Assembly: GCF_000319575.2 (NCBI RefSeq)
Contig: NC_021291.1
Location: forward strand, 372,001-436,000
Direction: 5' to 3'
Length of the DNA: 64,000 nt
DNA from: Spiribacter salinus M19-40
GTDB lineage: Bacteria > Pseudomonadota > Gammaproteobacteria > Nitrococcales > Nitrococcaceae
Position 1 is the first letter of the stretch. Every line of letters begins with the position of its first letter. A program made the position numbers and the translations under genes. The notes under the pieces are model-generated. The model was not told the origin of the DNA and did no database searches. It saw only the letters and a program-made list of their open reading frames with translations. Shown here one piece after another: positions 1 through 64,000 of this stretch.

Positions 1-867
1 TTTCAGATCACGCTCTTTCGCTCGGCACTGGGGCCATCCGCCCCGCCGCGTGACTCAGATTGGGCGACCCGTCAGGCCTGGATGGGGCATTTCGCCATCA
101 CCGACATTGAGGCGGGTGAGCACCGGGCAACGGAGCGCTACCAGCGCGGTGCGCTGGGTCTCGCAGGTGCCGAGGTTCGCCCTGTACGGGTGTGGATGGA
201 TGACTGGGAGATCGCAAGCGACACGGACGAGCAACTTTTCCCGCTGCGGATTCGCGCCAGTGATTCGGCAGCGGGCATCGCCCTCGATCTCGCGATCGAG
301 GCGGAAAAGGGCCATGTCCTGCAAGGCGATCAGGGCTACAGCCGCAAAGGAGAAGCGCCGGGCAACGCGTCGCGCTACTACTCGTTCACCCGGCTGGCTG
401 CTGAGGGTGAAGTTGAATTTGACGGCCGTCAGTCAGACGTCTCGGGTAGCGCTTGGCTGGATCGGGAATGGAGCACCAGCGCGCTCGATGCCGGCCAGGC
501 GGGGTGGGACTGGTTTGCGCTGCAACTGGAGGATGGCCGCGACGTTATGGTTTATCGTCTGCGCCGTAACGACGGCCGCACCGACCGTCACTCGGCGGGC
601 ATCGTGGTTGACGCTGAAGGCAACGCGCAGGTCTTGAGCGCCGAGGATTTCACGTTGACACCCCAGCGCGACTGGCAGAGCGGGATAACCGGTTCACGCT
701 ATCCGGTGGCCTGGTCGCTCGAGCTACCGGCAGAGGACCTCAGTTTAACTATCGAGGCCCGTGTCGATGCCCAGGAAATGCCGACGACCGTGCGCTACTG
801 GGAAGGCGCCGTTGGCGTCACGGGCAGTGCAGAAGGCGTCGGCTATCTGGAGATGACCGGCTACTAG
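1..867 (+). CDS. AttH/CrtC-like lipocalin-fold protein, 5'-truncated by the window edge
   Basis: The reading frame is open from base 1, so the start lies upstream of the window; an internal ATG at 82 is not a natural start because sequence typical of the family precedes it. The visible part has the short motifs W-M-G-H-F-A-I-T-D, W-L-D-R-E-W and D-W-F-A-L-Q-L, typical of the AttH / hydroxyneurosporene synthase (CrtC) superfamily, a double lipocalin-like barrel. In many proteobacteria such proteins are encoded with a LolCDE/FtsX-type ABC transporter and sit in the envelope; others hydrate carotenoids. I see no carotenoid genes nearby, so the envelope-type role is more likely, but the upstream neighbours are outside the window. 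The family call is fairly firm, the substrate unknown. Confidence 0.75.
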   Translation, partial: FQITLFRSALGPSAPPRDSDWATRQAWMGHFAITDIEAGEHRATERYQRGALGLAGAEVRPVRVWMDDWEIASDTDEQLFPLRIRASDSAAGIALDLAIEAEKGHVLQGDQGYSRKGEAPGNASRYYSFTRLAAEGEVEFDGRQSDVSGSAWLDREWSTSALDAGQAGWDWFALQLEDGRDVMVYRLRRNDGRTDRHSAGIVVDAEGNAQVLSAEDFTLTPQRDWQSGITGSRYPVAWSLELPAEDLSLTIEARVDAQEMPTTVRYWEGAVGVTGSAEGVGYLEMTGY

Positions 868-871
868 GCCG

Positions 872-1549
872 TCAGTTGGTCTCGTCTTCCCAGGCCTCCT
901 CGACTTCCACCGTGCCTTCCTCAAGCGCGGCAATCATCGCTTCGACCTCGTTATCCTGGGCTGCTGAGCGCAGCGCATCCCGAAAGACCAGCAACATGCT
1001 CACCCCGCTGGTCTCTACATCGAACACGCGCCAGCGATTATCGCGTCGATGCAGCTGAATGCGCAGCGTGGTGCGCTCGAGCTGCGGGCTGCTGATCTGC
1101 GCTGAAATAACCGCGCGGTCATCTTTTTGCGAAACCGTTCGCAAGTCGATCTCACCGTTTTCAGCGAAGTCTTCTGCCTCCGAGGCGTAGCTTTCCAGTG
1201 AGCTGGTGTAGAGGTTTGCTACCCGGGTTTCCAGCGCACGGGTGAAACGCTTGATTTCCTCGTCACTGGCCTGGCGCGCGACACGGCCCATCGTAAATCG
1301 GGCCATCAGATCGGTGTCCAGCCAGGGAAGGACCTGCTCGTCAAAAAATGCCCGCCCGGCGTCCTCGTCGTCTGTCAGGCGGTCAATGTCTTCGGCGAGC
1401 ACGTCCAGTGCGTTACTCACAACCTGCGAAACCACGGCCTCCGGGTCTTCATTGTCGACCGACTGTTTATCGGCGGCACCAGCTACCGAGAATCCGAGCA
1501 TGAGTGCGAGCAGCGCCACAGCGCGAACCGCGTTATGAATGGATAGCAT
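872..1549 (-). CDS. MlaC/Ttg2D-like periplasmic phospholipid-binding protein
   Basis: A 225-residue protein with a Sec signal peptide (hydrophobic stretch followed by A-G-A-A-D) and the Tol_Tol_Ttg2 fold pattern: W-L-D-T-D-L-M-A-R-F, A-L-E-T-R-V-A-N-L-Y and R-V-F-D-V-E-T-S-G-V-S. MlaC carries phospholipid between the outer-membrane MlaA-porin complex and the inner-membrane MlaFEDB transporter. The ATG at 1549 is chosen because GGAGG stands 7 bases before it; an ATG at 1570 lacks such a site. It overlaps the upstream kinase-like gene by 17 bases, suggesting translational coupling. No other mla genes are in the window, so it is an isolated mlaC-type gene or its partners lie elsewhere. The mature protein is very acidic, as expected in a halophile. 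Confidence 0.8.
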   Translation of the reverse strand: MLSIHNAVRAVALLALMLGFSVAGAADKQSVDNEDPEAVVSQVVSNALDVLAEDIDRLTDDEDAGRAFFDEQVLPWLDTDLMARFTMGRVARQASDEEIKRFTRALETRVANLYTSSLESYASEAEDFAENGEIDLRTVSQKDDRAVISAQISSPQLERTTLRIQLHRRDNRWRVFDVETSGVSMLLVFRDALRSAAQDNEVEAMIAALEEGTVEVEEAWEDETN

Positions 1550-2198
1550 GGCCGTCCTCCAGGAGTGCACTTAAATAGTTTAGCCGCAGCCGAGAGATCC
1601 GGATACGCTCGGCTAGCCCCGCGTCGGGATCAGGCAGCACGTGCAGCAGGTCTTCATGAAAAAAGACCCCGAAGCTGTCGATATAGTGCAAATGCCGGTT
1701 GCGATCGAAGATCAGGTTGTCCCGCCCGTAGAGATCGATGACCCGTCGATCATTTTGATACCAGGCCTCAGCCTGGCAAACGAAGGAGGCCAGGGCCTCG
1801 CGCAGGCGGGGCGACTGGGCCAGCAATGGCGCAATCTGCTCGCCATGGATCGGGTTGGCCATATCAAACCAGCGCCGGATATTCGGCGCCATCGCTACCA
1901 CACTGACCTGCCCATCGATCAGCGTCCGGGCAAAAACCGTCTGCGGGACGATGTCACCCAGCGCCGCTCGCAGCGTTTCATGTTCGCGTTTCAGGACACG
2001 GACCTCAGCCGCGTTGACCGCCTGACGGGGCACTTTAATGACCATGTCCATCGTCTGGGCGCGCCCCTCATGCCAGAGGGTGCCGCCACTGCGCCAGACC
2101 GCGCAGTGATAGCCGTCATCAGAGACGAGGGTAGCTGGCATGTGCTCCGTGCGCAGGCAGGCAATGCGGCGATCGATCCGATCATTTTCGCGTGCCAT
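1533..2198 (-). CDS. Kinase-like fold protein of unknown function
   Basis: A 221-residue soluble protein with features of the protein-kinase/aminoglycoside-phosphotransferase fold: V-I-K-V-P near residue 54 (candidate beta-3 lysine), an acidic helix after it, G-R-D-N-L-I-F-D near residue 162 (catalytic-loop-like N) and Y-I-D-S-F-G near residue 172 (DFG-like Asp). The usual H-x-D catalytic pair is not evident, so it could be a pseudokinase or a YrbL-type protein. It lies between a Bcr/CflA exporter gene (4 bases upstream) and the mlaC-like gene (overlapping), so the three are probably co-transcribed. The fold call is an inference from short motifs only. Confidence 0.45.
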   Translation of the reverse strand: MARENDRIDRRIACLRTEHMPATLVSDDGYHCAVWRSGGTLWHEGRAQTMDMVIKVPRQAVNAAEVRVLKREHETLRAALGDIVPQTVFARTLIDGQVSVVAMAPNIRRWFDMANPIHGEQIAPLLAQSPRLREALASFVCQAEAWYQNDRRVIDLYGRDNLIFDRNRHLHYIDSFGVFFHEDLLHVLPDPDAGLAERIRISRLRLNYLSALLEDGHAIHS

Positions 2199-2202
2199 GG
2201 CG

Positions 2203-3423
2203 CTAGACTGCCAGGGCCGGGCGGCGCAGTTGCCACCACAACGCGATGACCGAGGCAGTCGCCACCAGCGCAGCCGCGGCCATGACCAGGGTCATGGTCA
2301 GCAGCGGGCCGACGCTTACCAGTCCAACCCCGACGGCGCTCAGCGCGCCGAGGCCGAACTGCGCCACCCCGAACAGGGCAGATGCTGCCCCGGCATGACG
2401 CGGATGCCGGTCAAGCAGCCCAGAGACGGTATTGGCCGCGATGATGCCCACTGTCCCCAGTGCGACAAAAAGCGCGGGTGTGATCAGCCATTGCTCGGTA
2501 ATGCCCGCAAGCGCCATGACCAGCATGGACACACTGGCTGTTGCCATGACCAACACACCTGCTGTCAGCATGATTTGTTGACCAAAATGCATGACAAGGC
2601 GGCTGTTGACCAGGTTGCCAATCAGTAGGCCAATGACGTTCAACGCGAAAAAATAGCCGAAGTTCGACTCAGCTACGCCAAAAACCCGGGTGTAGACGAA
2701 GGGGCTGCCCGCCACGTAGGCAAACAGGGCGGCGAAGGCCATGCCGCCCGCGCCGAGGTAGGCGAGGGCCGCCCGGTCTCGAAGGATGGGGAGATACCCG
2801 GCAAACAAATGCCGCAGTGCCGTGCGCGGGCGCCGCTCGGCGGGGTGGGTCTCTGGCAGGGCCATGAGCAGCATGACCAGACAGATTACCGCAAAGGCGA
2901 CCAGCGCCCAGAAATTGGCACGCCAACCCAGCGCGGTGGTGAGCCAGCCGCCGACGACGGGCGCAATCAGCGGCGCCAGCGTCATCACCAGAATCACAAA
3001 AGACATGACCTGAGCCGCTCGTCGCCCCGCATACACATCTCGCACGATGGCGCGCGCGATGACTGGGCCGGCCGCGGCACCGAAGCCTTGTAGCAGACGC
3101 CCGGCGAGCAACCACTCAATACTGGGTGCGAGGGCACACAGCAGACCCGCCGCCAGATAAATGAGGGATCCGGCGAGCAGCGGATACCGCCGCCCGAATC
3201 GATCCGCCAGCGGGCCATACAACAGCTGCCCTCCCGCAAGCCCAACAAAAAAGAGGCTCAGGCTTTGCTGAACCAAGCCGGCACTCACGCCGAAGTCGGC
3301 CTCCATGGCCGGCATGCCCGGGAGGTAGAGGTCGATCGACAGCGGCGCAAACGCCGTGAACACCCCGAGCATGATAATCATGAGGGTGCCATCCGGATGG
3401 GCGCGATAGCGTTGGTTAAACAA
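2203..3423 (-). CDS. Bcr/CflA-family MFS drug exporter
   Basis: A 406-residue, 12-helix major facilitator protein. The loop-2 motif G-P-L-A-D-R-F-G-R-R near residue 71 and the first-helix motif S-I-D-L-Y-L-P-G-M-P are hallmarks of the Bcr/CflA subfamily, which exports drugs (bicyclomycin, chloramphenicol) or small metabolites with proton antiport across the inner membrane. The annotated start is a TTG at 3423; an in-frame ATG at 3381 is an alternative that would remove 14 polar residues and leave helix 1 intact. First gene of a probable three-gene unit with the kinase-like and mlaC-like genes. The substrate cannot be told from the sequence. Confidence 0.85.
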   Translation of the reverse strand: MFNQRYRAHPDGTLMIIMLGVFTAFAPLSIDLYLPGMPAMEADFGVSAGLVQQSLSLFFVGLAGGQLLYGPLADRFGRRYPLLAGSLIYLAAGLLCALAPSIEWLLAGRLLQGFGAAAGPVIARAIVRDVYAGRRAAQVMSFVILVMTLAPLIAPVVGGWLTTALGWRANFWALVAFAVICLVMLLMALPETHPAERRPRTALRHLFAGYLPILRDRAALAYLGAGGMAFAALFAYVAGSPFVYTRVFGVAESNFGYFFALNVIGLLIGNLVNSRLVMHFGQQIMLTAGVLVMATASVSMLVMALAGITEQWLITPALFVALGTVGIIAANTVSGLLDRHPRHAGAASALFGVAQFGLGALSAVGVGLVSVGPLLTMTLVMAAAALVATASVIALWWQLRRPALAV

Positions 3424-3475
3424 AAGAAATCCCTATACTTGAGGTTGATGAGAGTTCATTCCCTTTCAGGAGTTC

Positions 3476-4363
3476 ATGTTCGTGGCAAGACCGCGCCCTT
3501 TGCCTGAGCCGGCCCCCGACTGGTCGGCGGACGAGCTAGCCGCGGCCCTGAGGGCTGTGGCGCCGGTGGCCGTTCTGACCGGCGCTGGGGTTTCTACGGG
3601 CTCGGGTATCCCGGATTATCGGGATCACCAGGGCGCGTGGAAGCGCCGAGCGCCCATGCAACTCTCCGAGTTTACGGGCAGCGAGCGCGGCCGTCAGCGG
3701 TATTGGGCGCGGAGTCTGGTGGGTTGGCGGACGGTTGAGACCGCCCAACCCAATCCGGCTCATCGCGAAATCGCGGCGCTGGAGGCGCGCGGGCTGGTCG
3801 GGCCGGTCATTACCCAGAACGTCGATGGACTGCATCAGGCCGCCGGCAGCCGTTCAGTGCTCGATTTGCATGGCCGTCTCGATCGTGTGGAATGTCTTGA
3901 TTGCGGGCAGGTCGTTCCGCGTGCCGAGCATCAGGCCCGGCTGGAAGCGGCTAATCCGGGCTGGGCGGCATCCGCGCGCCAGGTAGCCACCGCCCCAGAT
4001 GGTGACGCGGATTTGCTGGATGCGGATTACAGCCATTTTGCGGTGCCGGGATGCCACGCCTGCGGGGGGCTGCTCAAGCCCGCCGTGGTGTTTTTTGGCG
4101 AGACGGTGCCCTCGGCGCGGGTCGAGCAGGCTTTTGAGGCGGTGGCCGGCGCGGGGGCTTTGCTCGTCGTGGGTTCCTCCCTCATGGTGTGGTCCGGCTA
4201 TCGATTTGTCCGGGCCGCTGCGGCGGCCAGGCAGCCCGTGTACGTACTGGGCCTGGGTGTAACCCGCGGCGATGCCGAGGCGGATGGTCGATTGACGGCA
4301 GATTGCGGCGAGGGCCTGGCAGCACTGCGACACGCGCTGGATCAATCTCGCGGGAGAATTTGA
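3476..4363 (+). CDS. Sir2-family NAD-dependent protein deacylase
   Basis: A 295-residue sirtuin. Visible motifs in order: G-A-G-V-S-T-G-S-G-I-P-D-Y-R (NAD binding, about residue 38), T-Q-N-V-D-G-L-H (about 114), the catalytic His in L-H-G, two cysteine pairs (C-L-D-C and C-H-A-C) for structural zinc, and V-V-F-F-G-E. These enzymes remove acyl groups from lysines using NAD+, yielding nicotinamide and O-acyl-ADP-ribose. The ATG at 3476 has CAGGAG 7 bases upstream. It is followed after 6 bases by the DUF2256 gene and then the photolyase, so the three probably form an operon. It is longer than E. coli CobB, with a large insert around the zinc module, as in class II/SIRT4-like sirtuins. Confidence 0.9.
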   Translation: MFVARPRPLPEPAPDWSADELAAALRAVAPVAVLTGAGVSTGSGIPDYRDHQGAWKRRAPMQLSEFTGSERGRQRYWARSLVGWRTVETAQPNPAHREIAALEARGLVGPVITQNVDGLHQAAGSRSVLDLHGRLDRVECLDCGQVVPRAEHQARLEAANPGWAASARQVATAPDGDADLLDADYSHFAVPGCHACGGLLKPAVVFFGETVPSARVEQAFEAVAGAGALLVVGSSLMVWSGYRFVRAAAAARQPVYVLGLGVTRGDAEADGRLTADCGEGLAALRHALDQSRGRI

Positions 4364-4369
4364 GTGTCT

Positions 4370-4531
4370 ATGGCAAAGCCATTGCCAAGTAAAATCTGTC
4401 CCGTTTGCGAGCGCCCCTTCAACTGGCGGCGCAAGTGGGCGAAAGACTGGGAATCGGTGCGCTACTGCTCTGAGCGATGCCGGCGGCATCGCCGGCAGGC
4501 CAGCGCCACCAAAGGCCAAGGCGAGCGCTGA
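4370..4531 (+). CDS. DUF2256 small zinc-ribbon protein
   Basis: A 53-residue protein with two Cys pairs (C-P-V-C near residue 10 and C-S-E-R-C near 33) around a basic, tryptophan-rich middle (N-W-R-R-K-W), the pattern of DUF2256. The stop codon overlaps the photolyase start by one base (TGATG), so the two are translationally coupled. DUF2256 genes are recurrently found next to genes of this cryptochrome/photolyase class in bacteria; the function is unknown, and nucleic-acid or photolyase association is only inferred from that coupling. Confidence 0.85.
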
Positions 4532-6078
4532 TGGCGGTGCAGCTGGTTTGGTTTAAGCGCGACCTGCGTGTGGCCGACCACGCCCCGCTGGCAGCGGCTG
4601 CGGCGGCTGGCCCTGTGTTACCGGTCTATGTGATTGAACCGGGCTACTGGCAGCAGCCTGACACGGCAGCCCGGCACTGGGCGTTCATTCGCGAGAGCCT
4701 CGTTGAGCTTGATCAGCGACTGGTTGAGCTTGGGCTCGCCTTACAGATCCTGGAGGGTGAGCTGCCAGCGGTGTTTGCTCGCCTCCACGCAGAGCACGGG
4801 ATCGCGGTCATCCACACCCACGAGGAAACGGGGAACGCCTGGACTTACGCGCGGGATCGCGCGGTGGCGACTTGGTGTCGACAAACCGGCGTGGCATTGC
4901 ATGAGACACCGCAGTTCGGCGTTGTCCGAGGCCTGCGCAACCGCGATGAATGGCTGGGGCATTGGGAGCGCCGGATGAAAGCGCCTCAGGTGCAGATGCC
5001 GGCGTCGGTCGTCGCGGCACCTGATGTGACCCTGCAGGTGAGATATGCGGCACCGGCGCTCCCCGAGGCGCTGGGTCAGGATCAAACCCCCTGTCCGGGG
5101 CGTCAGGCAGGCGGGCGCAACGCCGGCCTCGATTTGATGGCCAGTTTTCTGGCCGAGCGGGGGGAGACCTATCGCCAGGGCATGTCGAGCCCGATGACCG
5201 CCGAGCAGGTCTGCTCGCGGCTCTCGGCGCATATCGCCTATGGCACGGTGTCGCTCAGGGAAATCGTTCAGACGCATCGGCAGCGCTGGCTTGAGGCCAA
5301 AGCAGCGGCGCCGCGCTCCTACTGGTCGCAGTCGTTGAAGTCGTTCGAGTCACGTCTTCACTGGCATTGCCACTTCATCCAGAAGCTGGAAGACGAGCCG
5401 AGTATCGAGTGGCGCAACCTTCACCGTGGGTATGACGGCCTGCGCGACGAGGATCGCGTTGACCCGAGGCGCTACACCGCCTGGGCACAGGGCGAGACGG
5501 GCCTCCCCTTCGTGGATGCCTGTATGCGTCAGCTAGCGCACGACGGATGGATCAACTTTCGGATGCGGGCCATGCTGGTCGCGTTCTCGAGCTATCACCT
5601 GTGGCTGCATTGGCGTGAGCCCGCGCAGCATCTCGCGCGTCTCTTTACAGATTATGAGCCTGGGATTCACTACTGCCAGTTTCAGATGCAGTCAGGTACC
5701 ACCGGGATCAACACGCTGCGGATCTATAACCCCGTCAAACAGTCGCGGGATCAGGACCCGGATGGTGCCTATATTCGTCGTTGGATACCGGCATTAGCTG
5801 CGGTACCGGCCGACTGGATTCATGAGCCCTGGCGCCTGCCGACAGGGCTCCAGCAGCGCTATGGCGTTAAGCTCGGTACCGACTATCCCTGGCCTGTGGT
5901 GGACCACGAGCAGGCGGCGCGCGAGGCGCGGGACAAGATCAAGGCCCACCGAGCGAGCCGCCATCTGGGCCGGGAGTCCGCCCGCATTCGCCGTCAGCAC
6001 GCCAGCCGAACGCCCAGTCCCGAGCGCCCCCGGCGCAAGGCAAAACCCGACAGCCGCCAGGGCGAGCTGGATCTCTAG
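4531..6078 (+). CDS. Cryptochrome/photolyase-family FAD-binding protein
   Basis: A 515-residue flavoprotein with an N-terminal Rossmann-like antenna domain (W-F-K-R-D-L-R-V near residue 6, P-V-Y-V-I-E-P near 36) and a C-terminal all-helical FAD-binding domain (G-L-P-F-V-D-A-C-M-R-Q-L and W-I-N-F-R-M-R around residues 330-350, then T-G-I-N-T-L-R-I-Y-N-P). Members repair UV-induced pyrimidine dimers with blue light or act as light sensors. The start at 4531 is set by the overlap with the DUF2256 stop; the longer upstream frame lies inside that gene. The basic C-terminal tail (R/K-rich, about 50 residues) is unlike the otherwise neutral protein and may contact DNA. Substrate lesion not determinable. 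Confidence 0.88.
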   Translation: MAVQLVWFKRDLRVADHAPLAAAAAAGPVLPVYVIEPGYWQQPDTAARHWAFIRESLVELDQRLVELGLALQILEGELPAVFARLHAEHGIAVIHTHEETGNAWTYARDRAVATWCRQTGVALHETPQFGVVRGLRNRDEWLGHWERRMKAPQVQMPASVVAAPDVTLQVRYAAPALPEALGQDQTPCPGRQAGGRNAGLDLMASFLAERGETYRQGMSSPMTAEQVCSRLSAHIAYGTVSLREIVQTHRQRWLEAKAAAPRSYWSQSLKSFESRLHWHCHFIQKLEDEPSIEWRNLHRGYDGLRDEDRVDPRRYTAWAQGETGLPFVDACMRQLAHDGWINFRMRAMLVAFSSYHLWLHWREPAQHLARLFTDYEPGIHYCQFQMQSGTTGINTLRIYNPVKQSRDQDPDGAYIRRWIPALAAVPADWIHEPWRLPTGLQQRYGVKLGTDYPWPVVDHEQAAREARDKIKAHRASRHLGRESARIRRQHASRTPSPERPRRKAKPDSRQGELDL

Positions 6079-6089
6079 CGAGTGGGCAT

Positions 6090-6123
6090 AAAAAAACCGC
6101 CCGCCGGCAGCGCCGGGGGCGGT
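6090..6123 (-). terminator. Rho-independent terminator of the porin gene
   Basis: A GC-rich inverted repeat (arms 6096-6102 and 6117-6123, with further pairing inside) is followed on the minus strand by seven T residues. It lies 31 bases past the porin stop codon. On the plus strand no T run follows it, so it serves the minus-strand gene. Confidence 0.85.
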
Positions 6124-6153
6124 CGCTATTGGAATCAACGATTCCGTTGGCGC

Positions 6154-7125
6154 TTAGTACTCGAAGACGAGACCAGCAACCGCGAGGGAGTCGGCTCCAC
6201 CAACATCATCAAAGTCGCCATACTCAGCGAAGATCATCAGGCCGTCAGCCACGTCGTAATTCGCGCCAAAGGCCATCTGTGAGCCATCCTCACCAGCATC
6301 GACGGAGAAGTCCTGGAACGCGCCGTAGAGCGAACCCATACCATAGTCATAGTTGATGGCAACGGCCGTGCCGTCGCTGTCGCTACCGTCCTTGTCGCTC
6401 TGCTCAGCATAACGTGCCGACAGCTCGACAGCGTCGGTCAGACCGAACACCGCAGCAACGCCAATTACCTCGTCCTCGGACTCAAAGGCGTTCCCCGTTT
6501 CGGCGTCTACCGAGCCGCGATCATCATAGCCCGCACTCAAAGACAGGTTGCCTGCAGTGAACTGCGCCGCGGCAATAAGGCTGAGCTCAGTGCCCGTCTG
6601 GTTTGCCGTGGTGGTCTCGTCTGCGATGCGGCTCTGCAGCCGGAACGAGAAATTTCCCATGTCCGGGCTGTAGTAGGTGACCATGTTGTCTTCTTCGGTC
6701 CGGCTGACCTGCGCCAGCGAGGCGTTCTCAAACGGATCAACGCTGTCGGAGATCAGGTCTTCGAAGACGTTGTCGCTATCGCCGATCTGGATCTCGCCGA
6801 AATCACCGGCGAAGCCGAGAACAGTGGCGTCGCGCGTAAAGTCGCCGTCGCCGTCGCCCAGGGTGTTGTACTCGAACTCGGTCTCGATGTAACCGGTGAC
6901 GCCATTACCCAGATCGCGCGAGCCGCCGAAGACAACGATGGAGCCATCGTCGGTGAACTGTGTCTCGTCGGATCCGTCCGTAGCGTCCTCGGTGATGTAG
7001 TTCAGCACCACTTCGCCACCAAGCGTCACGGTCGTGCGGTCATCAACTTCAAAATCGGCAGCCTGCACACCAGCAGACACCATTCCGGCGGCCACAAACA
7101 GGGCCAGCTTGGAAACGTTTTTCAT
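6154..7125 (-). CDS. Outer-membrane porin, candidate PhoB-regulated
   Basis: A 323-residue Gram-negative general porin: signal peptide (M-K-N-V-S-K-L-A-L start, cleavage after G-V-Q-A), alternating beta strands throughout, and the C-terminal strand ending in an aromatic residue (V-F-E-Y) recognised by the BAM complex. Strands and loops are extremely rich in Asp and Glu, typical of halophile outer membranes. The start at 7125 is preferred over upstream ATGs because it opens a clean signal peptide. About 90-140 bases upstream are five tandem Pho-box half-sites (7217-7267), so expression on phosphate limitation is inferred. The selectivity (phosphate, polyphosphate, general) cannot be read from the sequence; the strongly acidic character argues against simply assuming an anion channel. 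Confidence 0.88.
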   Translation of the reverse strand: MKNVSKLALFVAAGMVSAGVQAADFEVDDRTTVTLGGEVVLNYITEDATDGSDETQFTDDGSIVVFGGSRDLGNGVTGYIETEFEYNTLGDGDGDFTRDATVLGFAGDFGEIQIGDSDNVFEDLISDSVDPFENASLAQVSRTEEDNMVTYYSPDMGNFSFRLQSRIADETTTANQTGTELSLIAAAQFTAGNLSLSAGYDDRGSVDAETGNAFESEDEVIGVAAVFGLTDAVELSARYAEQSDKDGSDSDGTAVAINYDYGMGSLYGAFQDFSVDAGEDGSQMAFGANYDVADGLMIFAEYGDFDDVGGADSLAVAGLVFEY

Positions 7126-7216
7126 GGTCATGGTCCTCATAGCTAAATGTTGTTTCGACGCGACAGAGGGCAAAAGGGGACGCCGTGTGCGACACGCGAA
7201 ACAATGGAGGACGCCC

Positions 7217-7267
7217 GTGACAGGTCAGTGAAAAAGCGATGACGATTCGGTGACAATCCGATGAAAA
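7217..7267 (-). promoter_or_regulatory. Pho-box array (five tandem half-sites) upstream of the porin
   Basis: On the plus strand the units GTGACAG, GTGAAAA, ATGACGA, GTGACAA and ATGAAAA begin at 7217, 7228, 7239, 7250 and 7261, an exact 11-bp period with 4-bp spacers. Read on the minus strand they resemble the PhoB half-site CTGTCA(T/C); one is a perfect match. The orientation fits activation of the minus-strand porin gene. Confidence 0.8.
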
Positions 7268-7333
7268 ATGATCATCGGTGTTGCGCTTAAGCTACAAAAT
7301 AGGAGTGTTCGTCGCGGTTGAGCGACAGCCGAT

Positions 7334-9391
<2,058 letters not shown>

Positions 9392-9459
9392 GGCTGCTCC
9401 GACACCGTAGAGTCAAAGCCTCAATGCTATCATTCCGAGTATGGGGGTAGTCGGCGGGG

Positions 9460-10056
9460 ATGCAGCGCATGCAGGTGAATCGGTCAACGGGACGGCTTGA
9501 GGGCGCCTCGTATCTTGCCTCGCCTAACTGTAATGCCAGGCCCGCTGGGTGCGAACCCGAGCTGGTGGTCATCCACGGGATCAGCGTGCCGGCGGGCCAC
9601 TTTGGCGACGGGCATGTTGAAGGGCTTTTCACCAATGAGCTGGACACAGACAGCGACGAGCGCCTTGCCCATCTTTCCGGCGTGCAAGTCTCGGCGCATC
9701 TTCTCATTCATCGAGACGGTCACATCACCCAGTTCGTGCCCTTCAACCAGCGCGCCTGGCATGCCGGTGAGTCGAGCTTTAACCAGCGCGCCAACTGCAA
9801 TGACTTTTCCATCGGCATTGAGCTGGAGGGGACGGATATGACGACCTACGCAGGTGTGCAGTACGACGTGCTTGAGCCGGTACTTCGTGCGCTGCGTGAA
9901 GCCTACCCTGAGATCGGCGATGACCGGGTGGTCGGGCACTGTCATATCGCGCCTGGCCGCAAGAGCGACCCCGGCCCGCGGTTCGACTGGGGACGTTTGC
10001 AGCGAAGTTTGGGTATCCTTCAGCCCGTCACTCAGCCACGGGTATCGACAAGATGA
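9460..10056 (+). CDS. ampD: AmpD, 1,6-anhydro-N-acetylmuramyl-L-alanine amidase
   Basis: A 198-residue cytosolic zinc amidase_2 enzyme of peptidoglycan recycling; it cleaves the stem peptide from anhydro-muropeptides taken up from the periplasm. Visible: V-I-H-G-I-S (zinc His) near residue 33, A-W-H-A-G-E-S near 100, and G-H-C-H-I-A-P-G-R-K-S-D-P-G near 160 with the second zinc His, catalytic Lys/His and Asp ligand. Length matches the family (about 185-200). An alternative ATG at 9469 would drop three residues. The stop overlaps the ampE start by four bases (ATGA), the classic ampDE arrangement. No ampG, ampR or beta-lactamase gene is visible. Confidence 0.95.
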   Translation: MQRMQVNRSTGRLEGASYLASPNCNARPAGCEPELVVIHGISVPAGHFGDGHVEGLFTNELDTDSDERLAHLSGVQVSAHLLIHRDGHITQFVPFNQRAWHAGESSFNQRANCNDFSIGIELEGTDMTTYAGVQYDVLEPVLRALREAYPEIGDDRVVGHCHIAPGRKSDPGPRFDWGRLQRSLGILQPVTQPRVSTR

Positions 10057-10922
10057 CACTGCTCGCCCTGATTATTGCGCTGCTCATCAACGGGCAGCTG
10101 TCAGCCGGTGGATGGCGCAGCGCAAGGGGCTTTAATCGTTACGCCGACTGGCTGCGCCAACGCCTCATGCCCATGCGGCTGTGGAACCATGCCGGTGGCC
10201 TTGCCCTGTTGCTGGTGCCGTTTGTGGTACTGCTCGGCGTTTTGCAGTTGCTGATTGGCCATTGGCTGTTTGGGGCTGTCGGGCTAGTGCTAGGCGTGGT
10301 CGCGCTGTGTTTCGCGTTTGGCGGTGGGGAGCCGCTGGAAACCGAGGTGGCCAGCTTTACGGCGGCCTGGCGACGCGGGGACGAGGCCGAGGCACAGTCG
10401 GCGTTGAACGCGCTGGCCGGGACGGCGATTGCGCCGGTGGCCATGGAGCAGATGCCGGAAGTGGCTGCGACTCACCTGTTGCGGCGAGGCCGGACCCGGC
10501 TTTTTGCCCCGATTTTCTGGTTTGTGTTGCTGGGCCCTGTGGGCGCCGTCGGTTATCGACTGGTGGTGCTCGCCCGGGCCTTTGGCGACTGTCAGGACAA
10601 CGCCGGTCCCGGGTACTGCCAGCGGGCTGAGCAGCTTGTGGCACTGCTTGACTGGGTGCCGGATCGGTTGATGGCCGCTGCCCTCGCGCTGGGGGGGCAT
10701 TTCAGCGCCGCGGCCCAGGCCTGGGAGCAATCAGCGGGCACAGCTGATGGTGATCGGCTCTCACAAGCGGGTCTGGGGGCTTTGGGTCTGCCGCCTGCCG
10801 ACGAGGCGGTCACACGTGATTTAACCGCTGAGGCGGTGGATGACGCGCATGCCCTGTTGCGCCGGGCGCTTTATATCTGGCTCGCCGTGTTGGCGGCTGG
10901 TGTGCTGCTGGGGGCGCTTTAA
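10053..10922 (+). CDS. ampE: AmpE inner-membrane protein
   Basis: A 289-residue polytopic membrane protein of the CobD/CbiB-like AmpE family. Hydrophobic segments are visible around residues 45-70, 75-90, 150-175 and 265-289, with a cysteine-containing loop (D-C-Q-D-N-A-G-P-G-Y-C) between. It is coupled to ampD by an ATGA overlap. AmpE was proposed to signal peptidoglycan-recycling state for beta-lactamase control, but its biochemical role remains unclear. Assignment rests on position after ampD plus the membrane layout; C-terminal convergent neighbour teaD is only 3 bases away. Confidence 0.85.
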   Translation: MTLLALIIALLINGQLSAGGWRSARGFNRYADWLRQRLMPMRLWNHAGGLALLLVPFVVLLGVLQLLIGHWLFGAVGLVLGVVALCFAFGGGEPLETEVASFTAAWRRGDEAEAQSALNALAGTAIAPVAMEQMPEVAATHLLRRGRTRLFAPIFWFVLLGPVGAVGYRLVVLARAFGDCQDNAGPGYCQRAEQLVALLDWVPDRLMAAALALGGHFSAAAQAWEQSAGTADGDRLSQAGLGALGLPPADEAVTRDLTAEAVDDAHALLRRALYIWLAVLAAGVLLGAL

Positions 10923-10925
10923 GCC

Positions 10926-11375
10926 CTAGACCACCAGGACCGGGCAGTGCGCGCCGCCCGCAACGCGTTGTGCGACGCTGCCAAGGAGTACGTTGGCGTC
11001 GCCATTCGTGCCCTGCGCGCCCACCACGATCAGATCGCAGTCGCGCTGTCGGGCGAATTGCACAATGGTGCTGGCTGGCCGGCCCCCTTTGACGAACGCC
11101 CGCAATCGCTCCTTGGGTACCTCGTGATCCATTAGATATTGCTTGGCCGACATGGCGATATCGGTGGCGTACTCCTTGAGGGCATCATCCGGCAGCTCCA
11201 GCCGATCGGGCCGGACCATCGATAACGAGGCCTCCCGCAGGCTGTGGTGTTTGAACACACACAAGACGAGCAATTCGGCATCAGTGAGATGCTGCAGCGC
11301 GATGCCCTTCTCCAGCGCCTGGACAGCGCCACTGGAGCCATCCACCGGGATCAGGATTCGGTTGAATACCGCCAT
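10926..11375 (-). CDS. teaD: TeaD-like universal stress protein
   Basis: A 149-residue UspA-fold protein: N-terminal R-I-L-I-P-V-D-G-S, and the C-terminal ATP-binding signature G-x2-G-x9-G-(S/T) seen as [17 protein letters not shown]. It follows the TRAP large permease gene by 9 bases. In Halomonas elongata the ectoine transporter teaABC is followed by teaD, an ATP-binding Usp that down-regulates ectoine uptake; gene order and the TeaA match here are the same, so this role is inferred with good support. Confidence 0.88.
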
Positions 11376-11384
11376 TCCTTGCCT

Positions 11385-12668
11385 CTAATTAAACATCAGA
11401 TCACGCAGCCCGAGCGCGATTTGCGGAAACATGATCAACAGCGCTGCTGCGGCCACCAACATGAGCACGAACGGGGGCGTGCCACGGATCACCTCAATGT
11501 AGGGGCGCTTGAATATGGCAATGGCTGTGAAGATATCGCAGCCAAAAGGTGGCGTCGCCGAGCCGATCGCCACCTGCAGCGTGATCAGTATACCCACGAG
11601 TACGGGGTCGAGCCCGGTGGCCTCAATGGCCGGCATGAAAATCGGCGTGAGGACCAGGATGACCACGATCGGATCCACGAACATGCAGGCAATGAAGAAC
11701 GCCACGCAGATGGCGATCAGCACCCCCGTCGGTCCGGCCTCGTTAATGCCCACCGCTTCGAGCACCGCCTGCGGGATCTGGGCGAATGAAATGATCCACG
11801 AAAAGCCATTGCCCACACCCACCAGAATGAAGACCACGGCTGTGATGAGCCCGGTGGACTTGGCGATGCGCCAGATGTCGGCGGACTTCAGAGTGCGAAA
11901 GACGAGGAATTCGAGGATGAACGCGTAGAGCACACAGACCGCTGCCGCCTCGGTGGGGCTGAACACGCCGCCGTAGATGCCGCCGACGATGATCACTGGG
12001 AAGCCAAGCGGCCACAGGGCTTCGCGCACCGCGCCAAGGCGCTCCCGCCAGCTCGCCCGTGGCTCTGTCGGTACGTCCTTGAGCGTGGCGTAGACGACGC
12101 AGTAAATCGAGAACATCGCCAGGATCATCAGTCCCGGGACGATGCCGGCGATGAAGAGCTCGCCAATGGAGGTCTCTGAAATCACGCCGTAGACGATCAT
12201 CCCGATGCTTGGAGGGATCAGGAACGCGATGTCGCTCGAATTGATGATCAGCGCGAGCGTGAATGAGTCTTTGTAACCGGCCTTGAGCATGCGCGGTCGC
12301 AGCGGCGAGCCAATCGCGACAACGGTGGCCTGCGTCGACCCGGAGACCGCACCGAATAGCGTGCAAGACGCCGCGGTGCTGACAGCGAGCCCGCCCTTAA
12401 TATGGCCAATGAAGGCCATCACCATGTTGATCAGGCGCTCAGCCGACGTCCCGCGCGTCATGATGTCGGCAGCCAGAATGAACATGGGCACCGCGATCAG
12501 TGATGCCGGCCGGATCCCCGCCACGATCTGCTGGATCAGGGTGTCCATTTGCCCCAGACCATCAAACATCATCACGAAGCCGATGACTGCACCGGCAATC
12601 AGCGGCACCATCATCGGAAAGCCGAGCAGCAACAGCACGACCATGGCAGAGAACATGATCCAGCCCAT
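11385..12668 (-). CDS. teaC: TeaC-like TRAP transporter large permease
   Basis: A 427-residue DctM-type protein with about 12 membrane helices; it forms the sodium-driven translocation pathway of a TRAP transporter with the small subunit encoded 5 bases upstream. Typical motifs include S-G-S-T-Q-A-T near residue 110 and P-P-S-I-G-M-I-V-Y-G near 157. The start at 12668 is preferred over an upstream frame extension because the extension covers the teaB gene and is not membrane-like. Given the ectoine-specific binding protein upstream, the cargo is probably ectoine or 5-hydroxyectoine. Confidence 0.9.
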   Translation of the reverse strand: MGWIMFSAMVVLLLLGFPMMVPLIAGAVIGFVMMFDGLGQMDTLIQQIVAGIRPASLIAVPMFILAADIMTRGTSAERLINMVMAFIGHIKGGLAVSTAASCTLFGAVSGSTQATVVAIGSPLRPRMLKAGYKDSFTLALIINSSDIAFLIPPSIGMIVYGVISETSIGELFIAGIVPGLMILAMFSIYCVVYATLKDVPTEPRASWRERLGAVREALWPLGFPVIIVGGIYGGVFSPTEAAAVCVLYAFILEFLVFRTLKSADIWRIAKSTGLITAVVFILVGVGNGFSWIISFAQIPQAVLEAVGINEAGPTGVLIAICVAFFIACMFVDPIVVILVLTPIFMPAIEATGLDPVLVGILITLQVAIGSATPPFGCDIFTAIAIFKRPYIEVIRGTPPFVLMLVAAAALLIMFPQIALGLRDLMFN

Positions 12669-12673
12669 GGCCG

Positions 12674-13255
12674 TTACACCTCCGTTTCCGTGTCGCTGTA
12701 GCCATCCACCATTGCGGTGGATAGATAGACGTCTTTTTCGCGGAGGTTTTTCACCGCCGTGAGCAAGAACTGGATGCCGGTGATCGTAAAGCCGATCGGG
12801 ACCCAGAGGTAAATCCACCAGATGGGCAGACCAAGCGCCGGCAGGACACGGCCCCGGTCATACAGACTGATGATGTAGGTGATCGAGAAATAGAGCAGGA
12901 AGAACATGGCTGCCGCTGTGATCAGCGCAATCGTGATCATGATGGCTTTGCGTCCGGCGACGGGAAACGCGTCATAAATCGCGGACATGCGGATGTGGCG
13001 GCCGTGACGGGCGGCGTAACCGATCCCGGCAAAGGTCACCATGATAATCAGTATCCGGTTGATCTCGCCTGAGAAGAAAATGCTTGAGCCAAGGGCAAAA
13101 CGGCCGACGACGTTGGCCACTGTATTCACGGCCATCAGGATCACGCCCAGGCCGAGGATGCCCGCCTCCAGGCGGCTGAGCAGCGTGTCGATGGTGCCCA
13201 GGATGCCCGGCAGCCCTGACTGGTAATGGTGCTCGGCCAGTTCGTCTTCGTTCAT
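12674..13255 (-). CDS. teaB: TeaB-like TRAP transporter small permease
   Basis: A 193-residue DctQ-type subunit with four predicted membrane helices (about 35-57, 65-85, 105-130, 145-165) and the I-x-x-P-I-G-F-type last helix. It partners the large permease in a TRAP transporter. It is translated from an mRNA that must read through a hairpin terminator lying between teaA and teaB (13271-13310), so teaA is expected to be made in excess. The N-terminal 25 residues are acidic and cytosolic. Confidence 0.9.
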   Translation of the reverse strand: MNEDELAEHHYQSGLPGILGTIDTLLSRLEAGILGLGVILMAVNTVANVVGRFALGSSIFFSGEINRILIIMVTFAGIGYAARHGRHIRMSAIYDAFPVAGRKAIMITIALITAAAMFFLLYFSITYIISLYDRGRVLPALGLPIWWIYLWVPIGFTITGIQFLLTAVKNLREKDVYLSTAMVDGYSDTETEV

Positions 13256-13270
13256 GGTTCCGTGCCCCCC

Positions 13271-13310
13271 AGAAGAAAAAGGGGCGATCCCGGGCTCCGG
13301 GTCGCCCCTT
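13271..13310 (-). terminator. Attenuating terminator between teaA and teaB
   Basis: Arms 13279-13287 and 13302-13310 are perfect 9-bp complements around a further GC-rich pairing, followed on the minus strand by a run of T. It lies 29 bases after the teaA stop and 16 bases before teaB. This arrangement is common in transporter operons where the binding protein is needed in molar excess. Confidence 0.85.
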
Positions 13311-13339
13311 AGGGTTCGTATCAGGCCTTGATATAGTGC

Positions 13340-14350
13340 CTACCGAACCGCTTCGAGATCCGCCTTGAACTGCTCCAGGAGCATGGCGCCGTCCTCGCCG
13401 GTCATCTCCAGGTACTCTTCCTCGACCTGTGGGGCACGCTCACGGAAGGCGTCGATCTGCTCCTCGGTAAGGCGGGTTACCGTGACCTCGTCAGACGCGG
13501 CCTGGATTTTCTCGAGCGACTCTTCCGCCAAACCCTGAATATGCTCCATGGTGTGGTCGTAGGCAACATTGGCTGCATCCCGGATCAGCTGCTGATCGTC
13601 GGATGACAGGCCATCGAAGAAGTCCTTGTTGGCCATGGACGCGGTCGTAAACCAGCCGTGTCCTGTGAAGATCAGGTTCGGGGAGACCTCGTACAGGCCG
13701 CCGGACTCGATCCAGAAGATCGGGTTTTCCTGACCATCAAGCACGCCAGTCTGCAGGCCACCATAGACCTCACCCCAAGGGAGCGGTGTCGGCGTGGCAC
13801 CGAAGGCGTTGTAGGTCTCTGACAGCAGCGGGTTGGTCATCACCCGGATCTTTTTGTTGTCGAAGCCCTCCGGGCTGGTCACCGGCTCGTCGGCCGTCAC
13901 CACCATCTCGCCCTCGGGATACATCTTCAACAGCTCGAGGCCGTGCTCAGCGTAGAGCTCCGGGAACATCTCGTTGATGGCCGTGCTCTCGTCAAAGAAC
14001 TCCAGCACCGTCTCTTCGTCGGTGGGCAGTAGATAAGGCACAAAGAAGATCTGCGCGGCCGGCAGCCAGGCACCACTGAAGCCTGGTGACTGGTTCACGA
14101 ACTCGATGATCCCGTTTTGTGCCTGCTCCATGATGTCGTCAGACTCACCGAGCTCACCGAACCGGTAGACCTCCAGGGTGTGGTCAGAATTCTCTTCGAT
14201 GTGCTCTTTGAACGCGTAGGCATACACGTCCTGCACATCGCCCTCGTACTCCTCGTGGGCATACCGCCAGTCTGCACTGAATGCTGTGGCGGACAGGCTC
14301 AGCGCCAGTGCACCCAGCGCCGTCCGGGTAAAGATGCGGGATGACTTCAT
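13340..14350 (-). CDS. teaA: TeaA-like periplasmic ectoine-binding protein (TRAP DctP family)
   Basis: A 336-residue secreted protein with a Sec signal peptide (cleavage near T-A-F-S-A) and the DctP fold. From memory of the Halomonas elongata TeaA sequence, long stretches look nearly the same, for example the blocks starting D-W-R-Y-A-H-E-E-Y-E-G-D-V-Q-D-V, F-G-E-L-G-E-S-D-D-I-M-E-Q and P-L-P-W-G-E-V-Y-G-G-L-Q-T-G. TeaA binds ectoine and hydroxyectoine for uptake by TeaBC. The start at 14350 has GGAGAC 8 bases upstream. First gene of teaABCD. In a halophile this recovers leaked or external compatible solute. An alignment would settle the orthology; I rate it high. Confidence 0.92.
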   Translation of the reverse strand: MKSSRIFTRTALGALALSLSATAFSADWRYAHEEYEGDVQDVYAYAFKEHIEENSDHTLEVYRFGELGESDDIMEQAQNGIIEFVNQSPGFSGAWLPAAQIFFVPYLLPTDEETVLEFFDESTAINEMFPELYAEHGLELLKMYPEGEMVVTADEPVTSPEGFDNKKIRVMTNPLLSETYNAFGATPTPLPWGEVYGGLQTGVLDGQENPIFWIESGGLYEVSPNLIFTGHGWFTTASMANKDFFDGLSSDDQQLIRDAANVAYDHTMEHIQGLAEESLEKIQAASDEVTVTRLTEEQIDAFRERAPQVEEEYLEMTGEDGAMLLEQFKADLEAVR

Positions 14351-14384
14351 TGATGAGTCTCCTTGTTTATGCTGTTTGGCCGCT

Positions 14385-14398
14385 ATCACAAATGTGAC
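14385..14398. promoter_or_regulatory. Candidate operator upstream of teaA
   Basis: TCACA-AA-TGTGA, an inverted repeat with 5-bp arms, 35-48 bases before the teaA start. Its size and position fit a GntR/IclR-type or similar dimeric regulator. Low confidence: short repeats like this also occur by chance. Confidence 0.3.
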
Positions 14399-14505
14399 AG
14401 TCATGTTGAGGCTAGCTTGAGGGGGTATGGGGGTCAAGTCGCAGACATTTGTGCCGATTTAGTGCACATCGGCGGGTAAATGCACACTTTTTGGGCGCAT
14501 CCCGA

Positions 14506-15282
14506 CTAGCTTCTTTGAGGGGGCTTAACGCGGTTTGTCTCCGAAAGGTCATCTTTCTTTGGAAACTGGTTGCCGTCAATGACTTGGCTTTGCATGCGCA
14601 CGGTCGCGGTGGCCACGATCGGCAGTCGGTTATTGCGGAGCATGAGCTGCTCGCGCACATCCCAGTTTGAACCCAGCCACGCAGCACCCAGCGCGGCCTT
14701 GGCGATGAACCAGCCGGCATAAGGCACATGCAAGGGGTAGCCGTAAGTTACCTGCACGCGCAAGAGGGTCGCGTCCTGGAGCGTCAGTTCACTGCGTGGG
14801 GCGATCCGCGACGACTGGCGATGCATATCCCGGAATGGCAGGTACCGAGTGCCAGATCGGTCGCGTTGGCCATGATCGGTAAACGCTTCCCGGGTGGGAT
14901 TGAGAATACGGATTCGGGCATGCGCCAGGATGTCGGGCAGCGTTTTGCTCACCACGCGGGTTTCGAAGGCCCCGACATTCCGCGGGGAGGGGTGAAGTGG
15001 CGTCAGGGCTCGCGCCAGGGCCAAGCGCATGGGCTGCATGCGCGCATTCTCCATTGCGCCGGCACGCGCGGCCATGAGGGCCCCATGATCAACGAACGCC
15101 CTTGCCTCGTACACGAAAGCCCACTGCACCACCGAAAGGCCGACCACCAGCAGCACCGGTAACGCGATCAGGCTCTCGAGCATCAGGCTGCCCTGCTGAG
15201 AACGCCGGCGGAGTGCTAGCTGCCACCACGACCTCGGTCGAGACCGCGAGCAAGCACCCCGCCAACGAAATGGAACCGCCAT
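14506..15282 (-). CDS. TadE-like pseudopilin/pilus assembly protein
   Basis: A 258-residue protein whose N-terminus has a prepilin-like site: basic stretch R-R-R-S-Q-Q-G followed by S-L-M-L-E-S-L and a ~20-residue hydrophobic helix, with Glu at +5 of the processed form. That is the TadE/TadF pattern of the Flp/Tad pilus systems. The remaining ~200 residues are soluble and unrecognised. The gene starts 12 bases after the type IV pilin gene, so they are probably co-transcribed; no other tad genes are in the window. The role (minor pilin or envelope anchor) is inferred. Confidence 0.6.
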   Translation of the reverse strand: MAVPFRWRGACSRSRPRSWWQLALRRRSQQGSLMLESLIALPVLLVVGLSVVQWAFVYEARAFVDHGALMAARAGAMENARMQPMRLALARALTPLHPSPRNVGAFETRVVSKTLPDILAHARIRILNPTREAFTDHGQRDRSGTRYLPFRDMHRQSSRIAPRSELTLQDATLLRVQVTYGYPLHVPYAGWFIAKAALGAAWLGSNWDVREQLMLRNNRLPIVATATVRMQSQVIDGNQFPKKDDLSETNRVKPPQRS

Positions 15283-15294
15283 TAAGCCGAGTGA

Positions 15295-15756
15295 CTAACC
15301 GCGGCAGCTCGCCGGTGCGAAGCGGGCGGGGAGGGTGCTACCTGTGCAGTCCCATTCTAGTTGCCCTGCTGTTGTTTCAGTGGGCGTGAAGATGATGCTG
15401 TCTCCAGCAGTAATTTCGTCACTCACTGTTTCGTTGATGGTCACTTTGATGGAGCCTGCTCCGGCATTCGCATCCATCACAATCGTATCGATCACAGCCG
15501 TAGAGTAATTGCTGCCAGCCGGGTCGCCCCCGGTGTCAAGGCCGGCCTCCTCAGCAGTGCCTGGCAACTCCCCATTCCCATAGTAATAATCCGCGACTGA
15601 TGCCTTGACGGGGGCGACCGCGGCGACGGCCTCGGAGACCTTGGCTCGGACCGTGTAATCGGAATAAGCGGGTACGGCAACGCTGGCGAGGATGCCGACG
15701 ATGGCCACAACAATCATTAACTCAATCAGGGTAAAACCACTTTGGTGGTTGCGCAT
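15295..15756 (-). CDS. Type IV major pilin-like protein
   Basis: A 153-residue type IVa pilin precursor. The class III leader is M-R-N-H-Q-S-G, cleaved before F-T-L-I-E-L-M-I-V-V-A-I, with Glu5 conserved, followed by the long N-terminal helix and Y-S-D-Y-T-V-R-A-K. A C-terminal Cys pair (C-T-G-S-T and S-C-R-G) about 15 residues apart probably forms the D-region disulfide. The start at 15756 has AAGGAG upstream; the longer frame is not needed. It polymerises into pili after PilD processing; no pil assembly genes are adjacent. Confidence 0.9.
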   Translation of the reverse strand: MRNHQSGFTLIELMIVVAIVGILASVAVPAYSDYTVRAKVSEAVAAVAPVKASVADYYYGNGELPGTAEEAGLDTGGDPAGSNYSTAVIDTIVMDANAGAGSIKVTINETVSDEITAGDSIIFTPTETTAGQLEWDCTGSTLPARFAPASCRG

Positions 15757-15974
15757 TGTCTGACTCCTTCTGGTTGGCTTGACCGCCGGGCTGGCGGCGC
15801 GCAAGCGCTATTCGGCCAGAGGGCATGCGCAGCAGAGTGAGAAGTGACGCACAGATGCGATCAGCGTGGTGGCAACGCCGCCAGCCGGTCCTTACCTTGC
15901 AGCGCCGCATTTTTTGAACCGCACCACAGAATCGTGGAGAATAATGGCAATTTTCCCGAGGAGGCGGAGCGTCC

Positions 15975-17144
<1,170 letters not shown>

Positions 17145-17179
17145 CCCGGTTACCCCCGGACACAAGACGAGGAAGACGC

Positions 17180-18052
<873 letters not shown>

Positions 18053-18109
18053 ACCGACGTTATCAATGGCCGCATGCCGGCCCCCGATCTCGGGAGGCAT
18101 CCTTCGCCC

Positions 18110-20118
<2,009 letters not shown>

Positions 20119-20131
20119 CGCGAGCCCGCTG

Positions 20132-21022
20132 CTAGAACTCGCCCATGCCGCCACCTGTGGAGGGCGGCATGGGGAGTTGGCCCCCAGCGCTGCCACCACT
20201 CGGCGCACTGCCCGCCTCCGGTGAGGGCGCGACCTCGCGGGTCTCATCCTGGTACAAAGGTGGTGCGTCTGGCGTGGCCTTCTCGTCTGTCTGTGCCAGT
20301 GCCTCGTCACGCGCATCGATCACACCCTCTGCCAGATCCGGCAGTTCCAGCGCTCGGTACGCCTGCTCAAGCAGCGTCATTGCGGGGTCGACGGTGGGTG
20401 ACTCAGGGAACTCATTGATGATCCCGATAGCGCGTCGGGCGGCGGCGACCCAAGCCTGCCGATCGGCGTAAAAGCGCGCGACGCTGAGCTGGTAGCGCGC
20501 ACCAGCCATGTAGAGCTCGTCAATACGCTCGCGGGCGTCGTCCACGTATTCGCTGTCGGGGTATTGCTCGATCAGCGTGCGATAGGCCTGAAACGCTTGC
20601 CGACGAGGCACGGGGTCCCGCAGCGTGGTGTCTACACCCACCCAGCGCTTAATGGCGTCCTCGTTTTTCTCCTGTAAGGCGAGCCCCTGCATGTACCAGG
20701 TGTACGGCACCTCACGGTGACGCGGGTTGATGCGCCGGAAGCGCTCAGCGGCAGCCACCGCCGAGGTGGGGTCATTCGCGCGGTAGTACGTGTAGATCAA
20801 ATCAAGCTGGCCCTGAGTGGCATAAATGCCGAACGGATACTGAGCCTGCAGGGCCTCGAGCTCTTCGGTGGCGGTCGCCCAATCGCCGCGATCCATGGCA
20901 CTTTTGGCGGTCTCGTACAGCGCCGCCGCTTCCGCATCGCGCAGCTCCGTGCCGCCTTCGTCGTTGTTGGCACAGCCCGCGAGCAGGCCAATTAGCAGTA
21001 GAATCGCAAAAAAGCGCTTCAT
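20132..21022 (-). CDS. bamD: BamD outer-membrane assembly lipoprotein
   Basis: A 296-residue lipoprotein with lipobox L-L-A-G-C (Cys at residue 17) and TPR-like helical repeats (Y-P-F-G-I-Y-A-T-Q-G-Q-L-D-L near 60, Y-P-D-S-E-Y-V-D-D-A near 160). BamD is the essential partner of BamA in folding beta-barrel proteins into the outer membrane. The ATG at 21022 gives a standard signal peptide; in-frame ATGs at 21031 and 21055 are possible but add residues without changing it. Proline/Gly/Ser-rich C-terminal tail. Divergent from rluD 67 bases away, the usual bamD-rluD pair. Confidence 0.93.
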   Translation of the reverse strand: MKRFFAILLLIGLLAGCANNDEGGTELRDAEAAALYETAKSAMDRGDWATATEELEALQAQYPFGIYATQGQLDLIYTYYRANDPTSAVAAAERFRRINPRHREVPYTWYMQGLALQEKNEDAIKRWVGVDTTLRDPVPRRQAFQAYRTLIEQYPDSEYVDDARERIDELYMAGARYQLSVARFYADRQAWVAAARRAIGIINEFPESPTVDPAMTLLEQAYRALELPDLAEGVIDARDEALAQTDEKATPDAPPLYQDETREVAPSPEAGSAPSGGSAGGQLPMPPSTGGGMGEF

Positions 21023-21089
21023 GGCACCCATGTCCACCGTGTGTCTAATGCGCACAGTCTAGAGAAAACCGGGGGCATCGCCCAGCAGC

Positions 21090-22154
21090 ATGAACGATCA
21101 ATCCATCACTGAGATCACCCGTGAAGCCACGATCCCTGACGCGGCCGCGGGACGGCGCCTGGATGCCGTGCTCGCGGAGTTGTTCCCCGAGTTCTCCCGC
21201 GCGCGCCTGCAGCGCTGGTTAAAAGAGGGCGCGCTGACGGTGAATGGAACCTCGCCCCGAGGGCGCGTTGCGGTGAAGGGGGGTGAGCAGGTCCGAATTA
21301 CGGCGACCCAATCCGAGGAGGGCGTGGTAGAACCTGAGCCCATTCCCCTCGAGATTGTCTACGAGGACGAGGCGCTCCTGGTTATTAATAAGCCGGCGGG
21401 CCTGGTGGTGCACCCGGGGGCTGGTAATGCCGCGGGGACGCTGCAGAACGCCCTGCTGCATCATGACGCGCGGTTGGGCGGCCTGCCGCGCGGCGGCATC
21501 GTGCATCGACTGGACCGCGATACCACCGGGCTCATGGTGGTGGCCAAGACCTTACAGGCGCACACCCATCTCGTCGAGCAGCTCCAGGCGCGCACCGTGG
21601 GCCGAGAGTATCTGGCGCTGGTGACCGGAACGTTCACCGCCGGCGGCAAGGTCGACGCCCCCATTGGCCGCCACCCGCGGGATCGCCTGCGCATGGCCGT
21701 ACAAGAAGCGGGTAAGCCGGCGGTGACGCATTACCGCATCGACACCCGCTTCCCGGCCCATACCCTGCTGCGCTGTAAGCTTGAAAGCGGGCGCACCCAC
21801 CAGATCCGTGTCCATATGGCCCACTTGCACCACCCAATCGTGGGCGATTCGCTTTATGGCGGGCGGTTGCGGATGCCTGGCGGCGTCGAATCCGTGCCGG
21901 CCCCCGAGGGACCCTGGCCACCGCGCAAGGGCGATATCGAGCCGCCCACGGTGGCTGACTGCCTGCGGTGGTTCCGGCGCCAGGCCCTGCATGCCGAGAC
22001 CCTGACCCTCGTCCATCCCGCTCGGGGCGAGACGCTGAGCTGGAGCGTGGATCTGCCCACCGACTATGCGGGCCTGCTGGAGGCACTGACCGCTCACCGC
22101 GCCGTGGTTGAGGAGGCCGAGGCCGAGGAAAGGAACCGCGGGTGGCGGCCATGA
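21090..22154 (+). CDS. rluD: 23S rRNA pseudouridine 1911/1915/1917 synthase
   Basis: A 354-residue RluA-family enzyme: N-terminal S4 RNA-binding domain (about 20-85) and catalytic domain with H-R-L-D-R-D-T-T-G near residue 140, containing the catalytic Asp. It isomerises three uridines in helix 69 of 23S rRNA. Divergently adjacent to bamD and overlapping pgeF by four bases, as in many gammaproteobacteria (rluD-pgeF-clpB order). The protein carries an insert near residue 270 before the last strand. Confidence 0.93.
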   Translation: MNDQSITEITREATIPDAAAGRRLDAVLAELFPEFSRARLQRWLKEGALTVNGTSPRGRVAVKGGEQVRITATQSEEGVVEPEPIPLEIVYEDEALLVINKPAGLVVHPGAGNAAGTLQNALLHHDARLGGLPRGGIVHRLDRDTTGLMVVAKTLQAHTHLVEQLQARTVGREYLALVTGTFTAGGKVDAPIGRHPRDRLRMAVQEAGKPAVTHYRIDTRFPAHTLLRCKLESGRTHQIRVHMAHLHHPIVGDSLYGGRLRMPGGVESVPAPEGPWPPRKGDIEPPTVADCLRWFRRQALHAETLTLVHPARGETLSWSVDLPTDYAGLLEALTAHRAVVEEAEAEERNRGWRP

Positions 22155-22915
22155 TAGCGGATGCCCGCGAGGCCCCCGGGCACGGCATTGAACTGATTCG
22201 TCCGGACTGGCCGGTGCCTGTGCATGCCGGCTTCACCACCCGTCAGGGCGGCGTCAGTCAGTCCCCGTACGACACCCTCAATCTCGCCCTGCACGTCGAG
22301 GACGATCCCACGGCGGTCCACGAGAATCGTCGTCGTCTGGTCGCGCAAGCGGGTCTGCCTGAAGAACCGCGCTGGCTGCGCCAAGTCCATGGAACCCGCG
22401 TCGTGCACGCCGACGAGGTCGAGCGGGACGTTACCGAAGCGGATGCGGTCTGGAGCGATCGGCCCGGTCAGGTCTGCGCCGTGCTAGTGGCTGACTGTAT
22501 GCCCATCCTGCTGGCCAGTGCCGATGGCGGCTGTGTGGCGGCCGTGCATGCAGGCTGGCGTGGGTTGGCGAGTGGCATTATTCAGGTCGCAGTGGCCGCT
22601 TTACCGGCGCCGCCCGCCGGGCTACACGCCTGTATCGGCCCGTGTATTGGCCAGGCGGCTTATGAAGTGGGCGAAGAGGTGATCGAGCAGATGCAGGCGG
22701 CCGGCGTAGCACCTCACTATGAGCGAAACGATGCGCGAACGTCCCGCGCTCACCTGAACCTCGCCGACACCGCCGCGGGCATTCTTTCGGCTTGCGGGGT
22801 CGCGGCGGTTACTGACCTAGGAAGCTGCACCCATGCGGATGCGGAGGCGTTCTACTCCTACCGGCGTGATGGGAAGACTGGACGCATTGCCGCTTTTATT
22901 TCATTGCCGGCATAA
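22151..22915 (+). CDS. pgeF: PgeF/YfiH peptidoglycan editing factor (laccase-like domain)
   Basis: A 254-residue cytosolic protein of the YfiH (Cu-oxidase_4) family with T-T-R-Q-G-G-V-S near residue 28, D-C-M-P-I-L-L near 116 and H-A-G-W-R-G near 133, the conserved metal/active-site residues (Cys and His). E. coli PgeF removes L-Ser mis-incorporated in place of L-Ala in UDP-MurNAc-peptide; older annotations call it polyphenol oxidase. The ATG at 22151 is chosen because it makes an ATGA overlap with the rluD stop. Confidence 0.9.
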   Translation: MIADAREAPGHGIELIRPDWPVPVHAGFTTRQGGVSQSPYDTLNLALHVEDDPTAVHENRRRLVAQAGLPEEPRWLRQVHGTRVVHADEVERDVTEADAVWSDRPGQVCAVLVADCMPILLASADGGCVAAVHAGWRGLASGIIQVAVAALPAPPAGLHACIGPCIGQAAYEVGEEVIEQMQAAGVAPHYERNDARTSRAHLNLADTAAGILSACGVAAVTDLGSCTHADAEAFYSYRRDGKTGRIAAFISLPA

Positions 22916-22948
22916 AGTTGGCAGAGCGTTGCATGGTGCTTTTTCATG

Positions 22949-23152
22949 ATGTTGACGCGTGCCGTCATGCGTTACGACGCGATGCGTAACGCGGCGTAGA
23001 CGCCGTACGGAGCACGAACCCATCGCCTGCCCTGAAAGCCGTATCAGGCCGCCGTGGCCGGGGAACGCGCATGGCTTTGACGCATGACGCGCATCGTTCG
23101 GAACGCGTTACGTCTCCCGTATGGCGGAGTGATGTTTTCCGGACAGCGTCCT
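22949..23152 (-). repeat. Dispersed intergenic repeat, copy A
   Basis: Non-coding element in the 416-base gap between pgeF and clpB, on the minus strand. It shares two diverged blocks with copy B at 36430-36633: CCGGAAAAC and the following bases (19 of 26 identical) and the block starting GTAACG (22 of 27 identical, ending CGTCAACAT). The blocks lie 167 bases apart here and 168 in copy B, so they are one element. The middle is less conserved and rich in CG-containing short inverted repeats. The rest of the gap (23153-23331) holds the clpB leader. Confidence 0.6.
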
Positions 23153-23331
23153 CATGGGCAAAACGTATTAACAACACGCTGGTCTGCGCTCGGCGCTCGG
23201 CGCTGGCCCCTGGCGGTTTGGCGCTTGGCGCCAGTCTCGCCTTTCGGCTGATCCACCCCATTGGAAACGCGCCTGCCACCCCCCATATCTAACAACAAGC
23301 AACGGCAACGATAAGTGAAGGAGTCCGACCC

Positions 23332-25944
23332 ATGCGGATGGACAAACTGACCACCAAATTCCAGATGGCGCTGTCCGAAGCGCAATCCCTCGCACTTGGG
23401 CGCGACCACCAGATGATCGAGCCTGAGCACCTGGGCCTCGCCATGCTCGATCAGGAGGGCGGCGGCGTTCGCCACTTGCTCCAGCAGGCCGGGGTAAACG
23501 TCAACCTGCTGCGCTCGCAGATCGGCGAGGCGCTCGACCGGCTGCCGACCGTCTCTGGCGCGGCCGGCGAGGTGCACGTCAGTAATGACCTGAACCGCCT
23601 GCTTAACCAGACGGATAAGCTCGCGCAAAAACGTGGGGATAGCTACATCTCCAGTGAGCTCTTTTTGCTCGCGGCCCTCCAGGATGGCAAGACCCGCGTC
23701 GGCGAGAGTCTCACGCAGGCTGGGGCCAACAAAGACGCCCTCGAGAAAGCGATCGAGGCGACCCGTGGCGGCGAGAATGTCGATGATCCCAACGCCGAGG
23801 ATCAGCGTCAGGCGCTCGAGAAGTACACCATTGATCTCACCGAGCGGGCCGAGCAGGGCAAGCTGGATCCGGTGATTGGCCGCGATGAGGAAATCCGCCG
23901 TACTATCCAGGTCCTGCAGCGGCGCACCAAGAACAACCCCGTGCTGATCGGCGATCCTGGTGTTGGTAAAACCGCGATCGTCGAGGGCCTGGCGCTGCGG
24001 ATCGTGAACCACGAGGTGCCCGAAGCGCTGAAGCAAAAGCGCGTCCTCGCGCTGGATATGGGCGCGATGGTCGCCGGCGCAAAGTACCGCGGCGAGTTCG
24101 AAGAGCGCATGAAGGGTGTGCTGAAAGACCTTGCCAAGCAGGAAGGCGAGATCATTCTGTTTATCGATGAAATTCACACCATCGTGGGGGCCGGTAAGGC
24201 CGAGGGCTCGATGGACGCGGGCAATATGCTTAAGCCTGCCCTCGCCCGCGGTGAGCTCCACTGCATCGGCGCGACCACGCTGGATGAGTATCGCACCAAT
24301 ATCGAAAAGGACGCCGCGCTGGAGCGGCGCTTCCAGAAAGTGCTGGTCGACGAACCGAGTGTGGAGGACACCGTGGCGATCCTGCGGGGGCTCAAGGAGC
24401 GCTACGAAGTCCATCACGGCGTAGAAATTACGGACCCGGCGATTGTCAGCGCGGCGACGCTCTCCCAGCGCTACATCACTGACCGCAAACTGCCTGACAA
24501 AGCCATCGACCTGATCGACGAGGCCGCCAGTCGGATCCGCATCGAGATCGACTCCAAGCCGGAGGCGATGGATCGGCTCGAACGCCGGCTCATTCAGCTC
24601 AAGATCGAGCGTGAGGCGCTGAATAAGGAAGCCGACGAGGCCTCCCGTAAGCGGCTGGCGACACTCGAGGGCGAGATCGCAGAGATCGAGCATGAGTACA
24701 ACGAAATGGAGTCGATCTGGACCGCCGAGAAAGCGGCGGTGCAGGGGGCGACGGGCCTGAAAGAGTCGCTCGAGCAGGCGCGCCAGGAGCTCGAGACCGC
24801 GCGCCGGGCGGGGGATCTCACCCGCATGTCGGAACTCCAGTACGGGCGCATCCCCGAGCTCGAGCAACAGCTTGCCAGCGCCTCCGAAGCCGAGGGTCAG
24901 CAGGAAAGGCAGCTGCTGCGGAACTCAGTGACCGAAGAAGAGGTGGCGGAAGTGGTCTCCAAGTGGACCGGCATTCCCGTCTCGAAGATGCTCGAGGGCG
25001 AGCGCGACAAGTTGCTGCGCATGGAACACGCCCTGGGTGACCGGGTGATCGGCCAGGCCGAGGCGGTGGAGGCCGTATCCAACGCCATCCGGCGCTCCCG
25101 GGCGGGGCTGTCCGACCCCAACCGCCCGAATGGCTCGTTCCTGTTCCTCGGGCCGACGGGTGTGGGCAAGACCGAGCTCTGCAAGGCCCTCGCCACGTTC
25201 CTCTTCGACACCGAAGAGGCGATGGTGCGCATCGATATGTCGGAGTTCATGGAAAAGCACTCGGTAGCCCGGCTGATCGGCGCACCGCCGGGGTATGTCG
25301 GCTATGAGGAGGGCGGTTATCTGACCGAGGCCGTCCGCCGCAAGCCCTACTCCGTGCTGCTGCTCGACGAGGTCGAAAAGGCCCATGCGGATGTCTTCAA
25401 TATCCTGCTGCAGGTGCTCGACGACGGGCGTCTGACAGACAGCCACGGCCGGACAGTCGATTTCCGCAACACGGTCATAGTCATGACCTCCAACCTGGGC
25501 TCGCACCTGATCCAGGAGCACGCCGGGGAGTCGCAGTACGACGAGATGAAGCGCCAGGTCATGGGCGTGGTCTCGCAACACTTCCGCCCGGAGTTCATCA
25601 ACCGCGTCGATGATGTGGTGGTGTTCCACCCGCTCGAGCGGGAGCAGATCCGGCGCATCACCGAGGTGCAGGTGCGGTATCTCTCCGAGCGGCTGCGTGA
25701 GCGCGAGATGGCACTGGAGCTGACCGACGCCGCCCTGGATGTCATCGGCGAGGCCGGCTTTGATCCGATTTACGGCGCACGGCCACTGAAGCGCATCCTG
25801 CAGCAGCGGGTTGAGAACGTGCTCGCCCAGCGCATCCTCGCGGGTGAGTTCGCGCCGGGTGACCGCATTCGGGTCGATGCCGTCGGCGGTGAGGAGGCGA
25901 GTGAGCTGCGCTTTGAGCGGGTAAACGAGCCCGCCGAGGCCTAA
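23332..25944 (+). CDS. clpB: ClpB disaggregase
   Basis: An 870-residue Hsp100 chaperone: N-domain (1-150), AAA-1 with Walker A G-D-P-G-V-G-K-T near residue 205, coiled-coil middle domain (about 410-525), AAA-2 with G-P-T-G-V-G-K-T near 605, and C-terminal D2-small domain. With DnaK it threads proteins out of aggregates. Length and start (M-R-M-D-K-L-T, compare E. coli M-R-L-D-R-L-T) match. A CCCCATTG at 23256 resembles the sigma32 -10 element, but I find no clear -35 at the right spacing. Monocistronic; convergent with an SDR gene one base away. Confidence 0.97.
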
Positions 25945-25945
25945 G

Positions 25946-26809
25946 CTATCCGTTGATCCGGTGGATCACCGCATCGAGCGCGCGGGTGGGCAAAACGCGC
26001 TTTAGCGCCTTGAACACGTGCGTTGGCACCGTGACGTGATAGCGGGGCTTGGGCTTGATTGACTCGACGGCGAGGATGAGCTTGCGTGCCACCGCCTCAG
26101 GCCCGAGTGTCAGGGGTGGATCGCCCTCGGCGTTGAGTCGTTGGGCCACGGCCTCATAGGTCTCGCGGTGGACGCTGTGCAAACCGCCCTCACTGGCGAG
26201 TCCAATCCAGTGGCGAAATTTCATCCAGCCATTGGCCCGAAAGCGACTGGTGACCGGGCCGGTCTGGATGAGAATGGCCTCAATGCCCGTTCCGCGCAGC
26301 TCCTGGCGCAGGGTGTCGGTCAGCCCCTCCAGCGCGTGCTTTGATGCGTTGTAGGCACCCCGCCAAGGCAGGGCGATAAACCCGAGCACCGAACTGTGCT
26401 GGACGATCCTTCCGTGGCCCTGGGCGCGCATGGCCGGCAGCACAGCCCGAGTGAGCGCATGGGCGCCGAAGAGGTTGGTCTCAAACTGCTCGCGCAGGGC
26501 GGCGCGGGGCAGGTCTTCGAGCGCGCCGGGTTGGCCAAAGCCCGCGTTATTAAACAGTGCATCAATCCGCCCGCCGGTGCGCTCGAGGACGACGGCCACT
26601 GCCTGGGTGATGCTCGCGTCATCGTCAACGTCCAGCACCAGCGCGTCGCCCAGGCCCGCGGCTTTGAGGGCGTCGACATCGGCGGACTGCCGGGCTGTTG
26701 CAAACACCCGCCAACCGCGTTGCTGGAGCACGAACGCGCAGTGCCGCCCAATGCCGCTCGAGCAGCCGGTGATGAGGATAACGGGCGCGTCTGAGGCCAC
26801 GCGGGTCAA
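25946..26809 (-). CDS. Short-chain dehydrogenase/reductase
   Basis: A 287-residue classical SDR: T-G-C-S-S-G-I-G cofactor loop near residue 14, N-N-A-G near 89, catalytic Ser in Q-H-S-S-V, and Y-N-A-S-K (Tyr/Lys) near 156. It reduces or oxidises an unknown substrate with NAD(P)(H). The start overlaps the stop of the M24-like gene by four bases, so the two are coupled. The R-Q-S near residue 38 after beta-2 suggests NADP preference. Substrate unknown. Confidence 0.85.
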   Translation of the reverse strand: MTRVASDAPVILITGCSSGIGRHCAFVLQQRGWRVFATARQSADVDALKAAGLGDALVLDVDDDASITQAVAVVLERTGGRIDALFNNAGFGQPGALEDLPRAALREQFETNLFGAHALTRAVLPAMRAQGHGRIVQHSSVLGFIALPWRGAYNASKHALEGLTDTLRQELRGTGIEAILIQTGPVTSRFRANGWMKFRHWIGLASEGGLHSVHRETYEAVAQRLNAEGDPPLTLGPEAVARKLILAVESIKPKPRYHVTVPTHVFKALKRVLPTRALDAVIHRING

Positions 26810-28026
26810 GTACCGACGCCTTGCAGCATTAGATCATTGCCGGTGAGGGCCTCCCCGCCCTCGGCAGTGACCCGCACGGTGTTACTCATGCCGATGCCCC
26901 ACTCGCCAGGCACCCGCAGCATCAACGGCAAATGGAAGACCATGTTGGCCTCGAACGGGCGCTCGACACCGCGGGCGATGTAGCCCGAGGCCTCCACCCA
27001 AGAGGGTGGAAACTGAATGCCAACGGTGTAGCCGTAAACGCCCGAGAAAAACACCCGATCCGCGATGGGCTTGAGGGCGGCATCCGCTGCGGCGGCGGCA
27101 GCATCCATGGTGACACCGGGGCGCATGTGCTCGAGAAGCGCGGTATAGATGGCCCGGATTACGTCAGCCACCTCACGCATCGCCGCACTCGGTTCGCCGG
27201 CCACCCGCGTGCGCATCATCGGCGCGGTATACCGGTGCACCGCAGAGCCGAATTCCAGAAAAACGACCTCGTCCGTCGCCACTGCATGGCGCTGGTGGTT
27301 GCAGTGAATCACGCTGGATCGCCAGCCGGTGGTCACAATGGGCTGCAGGCTCATGAACTCACTGCCCGCGGCGATCATGGCGGCCGAACCGGTGGCCGCC
27401 AGCTGCTGGTCGGTCACGCCGGGAGCGATCAGGCTCTCGGCCGCGGCAATGCCGATCTCGGTGATGCGCGCGCTTTCGCGCAGCAGGGCGATTTCGGGCT
27501 CGCTTTTGATGATCCTGACCCCATCGACCAGCCCCGAGGCATCCACCAGGCTCAGGCTGGGGTGCGCCTGCGCCAGCCCATCCCGAAAGCCACTGCGAAG
27601 GGCTGGGCCCCAGTTGTCCGTGCCGAGTCGGCGCGCGCTCACCCCGAGGTCAGCGAGGATGCCGGCCATTTGGGCCACGGCCCCGTCGGCTTCCTCCCAG
27701 CGGTAGCCCAGCACCGCATCGACCCGCGCGGTGGTCACGGCTGGGCCGGTTTCAATTGACGGGACCTGGAGGACCGCACGACCGGGTTGGCTGGATGCCT
27801 CAGCACCGGTTAGTACCAGTGCCGTATGCACTGATACCTCAAAGGTGTTGTAGCCGGTGAGATAGCAGATGTCCGCCGCATCGGTGACCAGCAGGGCATC
27901 CAGCCCGGCGGCGGCCATCAATTGGGTTACCGCATCGCGACGCCGCGCGTATTCGGTCTCGTCAAAGGGCAGATCCAGCCGGCCCACCCGCTCGGCCAGC
28001 GCATCACGATAGCGGTTGAAATCCAT
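26806..28026 (-). CDS. M24-fold protein lacking metal ligands (creatinase/ectoine hydrolase-like)
   Basis: A 406-residue pita-bread-fold protein: creatinase N-terminal domain (about 1-155) and M24 domain (160-400). In canonical M24 peptidases five residues (Asp, Asp, His, Glu, Glu) bind metals; here they correspond to L-E-F-G, Y-T-A-P, Y-T-V-G-I, V-F-H-L-P and G-M-S-N, so all seem to be replaced. The blocks G-I-Q-F-P-P-S-W and V-F-H-L-P resemble the ectoine hydrolase DoeA/EutD branch as I remember it, and the same genome carries a TeaABCD ectoine importer. Length also fits DoeA (about 400). No doeB, doeC or doeD gene is adjacent, so ectoine hydrolysis is only a hypothesis. The start at 28026 is the first ATG of the domain; the longer frame runs into the next gene. 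Confidence 0.7.
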   Translation of the reverse strand: MDFNRYRDALAERVGRLDLPFDETEYARRRDAVTQLMAAAGLDALLVTDAADICYLTGYNTFEVSVHTALVLTGAEASSQPGRAVLQVPSIETGPAVTTARVDAVLGYRWEEADGAVAQMAGILADLGVSARRLGTDNWGPALRSGFRDGLAQAHPSLSLVDASGLVDGVRIIKSEPEIALLRESARITEIGIAAAESLIAPGVTDQQLAATGSAAMIAAGSEFMSLQPIVTTGWRSSVIHCNHQRHAVATDEVVFLEFGSAVHRYTAPMMRTRVAGEPSAAMREVADVIRAIYTALLEHMRPGVTMDAAAAAADAALKPIADRVFFSGVYGYTVGIQFPPSWVEASGYIARGVERPFEANMVFHLPLMLRVPGEWGIGMSNTVRVTAEGGEALTGNDLMLQGVGT

Positions 28027-28072
28027 TCCCCGTCCCCCTGTTGGTTTGTCCGTGTTTATAGCAGATCCGGGG

Positions 28073-28726
28073 CTAGGCGAGCAGGACCGCGACCAGCCCG
28101 GTGATGAACACGCCATCGAAGGTCCCCGCACCGCCAATGGAAGCGAGCGGCGAGCCAAGCTCGCGAACATCGCCCAGACGAAACAGATCCGCACCCAGCA
28201 GCACGCCCAGCGTCCCGCAGATGTAGGCCAGTGGCGCACTGTGCTCCGAGGACAGCGTGACGGCGATGATCGCCGCCGCGATCGGCGCAACGAAGATCGG
28301 CATACCCACGCCCAATCCCGCTACGGGGCGGGAGAACGCATAACACACCGCCGCCTGAATCCCGATCGCGCCGAGCACCGTCGTCATCGGAAGGGGGTTG
28401 TGCTGGAGCAGATACACCGAGAAGGCCACCGGAATGATGCCCCCGCCGACGTTAATGGCCACCAGCACCTTGCCCGGGTCGAGCTGGCGCGCCATCGCGC
28501 TCATCCAGCGCAGCCGCTGCGCCCACTTTGGATCGGGTGGCCTCGTGGCATCGACCTTGAAGAGCGGCAGGTTAATCGAGCTGCCGAGCAGTGAGGTGAT
28601 CAACAACAGCATCGCCGAGCCCTGCGACAGGCCCAGCTTGTCGAACGCCACCGTGACCACGCCGATCTGGATGAACACAAACAAAACGGCAAACAAAAAA
28701 ATCGCGGCGATGATCTGCAGGGGCAT
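28073..28726 (-). CDS. DUF1614 multi-pass membrane protein
   Basis: A 217-residue inner-membrane protein with about seven hydrophobic segments and family-like blocks L-L-G-S-S-I-N-L-P-L near residue 45, I-N-V-G-G-G-I-I-P near 93 and S-I-G-G-A-G-T-F-D-G-V-F near 197, which I recognise as DUF1614. Function unknown; similar proteins occur in archaea and bacteria, often alone. The ATG at 28726 starts directly at helix 1; a 17-residue extension to 28777 would overlap the promoter of the divergent fmdB-like gene. Confidence 0.75.
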   Translation of the reverse strand: MPLQIIAAIFLFAVLFVFIQIGVVTVAFDKLGLSQGSAMLLLITSLLGSSINLPLFKVDATRPPDPKWAQRLRWMSAMARQLDPGKVLVAINVGGGIIPVAFSVYLLQHNPLPMTTVLGAIGIQAAVCYAFSRPVAGLGVGMPIFVAPIAAAIIAVTLSSEHSAPLAYICGTLGVLLGADLFRLGDVRELGSPLASIGGAGTFDGVFITGLVAVLLA

Positions 28727-28782
28727 TAGCCGGCTCCAAACGGGTATTATGGAGGGTATACGTTTAAATGAGGACAACCAGC

Positions 28783-29106
28783 ATGCCGATCTATGAGTAC
28801 GTTTGCGATGACTGCGGCCACGAGCTCGAAGCGCTGCAGGGCATCAGTGATGACGTTCTGACGGAGTGTCCAAGCTGCGCTCAGGCCCGTCTGCGTCGCA
28901 AGATCTCCGCCGCCGCCTTCCGGCTTAAGGGCGGTGGCTGGTATGAGACCGATTTCAAGAAGGACAACCGCCGTAACCTGGCGAGCGATGGCGGTTCGGG
29001 GCAAAAGTCTAGCGGCGGCAAGGGTGCCGATACCAGCAAGAGCTCGTCTGGCGAGAGCAAAAAACCGGACTCGGACAAGCGTAAGAAGACCGCCAGCAAC
29101 GACTGA
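28783..29106 (+). CDS. FmdB-family zinc-ribbon protein
   Basis: A 107-residue protein beginning [12 protein letters not shown] with two C-x-x-C knuckles (C-D-D-C and C-P-S-C), the FmdB/CxxC_CXXC_SSSS zinc ribbon. The C-terminal half is a low-complexity Ser/Lys/Gly tail (S-S-G-G-K and similar). Such proteins commonly precede aspS; the role is unknown. aspS starts 64 bases downstream on the same strand. Confidence 0.88.
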
Positions 29107-29170
29107 CATCCTTGCCTGGACGACCCCCACCGCTTACCATTTCGGCTTTTGTGAACGGCGGTTTTTCCCC

Positions 29171-30949
29171 ATGCGCACCCATTACTGCGGCGACGTTACC
29201 GAGGCCCTGCTCGATCAGGAAGTAGAGATCTGCGGCTGGGTCCATCGCCGGCGTGATCACGGTGGCGTGATCTTCATCGATTTGCGTGATCGGGAAGGCC
29301 TGCTACAGGTGGTTTTTGACCCCGATCGGGAAGACGCGTTCGCCACCGCCGACCGGGCCCGCCCGGAATGGGTACTGAAAATCCGTGGCAAGGTCCGCCG
29401 CCGCCCCGAGGGCACGGCCAACGCCAACCTCAACTCCGGGCAGGTCGAGGTGCTGGGGCTCGGGATCGAGGTGCTCAATCAGGCGAAGACACCGCCGTTC
29501 CAGCTCGATGAGGACGATGTCGGCGAAGATGTCCGCCTGCGCTATCGCTACGTTGATCTGCGTCGCCCGGAGATGCAGCAGCATTTGGTGACGCGGGCAA
29601 AGGTCACCAGCTTCATGCACCGGTTCCTGGATGAGAACGGTTTCCTTGATGTAGAAACGCCCATGTTGACGCGGGCCACGCCCGAGGGCGCTCGCGACTT
29701 TCTCGTGCCCAGTCGCCTGCACGCCGGGAGCTTTTACGCGCTGCCGCAGTCGCCCCAGTTGTTCAAACAGCTCCTGATGATGTCGGGGCTCGATCGCTAT
29801 TATCAGATCGTGCGGTGTTTCCGCGATGAGGATTTGCGTGCCGACCGCCAGCCCGAGTTCACGCAGCTGGATGTCGAGACCTCGTTCATGGATGAGGACC
29901 AGATCACCACGCTCATGGAGAAAATGGTGCGGGATCTGATGCACGAGGTGGCCGGTATCGAGCTTGGCGATCCGTTCCCACGGATGACTTATGCCGAGGC
30001 CGTCGAGCGCTATGGCATCGATCGCCCCGATCTGCGTATTCCCATGGAGCTGGTCACGGTCAGCGACCTGCTGACGGATGTGGAGTTCAAGGTCTTCGCG
30101 GGTCCTGCCAATGACCCGCGAGGCCGAATTGCCGCGCTGCGCGTGCCCGGTGGCGAGGCGCTCACCCGCAAGCAGATCGATGACTATACCCAGTTCGTTG
30201 GCCGATACGGCGCCAAAGGGCTTGCCTATATCAAGGTCAATGATCCGAGTCAGGGCGCCGAGGGGCTGCAGTCACCCATTCTCAAGTTCCTGCCCGAGGC
30301 GGCCATTACCGGGATTCTGGCGCGTACGGGCGCCCAGGCGGGCGATCTGATCTTCTTTGGCGCGGACAAGGCCAAGGTGGTGAACGAGTCGCTGGCCGCG
30401 CTGCGGGTGCGCATCGGCCATGATCTGGATCTGCTTGAGGGCGATTGGCGGCCACTGTGGGTAGTCGACTTCCCGATGTTTGAGTACGACGAGGGCGATG
30501 GCCGCTACTACGCGCTGCATCATCCGTTCACCGCGCCGAGTGTCGAGACGATCGAAGACTTTCAGGCGGCCGACCCGGAGGCCCTTATTTCACGGGCCTA
30601 TGACCTGGTGCTCAATGGCACGGAGCTCGGTGGGGGCTCGATTCGTATCCATCGCCCCGAGCTGCAGTCGGCCGTGTTCGAGCGGCTTGGCATTGGCGCT
30701 GAAGAGGCGCGGGATAAATTCGGTTTCCTGCTGGATGCCCTTGAGTACGGGGCGCCACCGCACGGTGGCATTGCCTTTGGGCTGGATCGCCTGGTCATGC
30801 TGATGGCGGGTGCCAGTTCCATTCGCGATGTGATGGCCTTTCCGAAGACGCAGACAGGGGCCTGCCTGCTGACCGAGGCACCGGCCGAGGTGGATGAAGC
30901 CGCCCTGCGTGATCTGCACGTGCGAGTGCGCAAACCTCAGCGCAGTTAA
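29171..30949 (+). CDS. aspS: Aspartate-tRNA ligase
   Basis: A 592-residue class IIb synthetase: OB-fold anticodon domain (1-105, [11 protein letters not shown]), catalytic motif 2 ([10 protein letters not shown] near 220), bacterial GAD insert (about 290-420) and motif 3 (G-L-D-R-L near 540). It charges tRNA-Asp; whether it also charges tRNA-Asn cannot be told without gatCAB information. The start is the first ATG that leaves the standard N-terminus; the longer frame overlaps fmdB. Its stop overlaps the stop of the DUF192 gene on the other strand by four bases. Confidence 0.97.
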
Positions 30950-31446
30950 TCGATCGCCAGCTGCGTGCCTTCGCGTATACCCAGGCGCTTTGCCTGACCG
31001 GCAGCGACCTCCAGTGCCGCCGCGATCGGCTGCTCGTGTCCATAACCTCCGCCATTGGGGGCCATGCGCTCAACGCCGATGACCTGGCCCTCGGCGTCGA
31101 CATAGGCAATATCCAGCGCCAGGCGCACATTGCGCATATGCCAGCCGACTTGCCGGGGCTCGGCAAACACAAACCAAATGGGCTGATCGCGGATGACCTG
31201 GGCGGGCAGATGCTGCATGCCCTGGGCGCGCTCAGCACGGTCATCGGCCACACGCACCTGCAGTCGCTGAGTGGGGGCATCGGGTGGCGTGATGCGAAGC
31301 TCAACGGTTTCCATTGAGTGCCACGCCTGCGGGCCCTCCGCGTGGTCATCGGCGCCGGTCAGGCCGCCTCGGGTGAGCATGGCGATACCGAATGCGGCCA
31401 GCGCAACGATCAACCATTTCCCGGGCTGGAAGATAGAGTTTCGCAA
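30946..31446 (-). CDS. DUF192 periplasmic/membrane-anchored protein
   Basis: A 166-residue protein with an N-terminal membrane segment (about 11-27) and a DUF192 domain: R-A-Q-G-M-Q-H-L near residue 72, W-F-V-F near 90, [13 protein letters not shown] near 105 and L-E-V-A-A-G near 145. The family is widespread and uncharacterised; the domain faces the periplasm here. It is convergent with aspS and divergent from the SMR exporter gene. Confidence 0.85.
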
Positions 31447-31521
31447 GCGAACGCCTCAGACTGGAACGTGGGTATTGACTATGCCACAGACGTCGATAAA
31501 GGCACGAAGCGGGAGAGGGGT

Positions 31522-31845
31522 ATGCCAGCCTGGTTGTTGTTGATCGGTGCCATTGTCATGGAAGTCGTGGGCACCACGGCGCTGAAGCTCTCAGACGGGT
31601 TTACGCGTCTTGTCCCCAGCCTGGTCGTGGTGGCCGGCTATGCGCTGGCGTTTATTGGTCTGGGTCTTGTTTTAAAACGGATGGAGGTCAGTGTGGCCTA
31701 TGCGATCTGGGCCGGGCTGGGTACGGCACTTGTCGCGCTTGTGGGTGTCTTTCTATTTGGGGAGACAATGAATTGGGTCAAAGCAGGCAGTCTGGGTTTG
31801 ATTGTTGTTGGCTTGATCGGGCTCAACCTGGCGGGCGGTTCTTGA
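31522..31845 (+). CDS. SMR-family multidrug efflux protein
   Basis: A 107-residue four-helix protein with the essential Glu (M-E-V-V-G-T-T-A-L-K, Glu13-14) in helix 1 and A-Y-A-I-W-A-G-L-G near residue 58, the EmrE/SugE signature. It works as a dual-topology homodimer antiporting cations or guanidinium with protons. The W-A-G pattern and K-L-S-D-G-F-T match EmrE/QacE more than SugE. The start at 31522 follows a GAGAGGGG sequence. Confidence 0.9.
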   Translation: MPAWLLLIGAIVMEVVGTTALKLSDGFTRLVPSLVVVAGYALAFIGLGLVLKRMEVSVAYAIWAGLGTALVALVGVFLFGETMNWVKAGSLGLIVVGLIGLNLAGGS

Positions 31846-31876
31846 GCCATTGGTTGGGCACCTTGTGGTATGTTAG

Positions 31877-31893
31877 TTTGGAATTATTCCAAA
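31877..31893. promoter_or_regulatory. Perfect 17-bp palindrome upstream of dps
   Basis: TTTGGAAT-T-ATTCCAAA, perfect on both arms, 34 bases before the dps start. It resembles Fur-superfamily (Irr/PerR-type) operators such as TTTAGAA-N3-TTCTAAA in form, which would suit an iron/peroxide-regulated dps. The regulator identity is inferred from similarity of form only. Confidence 0.65.
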
Positions 31894-31927
31894 CAAAGAC
31901 GACTGAAACGATAGAAAGGAGGTCATT

Positions 31928-32404
31928 ATGGCCACACCTGCCGTCAATATCGGGATTGAAGAAGGCGCTCGGGCAGAAATTGCCGAAGGGGTCTCGCGCG
32001 TACTCGCCGACAGCTATTCGCTGTATCTGAAAACGCATAACTTCCACTGGAACGTCACCGGGCCGATGTTCAACTCGCTCCATGCGATGTTCGAAGAGCA
32101 GTACACAGAGCTTGCAACCGCGGTCGATGAAATTGCCGAGCGCATCCGTGCCCTGGGTGCCCAGGCCCCCGGTAGTTACAGTGACTATCAGCGCCTGACG
32201 GCGATCCCCGAGGAAAGCGGCGCACCGGAGGCTATGGAAATGGTCCGGCAGCTCATGCGCGATCACGAGACCGTCGCCCGGACGGCTCGCGAGGCGTTTG
32301 CGGTCGCGGATGGGGCCCATGATGAGCCCACGGCGGATCTGCTGACCCAGCGTATGCAGCTTCATGAGAAGACCGCGTGGATGCTGCGGAGCATGCTCGA
32401 GTAA
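31928..32404 (+). CDS. dps: Dps-family ferritin-like DNA protection protein
   Basis: A 158-residue four-helix protein with the Dps ferroxidase pattern: K-T-H-N-F-H-W-N-V near residue 37 and D-E-I-A-E-R-I-R near 70. It assembles as a dodecamer, oxidises Fe(II) with peroxide and protects DNA. A strong AAAGGAGG site precedes the ATG. The preceding palindrome suggests control by a Fur-family regulator. Its last 152 bases overlap, in antisense, the 3' end of the deacetylase gene. Confidence 0.92.
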   Translation: MATPAVNIGIEEGARAEIAEGVSRVLADSYSLYLKTHNFHWNVTGPMFNSLHAMFEEQYTELATAVDEIAERIRALGAQAPGSYSDYQRLTAIPEESGAPEAMEMVRQLMRDHETVARTAREAFAVADGAHDEPTADLLTQRMQLHEKTAWMLRSMLE

Positions 32405-33101
32405 GACGCGCCTTGGCCGGTGCTGGCGCATCCGGAAGGAAGCGGGCGAGATCCTGCTGCAGGTCGTCTGCCAGCGCCAGTTCCGGGTCATGGGGGTGCA
32501 GCCCGATTCGCAAGCCCGCGCCGCGCCGGGCGCGGGCCCGGTTAATTGCATTGCTAATGCCAAGCGCCCGGGCCTGGAATGGGTTGCCGGCCTCATAGCC
32601 GAGGAGCGCGCGTGACTGCCAGCGGCCCGTCGATACCTCGACAATGCCCCGCAGGGTCTCCACGTAGGGGAAAGGCTGTTCGTTCAAACGCGATAGCGGC
32701 ACACGACCGAGGGCCCAGGCCGGTGGAACATAAAGCCGCGGGCCATGCAGGCCCTGAACGGTGAGCCACGCATAGCACCGCCGCATCAACGCGAGAATGC
32801 CCTCGGCATCCAGGCAGAGGTGCTCGGCCACTTGTCGCGAGATGAGCGCGGCATGCAGTCGATGCCCGATGCCGCCGTAGTGATCGATTCGGTGGACCCA
32901 GCCATGACCTGCGATCTCATGGCCCGCGGACTGCCAGTCGTGGAGCTGACGCAGTGCGGCGGGCGTCCAGTCGCGCCCCGGTACCACTAGCAGCACCGGT
33001 GGTGGCCAACCCGCCTCGTGGCATTGCCTGATCAGACCGCGGACCGCCGGGAGGGTCTCCGGCATCACATCGTGAATGCTTAGATGCGGGGCAATGCCCA
33101 T
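32253..33101 (-). CDS. Polysaccharide deacetylase-like protein (NodB/DUF2334 type)
   Basis: A 282-residue TIM-barrel-like deacetylase: S-I-H-D-V near residue 8 (catalytic/metal Asp), G-H-E-I-A-G-H-G-W-V-H near 61 (H-x3-H metal motif), Y-V-P-P-A-W near 125 and G-L-H-P-H-D near 205. Such enzymes remove N- or O-acetyl groups from glycans or glycolipids. It overlaps the upstream sulfotransferase-glycosyltransferase gene by 22 bases, so the two are co-translated and probably act on one product. The last ~50 residues are antisense to dps, arginine/proline-rich and unlike the family; the conserved domain ends near residue 230. Confidence 0.75.
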   Translation of the reverse strand: MGIAPHLSIHDVMPETLPAVRGLIRQCHEAGWPPPVLLVVPGRDWTPAALRQLHDWQSAGHEIAGHGWVHRIDHYGGIGHRLHAALISRQVAEHLCLDAEGILALMRRCYAWLTVQGLHGPRLYVPPAWALGRVPLSRLNEQPFPYVETLRGIVEVSTGRWQSRALLGYEAGNPFQARALGISNAINRARARRGAGLRIGLHPHDPELALADDLQQDLARFLPDAPAPAKARLTRACSAASTRSSHEAAYAGSADPPWAHHGPHPRPQTPREPSGRRSRDRA

Positions 33102-35410
33102 CGGGCGGGTTTCCGTGCTGCTTGATCGCGCGTGGGTTGGGACGGACGGGTGTTCTCGATGAGCGTGGTCCACTCATCGATACAGCGAGTCGCCATGGAT
33201 CGAGCGGCCGCCTGCCCCGCAGCGGCTCGGGCTGCCAAGGTGGCTGGGCACTCGGCGCTGAGCTGGGTCAGGGCTCCTGCCACCGACTCGCCGTCGTCCA
33301 TGACGATCAGGCCGTTGGCGAGCTCTGGCCAGTCGGCAATGCCGCAACCGGGCGAGACCAGGGCGAGGCGACCCCGCACCATGGCCTCCAGGGCAACCGT
33401 GCCAAACGCCTCAACTTCAGAGGGCAGAACCAGCAGGTCCGCGTCATCCAGCACTTGCCTCAAGGCCGGCCTGGCGACCCAGCCAAGCGCTTCAAGGTTG
33501 TCGAGGCGCCGCGTGGCCGCCTCCACCTCAGCGCGGAGCGGGCCGTCGCCGGCCAGGGTGAAGTGGAGTTCGGGTAGCGCTTCTGCCGCCTCGATGACGG
33601 ATTGAACGCGTTTTTCGGCAGCCAGTCGGCCGACGAACAGCACCCGCTTGGGTGGCAGGCTCGGGGTAGCCGTTGGCTCGTCCACAAAGGCCTTGGGGAT
33701 CGGGGTGTTCACACGCACGGCCCGTTGCGCCCCTTTTTTCTGGGCGAGCGCGTGCATGTGCGCCGAGTTGCTGACGACCACGTCCGCGCGCCGGAATAAT
33801 GCGCGGTTGACCGCGGTCATGCCCCAGCGATTCAACCGACTGCGAATGCTGCCCCAGTACAGTCCCGCGAGGGCTTCATAGTCGGTATGCAGGCCAAAAA
33901 TCAATTTCGCGCCGATTCGATGGGCCATGTGCGCGGCCAGTAAGCCATAAGGGCCCGGCGTTGCCACGATGATGACCTGCGGGGCGGCATCGGCCATCGC
34001 CTGATACAGCGCCCAGGGCGAAGGCAGGGCGAGTGACTGGGTGGCATCGCCGGGTAGGGCCGCCTCGCGCCAGTGCGGGATGCGGTGCCCGCGTGGCGCC
34101 TTGCCAGGCGCGATCAGATTAATCGCCGCGACGCGATCATCCAGGTGATCGATGAGGTCGCTGTAATACGCACCCACGCCGTTGCGCTCAGCCGCCGCGT
34201 CCGAGACCACCACCACCCGTCGGGCGTGGCGGTAGGGTGTGACGTCAGCCGCGGCAATCGGCTGATCACCCGCGCAGTCGAAGCGCGCGGTCAGGTCGGC
34301 GAATTCTGCACGGATCAGCGCGGGGCTGAGGCCATGATCAGCCAGTTGATGCTGGTGGCCGGAACGGTGTGCGCCCGCCTGCTGGGCCCGATGCTTTAAG
34401 CGCTCGGCGTATTCGGGTGAGAGCGTCAGGTCGAATTGCTGGTAAAACCCCCGAACGGCGCCCGCCAGGTCAGTGCGCTGGGCATTGAGCGGCAGAAAAA
34501 CGGCGCGCTGAGGCGCTTGTGCGGGCAGCACGGCCAGTAAGTTGGCATAGGCGAAATGCAGTTGCTGGCGCATGCGGCGGTTGAACGCCCACTGATCGAT
34601 CGGCCCGTGCAGGGCGTTGAGCGCGGGCGTCATGCTGGCGATCTGCGAGGACACGACTTTTTGCGGTTCGCGCAGACACGCGATAAACCGGGCGTCGGGA
34701 AAGGCCTCGGCCAGGCTACCCGCCAGAACGGCATGACTGGCGTTTTTTGCCAGATAGGTCCGCTCGGTGCCATGGACATACAAATGCCGTTGGATGGCGC
34801 GGCGGTACTGGCCCATCAGGCGCTGTCGAGCCGAGTCATCCAGAGCTTCATCGCCGCGGCCAAGTCGCCACAGCCGCCGGGCGTTGGGGAATGCCACAAT
34901 GAGGATGAATGCGCTTAGGTGGGGAAGCAGGCTCAGGTAGTCCTCTTCCGGGGCGCGGGCACTGACGGGGTGCGCCTGCGTCAGCGGGCTCAAGATACGC
35001 TGGTTGAGCCACCCCGCCAGGCGCTGCATCGGGCTTCCAAGGGCGCGGTCGATTCGGGCCAGGGCGCGCCAGGCATAGCGGTGGCTGATCGCAGGCGCCA
35101 GTAAGCACTCCCAGGTGCGCTGGGTGGTGAACTGGCTGTCCTCGGCAAGCGCCTCGTGTAAGGCCGTGGTGCCGCTGCGTGGCACCCCAAGAATAAAGAC
35201 CGGCTGGCGTACCTTGATTTGGCGGTAGCGGCGAAAGCACAGCTCATCCAGCCAGAGCCCGACCCAGTAGTAGAGCAGTGCCGGGGGCAATAAGACGGCG
35301 GCCAACAGGGAAACCAGGACGCGGCGGGGTGTGGGGCGGAGTAAATCCTCGCGGCGTGGGACCAAGCCGGAGATGATCAAACCGAGGGTGTCAGCCAGCG
35401 TTTTCAGCAT
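33080..35410 (-). CDS. Sulfotransferase-GT4 glycosyltransferase fusion protein
   Basis: A 776-residue two-domain protein. Residues 31-52 form a membrane helix. Residues 70-385 are a PAPS-dependent sulfotransferase: 5'-phosphosulfate loop G-V-P-R-S-G-T-T (75-82) and 3'-phosphate site F-P-D-A-R-F-I-A-C-L-R-E-P (237-249). Residues 398-745 are a GT-B, GT4-type glycosyltransferase: V-V-V-S-D-A-A-A-E-R-N-G-V-G (Gly-rich acceptor loop), F-V-G-R-L-A-A-E-K-R near 580 and the nucleotide-sugar E-x7-E motif in E-V-E-A-F-G-T-V-A-L-E-A near 680. It starts divergently from the PlcP-like gene, with Pho-box-like sites between. GT4 enzymes next to PlcP (Agt) make glycolipids that replace phospholipids under phosphate stress; here a sulfotransferase is fused on, so a sulfated glycolipid is proposed. 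Confidence 0.85.
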   Translation of the reverse strand: MLKTLADTLGLIISGLVPRREDLLRPTPRRVLVSLLAAVLLPPALLYYWVGLWLDELCFRRYRQIKVRQPVFILGVPRSGTTALHEALAEDSQFTTQRTWECLLAPAISHRYAWRALARIDRALGSPMQRLAGWLNQRILSPLTQAHPVSARAPEEDYLSLLPHLSAFILIVAFPNARRLWRLGRGDEALDDSARQRLMGQYRRAIQRHLYVHGTERTYLAKNASHAVLAGSLAEAFPDARFIACLREPQKVVSSQIASMTPALNALHGPIDQWAFNRRMRQQLHFAYANLLAVLPAQAPQRAVFLPLNAQRTDLAGAVRGFYQQFDLTLSPEYAERLKHRAQQAGAHRSGHQHQLADHGLSPALIRAEFADLTARFDCAGDQPIAAADVTPYRHARRVVVVSDAAAERNGVGAYYSDLIDHLDDRVAAINLIAPGKAPRGHRIPHWREAALPGDATQSLALPSPWALYQAMADAAPQVIIVATPGPYGLLAAHMAHRIGAKLIFGLHTDYEALAGLYWGSIRSRLNRWGMTAVNRALFRRADVVVSNSAHMHALAQKKGAQRAVRVNTPIPKAFVDEPTATPSLPPKRVLFVGRLAAEKRVQSVIEAAEALPELHFTLAGDGPLRAEVEAATRRLDNLEALGWVARPALRQVLDDADLLVLPSEVEAFGTVALEAMVRGRLALVSPGCGIADWPELANGLIVMDDGESVAGALTQLSAECPATLAARAAAGQAAARSMATRCIDEWTTLIENTRPSQPTRDQAARKPARWALPRI

Positions 35411-35432
35411 GGCGCCAGACTGCCGTTAGCGT

Positions 35433-35450
35433 GTGACGCTTTGGTGACAG
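35433..35450 (-). promoter_or_regulatory. Pho-box-like site, sulfotransferase-GT4 side
   Basis: Minus strand CTGTCAC-CAAA-GCGTCAC: a perfect and a near-perfect PhoB half-site with the standard 4-bp spacer, 23-40 bases before the fusion gene start. The distance to the start codon is short, implying a short leader. Confidence 0.6.
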
Positions 35451-35461
35451 CTCGGGGTGAA

Positions 35462-35479
35462 TCGTCACAGCGGTTTAAC
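35462..35479 (+). promoter_or_regulatory. Weak Pho-box-like site, plcP side
   Basis: Plus strand TCGTCAC-AGCG-GTTTAAC, two 7-mers 11 bp apart resembling CTGTCA(T/C) at five and four positions, 47-64 bases before the PlcP-like start. Weaker than the facing site. Confidence 0.35.
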
Positions 35480-35525
35480 ATTCTCTCCCTATCCTCTGGC
35501 GAAACCTGGCCATGGGAAGAGCACC

Positions 35526-36344
35526 ATGACGGCGATCCTGCCTCTCCATCCGCTGCGATACCGTACCGTTTTCATCTCCGACACCCACCTGGGTTTCCGC
35601 GGCGCGCGCGCCGACTACCTGCTCGAATTTCTCGAGTCGATGGAATGCGAGACCCTCTATCTGGTCGGCGACATCATCGACATCTGGGAAATGCGCCGGC
35701 GCGGCCTGCGCTGGTCTGAAAGTCACAACGCCGTGATCCAGAACATTCTCGCCCGTGCCCGGCGCGGTACGCGCGTGGTCTACATCCCGGGTAACCACGA
35801 TGAAATGATGCGCGATTACGCGGGCATGACGATTGAAGGCGTGGAGATCTGCATGCGCGCAACGCACCAATGCGCGGACGGTCGGCGCCTGCTGGTGCTG
35901 CACGGGGATGAGTTCGACACCGTAGTCCAGTGCAGCCGCCTGGTCGCCATGCTGGGTAATCGGATGTACGCCTGGCTTATTCGCGCAAACCACTGGGTGA
36001 ATCGCGTACGCCAGGCGCTCAACCGGCCGTACTGGTCGCTGGCCGCGCATCTCAAGCACCGCGTCAAAAACGCCATGCAGTACATCGCCAATTACGAGGA
36101 CGCGCTGGTACACGAGGCCCGGGAGGCGGGTGTCGACGGGCTCGTTTGTGGTCATATCCACCACGCCGAGCTGAGCGAGCGCGACGGGCTGCTTTACTGC
36201 AATGACGGCGATTGGGTTGAGAGCTGCACGGCGCTGGCGGAGAGCCAGTCGGGAGAGCTGTCGCTGGTCGACTGGATCGCTTTACGGGAGACGTTAGGTG
36301 TCACCGCCGAGGCCGGGAAAGCGGAGCGGCGGAAGGCGGCGTAG
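35526..36344 (+). CDS. plcP: PlcP-like metallophosphoesterase (phospholipase C type)
   Basis: A 272-residue calcineurin-like phosphoesterase with F-I-S-D-T-H-L-G near residue 15, G-D-I-I-D-I-W near 48, G-N-H-D-E near 80, L-H-G-D-E-F near 121 and G-H-I-H-H near 200, then Y-C-N-D-G-D-W-V-E-S-C-T. The last block and overall order match the PlcP group, often mis-annotated as UDP-2,3-diacylglucosamine hydrolase (LpxH). PlcP removes phosphorylated headgroups from phospholipids to give diacylglycerol on phosphate starvation. Divergent pairing with a GT4 gene supports PlcP over LpxH. The start at 35526 follows GAAGAG; the upstream in-frame ATG at 35457 lies in the regulatory region. Confidence 0.82.
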   Translation: MTAILPLHPLRYRTVFISDTHLGFRGARADYLLEFLESMECETLYLVGDIIDIWEMRRRGLRWSESHNAVIQNILARARRGTRVVYIPGNHDEMMRDYAGMTIEGVEICMRATHQCADGRRLLVLHGDEFDTVVQCSRLVAMLGNRMYAWLIRANHWVNRVRQALNRPYWSLAAHLKHRVKNAMQYIANYEDALVHEAREAGVDGLVCGHIHHAELSERDGLLYCNDGDWVESCTALAESQSGELSLVDWIALRETLGVTAEAGKAERRKAA

Positions 36345-36429
36345 GCAGCGCCGCGGGGCGGAGCCCCAAACATCGGGCCCTAACCGACGCGCTGTTCTAT
36401 GAGGACTGCATGTTGCTTTCTGGCGTTTA

Positions 36430-36633
36430 GGATGCCTGCCGGAAAACGTTGTTACGCCACACGCACTGCGTCTCGGATGAGAGACGGATTGCGTCACGTT
36501 ACCGAGTGGCGGGAGGCCCTTGGTTCTGCGGTCTCCTGTTGCTTCATAACCCCTCTATGAGGGTTCGCATAACCTCACCCGGTCAGAACGCGGTACGTTT
36601 CGCGGAGTAACGTGTGACGTCAGCCGTCAACAT
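36430..36633 (+). repeat. Dispersed intergenic repeat, copy B
   Basis: Same element as at 22949-23152 (opposite strand), within the 338-base gap between plcP and the PIN toxin gene. Conserved ends are CCGGAAAAC at 36439 and the GTAACG...CGTCAACAT block at 36607-36633. No open reading frame with coding character. The 85 bases between plcP and the element show nothing I recognise, and its right end lies about 20 bases before the antitoxin-like stub. Confidence 0.6.
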
Positions 36634-36682
36634 TGCTCAAAGGCAATAACATCCCCCGCGCGGCAAACCGCTGGTGCGGCTG

Positions 36683-37126
36683 ATGCTTTACGTGGATACC
36701 AGTGCCGTTCTGCCGTTCTATCGCTCGGAGGTGAATAGCACTGCTGTGGAGGTGATCTTCCTGCGTCAAGCCGGGCAGATTGGGCTGAGCCCTTTGGTCC
36801 GGGTCGAGACAGCCTCAGCAATCGCCCGTTGGTCTCGTATGGGTGAAATCACCGAATCACAGGCTCGCCGTATAGAATCTGCCTTGGAAAACGATATTGC
36901 CGCCGGCCGCTACCGATCAGTGCCCATCCCCGTAGAGGTTTTTGATCACGCCCTGCGTTGGTTGTCGTCACGTAAAACGAATTTGCGAACGTTGGACGCC
37001 CTGCATCTTGCGGCCGCGGCCCAACAAGAGTGCTGTCTTCTCACCGCCGATCGGCCATTGGCCATAGCCGCGAATACCTTCGGCGTGGACTGCCAGATCC
37101 TAGGGGCGGAAGCCGACGAGCTCTGA
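36683..37126 (+). CDS. PIN-domain VapC-like toxin, apparently without antitoxin
   Basis: A 147-residue PIN ribonuclease: Y-V-D-T-S-A-V-L-P (first acidic residue) at the N-terminus, V-E-T-A-S-A near residue 45 (second), T-L-D-A-L-H-L-A near 107 (third) and L-L-T-A-D-R-P-L near 125 (fourth). All four acidic positions are present, so it should be active as an RNase. The codons just upstream read R-G-K-P-L-V-R-L in the same frame after a TAA, resembling part of a Phd/YefM antitoxin N-terminus, but no full antitoxin gene exists there. Its 3' end overlaps the convergent gene by 27 bases. Confidence 0.82.
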   Translation: MLYVDTSAVLPFYRSEVNSTAVEVIFLRQAGQIGLSPLVRVETASAIARWSRMGEITESQARRIESALENDIAAGRYRSVPIPVEVFDHALRWLSSRKTNLRTLDALHLAAAAQQECCLLTADRPLAIAANTFGVDCQILGAEADEL

Positions 37127-37732
37127 GGCCGTTGTCAGACCCAGCTCCAGACCGATGGTATAGAAACTCGTCACTGAGAACTCGTGGATGTCTTCGCTGG
37201 TGTGAGCGACAGTGATCGAGCCGGCAAGTTGTCGGCAGGCCACCTTGCTGACTTCCTGCAAGCGGGCAAAATCCCGGTAATAGGATTTAAGCGGCGGCTT
37301 TCCGAGCTGCTCCCGCTTGTGATTTTTGCGCTCCAGCGCTTGGTCAATGGCGGCCTCGAGGGGGGCGAGTATCTCGGTCTCAGGCAGTGCCTCGAGTAAC
37401 TGCGAGTATCGGAACTCCAGTATAACGCCATGGCGGTCGGCATCGCGGGCGTGATAATCCGCGATATGTTCATCCAAGCAGATGAGGCCGCGACCCAGTG
37501 AGAGGCGCTCAGCAACGGCCCGGGTGATGGCCGAGATACCGCGCGGCTCGAGTGGATCGCCTTGTGTGATGAGTAATTTGGGGCGGTCAACGGGCTGGTG
37601 CTGCCAATGCGTCGAGAGGCGGGTGCAGACTTGCTCGGCCACGCGCTGCGGGTCTCGCGGATCATAACCCCCCATCCCCTCGACAAAGACCGGATGCCAG
37701 TCAGTGAGTAATGAGACGTTGTGGACTGTCAT
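37100..37732 (-). CDS. Hypothetical protein, family not recognised
   Basis: A 210-residue soluble protein without signal peptide or membrane helix. Mixed alpha/beta character: L-L-I-T-Q-G-D-P-L-E-P-R-G-I-S-A-I-T near residue 55, L-I-C-L-D-E-H-I near 86, and a charged helix with K-N-H-K-R-E-Q near 137. The G-D-P and D-E-H runs could be active-site residues but I cannot assign a fold. Codon use is like the chromosome. The start is 33 bases from the tRNA-Lys fragment, placing it just outside the island boundary. Confidence 0.6.
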   Translation of the reverse strand: MTVHNVSLLTDWHPVFVEGMGGYDPRDPQRVAEQVCTRLSTHWQHQPVDRPKLLITQGDPLEPRGISAITRAVAERLSLGRGLICLDEHIADYHARDADRHGVILEFRYSQLLEALPETEILAPLEAAIDQALERKNHKREQLGKPPLKSYYRDFARLQEVSKVACRQLAGSITVAHTSEDIHEFSVTSFYTIGLELGLTTASELVGFRP

Positions 37733-37764
37733 GGTATGGCGCCAAACCGGTGTGAGGAGAAGGC

Positions 37765-37809
37765 TGGTGGATCGTGCAGGATTCGAATCTGCGACCAGCG
37801 GATTAAAAG
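37765..37809 (-). repeat. Partial tRNA-Lys 3' end (distal att site)
   Basis: Covers the anticodon 3' side, T-arm and encoded CCA of tRNA-Lys, same orientation as the intact gene at 47204-47279; two substitutions over 45 bases. Not a functional tRNA. Confidence 0.85.
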
Positions 37810-37931
37810 AGCAGACGGTTTTGATTTCGTGTTTATAATCAATGACCTAAACGCAATATTCTGTGGTGTGCGAAATATCTTGCTACAGCATCAACTGCAA
37901 AACGTGTTAACAGGTCTGCAATACCGCATAC

Positions 37932-38076
37932 CTACTTCGCTCGTTTGCGAACACTTCTACCGTACTCTGCATACTTCGCCAACAGCTCGTCCAACTCGCC
38001 TTCCGCAATAGCCTCGCGCACACTACGCAACATAGCTGGCAACGCCTCCACGTTCTCAACTTCAATCGCATCCTTG
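37932..38076 (-). pseudogene. 3' remnant of an unidentified gene cut by the IS3 element
   Basis: An open frame of 48 codons ends at a TAG (37932-37934); it reads P-K-D-A-I-E-V-E-N-V-E and ends in a helical, basic tail (S-V-R-K-R-A-K). It begins exactly at the IS end and has no start. A matching 5' part may be the short frame starting M-K-G-F just beyond the other IS end (about 39302-39313, minus strand). Family not recognised. Confidence 0.5.
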
Positions 38077-38081
38077 GGGTT

Positions 38082-38930
38082 CTACCCCGCCACCGCGGAC
38101 GGTTTCGTTAAGCCTCGTTTCTGATCCATTGGTTGTTCAACTCGCCAACGCATTCTCGGGTTGTGGAATCCCTCAACATAATCAAAGACAGCACTTCGCG
38201 CCTCAGCCTGCGTTAAATAGCGCCGGCGGCGAACTCGGTCACGCTGGAGGAGACCGAAGAACCCCTCCGCCGCGGCGTTATCGCCACAGTCGCCAACGGC
38301 GCTCATGCTGCCGATGACATTATGGTCGCGCAGGAAAGCCTGGTATTCACCACTGGTGAACTGCGTTCCGCGGTCGGAGTGCAGGATCACCGGGCTGTTG
38401 TTTTTTCTCTACCAGATAGCCACCAGGACCGCCTTGAACACTAGTCGTCGGCCTTGCCGTGCGCTCATCGACGAGCCGATGACCACGTTGTTCTAGAGGT
38501 CAATGACTGCAGCCAGATACAGCCAACCCTCACCGGTAGGGAGATAGGTGATGTCCGTCACCCACCGCTCATTGGGCGCTGCCGCGCTGAAGTCCCGTTC
38601 GAGATGATTGCTCACTGCCATCGGCTGGCTGCCAGAGCGTTTGCGACGCCATGCCCGATGTTGCGGTATGCCCTGCAGCCCCTCGGCGGCTATCAGCCGG
38701 GCCACTCGATTGAGGCCGAGAGACTCACCCTCATAGAACAGCTGCTCATCTATACGAGGGGCTCCAAGAACATCTTAATGGTCTTCGTGAAGCTCCCGCA
38801 TGCGCTGGCGCAGCCGTTGGTTCTCAGCAGAACGCTGGCACACCGGTCGTGCAAGCCAGGCATAGAACCCGCTTGGCGAGACTTTCAGACAGCGGCACAT
38901 CAGTCGGACAGAATATTCAGCGCGACAGCG
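38082..38930 (-). pseudogene. IS3-family OrfB transposase, multiple nonsense mutations
   Basis: The reading frame shows HTH_21 and rve integrase segments: S-P-S-G-F-Y-A-W-L, then W-V-T-D-I-T-Y-L (first catalytic Asp), H-S-D-R-G-T-Q-F (second Asp) and A-A-A-E-G-F-F (catalytic Glu). At least three in-frame stops interrupt it: TAA after L-H-E-D-H, TAG after A-V-I-D-L (38493) and TAG after V-A-I-W, just before the H-S-D-R block. The DDE residues remain, so decay is by point mutation, not deletion. Confidence 0.8.
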
Positions 38931-39237
38931 TTGGATCACCTGGTACCGCCGGTGACGCGCTGGCGAAGAACGCCGCCGCCTCGCGCAAAAAATCCTGTTC
39001 CTTTCTCACCCGAGCAAGCTCTCGCCGCAACCGGGCGACCCCTTTTTCTCGTGGTTGGCCCTTGCCGGGGAAAGAGTCCTCGCCAGCGGTGTTGGATGCC
39101 CGGCACCAACGCTCGAGGACCGAGCGATGAATACCAAGATCATTCGCAACGTCTTTGATCGTCACATCAGGCCGACTCGCGAGCTCGACCGCTTCCTCTT
39201 TGAGCTCTCGACTGAACCGTCGTCTCTTCTGTCCCAT
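38917..39237 (-). CDS. IS3-family OrfA (transposase N-terminal subunit)
   Basis: A 106-residue protein with the HTH_Tnp_1 fold: [13 protein letters not shown] near residue 4, D-V-A-N-D-L-G-I-H and L-E-R-W near 32-44, followed by a leucine-zipper-like coiled region ([11 protein letters not shown]). It binds the IS ends and dimerises. The frame is intact to 38917 but the partner OrfB is broken, so transposition is not expected. In working members OrfA-OrfB fusion occurs by -1 frameshift. Confidence 0.8.
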
Positions 39238-39414
39238 CGGCCACCTCCTGCTTCCAATAATGAAGCTTTTCAGATGTGTCCGCAGCTATGGGATAGAACC
39301 CGAATCCCTTCATGGCCGCCACAGTGCATACCATAAATAGAGTATAGCACTACCTTCTATTGGGTATATATTCATAGTTAAAGCTAATGATGGCTTGGAT
39401 ACTACAAAAAGGAA

Positions 39415-39975
39415 ATGAGTATGCGGTGCAAGCAGGGACAAATTATTGGTTTATTAGGGATTGCATTGAGCACCATCCCTCTCACTGCAATTGCGGATGA
39501 GGAAGTAGACCAGACTATAACGTTCAATGTGGAAGAAGTTTCGATGCTTGCCATGTCTGGCGGCGATTCAGTCAAGCTCGAGCTCATCAACACGGATCTG
39601 AGCGCGGGCGAAGATCCAAGAAAAAGCGATAGTAATGACAGTACGCAACTTCAGTATACGGTACTGACAGACGACGATAATCGAAACATCACTATCGAAG
39701 CAGATGGTGACTTGCCCCCAGGATTCGATATAACGGCTGGCGTATCAAACATTCCCGGCGAGGGCCAGTGTGGAACAGCACAAACTGGAATCGATATGAC
39801 CAGCAAAAAGACTCAAACGCTAATCAGCGATGTTGGTACCTGCTGGACTGGCACCGGCACTGGCGCCCAAGTCGCCTACAGCATTAGCCCAACAGGCGGA
39901 ACTAATGGTGTCGCAGAACTTAATGCCTCTGACGAATACTCCATGGACGTCATGTATACATTGGGCGAGGACTAG
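39415..39975 (+). CDS. Secreted all-beta protein, candidate structural subunit of a surface system
   Basis: A 186-residue protein with a Sec signal peptide (cleavage near A-I-A-D). The mature part is acidic, predicted all-beta, has two cysteines (G-Q-C-G and G-T-C-W) likely disulfide-bonded, and ends with a beta strand Y-S-M-D-V-M-Y-T-L. Size, secretion, disulfide and first place in a cluster with a chaperone-like and an outer-membrane-like protein suggest a pilin or fibre subunit. Not a recognised pilin family. An ATG at 39421 is an alternative start. A 54-base gap with a C+G-rich inverted repeat (GGGCCGAC/GTCGGCCC around 39980-40008) follows, which may lower expression of the later genes. 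Confidence 0.65.
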   Translation: MSMRCKQGQIIGLLGIALSTIPLTAIADEEVDQTITFNVEEVSMLAMSGGDSVKLELINTDLSAGEDPRKSDSNDSTQLQYTVLTDDDNRNITIEADGDLPPGFDITAGVSNIPGEGQCGTAQTGIDMTSKKTQTLISDVGTCWTGTGTGAQVAYSISPTGGTNGVAELNASDEYSMDVMYTLGED

Positions 39976-39981
39976 GGCGAA

Positions 39982-40009
39982 CGGGCCGACTGTTTCTAAG
40001 GTCGGCCCT
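39982..40009 (+). terminator. Hairpin between the candidate subunit gene and the chaperone-like gene
   Basis: The arms GGGCCGAC and GTCGGCCC flank an 8-base loop (TGTTTCTAAG region) and are followed by TTCC. The T run is short, so partial termination or transcript stabilisation is as likely as full termination. Such a hairpin after the first gene is typical where the first product is the abundant structural subunit. Confidence 0.55.
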
Positions 40010-40032
40010 TCCTCACCCACGAGTAATCCGTG

Positions 40033-40857
40033 ATGTCTAACTCCGTCGGCCGTTCCCTTTTCGTCGCTACATTGCTCTGTTTTGCACTGCTCACGATGCC
40101 ATCGAGAGCCCAACAAGTTGTCGTTGCTGGCGAGCTGACACGTCTGCATTTAGGAGATGCAGGTAGCACCATAGCCGGACGTATCGCGGTGAATAATCGC
40201 GGTCCCGAAGCACGTAATGTCCGAGCCTACCTAACCGATTACCAACAAAGTCGGTCTGGAGGCTCGTACCCACCTGCTGGCACATTGGCTCGGTCCTCGG
40301 CCGAGTGGATGACTATCACACCCGGTGAACAGCGAATTGATCCCGGCGCCTCAGGCATATTTGCCTATGAAATGCACATTCCAGCCACAGACTTGCCTAT
40401 AGGCACCTTTTGGAACGTCATCATGATTGAGGGCGGCGATCAATCACAAGCTGCTCCTCCAGATGCGGGCGATCAACCGGCGGTGCCGGCTTTTTCAATC
40501 ACTCCGAGATTTCGCACTGCGGTTCGTGTCGATACGCAAGTTGGTCCGATCGACACGGATGGAATCGCTTTCATCAACCGCCATGTTGTCGATACGGGTG
40601 CAGGTGTCGAGCTTGAAGTATTGCTTGCAAATACCGGTAATAGCCGGCTCCCCGTGAAACTCTGGCTTGAGCAGTTCGGCAGTGATCAATTGAACAATCG
40701 TCTTGGTGAAGCACAAGAGGTTCTAATTTATCCAGGCGGAGAGCGTCGGGTGCGACTGCCACTGGCGTCATCAATAAAAAATGGCGAAGAGACCCTCATC
40801 GTCGCCGATGTGGAAGGGACTATGCTGGGTGCGCTCTACAAACTCCAGCTACCGTAA
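40033..40857 (+). CDS. Periplasmic chaperone-like protein of the surface system
   Basis: A 274-residue protein with a signal peptide (cleavage near S-R-A-Q) and two beta domains. The pattern of an N-terminal Ig-like domain (N-N-R-G-P-E-A-R-N-V-R near residue 54, I-P-A-T-D-L-P-I-G-T-F-W near 118) and a second domain with A-N-T-G-N-S-R-L-P near 198 resembles fimbrial chaperones and DUF11/NEW3-type Ig folds, but the PapD signature residues are not evident. Probably shields or delivers the upstream secreted subunit. It is followed after 3 bases by the outer-membrane protein gene. Confidence 0.6.
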   Translation: MSNSVGRSLFVATLLCFALLTMPSRAQQVVVAGELTRLHLGDAGSTIAGRIAVNNRGPEARNVRAYLTDYQQSRSGGSYPPAGTLARSSAEWMTITPGEQRIDPGASGIFAYEMHIPATDLPIGTFWNVIMIEGGDQSQAAPPDAGDQPAVPAFSITPRFRTAVRVDTQVGPIDTDGIAFINRHVVDTGAGVELEVLLANTGNSRLPVKLWLEQFGSDQLNNRLGEAQEVLIYPGGERRVRLPLASSIKNGEETLIVADVEGTMLGALYKLQLP

Positions 40858-40860
40858 GCG

Positions 40861-43584
40861 ATGCCAAGCCGGCAGATCTTGGTTTACGTCCTCGCAGGCT
40901 CTATCGCATTGTTCTCCTGCAACGGTTCAGCTGACGTCAGCGAAACTGTCGTGGGGATAACGCCAGAACTTATCGACGTAACACCAGGAGGCACAGCAAC
41001 GATCGCTTACCGCATCCGCAATCCGGGCGATACACCGGTTAGGGTAGAGGGCAATCTACAGCGCCCAGAAGTACTGACCCTTGCAATACCCCCAGAGCCG
41101 GTCGCCCTGCCATCGAAGGGCTCAGCAACGATGTTTGCGATGATTCGCGCCACATCGCGCACACCGCCAGGCACCTACAACCTTATCTTCCACTTACGCG
41201 ATGCTGATACAGCCGGCACTCTAATAGCGGGAAAGACGCGCATTCGGGTGATGGCAGTTCCTAAGCTCGAAATTCGACCCTTAGAGATTCCTCAACGCCT
41301 GATCGCAAATAGGAAAACGGTTGCCACCTATATGGTAAGTAATGTCGGTAACACGGTTGTTACGGCTCGTCTTCAAGCTGAGCTTTCGAGCAACAGCGCT
41401 TCCGCACCGACGTTAGACCCAGATCTTATTGACCTCAAGCCTGGCAAAACTCGAGAAGTGGCAGCTACCTTTACAACGGCGGCCGATCGTGGCTTTCAGC
41501 GCACTGAACGCCTTGTCGTCACGGCCACTGGCCTGAGTACTGATGACAACCCATCGCTGCTAGCGCAATCGGCGTCAGTGATCGACGTCCTTCCCGAGGT
41601 TGGTGGCAGCGATCCGTGGATACGTCTGCCAATAACGGCGAGCACCGCTGTGACGGCAACCGAATCACAAACTACGCTCAACTGGGCTATTAACGGCAGC
41701 GGATATATCGATGAAAAATCTGAGCGGCGTCTCGAATTCGAAGTGAATGAAAGCGGAGATAGATCATCAAACGACACCGATCAGACCGTCCAGGCCACAG
41801 CGCGATATGAACAGAATCAATGGCGTTTAGCCGCAGGCAATCGCCGCTTTAACCTCTCGAATCTCACGAGTGTGCGACGTAATGGCGTTGGAGCCAGTGT
41901 CGCTTATGGCGGCGATCGCAATGGACCCCTATGGGGCGTTTATGGTGTCCAGGATGAGGGCGCCGTGGGTGATCGTTTTGATCTCGCGAGCCATTTTGGT
42001 TGGCGGACTCACCGCAAAGATGTACTCAAGCTGAATTTTCTCCACTACTCAGGTGTCACGTCGGATGTTGCAAAAGACTCATCCGAAACTGTTACGAGTT
42101 TACAAATCGATACCGCCAATCGCCCATGGGGTAATTTGGCGATTGAGATTGCCCAAGACATGCAAGATGGCGGCAGTGCATGGCAGGCAGCTTACGAGAC
42201 CGACATACGCGCGCAGGGCCCGCGATTAACGCTATTCGCTCGCCAGGCCGCGCCGACATTCGCGGGTCGGCTACCCGACAGTGCAAGCTGGGGCACCAGC
42301 CTAGAATTCCGTCGCCGTGAGGGTGTCAGTATCACCGGTAGGTACGAAGAGTATCGACGTAATCTAGATTCCATAGTGGACCGAGGGACGGCGGTCCGGG
42401 AGAGTAATACAGCGTTAACGGCTCGATTACCGGTCAATGAGCTTTTTGGATTGCGCGGCGGAGTCCGCCGACTCACCTACCGTAACGCAGTTTCCTCGAA
42501 CGACGCCGCATATGAGCGGCTGAGTGGTGAAGTTGGGATAAATCTTCGTCTCGAAAACTGGCGTCACGGCCTGTCTGTAAAGCAAGAGCGCCGTGACGAT
42601 GTGCGGAGTCCCGACAAGTGGGCTGAGCAGGGCTATTCAATTTTTAGCCGTTGGCAACCGAGTCCTTCCTTCAGCGCAACCATTGACTTTGATCTAGTGT
42701 CGACATCCGCTCCCGAAGAGAGTCGGCTCGGCAATGACTTCCAACAACGCCGACTTAACCTACGCTGGTTACCCGTGGATGGGCTGGCTGTCGCGCTAAG
42801 ATATGCGAACAACAAAAAAGTCTACGATGACCTCGCACTTCGCGAGCGCGAAGCAACGCAAATTACTGCAGCGACGGCAACCTGGCGACTAAATAATCGC
42901 AATAGGATTTATTTTAAAGCGGCGCAGATACAAGATATTGAATTAGAGACGCGCAATCAATTGACACTCAGCTACGAGCATCGATTTTCTCTTCCGGTAA
43001 AACGCAGAAGTGGTATTGGCTCACTGAGGGGGCGGCTCGTTGATACCACTCGAGATCAGGACAACGGCGTAAGCGGTGCAATTATTTTTGCCGACACCAT
43101 TTCCGCAGTGACTGATGCAAATGGCTTTTATCGGTTTCGTGGTCTGCCAGCTGGCCCTCACAGACTTCGTGTCGAAACTGACCGAATCGTCGAGAATCTG
43201 ATCCCGGCCACTCCGGCAGGCCATCAAGTCACTGTTCAACCGGGGATTAATAATGAGTATGACCTTTCATTAGTTGCAGGTGCAGAACTAGTGGGAAGCG
43301 TGCGCTACGCCGAGAGCGGCCAACCACTCGGCGGGATACTCGTCGAGTTGCGACGAGAAGAAGAAGTCCATCGGACATTGAGCAGCGCTCAAGGCGAGTA
43401 CCGGTTTGAGCGTCTCGAACCCGGCGAATGGCAGCTTAAAGTCTATGGACAGAATCTGCCTGATGGACATCGGCTGCAGAATGCCGAGCAAGTCATTTTC
43501 CTGCAATCCGGTTATCAAATGGCTCCATCCATTGAGGTAACTAAACCTGAGCGGAAACTTCAAATGATTCAGTGGGAGGAGTAA
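40861..43584 (+). CDS. Large outer-membrane usher-like protein with Ig and CNA-B-like domains
   Basis: A 907-residue protein: signal sequence with a Cys at residue 20 (F-S-C-N-G, a possible lipobox-like site), two N-terminal Ig/NEW3-like domains (about 25-255; I-R-N-P-G-D-T-P-V and V-S-N-V-G-N-T-V-V), a ~460-residue region of alternating amphipathic strands with many Arg/Tyr/Trp (260-715), consistent with an outer-membrane beta-barrel, then two carboxypeptidase-regulatory/CNA-B-like domains (about 725-800 with D-A-N-G-F-Y-R-F-R-G-L-P-A-G, and 805-885 with Q-G-E-Y-R-F-E-R-L-E-P-G). The layout is usher-like (periplasmic domains, barrel, C-terminal Ig-like domains), but no plug or FimD/PapC signature is visible. 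Start ATG is 3 bases past the previous stop. Confidence 0.6.
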   Translation: MPSRQILVYVLAGSIALFSCNGSADVSETVVGITPELIDVTPGGTATIAYRIRNPGDTPVRVEGNLQRPEVLTLAIPPEPVALPSKGSATMFAMIRATSRTPPGTYNLIFHLRDADTAGTLIAGKTRIRVMAVPKLEIRPLEIPQRLIANRKTVATYMVSNVGNTVVTARLQAELSSNSASAPTLDPDLIDLKPGKTREVAATFTTAADRGFQRTERLVVTATGLSTDDNPSLLAQSASVIDVLPEVGGSDPWIRLPITASTAVTATESQTTLNWAINGSGYIDEKSERRLEFEVNESGDRSSNDTDQTVQATARYEQNQWRLAAGNRRFNLSNLTSVRRNGVGASVAYGGDRNGPLWGVYGVQDEGAVGDRFDLASHFGWRTHRKDVLKLNFLHYSGVTSDVAKDSSETVTSLQIDTANRPWGNLAIEIAQDMQDGGSAWQAAYETDIRAQGPRLTLFARQAAPTFAGRLPDSASWGTSLEFRRREGVSITGRYEEYRRNLDSIVDRGTAVRESNTALTARLPVNELFGLRGGVRRLTYRNAVSSNDAAYERLSGEVGINLRLENWRHGLSVKQERRDDVRSPDKWAEQGYSIFSRWQPSPSFSATIDFDLVSTSAPEESRLGNDFQQRRLNLRWLPVDGLAVALRYANNKKVYDDLALREREATQITAATATWRLNNRNRIYFKAAQIQDIELETRNQLTLSYEHRFSLPVKRRSGIGSLRGRLVDTTRDQDNGVSGAIIFADTISAVTDANGFYRFRGLPAGPHRLRVETDRIVENLIPATPAGHQVTVQPGINNEYDLSLVAGAELVGSVRYAESGQPLGGILVELRREEEVHRTLSSAQGEYRFERLEPGEWQLKVYGQNLPDGHRLQNAEQVIFLQSGYQMAPSIEVTKPERKLQMIQWEE

Positions 43585-43586
43585 CG

Positions 43587-44504
43587 ATGAAAACTCGCAG
43601 TGGTTTTTTAATTAGAGTCATCATCTTTCTGGGGTTGTCGAGTTACACAGGTGGAGCAGCCTTTGCAACGCCATGCGTTGCCGAGGGCGGAAATCTAAGT
43701 ATCGAAAACATTGACGGTAAACTCTATTGTCAGCATGTATTCCTCCAAAATGATCAAATAATTGTTTTCGATACGCCAATTTTGGTCCGCTATGAAATCC
43801 AGGCCGGTAGCGGCGGTAATGCTATTGGCGATTCAGGCGGGGGTGAAATCGGAGCGCGCCGCAAAGGCAGTAAACAATTGCCTACGGGTAGCAGTTCGGT
43901 CGTTGTCGGTGCCGGCGGCAAAGGTGGCAGCCCTGCAAAAAATCGATCGGCGTCAGGTCATGAGGGCCGCGATTCATCTCTCGGAGCAATCCGAAGCCGT
44001 GGTGGTCGTGGTGGCAACCTGCCTGGGTCGTCTAACCAGTCGACGCAAGCGCGTAAGCCGGGCAAAGACGGTCAAGATGGGTGGGTTAAAGTGCAGTACT
44101 CCGCCAACCAGTTGGATTGGGCGCCGATCGCAGCTATCGGTCTGGTTGCGCCCAGTATAGCGGGAGCTCCACCTCAAAGCAGACCGAAAAGCGGTAGCTT
44201 GATTCAGCTGATGCATCCATATTCAGGGGGCGCAAAACTTGCGGCGCGCATTGATAATGCCGTGGGTGAATTACCACGAGGCCTGGCAATCGAAGTCAGT
44301 GTCGATGGTCTCGTATCCGGATACCTTGCTGGCGATCGAACTGAAGTGACCCTCAAACCCCGAATTGTGGCAAATCGGCCGACATCGTTGCGGACCGCTT
44401 ACCGACTAATCTCAGAGGCTCCGGTTTTGATCGAGGATCAACATGGTGATGTCGGCGTAAGACTCGTGCTCTCGCCGTTGCCGGTTTCGGCCAGCGCAGA
44501 CTGA
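43587..44504 (+). CDS. Secreted Gly-rich protein, candidate tip adhesin
   Basis: A 305-residue protein with a signal peptide (cleavage near A-F-A-T), a Cys pair around C-V-A-E and Y-C-Q-H, then a Gly/Ser-rich low-complexity segment (about 75-155) with repeats such as A-G-S-G-G-N, V-V-G-A-G-G-K-G-G and G-G-R-G-G-N resembling glycine-rich domains of phage fibres and surface proteins, and a C-terminal beta domain of about 130 residues ending in V-R-L-V-L-S-P. It starts 2 bases after the outer-membrane gene stop, so it belongs to the same operon. Adhesin role is inferred from position and composition. Confidence 0.6.
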   Translation: MKTRSGFLIRVIIFLGLSSYTGGAAFATPCVAEGGNLSIENIDGKLYCQHVFLQNDQIIVFDTPILVRYEIQAGSGGNAIGDSGGGEIGARRKGSKQLPTGSSSVVVGAGGKGGSPAKNRSASGHEGRDSSLGAIRSRGGRGGNLPGSSNQSTQARKPGKDGQDGWVKVQYSANQLDWAPIAAIGLVAPSIAGAPPQSRPKSGSLIQLMHPYSGGAKLAARIDNAVGELPRGLAIEVSVDGLVSGYLAGDRTEVTLKPRIVANRPTSLRTAYRLISEAPVLIEDQHGDVGVRLVLSPLPVSASAD

Positions 44505-44535
44505 GACAGTACCATCCCGGTAATAACAACGGCTG

Positions 44536-46365
44536 CTAGCGCTGACCACGGGGGGAATCATTCAGCGGTAGTTTGATCAGCAAACGGGCCCCGGTGGGCG
44601 TGGCTGTAATCGACATTTCGGCGCCGTGGGCCTCAGCCCGGGCCCTCATGTTAGACCGGCCCGTGCCCTGCAGGGGTTTATTATCGCTCGCTAAAGACAG
44701 GCCCCGGCCACCGCCGTTCTCAATACACAAAAAATGGGTACGTTGATCGGTGTAGGCGACGATACTCAGCTCAGTGCAGGCAGCACGGTCCACGGCATTC
44801 GTGATCGCCTCCTGCAGGATTCGATAGATATCGAGGTTGAATTGGTCGCTGGGTGAATCGTAGTCGGCAAGGGAGGTCACGTCCATCTGCAGCTCGACAT
44901 CCATCGAGTTGAGCCTGCTCTGCATTTGGTCCTGGAACACCGATAGCACAACTAACAGCGACCCTTGCTGGCCGGAGATATCCCGATTCAGCATGAGGCG
45001 GATTTCATCCATCGCGCTTTTCGCGAGTTCTTTAACCGTGGTGGTTTTGCTGTCGGTGCGGGGCTCTAGTAGGGCGTACATGGACGATAGATAGCCCAGA
45101 ACGCCATCATGCAGATCCATCATGACATTTTTGTGAGCCTCGGATTTGGCCTGTTCAACTTCAACGAAAGCCCGCTTTGATGATTCACGCTGGATTTGCG
45201 CCGTCGCGTTGATGACCTTTTGCTGCAAATTTTTGTTCAGATCCTCGAGTTCCCGCCGCGTTTTAGCGAAATCCAGAATGAGGGCTAATGCGACTGAAGC
45301 GAAAAAAATCGGCGTGCAGAGTGGCACAAATAGTAGGTTGCTATCGATCCAACCAAATTTAACACTCAAATCATGCGCGATGCCGAATAAAGCACTGATT
45401 GTGGTGACTAACAGTGCAAAAGTCAGATAAGAACTGAACCGCAGACTGCGCTTTGTGAAAAGAACGACAACACCGATTGCCCAGATGATCAATGCCACCG
45501 GCAGTGAGTAAATAAGTGTTGCCTGAGCGCCAGGCAACAAACCCAACTGGATGGGTATGGCTAGAATGAACGCGAACGCCAGTAAAGTCCGGCGTGCAGT
45601 TTTTATGCGCTGCTGATGAACATCATTGGCTTCTAGTACCAGTCGAAAACCGAGGCAAACGACATAGGGAAGTAGCAGCATAAATTGATGGTAAAAGGCA
45701 TTGAGCGAGAAGGGGTCACCATCGAGGCTGCTTGCCTGTATGACCATAAAGAAGAGAACAACCGAACCTAAATGGCGGTAGTAAGTCGGAGTGCTTTTGG
45801 AAATAATTAAGGCGCCCAGCAGTAGCGCGATAAAAATTTCTACGCCAAGAAAGGTTATACGAAGATCATTGTAGTAAAAATTATGCCGTGAGATGATTTC
45901 TTCAAAATTGCTGACGGGCCCCAGATACCCGCCACGGAGGCGCAAAAACTGCGTCCCCGCCGGCTCAATACTGAACGTCAGGGTTGACGTGCTAAGATTG
46001 GTTGGAAGGCGCACCAGCAGGTCTTGCAGGTGGGATGGCCCTTGAACGGTCGACTCGGATCCCGCGTAAACCAGCAAGTCACCGTCGCTGAAGATACTCA
46101 GTATCCCCTCATAACCGCTGAAGTACAGCGCCTGGGGCTGACCGGTTGTTTTGTTCGCCGGGGGCAGCAGGATACTGCCGGTCACAGCCGCCTTTTGATC
46201 AACCCCCCGAAACTCCACCCACGGCAGGGGGACTGTGATGTCGGGGTCTGAATCAAACGCGATGAAAGCCTGTTGCTCTTCGCGTGGGACGTTCAGCAAT
46301 AAGGATCCGGAGAAATACAGGATTATCGGGATCGCCAGCATCAATGCGCGGGTAAGGCCTTGCAC
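44536..46365 (-). CDS. Membrane sensor histidine kinase (NarL-type HisKA_3)
   Basis: A 609-residue protein: N-terminal membrane helix (about 7-25), a periplasmic beta-rich domain (26-170), seven membrane helices (about 170-370, as in 7TMR-DISM sensors), a coiled coil (370-410), HisKA_3 with the phospho-His in M-M-D-L-H-D-G-V-L-G near 417, and an HATPase_c domain with I-L-Q-E-A-I-T-N-A near 515 and G-T-G-R-S-N-M near 575. It is followed after 2 bases by its response regulator. It lies convergent to the surface gene cluster inside the island, so it is the likely dedicated regulator. The ligand is unknown; the periplasmic domain resembles carbohydrate-binding jelly-rolls in other DISM proteins. 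Confidence 0.85.
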   Translation of the reverse strand: MQGLTRALMLAIPIILYFSGSLLLNVPREEQQAFIAFDSDPDITVPLPWVEFRGVDQKAAVTGSILLPPANKTTGQPQALYFSGYEGILSIFSDGDLLVYAGSESTVQGPSHLQDLLVRLPTNLSTSTLTFSIEPAGTQFLRLRGGYLGPVSNFEEIISRHNFYYNDLRITFLGVEIFIALLLGALIISKSTPTYYRHLGSVVLFFMVIQASSLDGDPFSLNAFYHQFMLLLPYVVCLGFRLVLEANDVHQQRIKTARRTLLAFAFILAIPIQLGLLPGAQATLIYSLPVALIIWAIGVVVLFTKRSLRFSSYLTFALLVTTISALFGIAHDLSVKFGWIDSNLLFVPLCTPIFFASVALALILDFAKTRRELEDLNKNLQQKVINATAQIQRESSKRAFVEVEQAKSEAHKNVMMDLHDGVLGYLSSMYALLEPRTDSKTTTVKELAKSAMDEIRLMLNRDISGQQGSLLVVLSVFQDQMQSRLNSMDVELQMDVTSLADYDSPSDQFNLDIYRILQEAITNAVDRAACTELSIVAYTDQRTHFLCIENGGGRGLSLASDNKPLQGTGRSNMRARAEAHGAEMSITATPTGARLLIKLPLNDSPRGQR

Positions 46366-46367
46366 TT

Positions 46368-47063
46368 TCAGGGGATGATCCCTTGGTTTCGCGCTTCGAA
46401 TATCGCCTCGGTACGGTTATGCGCCTGAAGCTTACGATAGATGTTGCGGACATGGACCGGCAGGGTTGTTCTTGCCATCGATAACGCTTTTGCAGACTCT
46501 GCCTGGCTCAGGCCCTTGGATAAGACGGTTAACACCTCAATTTCCCGTTCGGTCAGCCCGTGGTCAGCGTCAGGATCAGCCAGTTGCGGTTGAAATTGCA
46601 TCTTCTCCACGATTTTACGCGCAATCGAGGCGGAAATAGGCGACCCACCGCTTAAGGCCTGCTTGATGGCCTCAACGACCTCGATGGATGCATCATCTTT
46701 TTGGATATAGCCAACGGCGCCCATGACAAGCGCGGTGGTCACCGTTTCCGGATCGGAAAGACTGGAGACAACAATGACCTGACACTGGGGGTAGAGCGCG
46801 CAAACCCTTTGGATCGAAACCAGCCCAGATCCGTCCGGCAAACCAAGATCTGCCAGGACGACATCCAGCGGCCCTTCATTCAATAATTGCTCCAATTGCT
46901 CATTTGACTCAGCAAGCGCTACTTGTGAGGCTAAATCCGACTGCTCAATGATGGACTTGAATCGGTCTTGAATGACCTGGATGTCTTCCAGAATTGCGAT
47001 CTGTAACAACCGATCGGGCCGCGTGACGCCTAGCGGTGGTTCTTTTGAATCAACAACTTGCAT
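46368..47063 (-). CDS. NarL/LuxR-type response regulator
   Basis: A 231-residue regulator: receiver domain (about 20-140) with the phospho-acceptor Asp in V-V-L-A-D-L-G-L-P-D and Lys in Y-I-Q-K-D-D, then a LuxR-type HTH (L-T-E-R-E-I-E-V-L near 165, H-V-R-N-I-Y-R-K-L near 205). Likely phosphorylated by the adjacent kinase and activates genes of the island. The ATG at 47063 is preferred to a TTG at 47099 because of the compact N-terminus. The 140 bases to tRNA-Lys carry only A+T-rich promoter-like sequence. Confidence 0.88.
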   Translation of the reverse strand: MQVVDSKEPPLGVTRPDRLLQIAILEDIQVIQDRFKSIIEQSDLASQVALAESNEQLEQLLNEGPLDVVLADLGLPDGSGLVSIQRVCALYPQCQVIVVSSLSDPETVTTALVMGAVGYIQKDDASIEVVEAIKQALSGGSPISASIARKIVEKMQFQPQLADPDADHGLTEREIEVLTVLSKGLSQAESAKALSMARTTLPVHVRNIYRKLQAHNRTEAIFEARNQGIIP

Positions 47064-47203
47064 TGACGCGACCTTTGTTGGTAAAGGAAATAACGACAAC
47101 CAATACCACTCTACAGCGGTTTCACCCTATTTAACTACCTAAAAGTAGGGTTAAGTTATGTTAGGTAGAAAAAGCACCTCAGGAGACGTAGGCGCTGGGG
47201 AGA

Positions 47204-47279
47204 TGGTGGGTCGTGCAGGATTCGAACCTGCGACCAGCGGATTAAAAGTCCGATGCTCTACCAACTGAGCTAACGACCC
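47204..47279 (-). tRNA. tRNA-Lys (anticodon TTT)
   Basis: A 76-base cloverleaf with encoded CCA: 5' acceptor GGGTCGT, D-arm with GCTCAGTTGGTAGAGC, anticodon loop CTTTTAA, T-arm with GGTTCGAATCC, 3' acceptor ACGACCC plus A-CCA. Its 3' 45 bases are repeated at 37765-37809, marking the island boundary. Confidence 0.97.
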
Positions 47280-47456
47280 GATCAGCCCGGAATGATACGG
47301 CGCGCGCTGCTTTGGGGCAATCGTCCTGACCCGAAGACCCCGGCAGGACCGCCACAGGATGCCCGAGGTCGCAGTTTGAAAACTCCCCGTGGACCAGCGT
47401 GTTGCATGATCCCTGCAACCAATGGTGGTTCCACAGTATTTCGGGGAGAGCGATGG

Positions 47457-48803
47457 ATGAGTGCAAAACACCCGCATGTTGGCGTTAATGACGCGAATGT
47501 CACTCAGGTGACCAGCGTTGATCAGTCAGGCCGCAAGGTTCCCATCAATTTGCGTCAGTCAGGCCGCACCCCGGTGGAGATGTTGATCTCGACCCGCGTG
47601 CGCAAGTCGCCATACTGGCATCTGGCCCACCAGGCGGGCTGTTGGCGAGCCACCGTGTATAACCGCATGTACCACCCACGCGGCTATGTCCGCCCCGAGG
47701 ACGGTGGGGCGATGGTGGAGTACGACGCGCTCGTCAACCACGTCACAATGTGGAACGTCGCTGTCGAGCGGCAGATCCAGGTCAAGGGACCGGATGCCGA
47801 GGCCTTCGTGAACTACGTGATCACGCGCGATGCCACGCGCATCAAGCCGATGCACGGCAAGTACGTCATTCTATGCAATGAAGCGGGCGGCATCCTGAAC
47901 GACCCGGTTCTGCTGCGCATCAGCGAGGATGAGTTCTGGTTCTCGCTGTCGGACAGTGACCTTGAGCTGTGGATGCGTGGCGTGAACATTGCCAAGGGCT
48001 TTGATGTGACCATCGCCGAGATCGACGTCGCCCCCGTGCAGATTCAGGGGCCGAAGTCCGAGGATTTGATGGCGGATCTTTTCGGTGAAGCGGTTCGCGA
48101 GATTCCGTATTACGGCCTCATGGCCGGTCAGGTCGCGGGCCGTGATGTGATTATCTCTCAGACGGGTTTCACCGGTGAGAAGGGCTATGAGATCTATCTG
48201 CGGGATGCGACCCGCTATGCCGAGGACATGTGGAATACGGTGCTCGAAGTGGGTAAAAAGCATCAGTTGATGGTGATCGCCCCGGCGCATCATCGCCGCA
48301 TCGCCGCGGGCATTCTGTCCTGGGGACAGGATATCGACATGGAAACGCTGCCATTCCAGTGCAACCTGGCCTATCAGGTGCCGCGAAACAAGGCGGCGGA
48401 CTACATTGGCAAACAGGCCCTCGAGGCGGCTCGTGCGAGGCTTGAGGCGGGCGATCCGCCCTTCCATCTCAAGATGGTCGGCCTGACCTTTGGTGGCCTG
48501 CCGATTACCGACTATGCGCCTGACTTTTGGCTGGTGGCCGAGCGGGGCGCCGATGAAGCAGTGGGTTACATCAGCTCGCCCTGGTATTCGCCGGAGCTCG
48601 AGACCAACATTGCGTTGGCCTGGGTCCCCGTCAATCGCACCGAGGTGGGAACGGCGCTCGAGGTCTGGCTACCGGACGAGTACACCCAGGGCCTACCCGG
48701 CAACCGGGTGAACGCTGAGGTTGTCAGCGTGCCCTTCCGGCCCTCCGTGAACCCCAATGCCCGCGAAGTCGCGAGCACAAAGGGGCTGGACTACGCCGAG
48801 TAG
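47457..48803 (+). CDS. GcvT-like aminomethyltransferase-family protein (DmdA-related)
   Basis: A 448-residue folate-binding protein: N-terminal GcvT fold with N-Y-V-I-T-R-D near residue 117, a long T-protein core (S-Q-T-G-F-T-G-E-K-G-Y-E-I-Y near 232), and the C-terminal barrel (V-A-W-V-P-V-N-R near 385). It is longer than true GcvT (about 365) and related to the group containing DMSP demethylase DmdA and dimethylglycine/sarcosine-demethylating proteins; no gcvH or gcvP is adjacent. It probably moves a methyl or methylene group to tetrahydrofolate from an unknown N- or S-methyl compound. The start at 47457 has GGGGAGAG upstream; longer frames overlap the tRNA promoter. Confidence 0.8.
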   Translation: MSAKHPHVGVNDANVTQVTSVDQSGRKVPINLRQSGRTPVEMLISTRVRKSPYWHLAHQAGCWRATVYNRMYHPRGYVRPEDGGAMVEYDALVNHVTMWNVAVERQIQVKGPDAEAFVNYVITRDATRIKPMHGKYVILCNEAGGILNDPVLLRISEDEFWFSLSDSDLELWMRGVNIAKGFDVTIAEIDVAPVQIQGPKSEDLMADLFGEAVREIPYYGLMAGQVAGRDVIISQTGFTGEKGYEIYLRDATRYAEDMWNTVLEVGKKHQLMVIAPAHHRRIAAGILSWGQDIDMETLPFQCNLAYQVPRNKAADYIGKQALEAARARLEAGDPPFHLKMVGLTFGGLPITDYAPDFWLVAERGADEAVGYISSPWYSPELETNIALAWVPVNRTEVGTALEVWLPDEYTQGLPGNRVNAEVVSVPFRPSVNPNAREVASTKGLDYAE

Positions 48804-48848
48804 TCCAGCCGCGCCCAGCGCCTGAGCGAAGCCGCCCTCCGGGGCGGC
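48784..48848 (+). terminator. Double hairpin across the stop of the GcvT-like gene
   Basis: First hairpin: perfect 11-bp arms 48784-48794 and 48800-48810, enclosing the TAG stop codon. Second: arms 48831-48837 and 48842-48848 with GGGCGGC followed by TTT. The second is a normal terminator; it also sits at the 3' end of the convergent permease gene and may serve both. Confidence 0.75.
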
Positions 48849-48849
48849 T

Positions 48850-49665
48850 TTACTCGGGTATCGATTGACCGCCAATAATCCGCCGCCGAATCGCTGAGGA
48901 GAGCTGCTCGAAGGCGATCACGGCGACCAGGATGATCAGGATGATGGCGGCGGCATCGTCGTAACGGAACAACCGCATGGCCGTGGAGAGCTCCACGCCG
49001 ATTCCCCCCGCGCCGACCAGCCCCAGTGTGACCGCCGAGCGAATGGCCTTTTCCACGCTGAACAGCGACACGGCCGTCATGGAGGCGAAGCTCTCGGGGA
49101 TGATGGCGCCAAAGATCACCGAAATACGGCCGGCGCCGGTGGAGGTGAGGGCGTTGGCGGGCCCGTCGCTCACCTCTTCGAAGCGCTCGGAGTAAAACCG
49201 GGCGGCAAAGCCGATGGTATCCATGATGATCGCCAGAATCCCGGCGAGTGGGCCAAGGCCGACGGTGACCACAAAGATCAACGCCCAGATCAGATCCGGA
49301 ATAGTGCGCGATACCGAGATGACAAAGCGCGCGGCAATATGCACGGCGCGATGGGGTGACGTGTTGCGGGCCGCGAGCAGGGCCAGTGGCACGGAGAGTA
49401 GGCAACCAATAGTGACGCCCACTACGGCGATATTGAGCGTCTCCAGCATGGCCCAGCCAATGTTACCGCTGCGGCTGAAGTCGGGGGGCAATGCCTGGCC
49501 AAGGAAGCGGACAATGTTGCCCGCGCCGCGAATCAGGCGGTCGATCGTGATCTCTGCGGCGATCATGCCCTGGATGAAAAAGGCCAGAAACCCGAGGCCG
49601 ATGCCCCAGGCAACCGGCGAGGGGCGGCGAAAGCGCGGTGGAACGTGTGAGGTGTTGGTTTTCAT
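48850..49665 (-). CDS. phnE: PhnE-type ABC transporter permease
   Basis: A 271-residue inner-membrane permease with six predicted helices and the BPD_transp_1 EAA-like loop; G-L-V-G-A-G-G-I-G-V-E-L near residue 210 matches PhnE. It pairs with the PhnC-type ATPase (4-base overlap) and PhnD-type binding protein to import phosphonate, phosphite or a related phosphorus compound. Cargo not determinable. Last gene of phnDCE. Confidence 0.88.
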   Translation of the reverse strand: MKTNTSHVPPRFRRPSPVAWGIGLGFLAFFIQGMIAAEITIDRLIRGAGNIVRFLGQALPPDFSRSGNIGWAMLETLNIAVVGVTIGCLLSVPLALLAARNTSPHRAVHIAARFVISVSRTIPDLIWALIFVVTVGLGPLAGILAIIMDTIGFAARFYSERFEEVSDGPANALTSTGAGRISVIFGAIIPESFASMTAVSLFSVEKAIRSAVTLGLVGAGGIGVELSTAMRLFRYDDAAAIILIILVAVIAFEQLSSAIRRRIIGGQSIPE

Positions 49666-50441
49666 GACAGTGCCGCCTCCGCGTAAAGGTCACTCAGGCC
49701 CGCGTTATCTACCTCATTGGCAGCGCAGTCGATGGCGGTGACGCCGTCCTTGATGCCGACGATGCGATCGGCGTAATGCCGCGCGAGGTCAAGCTGATGG
49801 AGGGTGCAGAGCATCGCGAGGTTGTCTTCGCGCACAATGCCCCAGAGCAAGTCGAGCACCTCCCGGCCACCGCGCGGGTCGAGGCTGGCAATGGGCTCAT
49901 CGGCAATGACCAAAGCGGGCTGTTGCATGAGCATCCGGGCGATGGCGACGCGCTGTTGTTGACCGCCGGACAGCTCAGCGGGCCGGTGCTCTGCCCGGTC
50001 AGCCATGCCCACGCGCTCGAGACAGGCCATGGCATAGTCGCGATCGACGGCGGTTGCTGTGGAGGTCAGACACCGCAGCACGCCGAGCGGCCTGGCACCC
50101 AAAACCCCGAAGAGCACGTTCTGAAACGCCGTTAACTGGCTGACGAGATTGAACTGCTGGAACACGTATCCCATACGCTGTCGGATGGCACGAAGCGCAG
50201 CGCCGCGCGCGTTGATGACGGATTGTCCGGCAATTTCGATCTCTCCGGATTGCGGCTGGGCGAGACCGTTCAGCGTGCGCAGCAGCGTCGATTTGCCGGA
50301 ACCATTCGCGCCGAGTAAGACGACGCCCTCGGCGGCATGAATATCCAGAGAAACGCCGCGCAGGACGTTGAGATGGCCGTAACTCAGGTGTACGGATCGC
50401 ACCCTCACTGGCTGGGCGCTCGATTCGGTCGCATCGGTCAT
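49662..50441 (-). CDS. phnC: PhnC-type ABC transporter ATPase
   Basis: A 259-residue ATPase: Walker A G-A-N-G-S-G-K-S-T near residue 45, signature L-S-G-G-Q-Q-Q-R-V near 156, Walker B L-V-I-A-D-E-P near 177 and the H-loop T-L-H-Q. Start ATG at 50441 removes the leader that runs into the terminator. Energises import with PhnE. Confidence 0.9.
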   Translation of the reverse strand: MTDATESSAQPVRVRSVHLSYGHLNVLRGVSLDIHAAEGVVLLGANGSGKSTLLRTLNGLAQPQSGEIEIAGQSVINARGAALRAIRQRMGYVFQQFNLVSQLTAFQNVLFGVLGARPLGVLRCLTSTATAVDRDYAMACLERVGMADRAEHRPAELSGGQQQRVAIARMLMQQPALVIADEPIASLDPRGGREVLDLLWGIVREDNLAMLCTLHQLDLARHYADRIVGIKDGVTAIDCAANEVDNAGLSDLYAEAALS

Positions 50442-50465
50442 GGATTCTCCTGGTCCGGACAACAC

Positions 50466-50496
50466 AAAAAGCCGCTCCGAGAAAAACGGAGCGGCT
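50466..50496 (-). terminator. Attenuating terminator between phnD and phnC
   Basis: Arms 50471-50479 and 50487-50495 are perfect 9-bp complements, followed on the minus strand by T5-T-G. Lies between the binding-protein gene and the ATPase gene, the same design as in teaA-teaB. Confidence 0.85.
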
Positions 50497-50544
50497 TCGA
50501 TTCAGGATTGGCCTGACCGGGAGCGGGCAGGCCAAGCGGACGAC

Positions 50545-51432
50545 TTATTCGTCAAGCGGAATGCCAGCGACCTCGTAGGCCTCGCGGACCTGCTGGTAGA
50601 TGGCGGGATCGGTCTCGAACGACAGATACGCATCACGCTCGATGAACTTATCGGCGTTGCGCTCCGTCGAGGTCAACGCATCCCAGACTTCATCGGTGTC
50701 AGCCGCCATGGTCTCCCGCAGGGCATCGCGGCAGTCCTGGGGCAGGCTGGCGCGCATGATGACCGGGTCACCCGGCAGGGTGTCGGTCTGGGCCAGCAGC
50801 CGGTACTCGGTGTTGGGGTCCTGCTCGCGCACGGCATCCCAGTCCTTGTTACCGCCACCCATGGCTTCCACATCATCGTTGATCAGGACCTGGATGCGCG
50901 CATCCCCGGCCATGACGATGTCCATTTCATCTGGGTTGAGGCCGGCTTCGGCGAGAAGCTTCATCGGGAAAATATGACCCGAGGTTGAGCCCACGTCCTT
51001 CAGGGCCACGCGGCGATCCTCAAGATCGGCGAGTTCCTGAATATCGCTGTCGGCCTTTACCACAAAGCTTGAGCCATAGTTCGGCCGAACGATCGAGAAC
51101 AGCACATCCAAATCGGCGAGTTCCTCAAAGAGGACAAATTCCGATGGCCCACCGAAGACGAGATCAACCTCGTCAAACTGCAGTGCGGTGCCGGCTGCCG
51201 TGCGGTTGGACAGTGAGTAGAGCTCGAGCTCGACACCGGTCATTGCTTCGAAGGACTCGGCGAATGGTGCGAACGCCTCTTCCAGCGAACCCATTCCCTC
51301 AATGCCCGTGTCGGCCATTTTCAGCGAGGCGGGGCAGACATTGGCAGGGTCGGCAGCCATTGCCGTGCCGGCCAGTGTGCCGCTCAAAGCGATCGCGGCC
51401 AGGCCTTTCGTGAAACCGTGCGACATTTTCAT
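50545..51432 (-). CDS. phnD: PhnD-type phosphonate/phosphite-binding protein
   Basis: A 295-residue periplasmic binding protein with a Sec signal peptide (cleavage near A-M-A-A-D) and the PBP-like_2 (PhnD) fold: F-G-G-P-S-E-F-V-L near residue 92, D-V-G-S-T-S-G-H-I-F-P near 145 (oxyanion-binding S-T-S) and D-D-V-E-A-M-G-G-G near 180. Binds a phosphorus oxyanion or phosphonate; the exact ligand is unknown. The ATG at 51432 or 51426 both give a signal peptide. A Pho-box-like site lies 65-82 bases upstream. Confidence 0.88.
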   Translation of the reverse strand: MKMSHGFTKGLAAIALSGTLAGTAMAADPANVCPASLKMADTGIEGMGSLEEAFAPFAESFEAMTGVELELYSLSNRTAAGTALQFDEVDLVFGGPSEFVLFEELADLDVLFSIVRPNYGSSFVVKADSDIQELADLEDRRVALKDVGSTSGHIFPMKLLAEAGLNPDEMDIVMAGDARIQVLINDDVEAMGGGNKDWDAVREQDPNTEYRLLAQTDTLPGDPVIMRASLPQDCRDALRETMAADTDEVWDALTSTERNADKFIERDAYLSFETDPAIYQQVREAYEVAGIPLDE

Positions 51433-51496
51433 GATACGACTCCGTTGTGTTTGAAATAGCCCAAATGGACTAATCTCTAAACACTACGAGATCGCT

Positions 51497-51514
51497 ATGA
51501 CAGGATGATGAAAC
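51497..51514 (-). promoter_or_regulatory. Pho-box-like site upstream of phnD
   Basis: Minus strand GTTTCAT-CATC-CTGTCAT: one perfect PhoB half-site and one with two differences, in the standard 11-bp register. Supports phosphate-starvation induction of phnDCE. Confidence 0.7.
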
Positions 51515-51539
51515 CGGCGCAGCCCCTGGCGGACGGGCG

Positions 51540-52289
51540 CTAGAGCTGGTCCAAGCGTTGCTGGGCGAGGTTTGCAGCCGTCGTGTCGGGGTGCTCCTCG
51601 ACCACGGCTTCCAGGGCTTCTTCTGCCCTATCGCGCTCGCCCTGCTCCAGTCGCACGTAACCGATTTTCAGCATGGCATCCGGACGCTTGTTGCTGTCCG
51701 GGTGCTCATCCAGCACCTGCTGGAATTCCGACAGGGCGGTTTCGAAGTCGCGCTGGACATAGTGCGACTCGCCAAGCCAGTAGCGGGCATTCGCGGCAAG
51801 ATCAGCGTCGGCGTAGGTCTCGAGGAAGGCCTCGAATTGGTCTGCCGCTGCGTCATAGTTGCCGTTGCGAAGCTCGCCAAAGGCCTCGTCGTACGCGCTG
51901 CGGATGACATCCTCATCGACGTTCTGGTCTTCAATCTCAGGCTCGCTAAGCTCGTTATCCGAACCTTCCGCTGGGGCGGATGCACCGCTCTCAAGGGCTT
52001 GTAGACGCTCATCGAGGTCGAGGTAAAGACTCCGCTGCTGGCCCCGAATATCTTCCAGTTCTCGCTCGAGGACTTCGATCTCTCCCCGCAGTGCGGTAAC
52101 CTCGCTTCTCAGTGCATCGGCTTCGTTCATCAGCGACATCAGCGCGCTGCCCTCGAGGCGCTGCTCGAGGCGATCAACGCGCCGCTCGAGATCGCTTTGC
52201 GCAAACGCGGTGGTTGCGGCCAGGCCAAGGGCGGCCGTCGCCGCCACCGCGGTCCGATAAACAGTGCGAGAGATGGACATGCCTGACAT
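51540..52289 (-). CDS. cpoB: CpoB (YbgF) Tol-Pal coordinator
   Basis: A 249-residue periplasmic protein: signal peptide (T-T-A-F-A-Q), an N-terminal coiled coil for trimerisation (about 35-105; L-E-R-R-V-D-R-L-E-Q-R-L), a linker rich in acidic residues, and C-terminal TPR repeats (L-R-N-G-N-Y-D-A-A-A near 165, R-D-F-E-T-A-L-S-E-F near 195). It couples outer-membrane constriction by Tol with PBP1B synthesis during division. The ATG at 52289 is one base past the pal stop; an ATG at 52280 is an equal alternative. Confidence 0.9.
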   Translation of the reverse strand: MSGMSISRTVYRTAVAATAALGLAATTAFAQSDLERRVDRLEQRLEGSALMSLMNEADALRSEVTALRGEIEVLERELEDIRGQQRSLYLDLDERLQALESGASAPAEGSDNELSEPEIEDQNVDEDVIRSAYDEAFGELRNGNYDAAADQFEAFLETYADADLAANARYWLGESHYVQRDFETALSEFQQVLDEHPDSNKRPDAMLKIGYVRLEQGERDRAEEALEAVVEEHPDTTAANLAQQRLDQL

Positions 52290-52290
52290 G

Positions 52291-52812
52291 CTAGCGCTCG
52301 TAGACCAACTCGGCGCGGCGATTCTCCGCCCAGGCCGACTCGCTGCTGCCACTGACGGCCGGGCTTTCCTCACCATAGCTCACGGTATCGACCTGCGCCT
52401 CATCAGCGCCTGCGAGGGTGAGGGCTTGTTTCACCGACTCGGCACGCCGCTCGCCAAGGGCCAGGTTGTATTCCCGTGCGCCGCGCTCGTCGGTGTGGCC
52501 TTCAACCAGCATTTGCCGGTCGGGGTTGTCCGCCAGGTATTCGCCATGCGCTTCCAGTTGATCCATGGCCTCATCGCTCAGGCGACTGCTGTCGTAGTCG
52601 AAGTAGACAATGCGCTCGGAAAGCGGGCTGGACGGATCCTCGAGGGGTTCGCCTTCGAAGCTGGTGCCGCCAGAGGCGCCAGCGGTCTCGGCACCGGCGG
52701 CCTCGTCGATTTCCGCCATCTCGGAGTCATCGATGTCATCGCCCGTCGAGGCGCAGCCAGCCAGAAAGATCGTAACGGCCAGCGTTGCCAGCCAGCGGGT
52801 TGGGTGGTTCAT
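52291..52812 (-). CDS. pal: Pal peptidoglycan-associated lipoprotein
   Basis: A 173-residue lipoprotein with lipobox F-L-A-G-C near residue 20 and a C-terminal OmpA domain (Y-F-D-Y-D-S-S near 72; G-H-T-D-E-R-G near 105; L-G-E-R-R-A near 118; R-R-A-E-L-V-Y near 167). It binds diaminopimelate in peptidoglycan and TolB in the periplasm, anchoring the outer membrane. The linker is very acidic. Confidence 0.95.
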   Translation of the reverse strand: MNHPTRWLATLAVTIFLAGCASTGDDIDDSEMAEIDEAAGAETAGASGGTSFEGEPLEDPSSPLSERIVYFDYDSSRLSDEAMDQLEAHGEYLADNPDRQMLVEGHTDERGAREYNLALGERRAESVKQALTLAGADEAQVDTVSYGEESPAVSGSSESAWAENRRAELVYER

Positions 52813-52876
52813 GAGCGGTTCTCCTGTTTTCTGATGTCTATTTTATGCTGAATCGGCGTCGGCGAAAAGCGCAATG

Positions 52877-54160
52877 TCACAATGGGCCCCAATCGGGCTC
52901 ACGCACGGTGTTATCAAACTCGGTCAGCCCACCCTGGACCCGGCCAAATACCGAGACGGTGGCCAGCTCGGTGCCGTCATCCACCGAACGGGTGTAAGCG
53001 ATCATGCTGCCACTCGCCGAAAAGCTCGGTGACTCGTCGAGTTGCCCATCGGTGAGCACGCGCATGAAGTCCTCTTCGAGGTCCTGCACTGCGATCCGAA
53101 AGTGGCCGTCTTGTCGATGCGTGAAAGCGAGCAGTCGGCCGTTGGCGGACACGCTGGGTGAGGCGTTGTATTTACCCTCAAACGTGACCCGCTCGGCCTC
53201 GCCGCCGGAGGCCGGGATGCGATAGATCTGCGGGCCGCCGCCGCGGTTGGAGGTAAAATACAGATGCTCGCCATCGGGTGACCAGACCGGCTCGGTGTCG
53301 ATACCGAAGTGGTCAGTCAGTTGGCGCGCATCGCCGCTGCCATCGGCGGCAATCAGGTAGATGTCAGGGTTACCGCCGCGAGAGAGTGTGATGGCCAGCG
53401 TTTCACCGTCTGGCGACCAGGCGGGTGCGCCATTAATGCCGCGAAAGGCCGCCACGGAGCGACGTTCACCCGTGCCGACGTCCTGTACAAACACCTGCGA
53501 GCTGCGCCCCGATTCGAAGGACACATAGGCCAGCCGCTCACCATCGGGTGACCAGTCCGGCGACATGAGTGGCTGACTGGAGGTCAGGATGGTCTGTGGC
53601 CGATGCCCATCGGCCTCAGCGATCGTCAGCCGATAGGTCGGGTCATCAACGCTGCCTTCCTCTTCAACATAGGCGATGCGGGTGTTGAATCCGCCTGGTC
53701 GGCCCGTGACGGCCTCGAATATCTGGTCGCTGATGGTGTGTGCGAGGTTGCGCAGTCCTTCTGGGGCGACGGTGAAGCGTTGCCCGGTCATGCGCTCGCC
53801 GCCATAAACATCGAGGAGCTCATAGCGCACTCGGTAATTGCCGCCTTCTCCAGGGCGGATTTCTCCCACGACCAGGGTATCGGCGCCGAGCGCGCGCCAG
53901 TTGCGAAAGCGCACGTCCTCAAAACGGGAAGGCTGACCAAGGTGGTTGTCGGGGCTGATCGGATCGAACAGGCCGCTGCGGTAGAGGTTGTCACGGATGA
54001 TGTTCGCGAAATCGAGCTGACTCGTGCTGGTCTCGGACTGGAAGGGCACAACCGCGATTGGCAAAGCCGCTTCGGCACCACCGGTGATCTCGAGTTTGAC
54101 CTGTCCGATCGCTGGGACGCTGAGGAGTAAGCCTAGGATTAGCACGAGCAGCTTTTTCAT
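52877..54160 (-). CDS. tolB: TolB beta-propeller protein
   Basis: A 427-residue periplasmic protein: signal peptide, N-terminal alpha/beta domain (25-150) and a six-bladed WD40-like propeller with repeated P-x-W-S-P-D-G blocks (for example S-P-D-W-S-P-D-G near 205, A-P-A-W-S-P-D-G near 247, E-P-V-W-S-P-D-G near 292). It binds Pal and links the TolQRA complex to the outer membrane. The ATG at 54160 gives the standard signal peptide. Confidence 0.96.
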   Translation of the reverse strand: MKKLLVLILGLLLSVPAIGQVKLEITGGAEAALPIAVVPFQSETSTSQLDFANIIRDNLYRSGLFDPISPDNHLGQPSRFEDVRFRNWRALGADTLVVGEIRPGEGGNYRVRYELLDVYGGERMTGQRFTVAPEGLRNLAHTISDQIFEAVTGRPGGFNTRIAYVEEEGSVDDPTYRLTIAEADGHRPQTILTSSQPLMSPDWSPDGERLAYVSFESGRSSQVFVQDVGTGERRSVAAFRGINGAPAWSPDGETLAITLSRGGNPDIYLIAADGSGDARQLTDHFGIDTEPVWSPDGEHLYFTSNRGGGPQIYRIPASGGEAERVTFEGKYNASPSVSANGRLLAFTHRQDGHFRIAVQDLEEDFMRVLTDGQLDESPSFSASGSMIAYTRSVDDGTELATVSVFGRVQGGLTEFDNTVREPDWGPL

Positions 54161-54186
54161 GATTCCTCTAGTCAACCGCATTTCGG

Positions 54187-54945
54187 TTACTCAGGTGTGA
54201 AGGTTAACTCAACGCCTCGCCGGTACGGGGCCGCCAGTGAGGGCTCGTCCGGCATGGGAAGCGGGTCAGCTCTCAGGACTGCCCGTTCAGCGGAGCGGTC
54301 GAAGGCGGCATTGCCGCTGCTCTCCACCACCTCAGCACTCAGGACTGTACCACCAGGGCCAAGGCGGACCGCAACGACGGCGCTCAGGCCCTCCGGGATA
54401 CCTGGCGGTCGGCTCCACGCGCGATTAATCTTTTGCCGGATTGCGGCATCGTAGGTGCCGCGTGCCTCGGCCTGACGCTGCGCGAGCGCTTCGGCCTCGC
54501 GGCGGGCCTGTTCCTCCGCGTCGCGGCGAGCTTGTTCTTCGGCTTCGCGTCGGGCCTGCTCCTCCGCCTCGCGGCGGGCTTGTTCCTCGGCTTCACGCTG
54601 GGCCTGTTCCTCGGCCTCGCGGCGGGCTTGTTCCTCGGCCTCGCGGCGAGCCTGTTCTTCGGCCTCGCGTTGTGCCTGCTCCTCCGCTTCGCGCTGAGCC
54701 TGCTCCTCGGCCTCGCGGCGGGCCTGTTCTTCGGCCTCGCGCTGGGCCTGCGCCTCAGCCTCCCGCTCTGCCTCCTGGTCAGGTACGGGTTGGCTGATGG
54801 CCGTCGCCTGCATGGATTGCTCTGTACCCGGCACGGCATCATCCAGGCTGGAACCGAATCGCAAGCTGACGGTGAAGACGAGAAACAACACCACGTGGGC
54901 ACCGATCGACAGTGCCACATCCCGCGCTGTCTCCCGCCTGATCAT
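54187..54945 (-). CDS. tolA: TolA energy-coupling protein
   Basis: A 252-residue protein: inner-membrane helix (about 12-32), a periplasmic helical repeat region (58-165) made of about ten 8-residue units of the type R-E-A-E-E-Q-A-(R/Q), and a C-terminal TonB-like domain III (S-A-V-V-A-V-R-L-G-P-G-G near 185). Domain III touches TolB, domain I TolQR. It is shorter than E. coli TolA (421), mainly in domain II. Confidence 0.93.
   Translation of the reverse strand: MIRRETARDVALSIGAHVVLFLVFTVSLRFGSSLDDAVPGTEQSMQATAISQPVPDQEAEREAEAQAQREAEEQARREAEEQAQREAEEQAQREAEEQARREAEEQARREAEEQAQREAEEQARREAEEQARREAEEQARRDAEEQARREAEALAQRQAEARGTYDAAIRQKINRAWSRPPGIPEGLSAVVAVRLGPGGTVLSAEVVESSGNAAFDRSAERAVLRADPLPMPDEPSLAAPYRRGVELTFTPE
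54502..54741 (-). repeat. 24-bp tandem repeats in tolA
   Basis: About ten tandem 24-bp units (240 bp) encoding R-E-A-E-E-Q-A-R/Q. DNA identity between units is high (mainly third-base changes), so copy number is probably variable between strains. Confidence 0.85.
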
Positions 54946-55394
54946 TCGCTGCGCGGCGCGGGTTGGGTCATGAGCCCTACCTGCGGAACCCCCGCTTCCT
55001 GCAGAGCGGCCATGACGTCGATCACCCGGGCATAGGCCACATCCGCATCGCCGCGGACATACACCGGGGTTTCAGGTTGCGCGCGCATTAGCGTGGTCAC
55101 GGTCGCGATGACCTCGTCGGTATTCAGTGCCTCGTCATCGGCTTGATCGCCCACGCTCAGGTAGAACCGACCATCGCGATCGACCTCAACAATCAGGGGT
55201 TCTTGTTCATCGGCCGTGAGGGGCTCGGCGCTGGACTCCGGTAAGTCGACATTCACGCCCTGATAGAGCAGGGGTGCCGTCACCATGAAAATGACGAGCA
55301 GCACGAGCATCACGTCGATGTAGGGGACGACGTTAATTTCTGCCATGGGCCGGCGACGGCCGCGCTGGCGGCGACTCGGCAGGGTGTTGCTCAT
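54942..55394 (-). CDS. tolR: TolR inner-membrane protein
   Basis: A 150-residue protein of the ExbD/TolR family with one membrane helix (about 27-45, with the conserved Asp in Y-I-D-V-M-L-V-L-L) and a periplasmic domain ending with A-G-V-P-Q-V-G-L-M-T. It works with TolQ to convert the proton gradient into motion of TolA. It overlaps both neighbours by four bases. Confidence 0.95.
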   Translation of the reverse strand: MSNTLPSRRQRGRRRPMAEINVVPYIDVMLVLLVIFMVTAPLLYQGVNVDLPESSAEPLTADEQEPLIVEVDRDGRFYLSVGDQADDEALNTDEVIATVTTLMRAQPETPVYVRGDADVAYARVIDVMAALQEAGVPQVGLMTQPAPRSE

Positions 55395-56080
55395 CGCTCG
55401 ACGCTGCCCCGTCCCTGCAGGTGGCGCTGGAGAATGCTGGTGAACTCTTCAACAAACATTTCGTAGCGATTGGTGATGCGCTCGGACTGACTCGAGAAGC
55501 GGTTGTAGGCAATCACCGCGGGGATCGCGGCAAACAGGCCGAGTGCGGTGGCAATCAGCGCTTCTGCAATGCCTGGCGCGACGGTCGCGAGGGTTGCCTG
55601 CTGCATCGCCCCGAGGGCGAGAAACGAGTTCATGATGCCCCATACCGTGCCGAAGAGGCCGATGTACGGACTGGTTGAGCCGACCGTTGCCAGGTAAGGC
55701 ACATGCGATTCGAGGTGATCCATCTCGCGGTTGATGGCGACGCGCATGGCGCGCTGGGCCCCTTCAATGGTGGGCTCAGCGAGGGCGTTTTGCTGACGCA
55801 TGCGCGTGAATTCACGAAAACCCGCTCGAAATATGCGCTCCAGACCGCCCGATTCGATGTCGGGCTGCTCGGAGCGGCTGTAGATGTCGGTGAGATTGCC
55901 GCCGGACCAGAAGGTATCCTCAAACGCCTCGGCGCCGTCGTCAGCTCGGCGCAGGTGCCGGATTTTCCGGAAGATCAGGGCCCAGGAGCTCACTGAGGCC
56001 ACCAGCAGAATCAACATCACCACTTGGACGACAAAACTTGCCTCCAGGATCAGGTGGGTCACGGAAAGGTCAGCGGACAT
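55391..56080 (-). CDS. tolQ: TolQ proton channel subunit
   Basis: A 229-residue ExbB/TolQ protein with three membrane helices (about 15-38, 138-160, 172-195) and conserved G-L-F-G-T-V-W-G-I-M-N-S-F near residue 143. Forms a pentamer around TolR in the inner membrane. First gene of the Tol block here; the usual ybgC thioesterase gene before tolQ is absent and ruvB ends 68 bases upstream. Confidence 0.95.
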   Translation of the reverse strand: MSADLSVTHLILEASFVVQVVMLILLVASVSSWALIFRKIRHLRRADDGAEAFEDTFWSGGNLTDIYSRSEQPDIESGGLERIFRAGFREFTRMRQQNALAEPTIEGAQRAMRVAINREMDHLESHVPYLATVGSTSPYIGLFGTVWGIMNSFLALGAMQQATLATVAPGIAEALIATALGLFAAIPAVIAYNRFSSQSERITNRYEMFVEEFTSILQRHLQGRGSVER

Positions 56081-56147
56081 CGGCCATCCTCAGCTGGGTC
56101 GATGACCCGAAACAGTAGTCCCCCGGCTGCTGCGGCGCAACCGGCGT

Positions 56148-57191
56148 TTAGTCATGATCGAAGAGCTCGCCCGTGGGGTCGGCTATCCGGGGCGGCGCCG
56201 GCCGATCGAAGTGCGCGTAGGCGCTGCGAGTGGCCATTCGACCCCGTGGTGTGCGGTGCAGAAAGCCCTGCTGGATCAGGTAGGGCTCGATCACATCCTC
56301 GATGGTGCCCCGCTCCTCGCCAATAGCGGCCGCCAGGCTTTCCACGCCCACCGGCCCGCCGTCGAACTTCTCAAGGATCGCCAACAGCAGCCGCCGGTCC
56401 TGAATATCAAAGCCGCTGTTATCGACCTTGAGCATATCCATTGCGGCGGCAGCGACGGCCTGGCTGATGTGGCCGTCTGCCCGGACCTCTGCGTAATCCC
56501 GCACGCGCCTGAGCAGCCGATTGGCAATTCTGGGCGTGCCACGCGCCCGGCGAGCGATCTCCGTTGCACCACCCTCGTCGATGGCGAGGGCGAGCAGGTT
56601 TGCCGAGCGATTTACGATCGTGGTGAGCTCGGTAACGGAGTAGTACTCGAGGCGCTGGACAATGCCGAAGCGATCCCGCAACGGCGATGTCAGCAAGCCG
56701 GCACGGGTTGTTGCACCGACCAGGGTAAAGGGCGGCAGATCGAGCTTGATCGAGCGGGCCGCCGGTCCCTCGCCCACCATGATATCGATCTGCTGGTCTT
56801 CCATGGCGGGGTAGAGCACTTCCTCAACCACGGCGGACAAGCGATGAATTTCATCAACGAACAACACGTCGCCTGGCTCGAGGTTGGTGAGCAGCGCGGC
56901 CAGATCGCCTGGTCGGTCGATCACGGGCCCGGAGGTCTGGCGGAGGTTGACGCCAAGCTCGTGAGCGATGATGTGGGCCAGCGTCGTCTTGCCGAGACCG
57001 GGCGGGCCGAATACCAGGACATGATCGAGCGCCTCGCTCCGCGCTTTTGCGGCGTGCACGAAGATCTCCAGCTGATCGCGTACAGCCTGCTGGCCAATGT
57101 AGTCGCCGAGGCGCTTGGGGCGAATGGCCCGATCGACCGCCTCGTCGTCGGGGGCCGCGTTGGTGGAGGTGATGTGGTCGTTTTCTATCAT
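56148..57191 (-). CDS. ruvB: RuvB Holliday-junction branch-migration ATPase
   Basis: A 347-residue AAA+ ATPase: Walker A G-P-P-G-L-G-K-T near residue 62, Walker B F-V-D-E-I-H-R near 113, the sensor region and a C-terminal winged helix (T-P-R-G-R-M-A-T near 312). Two RuvB hexamers drive junction branch migration with RuvA. Last gene of ruvCAB. Confidence 0.97.
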
Positions 57192-57215
57192 GGCCCTTTG
57201 TTCCTGCCGATGCGG

Positions 57216-57806
57216 CTAGCGCACGGCCTTTTGCAGCGCGGCCCGGATGAGTGACTCGCTGCTGTCCGCGGTGTCATCAAGGCCTTGCAGCAGTCGCTGC
57301 GCTTCGGCTGGCCGATAACCCAGAGCGACCAGCGCGGCATGGGCCTCGCCGGTGGCGTCGGCTGGCACCGCGCTCGCCGTGGCAAGGCCTGAGCCGCCGG
57401 CCAGCCCCTCCACACGATCCTGCATTTCAAGCGTGAGTCGCTCAGCGATCTTTTTGCCTATGCCGGGTAGCCGCGTGAGTGTGGCCGTGTCTTTTTGCTC
57501 GACACAGCGGCGGAATTCCTCGGCGCTGATACCGGAGAGAATGGCCAGCGCCATTTTGGGGCCAACGCCGTTGACTCGGATTAGGGCACGGAAAAGCTCG
57601 CGCTCCCCCTCGCTCAGAAAACCGTATAAAACCGGGACTTCATCCCGTAGCCCCTGATGCACCCGCAGGGCGACGGTCTGCCCGGTCTCCGGTAGCTGGT
57701 AGATCGTCGACATGGGGGCTTCGAGCTCATAGCCGACGCCGCCAGTGTCGACCAGGATCCAGGGCGGGTGCTTTTCGATCAGGGTACCGCTGATTCGCCC
57801 GATCAT
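57216..57806 (-). CDS. ruvA: RuvA Holliday-junction DNA-binding protein
   Basis: A 196-residue protein: N-terminal OB fold (M-I-G-R-I-S-G-T-L), two helix-hairpin-helix motifs (V-N-G-V-G-P-K-M-A near residue 74 and L-P-G-I-G-K-K-I-A near 109) and a C-terminal UBA-like domain III that contacts RuvB. Its start overlaps the ruvC stop by four bases. Confidence 0.97.
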   Translation of the reverse strand: MIGRISGTLIEKHPPWILVDTGGVGYELEAPMSTIYQLPETGQTVALRVHQGLRDEVPVLYGFLSEGERELFRALIRVNGVGPKMALAILSGISAEEFRRCVEQKDTATLTRLPGIGKKIAERLTLEMQDRVEGLAGGSGLATASAVPADATGEAHAALVALGYRPAEAQRLLQGLDDTADSSESLIRAALQKAVR

Positions 57807-58321
57807 CGTGCCGCTCCACTGGCAATACGGGCATCCAGCCGATCATGCTGGGTGTGCGCAAGGGCCACGGCGAGGGCGTCGGCGGCGTCTTCGCGCAGTG
57901 TGCCTTGCAGCCCGAGCGTGGCGCGCACCATGTATCCCACCTGGCTTTTATCGGCGCCGCCTCGGCCGACGAGCGCCTGTTTGACCGCGCGCGCGCTGTA
58001 TTCATGCACCGCAAGGCCGCCGCCAGCGCAAGCGCAGATGGCGGCGCCACGGGCCTGACCGAGCTTCAGGGCCGATTGCACGTTTCGATTCACAAACACC
58101 TCTTCAACCGCTGACTCCGTGGCTTCATGCTCTGCGATAACGGCCGTGAGGCCGGTGAAAATGGTGTGCAATCGTGCCGCAAAGGCCCCGGTGCCCGCCT
58201 GGATGACGCCGCTTGCGACATAAATGGCCTGGCTGCCGCTCACCTCAATCACGCCAAAGCCGGTTTTGACCGAGCCCGGGTCGATGCCAAGGATGCGACG
58301 CGCTGTGCGCTGGCCTGACAT
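57803..58321 (-). CDS. ruvC: RuvC crossover-junction endonuclease
   Basis: A 172-residue RNase H-fold resolvase; catalytic residues visible as G-I-D-P-G-S near residue 10, E-E-V-F-V near 70 and D-A-A-D-A-L near 140. It cuts Holliday junctions symmetrically. The start at 58321 leaves a standard N-terminus; the upstream extension of the frame is antisense-like sequence within yebC. Confidence 0.96.
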   Translation of the reverse strand: MSGQRTARRILGIDPGSVKTGFGVIEVSGSQAIYVASGVIQAGTGAFAARLHTIFTGLTAVIAEHEATESAVEEVFVNRNVQSALKLGQARGAAICACAGGGLAVHEYSARAVKQALVGRGGADKSQVGYMVRATLGLQGTLREDAADALAVALAHTQHDRLDARIASGAAR

Positions 58322-58328
58322 GGCTGCT

Positions 58329-59072
58329 TCAGACCGCCTCATAGGCGGATTCCTGGAACTCCGCGTTGGTATAGACATGCTGCACGTCATCCAGGTCTTC
58401 AAGCCGCTCAATGAGACGAAGTGCTTTCGCGCCCTCTTCGCCGTCAAGCTCGCTGGTGGTTTCCGGGCGCATCGTAACCTCGGAATCTGCCGCCTCGAGC
58501 CCCCCGGCGACCAGTTGATCCCGCACAGCGGTGAACTCCTCGGGCGCGGTAAGCACTTCAAATGAGCCGTCAGAGTTCGCCAAGACGTCTTCAGCGCCGG
58601 CCTCAAGGGCCGCCTCCATCAGCCGATCTTCTTCAGTATCGGGCGGGAAGATCATGACACCGCGCTGTTGGAACATGAACGCCACGCAGCCATCGGTGCC
58701 GAGATTGCCGCCATGTTTGTTAAAGGCGTGGCGAATCTCGCTGACGGTGCGGTTGCGGTTATCCGTCATGCAGTCGGCCATGATGGCGATACCGCCCGGG
58801 CCATAGCCCTCAAATCGGGCCTCTTCGTAGGCGGCTGCCTCATCCGTGCCAGCGCCCCGTGCGGCCGCTTTTTCCACCTTGTCCTTGGGCATATTGACCG
58901 CCAGTGCCCGGTCAATTGCCAGACGCAAGCGCGGGTTGGTATCGGGATCATCGCCGCCCTGGCGCGCTGCCACGGTGATTTCGCGGATCATCTTGGTGAA
59001 GATCTTGCCGCGCTTGGCGTCCTGCGCCTTTTTGCGGTGCTGGATGTTCGCCCACTTGCTATGCCCTGCCAT
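58329..59072 (-). CDS. yebC: YebC/PmpR-family protein
   Basis: A 247-residue protein opening [14 protein letters not shown], with G-Y-G-P-G-G near residue 95 and N-K-H-G-G-N-L-G near 122. Reported as a transcription regulator and more recently as a ribosome factor easing proline-rich stalls. Starts the yebC-ruvCAB-tol cluster. Upstream in-frame starts overlap pabB's promoter. Confidence 0.95.
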
Positions 59073-59162
59073 GATCCCCCTCGGTCTCTGCAACGATAGT
59101 TTTTGCGAAGTGGGCAGATTACCATGCGATGAACACACTCACAGGCGGTTGGTGCAGCGCGC

Positions 59163-60557
59163 ATGGCCGAAATCTCCCTGCCGTTTCCCGTTGACCCGGT
59201 GGCCACGTTTGGCGCCTTCCGGGCGCGATGGCCGTGCGCGGTCTGGCTGGACGGGGGGGCTGGCGGTGAGTACAGCATCATGGCCGCTGACCCAGCGGAG
59301 ACGCTGGTCGCGCGGACCGGCCGAACGTGGCGAACAACCGCTGCCGGGACGGAGTGCCTAAGCTGCGGCGACCCGCTGGCAGCCCTCAACGCGCGGTTGA
59401 CCGATCGCGCCGCATCGCGCAGCACGCAGCAGCCAGACTGGCCCGCCCCCTTCGCGGGGGGCGCAGTGGGTTATTTCAGTTATGAACTGGGCCGGCGGCT
59501 ACAGGGCCAGACGATCGCGCCCGAGGCTGACACGCTCACGGAAATGGCCGTCGGCCTCTATGACTGGGCGCTTGTGCTGGATCATGAGCGCGGAAAGGCG
59601 TGGCTGGCGGGTGAGGTGCCAAGCGAGGTGGCGGAATGGCTTGTCACCGGCCCGGAAACGTCGCCGGATGGCTGGGAAACGACCGGCCCGGTGATGGATG
59701 AGCCGGGCCTTGAGGCCTATGCATTGGCGTTCGATCAGGTCGCGCATTACCTGCGCGAGGGGGATTGTTATCAGGTCAACCTGACCCGCCGACTCGGTGC
59801 GCGTTTTCAAGGCGACCCGCTTGGGGTCTATCGCGAGTTCCGTGCGCTCGCTGGCGGGCCCTTTTCGGCCTACCTCGACCTGCCGGGTGGACCGGTGTTG
59901 AGTGGATCACCCGAGCGTTTTCTTCGACTACGCGACGGTCGGGTTGAGACACAGCCGATTAAGGGCACGCGTCCGCGGTCGGCGAATCCGGGGCAGGATG
60001 CAGCGGCGCGTGAGGCGCTGCTGGCCAGCCCGAAGGATCGCGCTGAGAACGTGATGATCGTGGATTTGCTGCGCAATGATCTGGGCCAGAGTTGCGAGAT
60101 TGGCAGTGTTCGCGTGCCGGCATTGTGCAGGGTGGAAAGTTTTGCCACGGTGCACCATATGGTCAGCGTCGTAACCGGACAGATGGCGCCTCAGCGCAGT
60201 GCAACCGATCTTTTGCGCGACTGCTTGCCGGGTGGATCGATCACCGGTGCGCCGAAGTTTCGGGCGATGGAAATCATTGACGAGCTTGAGGCCAAGCCGC
60301 GCGGTGTCTATTGCGGGGCCATTGGCTACATTGGCTATGACGGCGCCATGGATACCAATATCGCGATCCGCACACTGACGGCGCGCAATGGCTGGTTGGA
60401 TTATCGCGCGGGCGGAGGGGTCGTCATCGACTCTCGCTGTCGGGAAGAATTCGACGAGACCGAATCCAAAGCGAGCGCCTTTCGGCAGTTGGTTGAACAC
60501 GGGCAGCGGGCCGATGCTGCATTACGGCAGAACGGTCAACTCGCTGATACCATGTGA
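59163..60557 (+). CDS. pabB: Aminodeoxychorismate synthase component I
   Basis: A 464-residue chorismate-utilising enzyme: V-N-L-T-R-R near residue 204, P-I-K-G-T-R-P-R near 267, D-L-L-R-N-D-L near 302 and the C-terminal [10 protein letters not shown] near 358. Together with PabA it aminates chorismate towards p-aminobenzoate for folate. Absence of a TrpE-type N-terminal signature and the P-I-K-G-T motif favour PabB over TrpE. Divergent from yebC. Confidence 0.92.
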
Positions 60558-60591
60558 AGTCAGTCCTTTATTCGGAGTAGGAGGCAAGGCC

Positions 60592-61770
60592 ATGGAAAAC
60601 GTCGTCATTACCGCCGCTGGGCGCAGCGCTGTGGGGACTTTTGGCGGAACGCTATCCGCATTAACCGCCGCGGAAATCGGCTCTCAGGTGATTCGTGGGG
60701 TGCTGGAGCGGGCCTCCGTTGACCCCCAGATCATCGATGAGGTGATTCTCGGGCAGGTCCTGACCGCCGCATGCGGGATGAATCCAGCCCGTCAGGCTGC
60801 GTTGAACGCCGGTCTACCGGTGACCACACCGGCAATGACCCTCAACAAGGTCTGCGGGAGTGGCCTCAAGGCAACCCATCTGGCCAGCCAGGCGATTCGG
60901 CTGGAAGACGCCGGTGTTGTCCTGGCCGGTGGCCAGGAGTCCATGAGCAACGCTCCGCACGCGCTGCCCAATTCCCGCAAAGGTCAGCGGATGGGGCCGT
61001 GGACGATGGATGACACCATGATCAAGGATGGATTGTGGGATGCCTTTAACGACTACCACATGGGCGTGACGGCCGAGAATCTGGCCGAGGATTTCGGCAT
61101 CAGCCGCGAGGAGCAGGACGCGTTTGCGGCGCGCTCCCAGCAGCTTGCCGAGGCCGCTCAGAAGGCAGGCCGTTTCGCGGACGAGATCGTCCCGGTCGAG
61201 ATTCCCCAGCGTAAGGGCGACCCGGTGGTCTTTGATACCGACGAGTTTCCGCGCCACGGCAGCACCGCGGAAGGGTTTGCCAAAGCTCGCGCGGCGTTTA
61301 AGAAAGACGGCAGTGTGACCGCGGCCAACGCCTCAGGCATTAACGATGGGGCGGCCGTGGTGCTGATGATGTCCGAGAGTCGCGCGAAGGCGCTCGGCCT
61401 TGAGCCCATCGCCCGCATTAAGGCCTACGCCAATGCGGGCGTTGAGCCGCGGATCATGGGGAGCGGCCCGATTCCTGCCACGCGGCGCTGCCTCGAGCGT
61501 GCCGGGTGGGGCGTCGACGACCTGGATTTGATCGAATCCAACGAGGCTTTTGCGGCTCAGGCGCTCGCCGTGAGCAAAGAGATCGGCTGGGATCCAGAAA
61601 AGGTCAATGTGAACGGTGGCGCGATCTCGATCGGTCATCCGATAGGCGCCTCTGGGGCGCGCATCCTGGTGACATTGCTCCACGAAATGCAGCGCCGGGA
61701 TGTTCAGCGCGGGCTGGCGACGCTCTGCATTGGCGGCGGTCAGGGCGTCGCACTGGCTGTTGAGCGCTAA
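60592..61770 (+). CDS. phaA: Acetyl-CoA C-acetyltransferase (PHB beta-ketothiolase)
   Basis: A 392-residue thiolase with catalytic Cys in N-K-V-C-G-S-G near residue 88, G-G-Q-E-S-M-S near 107, His in G-G-A-I-S-I-G-H-P near 345 and Cys in C-I-G-G-G near 378. Condenses two acetyl-CoA to acetoacetyl-CoA, the first step of polyhydroxybutyrate synthesis. The ATG at 60592 has AGGAGG upstream. phaR follows after 27 bases. Confidence 0.95.
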
Positions 61771-61797
61771 CCGAAAACGATAAGGAGGCTGCAGACG

Positions 61798-62334
61798 ATG
61801 GCCGACAACCGTCTCATCAAGAAATACCCCAACCGGCGTCTCTACGACACGGCCATCAGCAGCTACATCACACTGGCCGATGTCAAAGGGCTGGTGCTCG
61901 ACGGCGTTGAGTTCCAGGTCACGGATGCAAAGACGGGCACGGATTTGACCCGAACCATTCTGCTGCAAATTATCAGCGAGGAGGAGGAAGGGGGCGAGCC
62001 CATTTTCTCCAGCGAGCTGCTGGCGCAGATCATCCGAGCGTATGGCGGCAATATGCAGAATCTGCTGACCAGTTATCTCGAAAAGAGCATGGAGCTGTGG
62101 GCGGATCAGCAACGGGAGATGCGGGAGCGGGCGCGCCATTTCATGGATGCCAATAACCCCGTTCAGGTCCTCTCGCAAATTGCCGAACAGAACTTGAGCA
62201 TCTGGCAGCAAGCGATGGATAGCTTCAAGACACAGCAGCGTTCCAGCTCAAGCGATTCATCCGATAAAGATGAGGCTTCGAGGCCTTCGTCAGCGCCGGA
62301 AAACCGCAACAAAAAGGGCTCAGACCAGACCTGA
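61798..62334 (+). CDS. phaR: PhaR polyhydroxyalkanoate synthesis repressor
   Basis: A 178-residue regulator: R-L-I-K-K-Y-P-N-R-R-L-Y-D-T near residue 4 and the DNA-binding/PHB-accumulation domain to about 120, then a Ser/Asp-rich tail. It represses phasin and pha genes and is released by binding nascent PHB granules. Sits between phaA and phaB; the palindrome before phaB is its likely target. A terminator follows at 62361. Confidence 0.94.
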   Translation: MADNRLIKKYPNRRLYDTAISSYITLADVKGLVLDGVEFQVTDAKTGTDLTRTILLQIISEEEEGGEPIFSSELLAQIIRAYGGNMQNLLTSYLEKSMELWADQQREMRERARHFMDANNPVQVLSQIAEQNLSIWQQAMDSFKTQQRSSSSDSSDKDEASRPSSAPENRNKKGSDQT

Positions 62335-62360
62335 GTCCTGCCGATTTCAACGTCGCTGAA

Positions 62361-62380
62361 CCGCCCTTGTGGCGGCTTTT
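62361..62380 (+). terminator. Rho-independent terminator after phaR
   Basis: CCGCC-CTTGT-GGCGG followed by CTTTT, 27 bases past the phaR stop and 8 bases before the phaB -35 element. It insulates phaB. Confidence 0.75.
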
Positions 62381-62387
62381 CGGCGCG

Positions 62388-62416
62388 TTGACACACCTTT
62401 TTACCGTCTCTATGAT
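62388..62416 (+). promoter_or_regulatory. Sigma70 promoter of phaB
   Basis: TTGACA (62388-62393), a 17-bp spacer and TATGAT (62411-62416): a perfect -35, one mismatch in the -10, ideal spacing. Confidence 0.85.
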
Positions 62417-62434
62417 GCTGTGCAACATTTTTCA

Positions 62435-62449
62435 TTGTGCGACGCACAA
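62435..62449. promoter_or_regulatory. Candidate PhaR operator before phaB
   Basis: TTGTGCG-A-CGCACAA, a perfect 7-bp-arm palindrome just downstream of the promoter start site and 15 bases before phaB. PhaR sites in other bacteria are TGC/GCA-rich, consistent with this one, and phaR is the adjacent gene. Blocking here would repress by roadblock. Confidence 0.6.
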
Positions 62450-62464
62450 GCATGGGAGGTCAGC

Positions 62465-63211
62465 ATGGCGGCGAGATTAGCTCTGGTTACCGGCGGTGAG
62501 GGTGGCATTGGTACCGAAATTTGCCGGCAGCTTGGCGCTGATGGACGGCGCATCGTGACCACCTGTCTCGATCCAGAGGCTGAGAACATCGAGGCCTGGG
62601 CGGAAAATCTGCGTCAGGAGGGCATCGACGCCAACTGGGTGCAGTGTGACGTCAGCGATTACGATGCCTGCGAAAAGATGGCCGAGACAGTCCGTGAGCA
62701 GTTTGGCGAAGTGGATGTGCTGGTTAACGTTGCCGGGATTACCCGCGACGGCTTCCTGCACAAGATGGCCTCCGATCAGTGGCGCTCGGTCATTGATATC
62801 AACTTGAACGGGGCATTCAACGTGACGCGGCAGTTCGTTGGCTCCATGCGCGAGCGCGGATTCGGGCGCATCGTGAACATTTCCTCCGTGAACGGTCAGT
62901 CCGGGCAATTTGGCCAGACGAACTACTCTGCGGCCAAGGCCGGCATGCACGGCTTCACCATGGCCGTCGCGAAAGAGGGTGCGCCCAAGGGCATCACGGC
63001 CAATACGGTGTCCCCGGGATATATCAAAACGAGCATGACCGATGCGATACCGGATCAGGTGCGCGAAGGTATCGTTGCCCAGATCCCGGCAGGTGATATG
63101 GGTGAGCCTGGCGATATTGCGCGAGCCGTTCGTTTTCTGACGGCTGATGAGGCGGGCTATATCAATGGTGCCAACCTGCCGGTCAACGGCGCGCTGTTCT
63201 GCAGCTTCTAG
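62465..63211 (+). CDS. phaB: Acetoacetyl-CoA reductase (NADPH)
   Basis: A 248-residue SDR: T-G-G-E-G-G-I-G near residue 9, N-V-A-G near 91, S-S-V-N near 142 and Y-S-A-A-K near 158. PhaB-type D-L-Y-like substitutions and the neighbours phaA and phaR support reduction of acetoacetyl-CoA to (R)-3-hydroxybutyryl-CoA. GGGAGG lies 6 bases before the ATG. No phaC synthase is in the window. Confidence 0.94.
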   Translation: MAARLALVTGGEGGIGTEICRQLGADGRRIVTTCLDPEAENIEAWAENLRQEGIDANWVQCDVSDYDACEKMAETVREQFGEVDVLVNVAGITRDGFLHKMASDQWRSVIDINLNGAFNVTRQFVGSMRERGFGRIVNISSVNGQSGQFGQTNYSAAKAGMHGFTMAVAKEGAPKGITANTVSPGYIKTSMTDAIPDQVREGIVAQIPAGDMGEPGDIARAVRFLTADEAGYINGANLPVNGALFCSF

Positions 63212-63269
63212 CGCCTGAGGCGTAGGGTAAAGAACAGGTGGGCTGTGATGCGTTGCAGCATGCCTGGCC

Positions 63270-63293
63270 AAAAAAGGGGAGACGATGTCTCCC
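63270..63293 (-). terminator. Terminator of the PfkB-type kinase gene
   Basis: GGGAGAC-GAT-GTCTCCC (63277-63293) followed on the minus strand by C-T-T-T-T-T-T; lies about 120 bases past the kinase stop. The remaining 200-base gap from phaB to the kinase gene holds no gene; a second inverted repeat (GGGCCAC/GTGGCCC, about 63334-63366) may add to termination. Confidence 0.75.
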
Positions 63294-63415
63294 GAAGGTT
63301 GCGCCCTCGTAATGGGACGCTTTATTAGGCAGTGGGCCACGTTCGTTTTTTGATCGGGTGTGGCCCGGCCTCCTCCTCTTGGCGCTATTCAATTCGCCTA
63401 TGACCCTAATGGGGG

Positions 63416-64000
63416 TCATTGATCGGCGCAACCCTTTTCGTTGTTGCGCCGCATCAGCTCGGCATCGACAACTTCTCGCATTGGGATAGCGGGTGCGGCG
63501 CCAGCCCTTGCCACGGAAAGACCGGCGACAGCACAGCCTCGACGTGCTGCCGCCTCAAGGGTTGCGCCTTCAGCCAGCGCTGCGGCAAGCCCACCGTTAA
63601 ACGCATCGCCCGCGCCAATCGTATCCACGACGCTATCGACCCGGATGGCCGGAACAAGGCCCTCAAAGCTCGGGCTGTTAATCCAGACCCCTTGAGCGCC
63701 CAGGGTAATCAGGACATGACCAACCCCCCGCTTGCGCAAGATCGAGGCGGCATCCCGGGCATCGTCCAGTGTCTCAACCGTGCCGCCAACCAGCAGCGCG
63801 GCCTCGGACTCGTTTGGGGTGAGGTAATCAATCAGGGGATACATCGCCTCGGGGATGACTTGGCCCGGTGCGGGATTCAGGATGACGGGCACCCCATGCT
63901 GATGGGCGGTCTCGATACCGTAACGACAGATTTCGAGCGGTAACTCCAGTTGGCTGACGAATATGGCGGAGCCGGCAATCACGGACTGGGCCGCGTCAAT
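63416..64000 (-). CDS. PfkB-family (ribokinase-like) sugar kinase, truncated by the window edge
   Basis: At least 195 residues, open through base 64000, so the N-terminus is outside the window. Visible: L-N-P-A-P-G-Q near the N-terminal part, L-T-P-N-E-S-E-A, L-I-T-L-G-A-Q-G-V-W and the ATP/anion-hole signature D-T-I-G-A-G-D-A-F-N-G-G with the catalytic Asp. This order matches ribokinase (RbsK), which phosphorylates ribose at O5. Substrate is inferred from resemblance only. Confidence 0.85.
   Translation of the reverse strand: MDAAQSVIAGSAIFVSQLELPLEICRYGIETAHQHGVPVILNPAPGQVIPEAMYPLIDYLTPNESEAALLVGGTVETLDDARDAASILRKRGVGHVLITLGAQGVWINSPSFEGLVPAIRVDSVVDTIGAGDAFNGGLAAALAEGATLEAAARRGCAVAGLSVARAGAAPAIPMREVVDAELMRRNNEKGCADQ

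Follow-up and report, generated by a model that had tools for sequence, protein, structure and literature searches.

The 64,000-nucleotide stretch of Spiribacter salinus M19-40 DNA analyzed here (the window) carries a real and conserved gene cassette that our searches of the open-access literature found nowhere described and that is a variant of PlcP-type lipid remodelling. The actual unit is a trio composed of a sulfotransferase (ST), a GT4 glycosyltransferase and a CE4-type deacetylase, carried by some halophilic and marine bacteria. The cassette looks induced by phosphate shortage via putative PhoB control, and its product is probably a sulfated sugar lipid able to replace phosphate-containing membrane lipids. 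PlcP remodelling is known to yield sugar lipids and betaine lipids. The cassette predicts a further PlcP branch in Gammaproteobacteria, with a headgroup containing both nitrogen and sulfate.

The reading that we hold with moderate confidence is that of a Pho-regulated glycolipid-synthesis cassette forming a branch of PlcP-type membrane-lipid remodelling, in which a hexosamine-diacylglycerol (DAG) is deacetylated and sulfated. PlcP would cleave phospholipids to release diacylglycerol, onto which the GT4 would transfer an N-acetylhexosamine, probably GlcNAc with UDP-GlcNAc as donor. Removal of the acetyl group by the CE4-type deacetylase would follow, and the membrane-anchored ST would move sulfate from PAPS onto the amino sugar. 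The resulting aminoglycolipid, located on the cytosolic face, would contain sulfur but no phosphorus. In the Spiribacter ST–GT4 fusion, the intermediate could be passed between the active sites. GlcNAc transfer and deacetylation are suggested by the analogy of the GT4-deacetylase pair with GpgSD, while the plcP link and the Pho-box-like sites point to diacylglycerol as the acceptor, as reported for Agt (PMC8528852). Supply of PAPS is plausible because APS kinase, a general trait, was found in 22 of the 23 genomes of the family, including that of S. salinus itself. If a hydroxyl of the deacetylated headgroup is sulfated, the product would be zwitterionic and closer to phosphatidylethanolamine, whereas sulfation of the amine would make it anionic. 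N-sulfation would explain why a deacetylase is kept in a sulfation pathway; that the cassette makes N-sulfoglucosaminyl-diacylglycerol, the fused ST N-sulfating the amine freed by the deacetylase to give an anionic, phosphorus-free stand-in for phosphatidylglycerol under phosphate shortage, by a logic resembling that of heparan N-deacetylase/N-sulfotransferase (NDST), is at best a tentative possibility.

The fusion is a protein of 776 aa encoded at positions 33080..35410 of the minus strand, as delineated by its ORF, Pfam matches and structural model. A hydrophobic helix (residues ~30-54) precedes a PAPS sulfotransferase that extends to residue ~380, followed by a linker and a GT4 domain (~394-757). 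The ST half (34256..35410, minus strand) was assigned from Sulfotransfer_3 (residues 70-298 of the fusion, 1.6e-20 in Pfam), motifs and fold matches. It contains both a 5'-PSB (GVPRSGTT, residues 75-82) and a 3'-PB (FPDARFIACLREP..VSSQ, residues 237-256, with FPDARFIA at 237-244), and residues G75, P77, R78, S79, G80, T81, P238, R247 and S255 were invariant among 16 aligned ST sequences. AlphaFold2 modelled the entire fusion with a pLDDT of 91.0 and a pTM of 0.87; the nearest solved folds to the ST model were STF9 (2z6v; residues 1-381, Z 32.7 over 349 residues at 3.1 A) and STF1 (2zq5, Z 29.2). Together, the 5'-PSB, the 3'-PB and the fold identify this half as a PAPS-dependent sulfotransferase. 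Likewise, profile, fold and an E-x7-E region (EAFGTVALE) identify the other half (33083..34255, minus strand; Pfam, tree, alignment and fold) as a GT4 enzyme, with Glyco_trans_4_4 at residues 410-564 and Glyco_trans_1_4 at 588-718 of the fusion, and solved GT4 folds including MshA and BshA matched at Z ~32. Our results thus confirmed the original prediction of a single protein joining a complete PAPS sulfotransferase to a complete GT4 domain. Both halves are under selection, with dN/dS values of 0.08-0.14 (ST) and 0.13-0.18 (GT4) across four pairs of relatives chosen apart from the window gene. The hydrophobic segment at residues 30-54 suggests that the ST half is membrane-anchored; no segment above the same threshold was found in the deacetylase or PlcP.

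Of the 14 genomes in the Spiribacter-like genus, 13 carry the fusion (truncated by a contig end in G015); the closest counterparts of the fusion among named genomes are those of an uncultured Ectothiorhodospiraceae bin and of Spiribacter. In five of the nine genomes of the family's other genera, ST and GT4 are separate adjacent genes, for a family total of 18 of 23 genomes bearing both. The source genome is a single 1.74-Mb contig. An assembly error, which the original prediction had named as a possible undoing, is therefore ruled out by the 13 genomes of the genus and the adjacent split genes of its sister genera, as well as by further in-frame fusions in two genomes of other families, G107 and G168 (the latter with one TGA in a longer alignment, outside the stretch checked for in-frame fusion). 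These three fused groups did not form one clade on the GT4 tree, and fusion thus probably arose more than once. The fusion that had been proposed as the unit is real, but it is a genus trait atop an older three-gene cassette. One of the bins (G018) contains two distinct fusion copies (C33:809-3058 and C3:1785-4040), reflecting duplication or strain mixture.

The order ST, GT4, deacetylase was constant in the ST-bearing loci examined, split and fused alike (in L044, the deacetylase is truncated by a contig end). Two genomes of one genus, G379 and G173, carry GT4 and deacetylase genes without ST (loci L153 and L154, respectively), those of G173 containing stops or frame breaks and looking decayed. 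Since these genomes keep the pair, GT4 and deacetylase can have a use of their own, as expected if ST and the pair acted on different substrates and were fused for co-expression only, for example to make GlcN-DAG while another membrane lipid is sulfated. We consider this very doubtful, as the constant gene order of ST-bearing cassettes and the occurrence of ST–GT4 fusions in three groups that do not form a single clade argue for one pathway.

Beyond the family, a search of 398 phylum-wide genomes at E 1e-30 recovered only one genome besides the window, G565, which belongs to the same class. When a mobile origin was looked for, no plasmid or phage record covered 80% of the fusion. Elsewhere in the window, positions 38000-48000 have a G+C content of ~0.53-0.56 compared to ~0.59-0.66 around and could be an acquired island; this segment contains genes for a 906-aa protein with CarboxypepD_reg/SdrD_B-like domains, for another protein rich in glycine and for a paired histidine kinase and response regulator.

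The third gene of the cassette (~32253..33101, minus strand) is located outside the coordinates of the original prediction, sharing 22 bp with the 3' end of the fusion gene. It encodes a DUF2334/CE4-type deacetylase, as indicated by a profile match, the predicted fold and an alignment. Its model matched HP0310 (Z 13.7, 199 residues, 3.7 A) and also NDST1 (Z 10.6). Residues H10, D11, H66, H70 and H202 (numbering of alignment A3) were invariant in 22 sequences; the fold, the metal-binding Asp and the His-x3-His motif place the protein among CE4/NodB enzymes. The coupling of a NodB-type deacetylase to the fusion was thus correctly foreseen, and all loci examined have a deacetylase gene downstream. 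The window copy has ~50 extra C-terminal residues compared to other Spiribacter copies, a tail that was poorly modelled.

Upstream of the fusion, a phospholipase C-like phosphoesterase gene, plcP, diverges on the plus strand. Its ORF spans 35457-36344, and ATG at 35526 is the likelier start, giving a protein of 272 aa (35526..36344; start choice, homology and tree) and a gap of 115 bp to the 5' end of the fusion, in agreement with the predicted divergent arrangement. No hairpin was found in this intergenic DNA (z 0.13). The protein shares 47% identity over 89% with an S. meliloti protein that we take to be the SMc00171 ortholog, i.e. PlcP, because the nearest genes listed upstream of it encode an AHL synthase and, 2.8 kb away, a LuxR regulator, in keeping with the sinR/sinI synteny. 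A 3.72-Mb S. meliloti replicon labelled pSymB (L229, CP090106.1) has a plcP ortholog and is probably a mislabelled chromosome. In a tree containing LpxH from 7 of 23 loci, the phosphoesterase clade split from LpxH at 100/100, so placement outside the PlcP clade, the second outcome that could have undone the original prediction, did not occur. LpxH identity is ruled out by this tree, by a score of 40.2 bits against a cut-off of 190.35 (TIGR01854) and by a separate LpxH above cut-off in all 23 family genomes; hence, the divergent gene encodes a member of the PlcP clade and not LpxH.

We observed that the cassette and plcP are strongly associated. Among 369 evenly sampled gammaproteobacterial genomes, 11 had the GT4-deacetylase cassette, nine of them with ST. 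All 11 had a plcP match (10 near full length, one a remnant) compared to 94 of 358 others, with a Fisher p of 6.7e-7, or 1.7e-5 without the clear fragments of G001 and G218, these counts keeping a few other short or stop-bearing matches. Restricting the comparison to ST-bearing cassettes gave 8 of 9 vs 95 of 360 (p 2e-4). The 11 genomes represent nine families, all nine with plcP (p ~7e-5, with the total number of families set at ~181 after the highest label). Cassette and plcP were also found together in a Teredinibacter genome (G768). Within the family, 17 of the 18 genomes with ST and GT4 have a near-full-length plcP, and G001 has a C-terminal remnant. Among the five family genomes lacking ST and GT4, one (G014) had no plcP match and three (G003, G004 and G007) had matches at LpxH only; in the fifth (G006), plcP adjoins an Agt-like GT4 gene.

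Nevertheless, PlcP is not strictly needed, because G001 has only a remnant and no plcP was found in G565, which carries the whole cassette and is listed as 100% complete. Furthermore, genomes encoding GpgD were also enriched in plcP (7 of 11, p 0.015), so the ST cassette is not alone in this association. The predicted partnership with PlcP therefore holds as co-occurrence above background but mostly not as proximity, since among the 17 family genomes examined (18 stretches in all) only three, namely the window, G002 and G005, have plcP next to the cassette. In G002, plcP and ST are separated by a gene for a GtrA-type membrane protein (L054:11281-11907), which might act as flippase for the product. 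More generally, GT4 genes adjoin plcP in 14 of 54 plcP-search loci scanned with the cassette GT4 as query, a set in which the locus of the window and five LpxH-like matches are counted. This is as expected for PlcP-Agt. The commonest neighbor of plcP is reported to be a glycosyltransferase, with putative Pho boxes there (PMC4796936).

A Pho-box-like direct repeat, CTGTCAC-N4-GCGTCAC (35433..35450, minus strand), starts 40 bp upstream of the fusion start in the window and scores 12/14 (p 0.004). The Pho-box consensus is CTGTCAY-N4-CTGTCAY, and sites were scored against it within 200 bp upstream of each gene. Scores of at least 11/14 were obtained upstream of 5 of 12 Spiribacter fusions, loci that are not independent, vs 12 of 257 control upstream regions (Fisher 3e-4), and upstream of 6 of 13 other ST genes (Fisher 5e-5 against the same controls), two of these six sites being in reverse orientation. 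The remaining 7 of the 12 Spiribacter fusions scored below 11. The best site begins exactly at -40 in 7 of the 12; no site was found at -40 in the other five, nor for the second G018 copy, which was excluded from the 12. In those five loci (L038, L040, L041, L042 and L047), a gene for an S30AE (ribosome hibernation factor-like) protein ends immediately before the fusion; S30AE also lies upstream in some site-bearing loci. Further sites include three repeats with 11-bp spacing upstream of the G001 ST (L024) and, in G565, the sole GTCAY-N6-GTCAY in 11.3 kb (0.10 expected), located 143 nt ahead of the first ST residue in the alignment. Upstream regions of plcP also scored high (combined p of 2.8e-9 for 35 outside Spiribacter and 9e-5 for 13 within).

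In the S. salinus genome, the motif also lies between phoR, which scored above its cut-off, and a gene of the PstS family, which reached 144.9 bits against a cut-off of 206.6. Genome-wide, the motif was not enriched there, with 10 sites vs 9 for a reversed control. The Pho argument therefore rests on position and conservation, and the phosphate-starvation setting of the original prediction is supported by the upstream sites. A PhoB match was found in all 23 family genomes, above the curated cut-off in 21. On comparative grounds, a tie of the cassette to phosphate starvation is well supported. In G014, the only genus genome that lacks cassette and plcP, the DNA-binding end of phoB shifts frame (G014:C1:1516147-1516698, L237), explained either by a lost Pho response or by an error in sequencing.

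The cassette GT4s (27 rows), GpgS (9 rows, from 9 of 11 GpgD loci) and the main Agt-like group (12 rows) formed three separate 100/100 clades on a tree from which the broken G173 row was excluded, the first two on long stems. Agt-like rows are GT4s encoded beside plcP, two of 14 (L135 and L140) falling outside the main clade, and experimentally characterised Agt is absent from the tree. In this framework, both Agt and GpgS identities are ruled out for the cassette GT4, and the original prediction, which drew its parallel with Agt, needs correcting on this point. A GpgSDF-like pathway would have the GT4 add GlcNAc to phosphatidylglycerol (PG), the deacetylase yield GlcN-PG and the ST sulfate it, resulting in a modified phospholipid. 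GpgS/GpgD chemistry has been demonstrated in P. aeruginosa (PMC12713373), G565 has the cassette without plcP, and NCBIfam ranks GpgS third among the matches of the fusion (39.9 bits) and gives GpgD alone for the deacetylase (51.4 bits). These scores are far under the curated equivalog cut-offs of 480 and 280, which neither protein reached, the GT4 clades are distinct, and the Pho-box-like sites and plcP co-occurrence better fit phospholipid sparing. We thus regard this pathway as unlikely.

A non-lipid product is quite unlikely, whether a small sulfated amino-glycoside (serving as osmolyte or as precursor of a thiol-like cofactor) or the precursor of a surface glycan. The top folds of the GT4 half include BshA and MshA, which glycosylate small acceptors with GlcNAc and whose products undergo later deacetylation, sulfated sugars are made by halophiles, and the GtrA-type gene of G002 would suit such a product. 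However, high Z scores are common throughout GT4, the conserved close Spiribacter neighbors that were annotated are metH, IalB, S30AE, SOD and a SHOCT protein, and the hydrophobic N-terminal helix of the ST, the Pho-box-like sites and the plcP link all fit a membrane lipid better. With the sulfated aminolipid that we favor, cells would be able to economize on phosphorus and still have negatively charged or zwitterionic membrane lipids; as with other changes of the headgroup, susceptibility to cationic antimicrobials could change too. The genes, the candidate promoter site and a strain genome, that of Spiribacter salilacus C176, are available for testing.

Our searches of the open-access literature returned no description of an ST–GT4–deacetylase cassette, none linking PlcP, glycolipid, phosphate and sulfotransferase, and none naming SMc00171 together with PlcP; related searches gave nothing on point among the matches listed. 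Several known systems share parts of the cassette. The mycobacterial sulfotransferases STF9 and STF1 (2z6v and 2zq5) are nearest to the ST half in solved fold and sequence, yet they are stand-alone proteins with ~18-22% identity to it. NDST likewise combines a CE4-like deacetylase and a PAPS sulfotransferase. The analogy is limited to logic, as NDST is eukaryotic and acts on polymers, whereas in the cassette ST is fused to GT4 and not to the deacetylase. The GpgSDF system of P. aeruginosa, in which GpgSD is reported to make GlcN-PG (PMC12713373), likewise has a GT4 followed by a DUF2334/COG3233-type deacetylase; the cassette differs by falling below both cut-offs, by its separate GT4 clade, by its extra ST and by a stronger association with plcP. 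Finally, PlcP-Agt (S. meliloti, Phaeobacter MED193, SAR11 and P. aeruginosa) shares with the cassette a PlcP-clade phosphoesterase, a GT4, Pho-box-like sites and the sparing of phosphorus. The Agt products MGDG and GADG, reported in PMC4796936 and PMC8528852, are neither deacetylated nor sulfated. In contrast, the GT4 of the cassette falls outside the Agt-like clade, and the cassette adds a deacetylase and a PAPS sulfotransferase.
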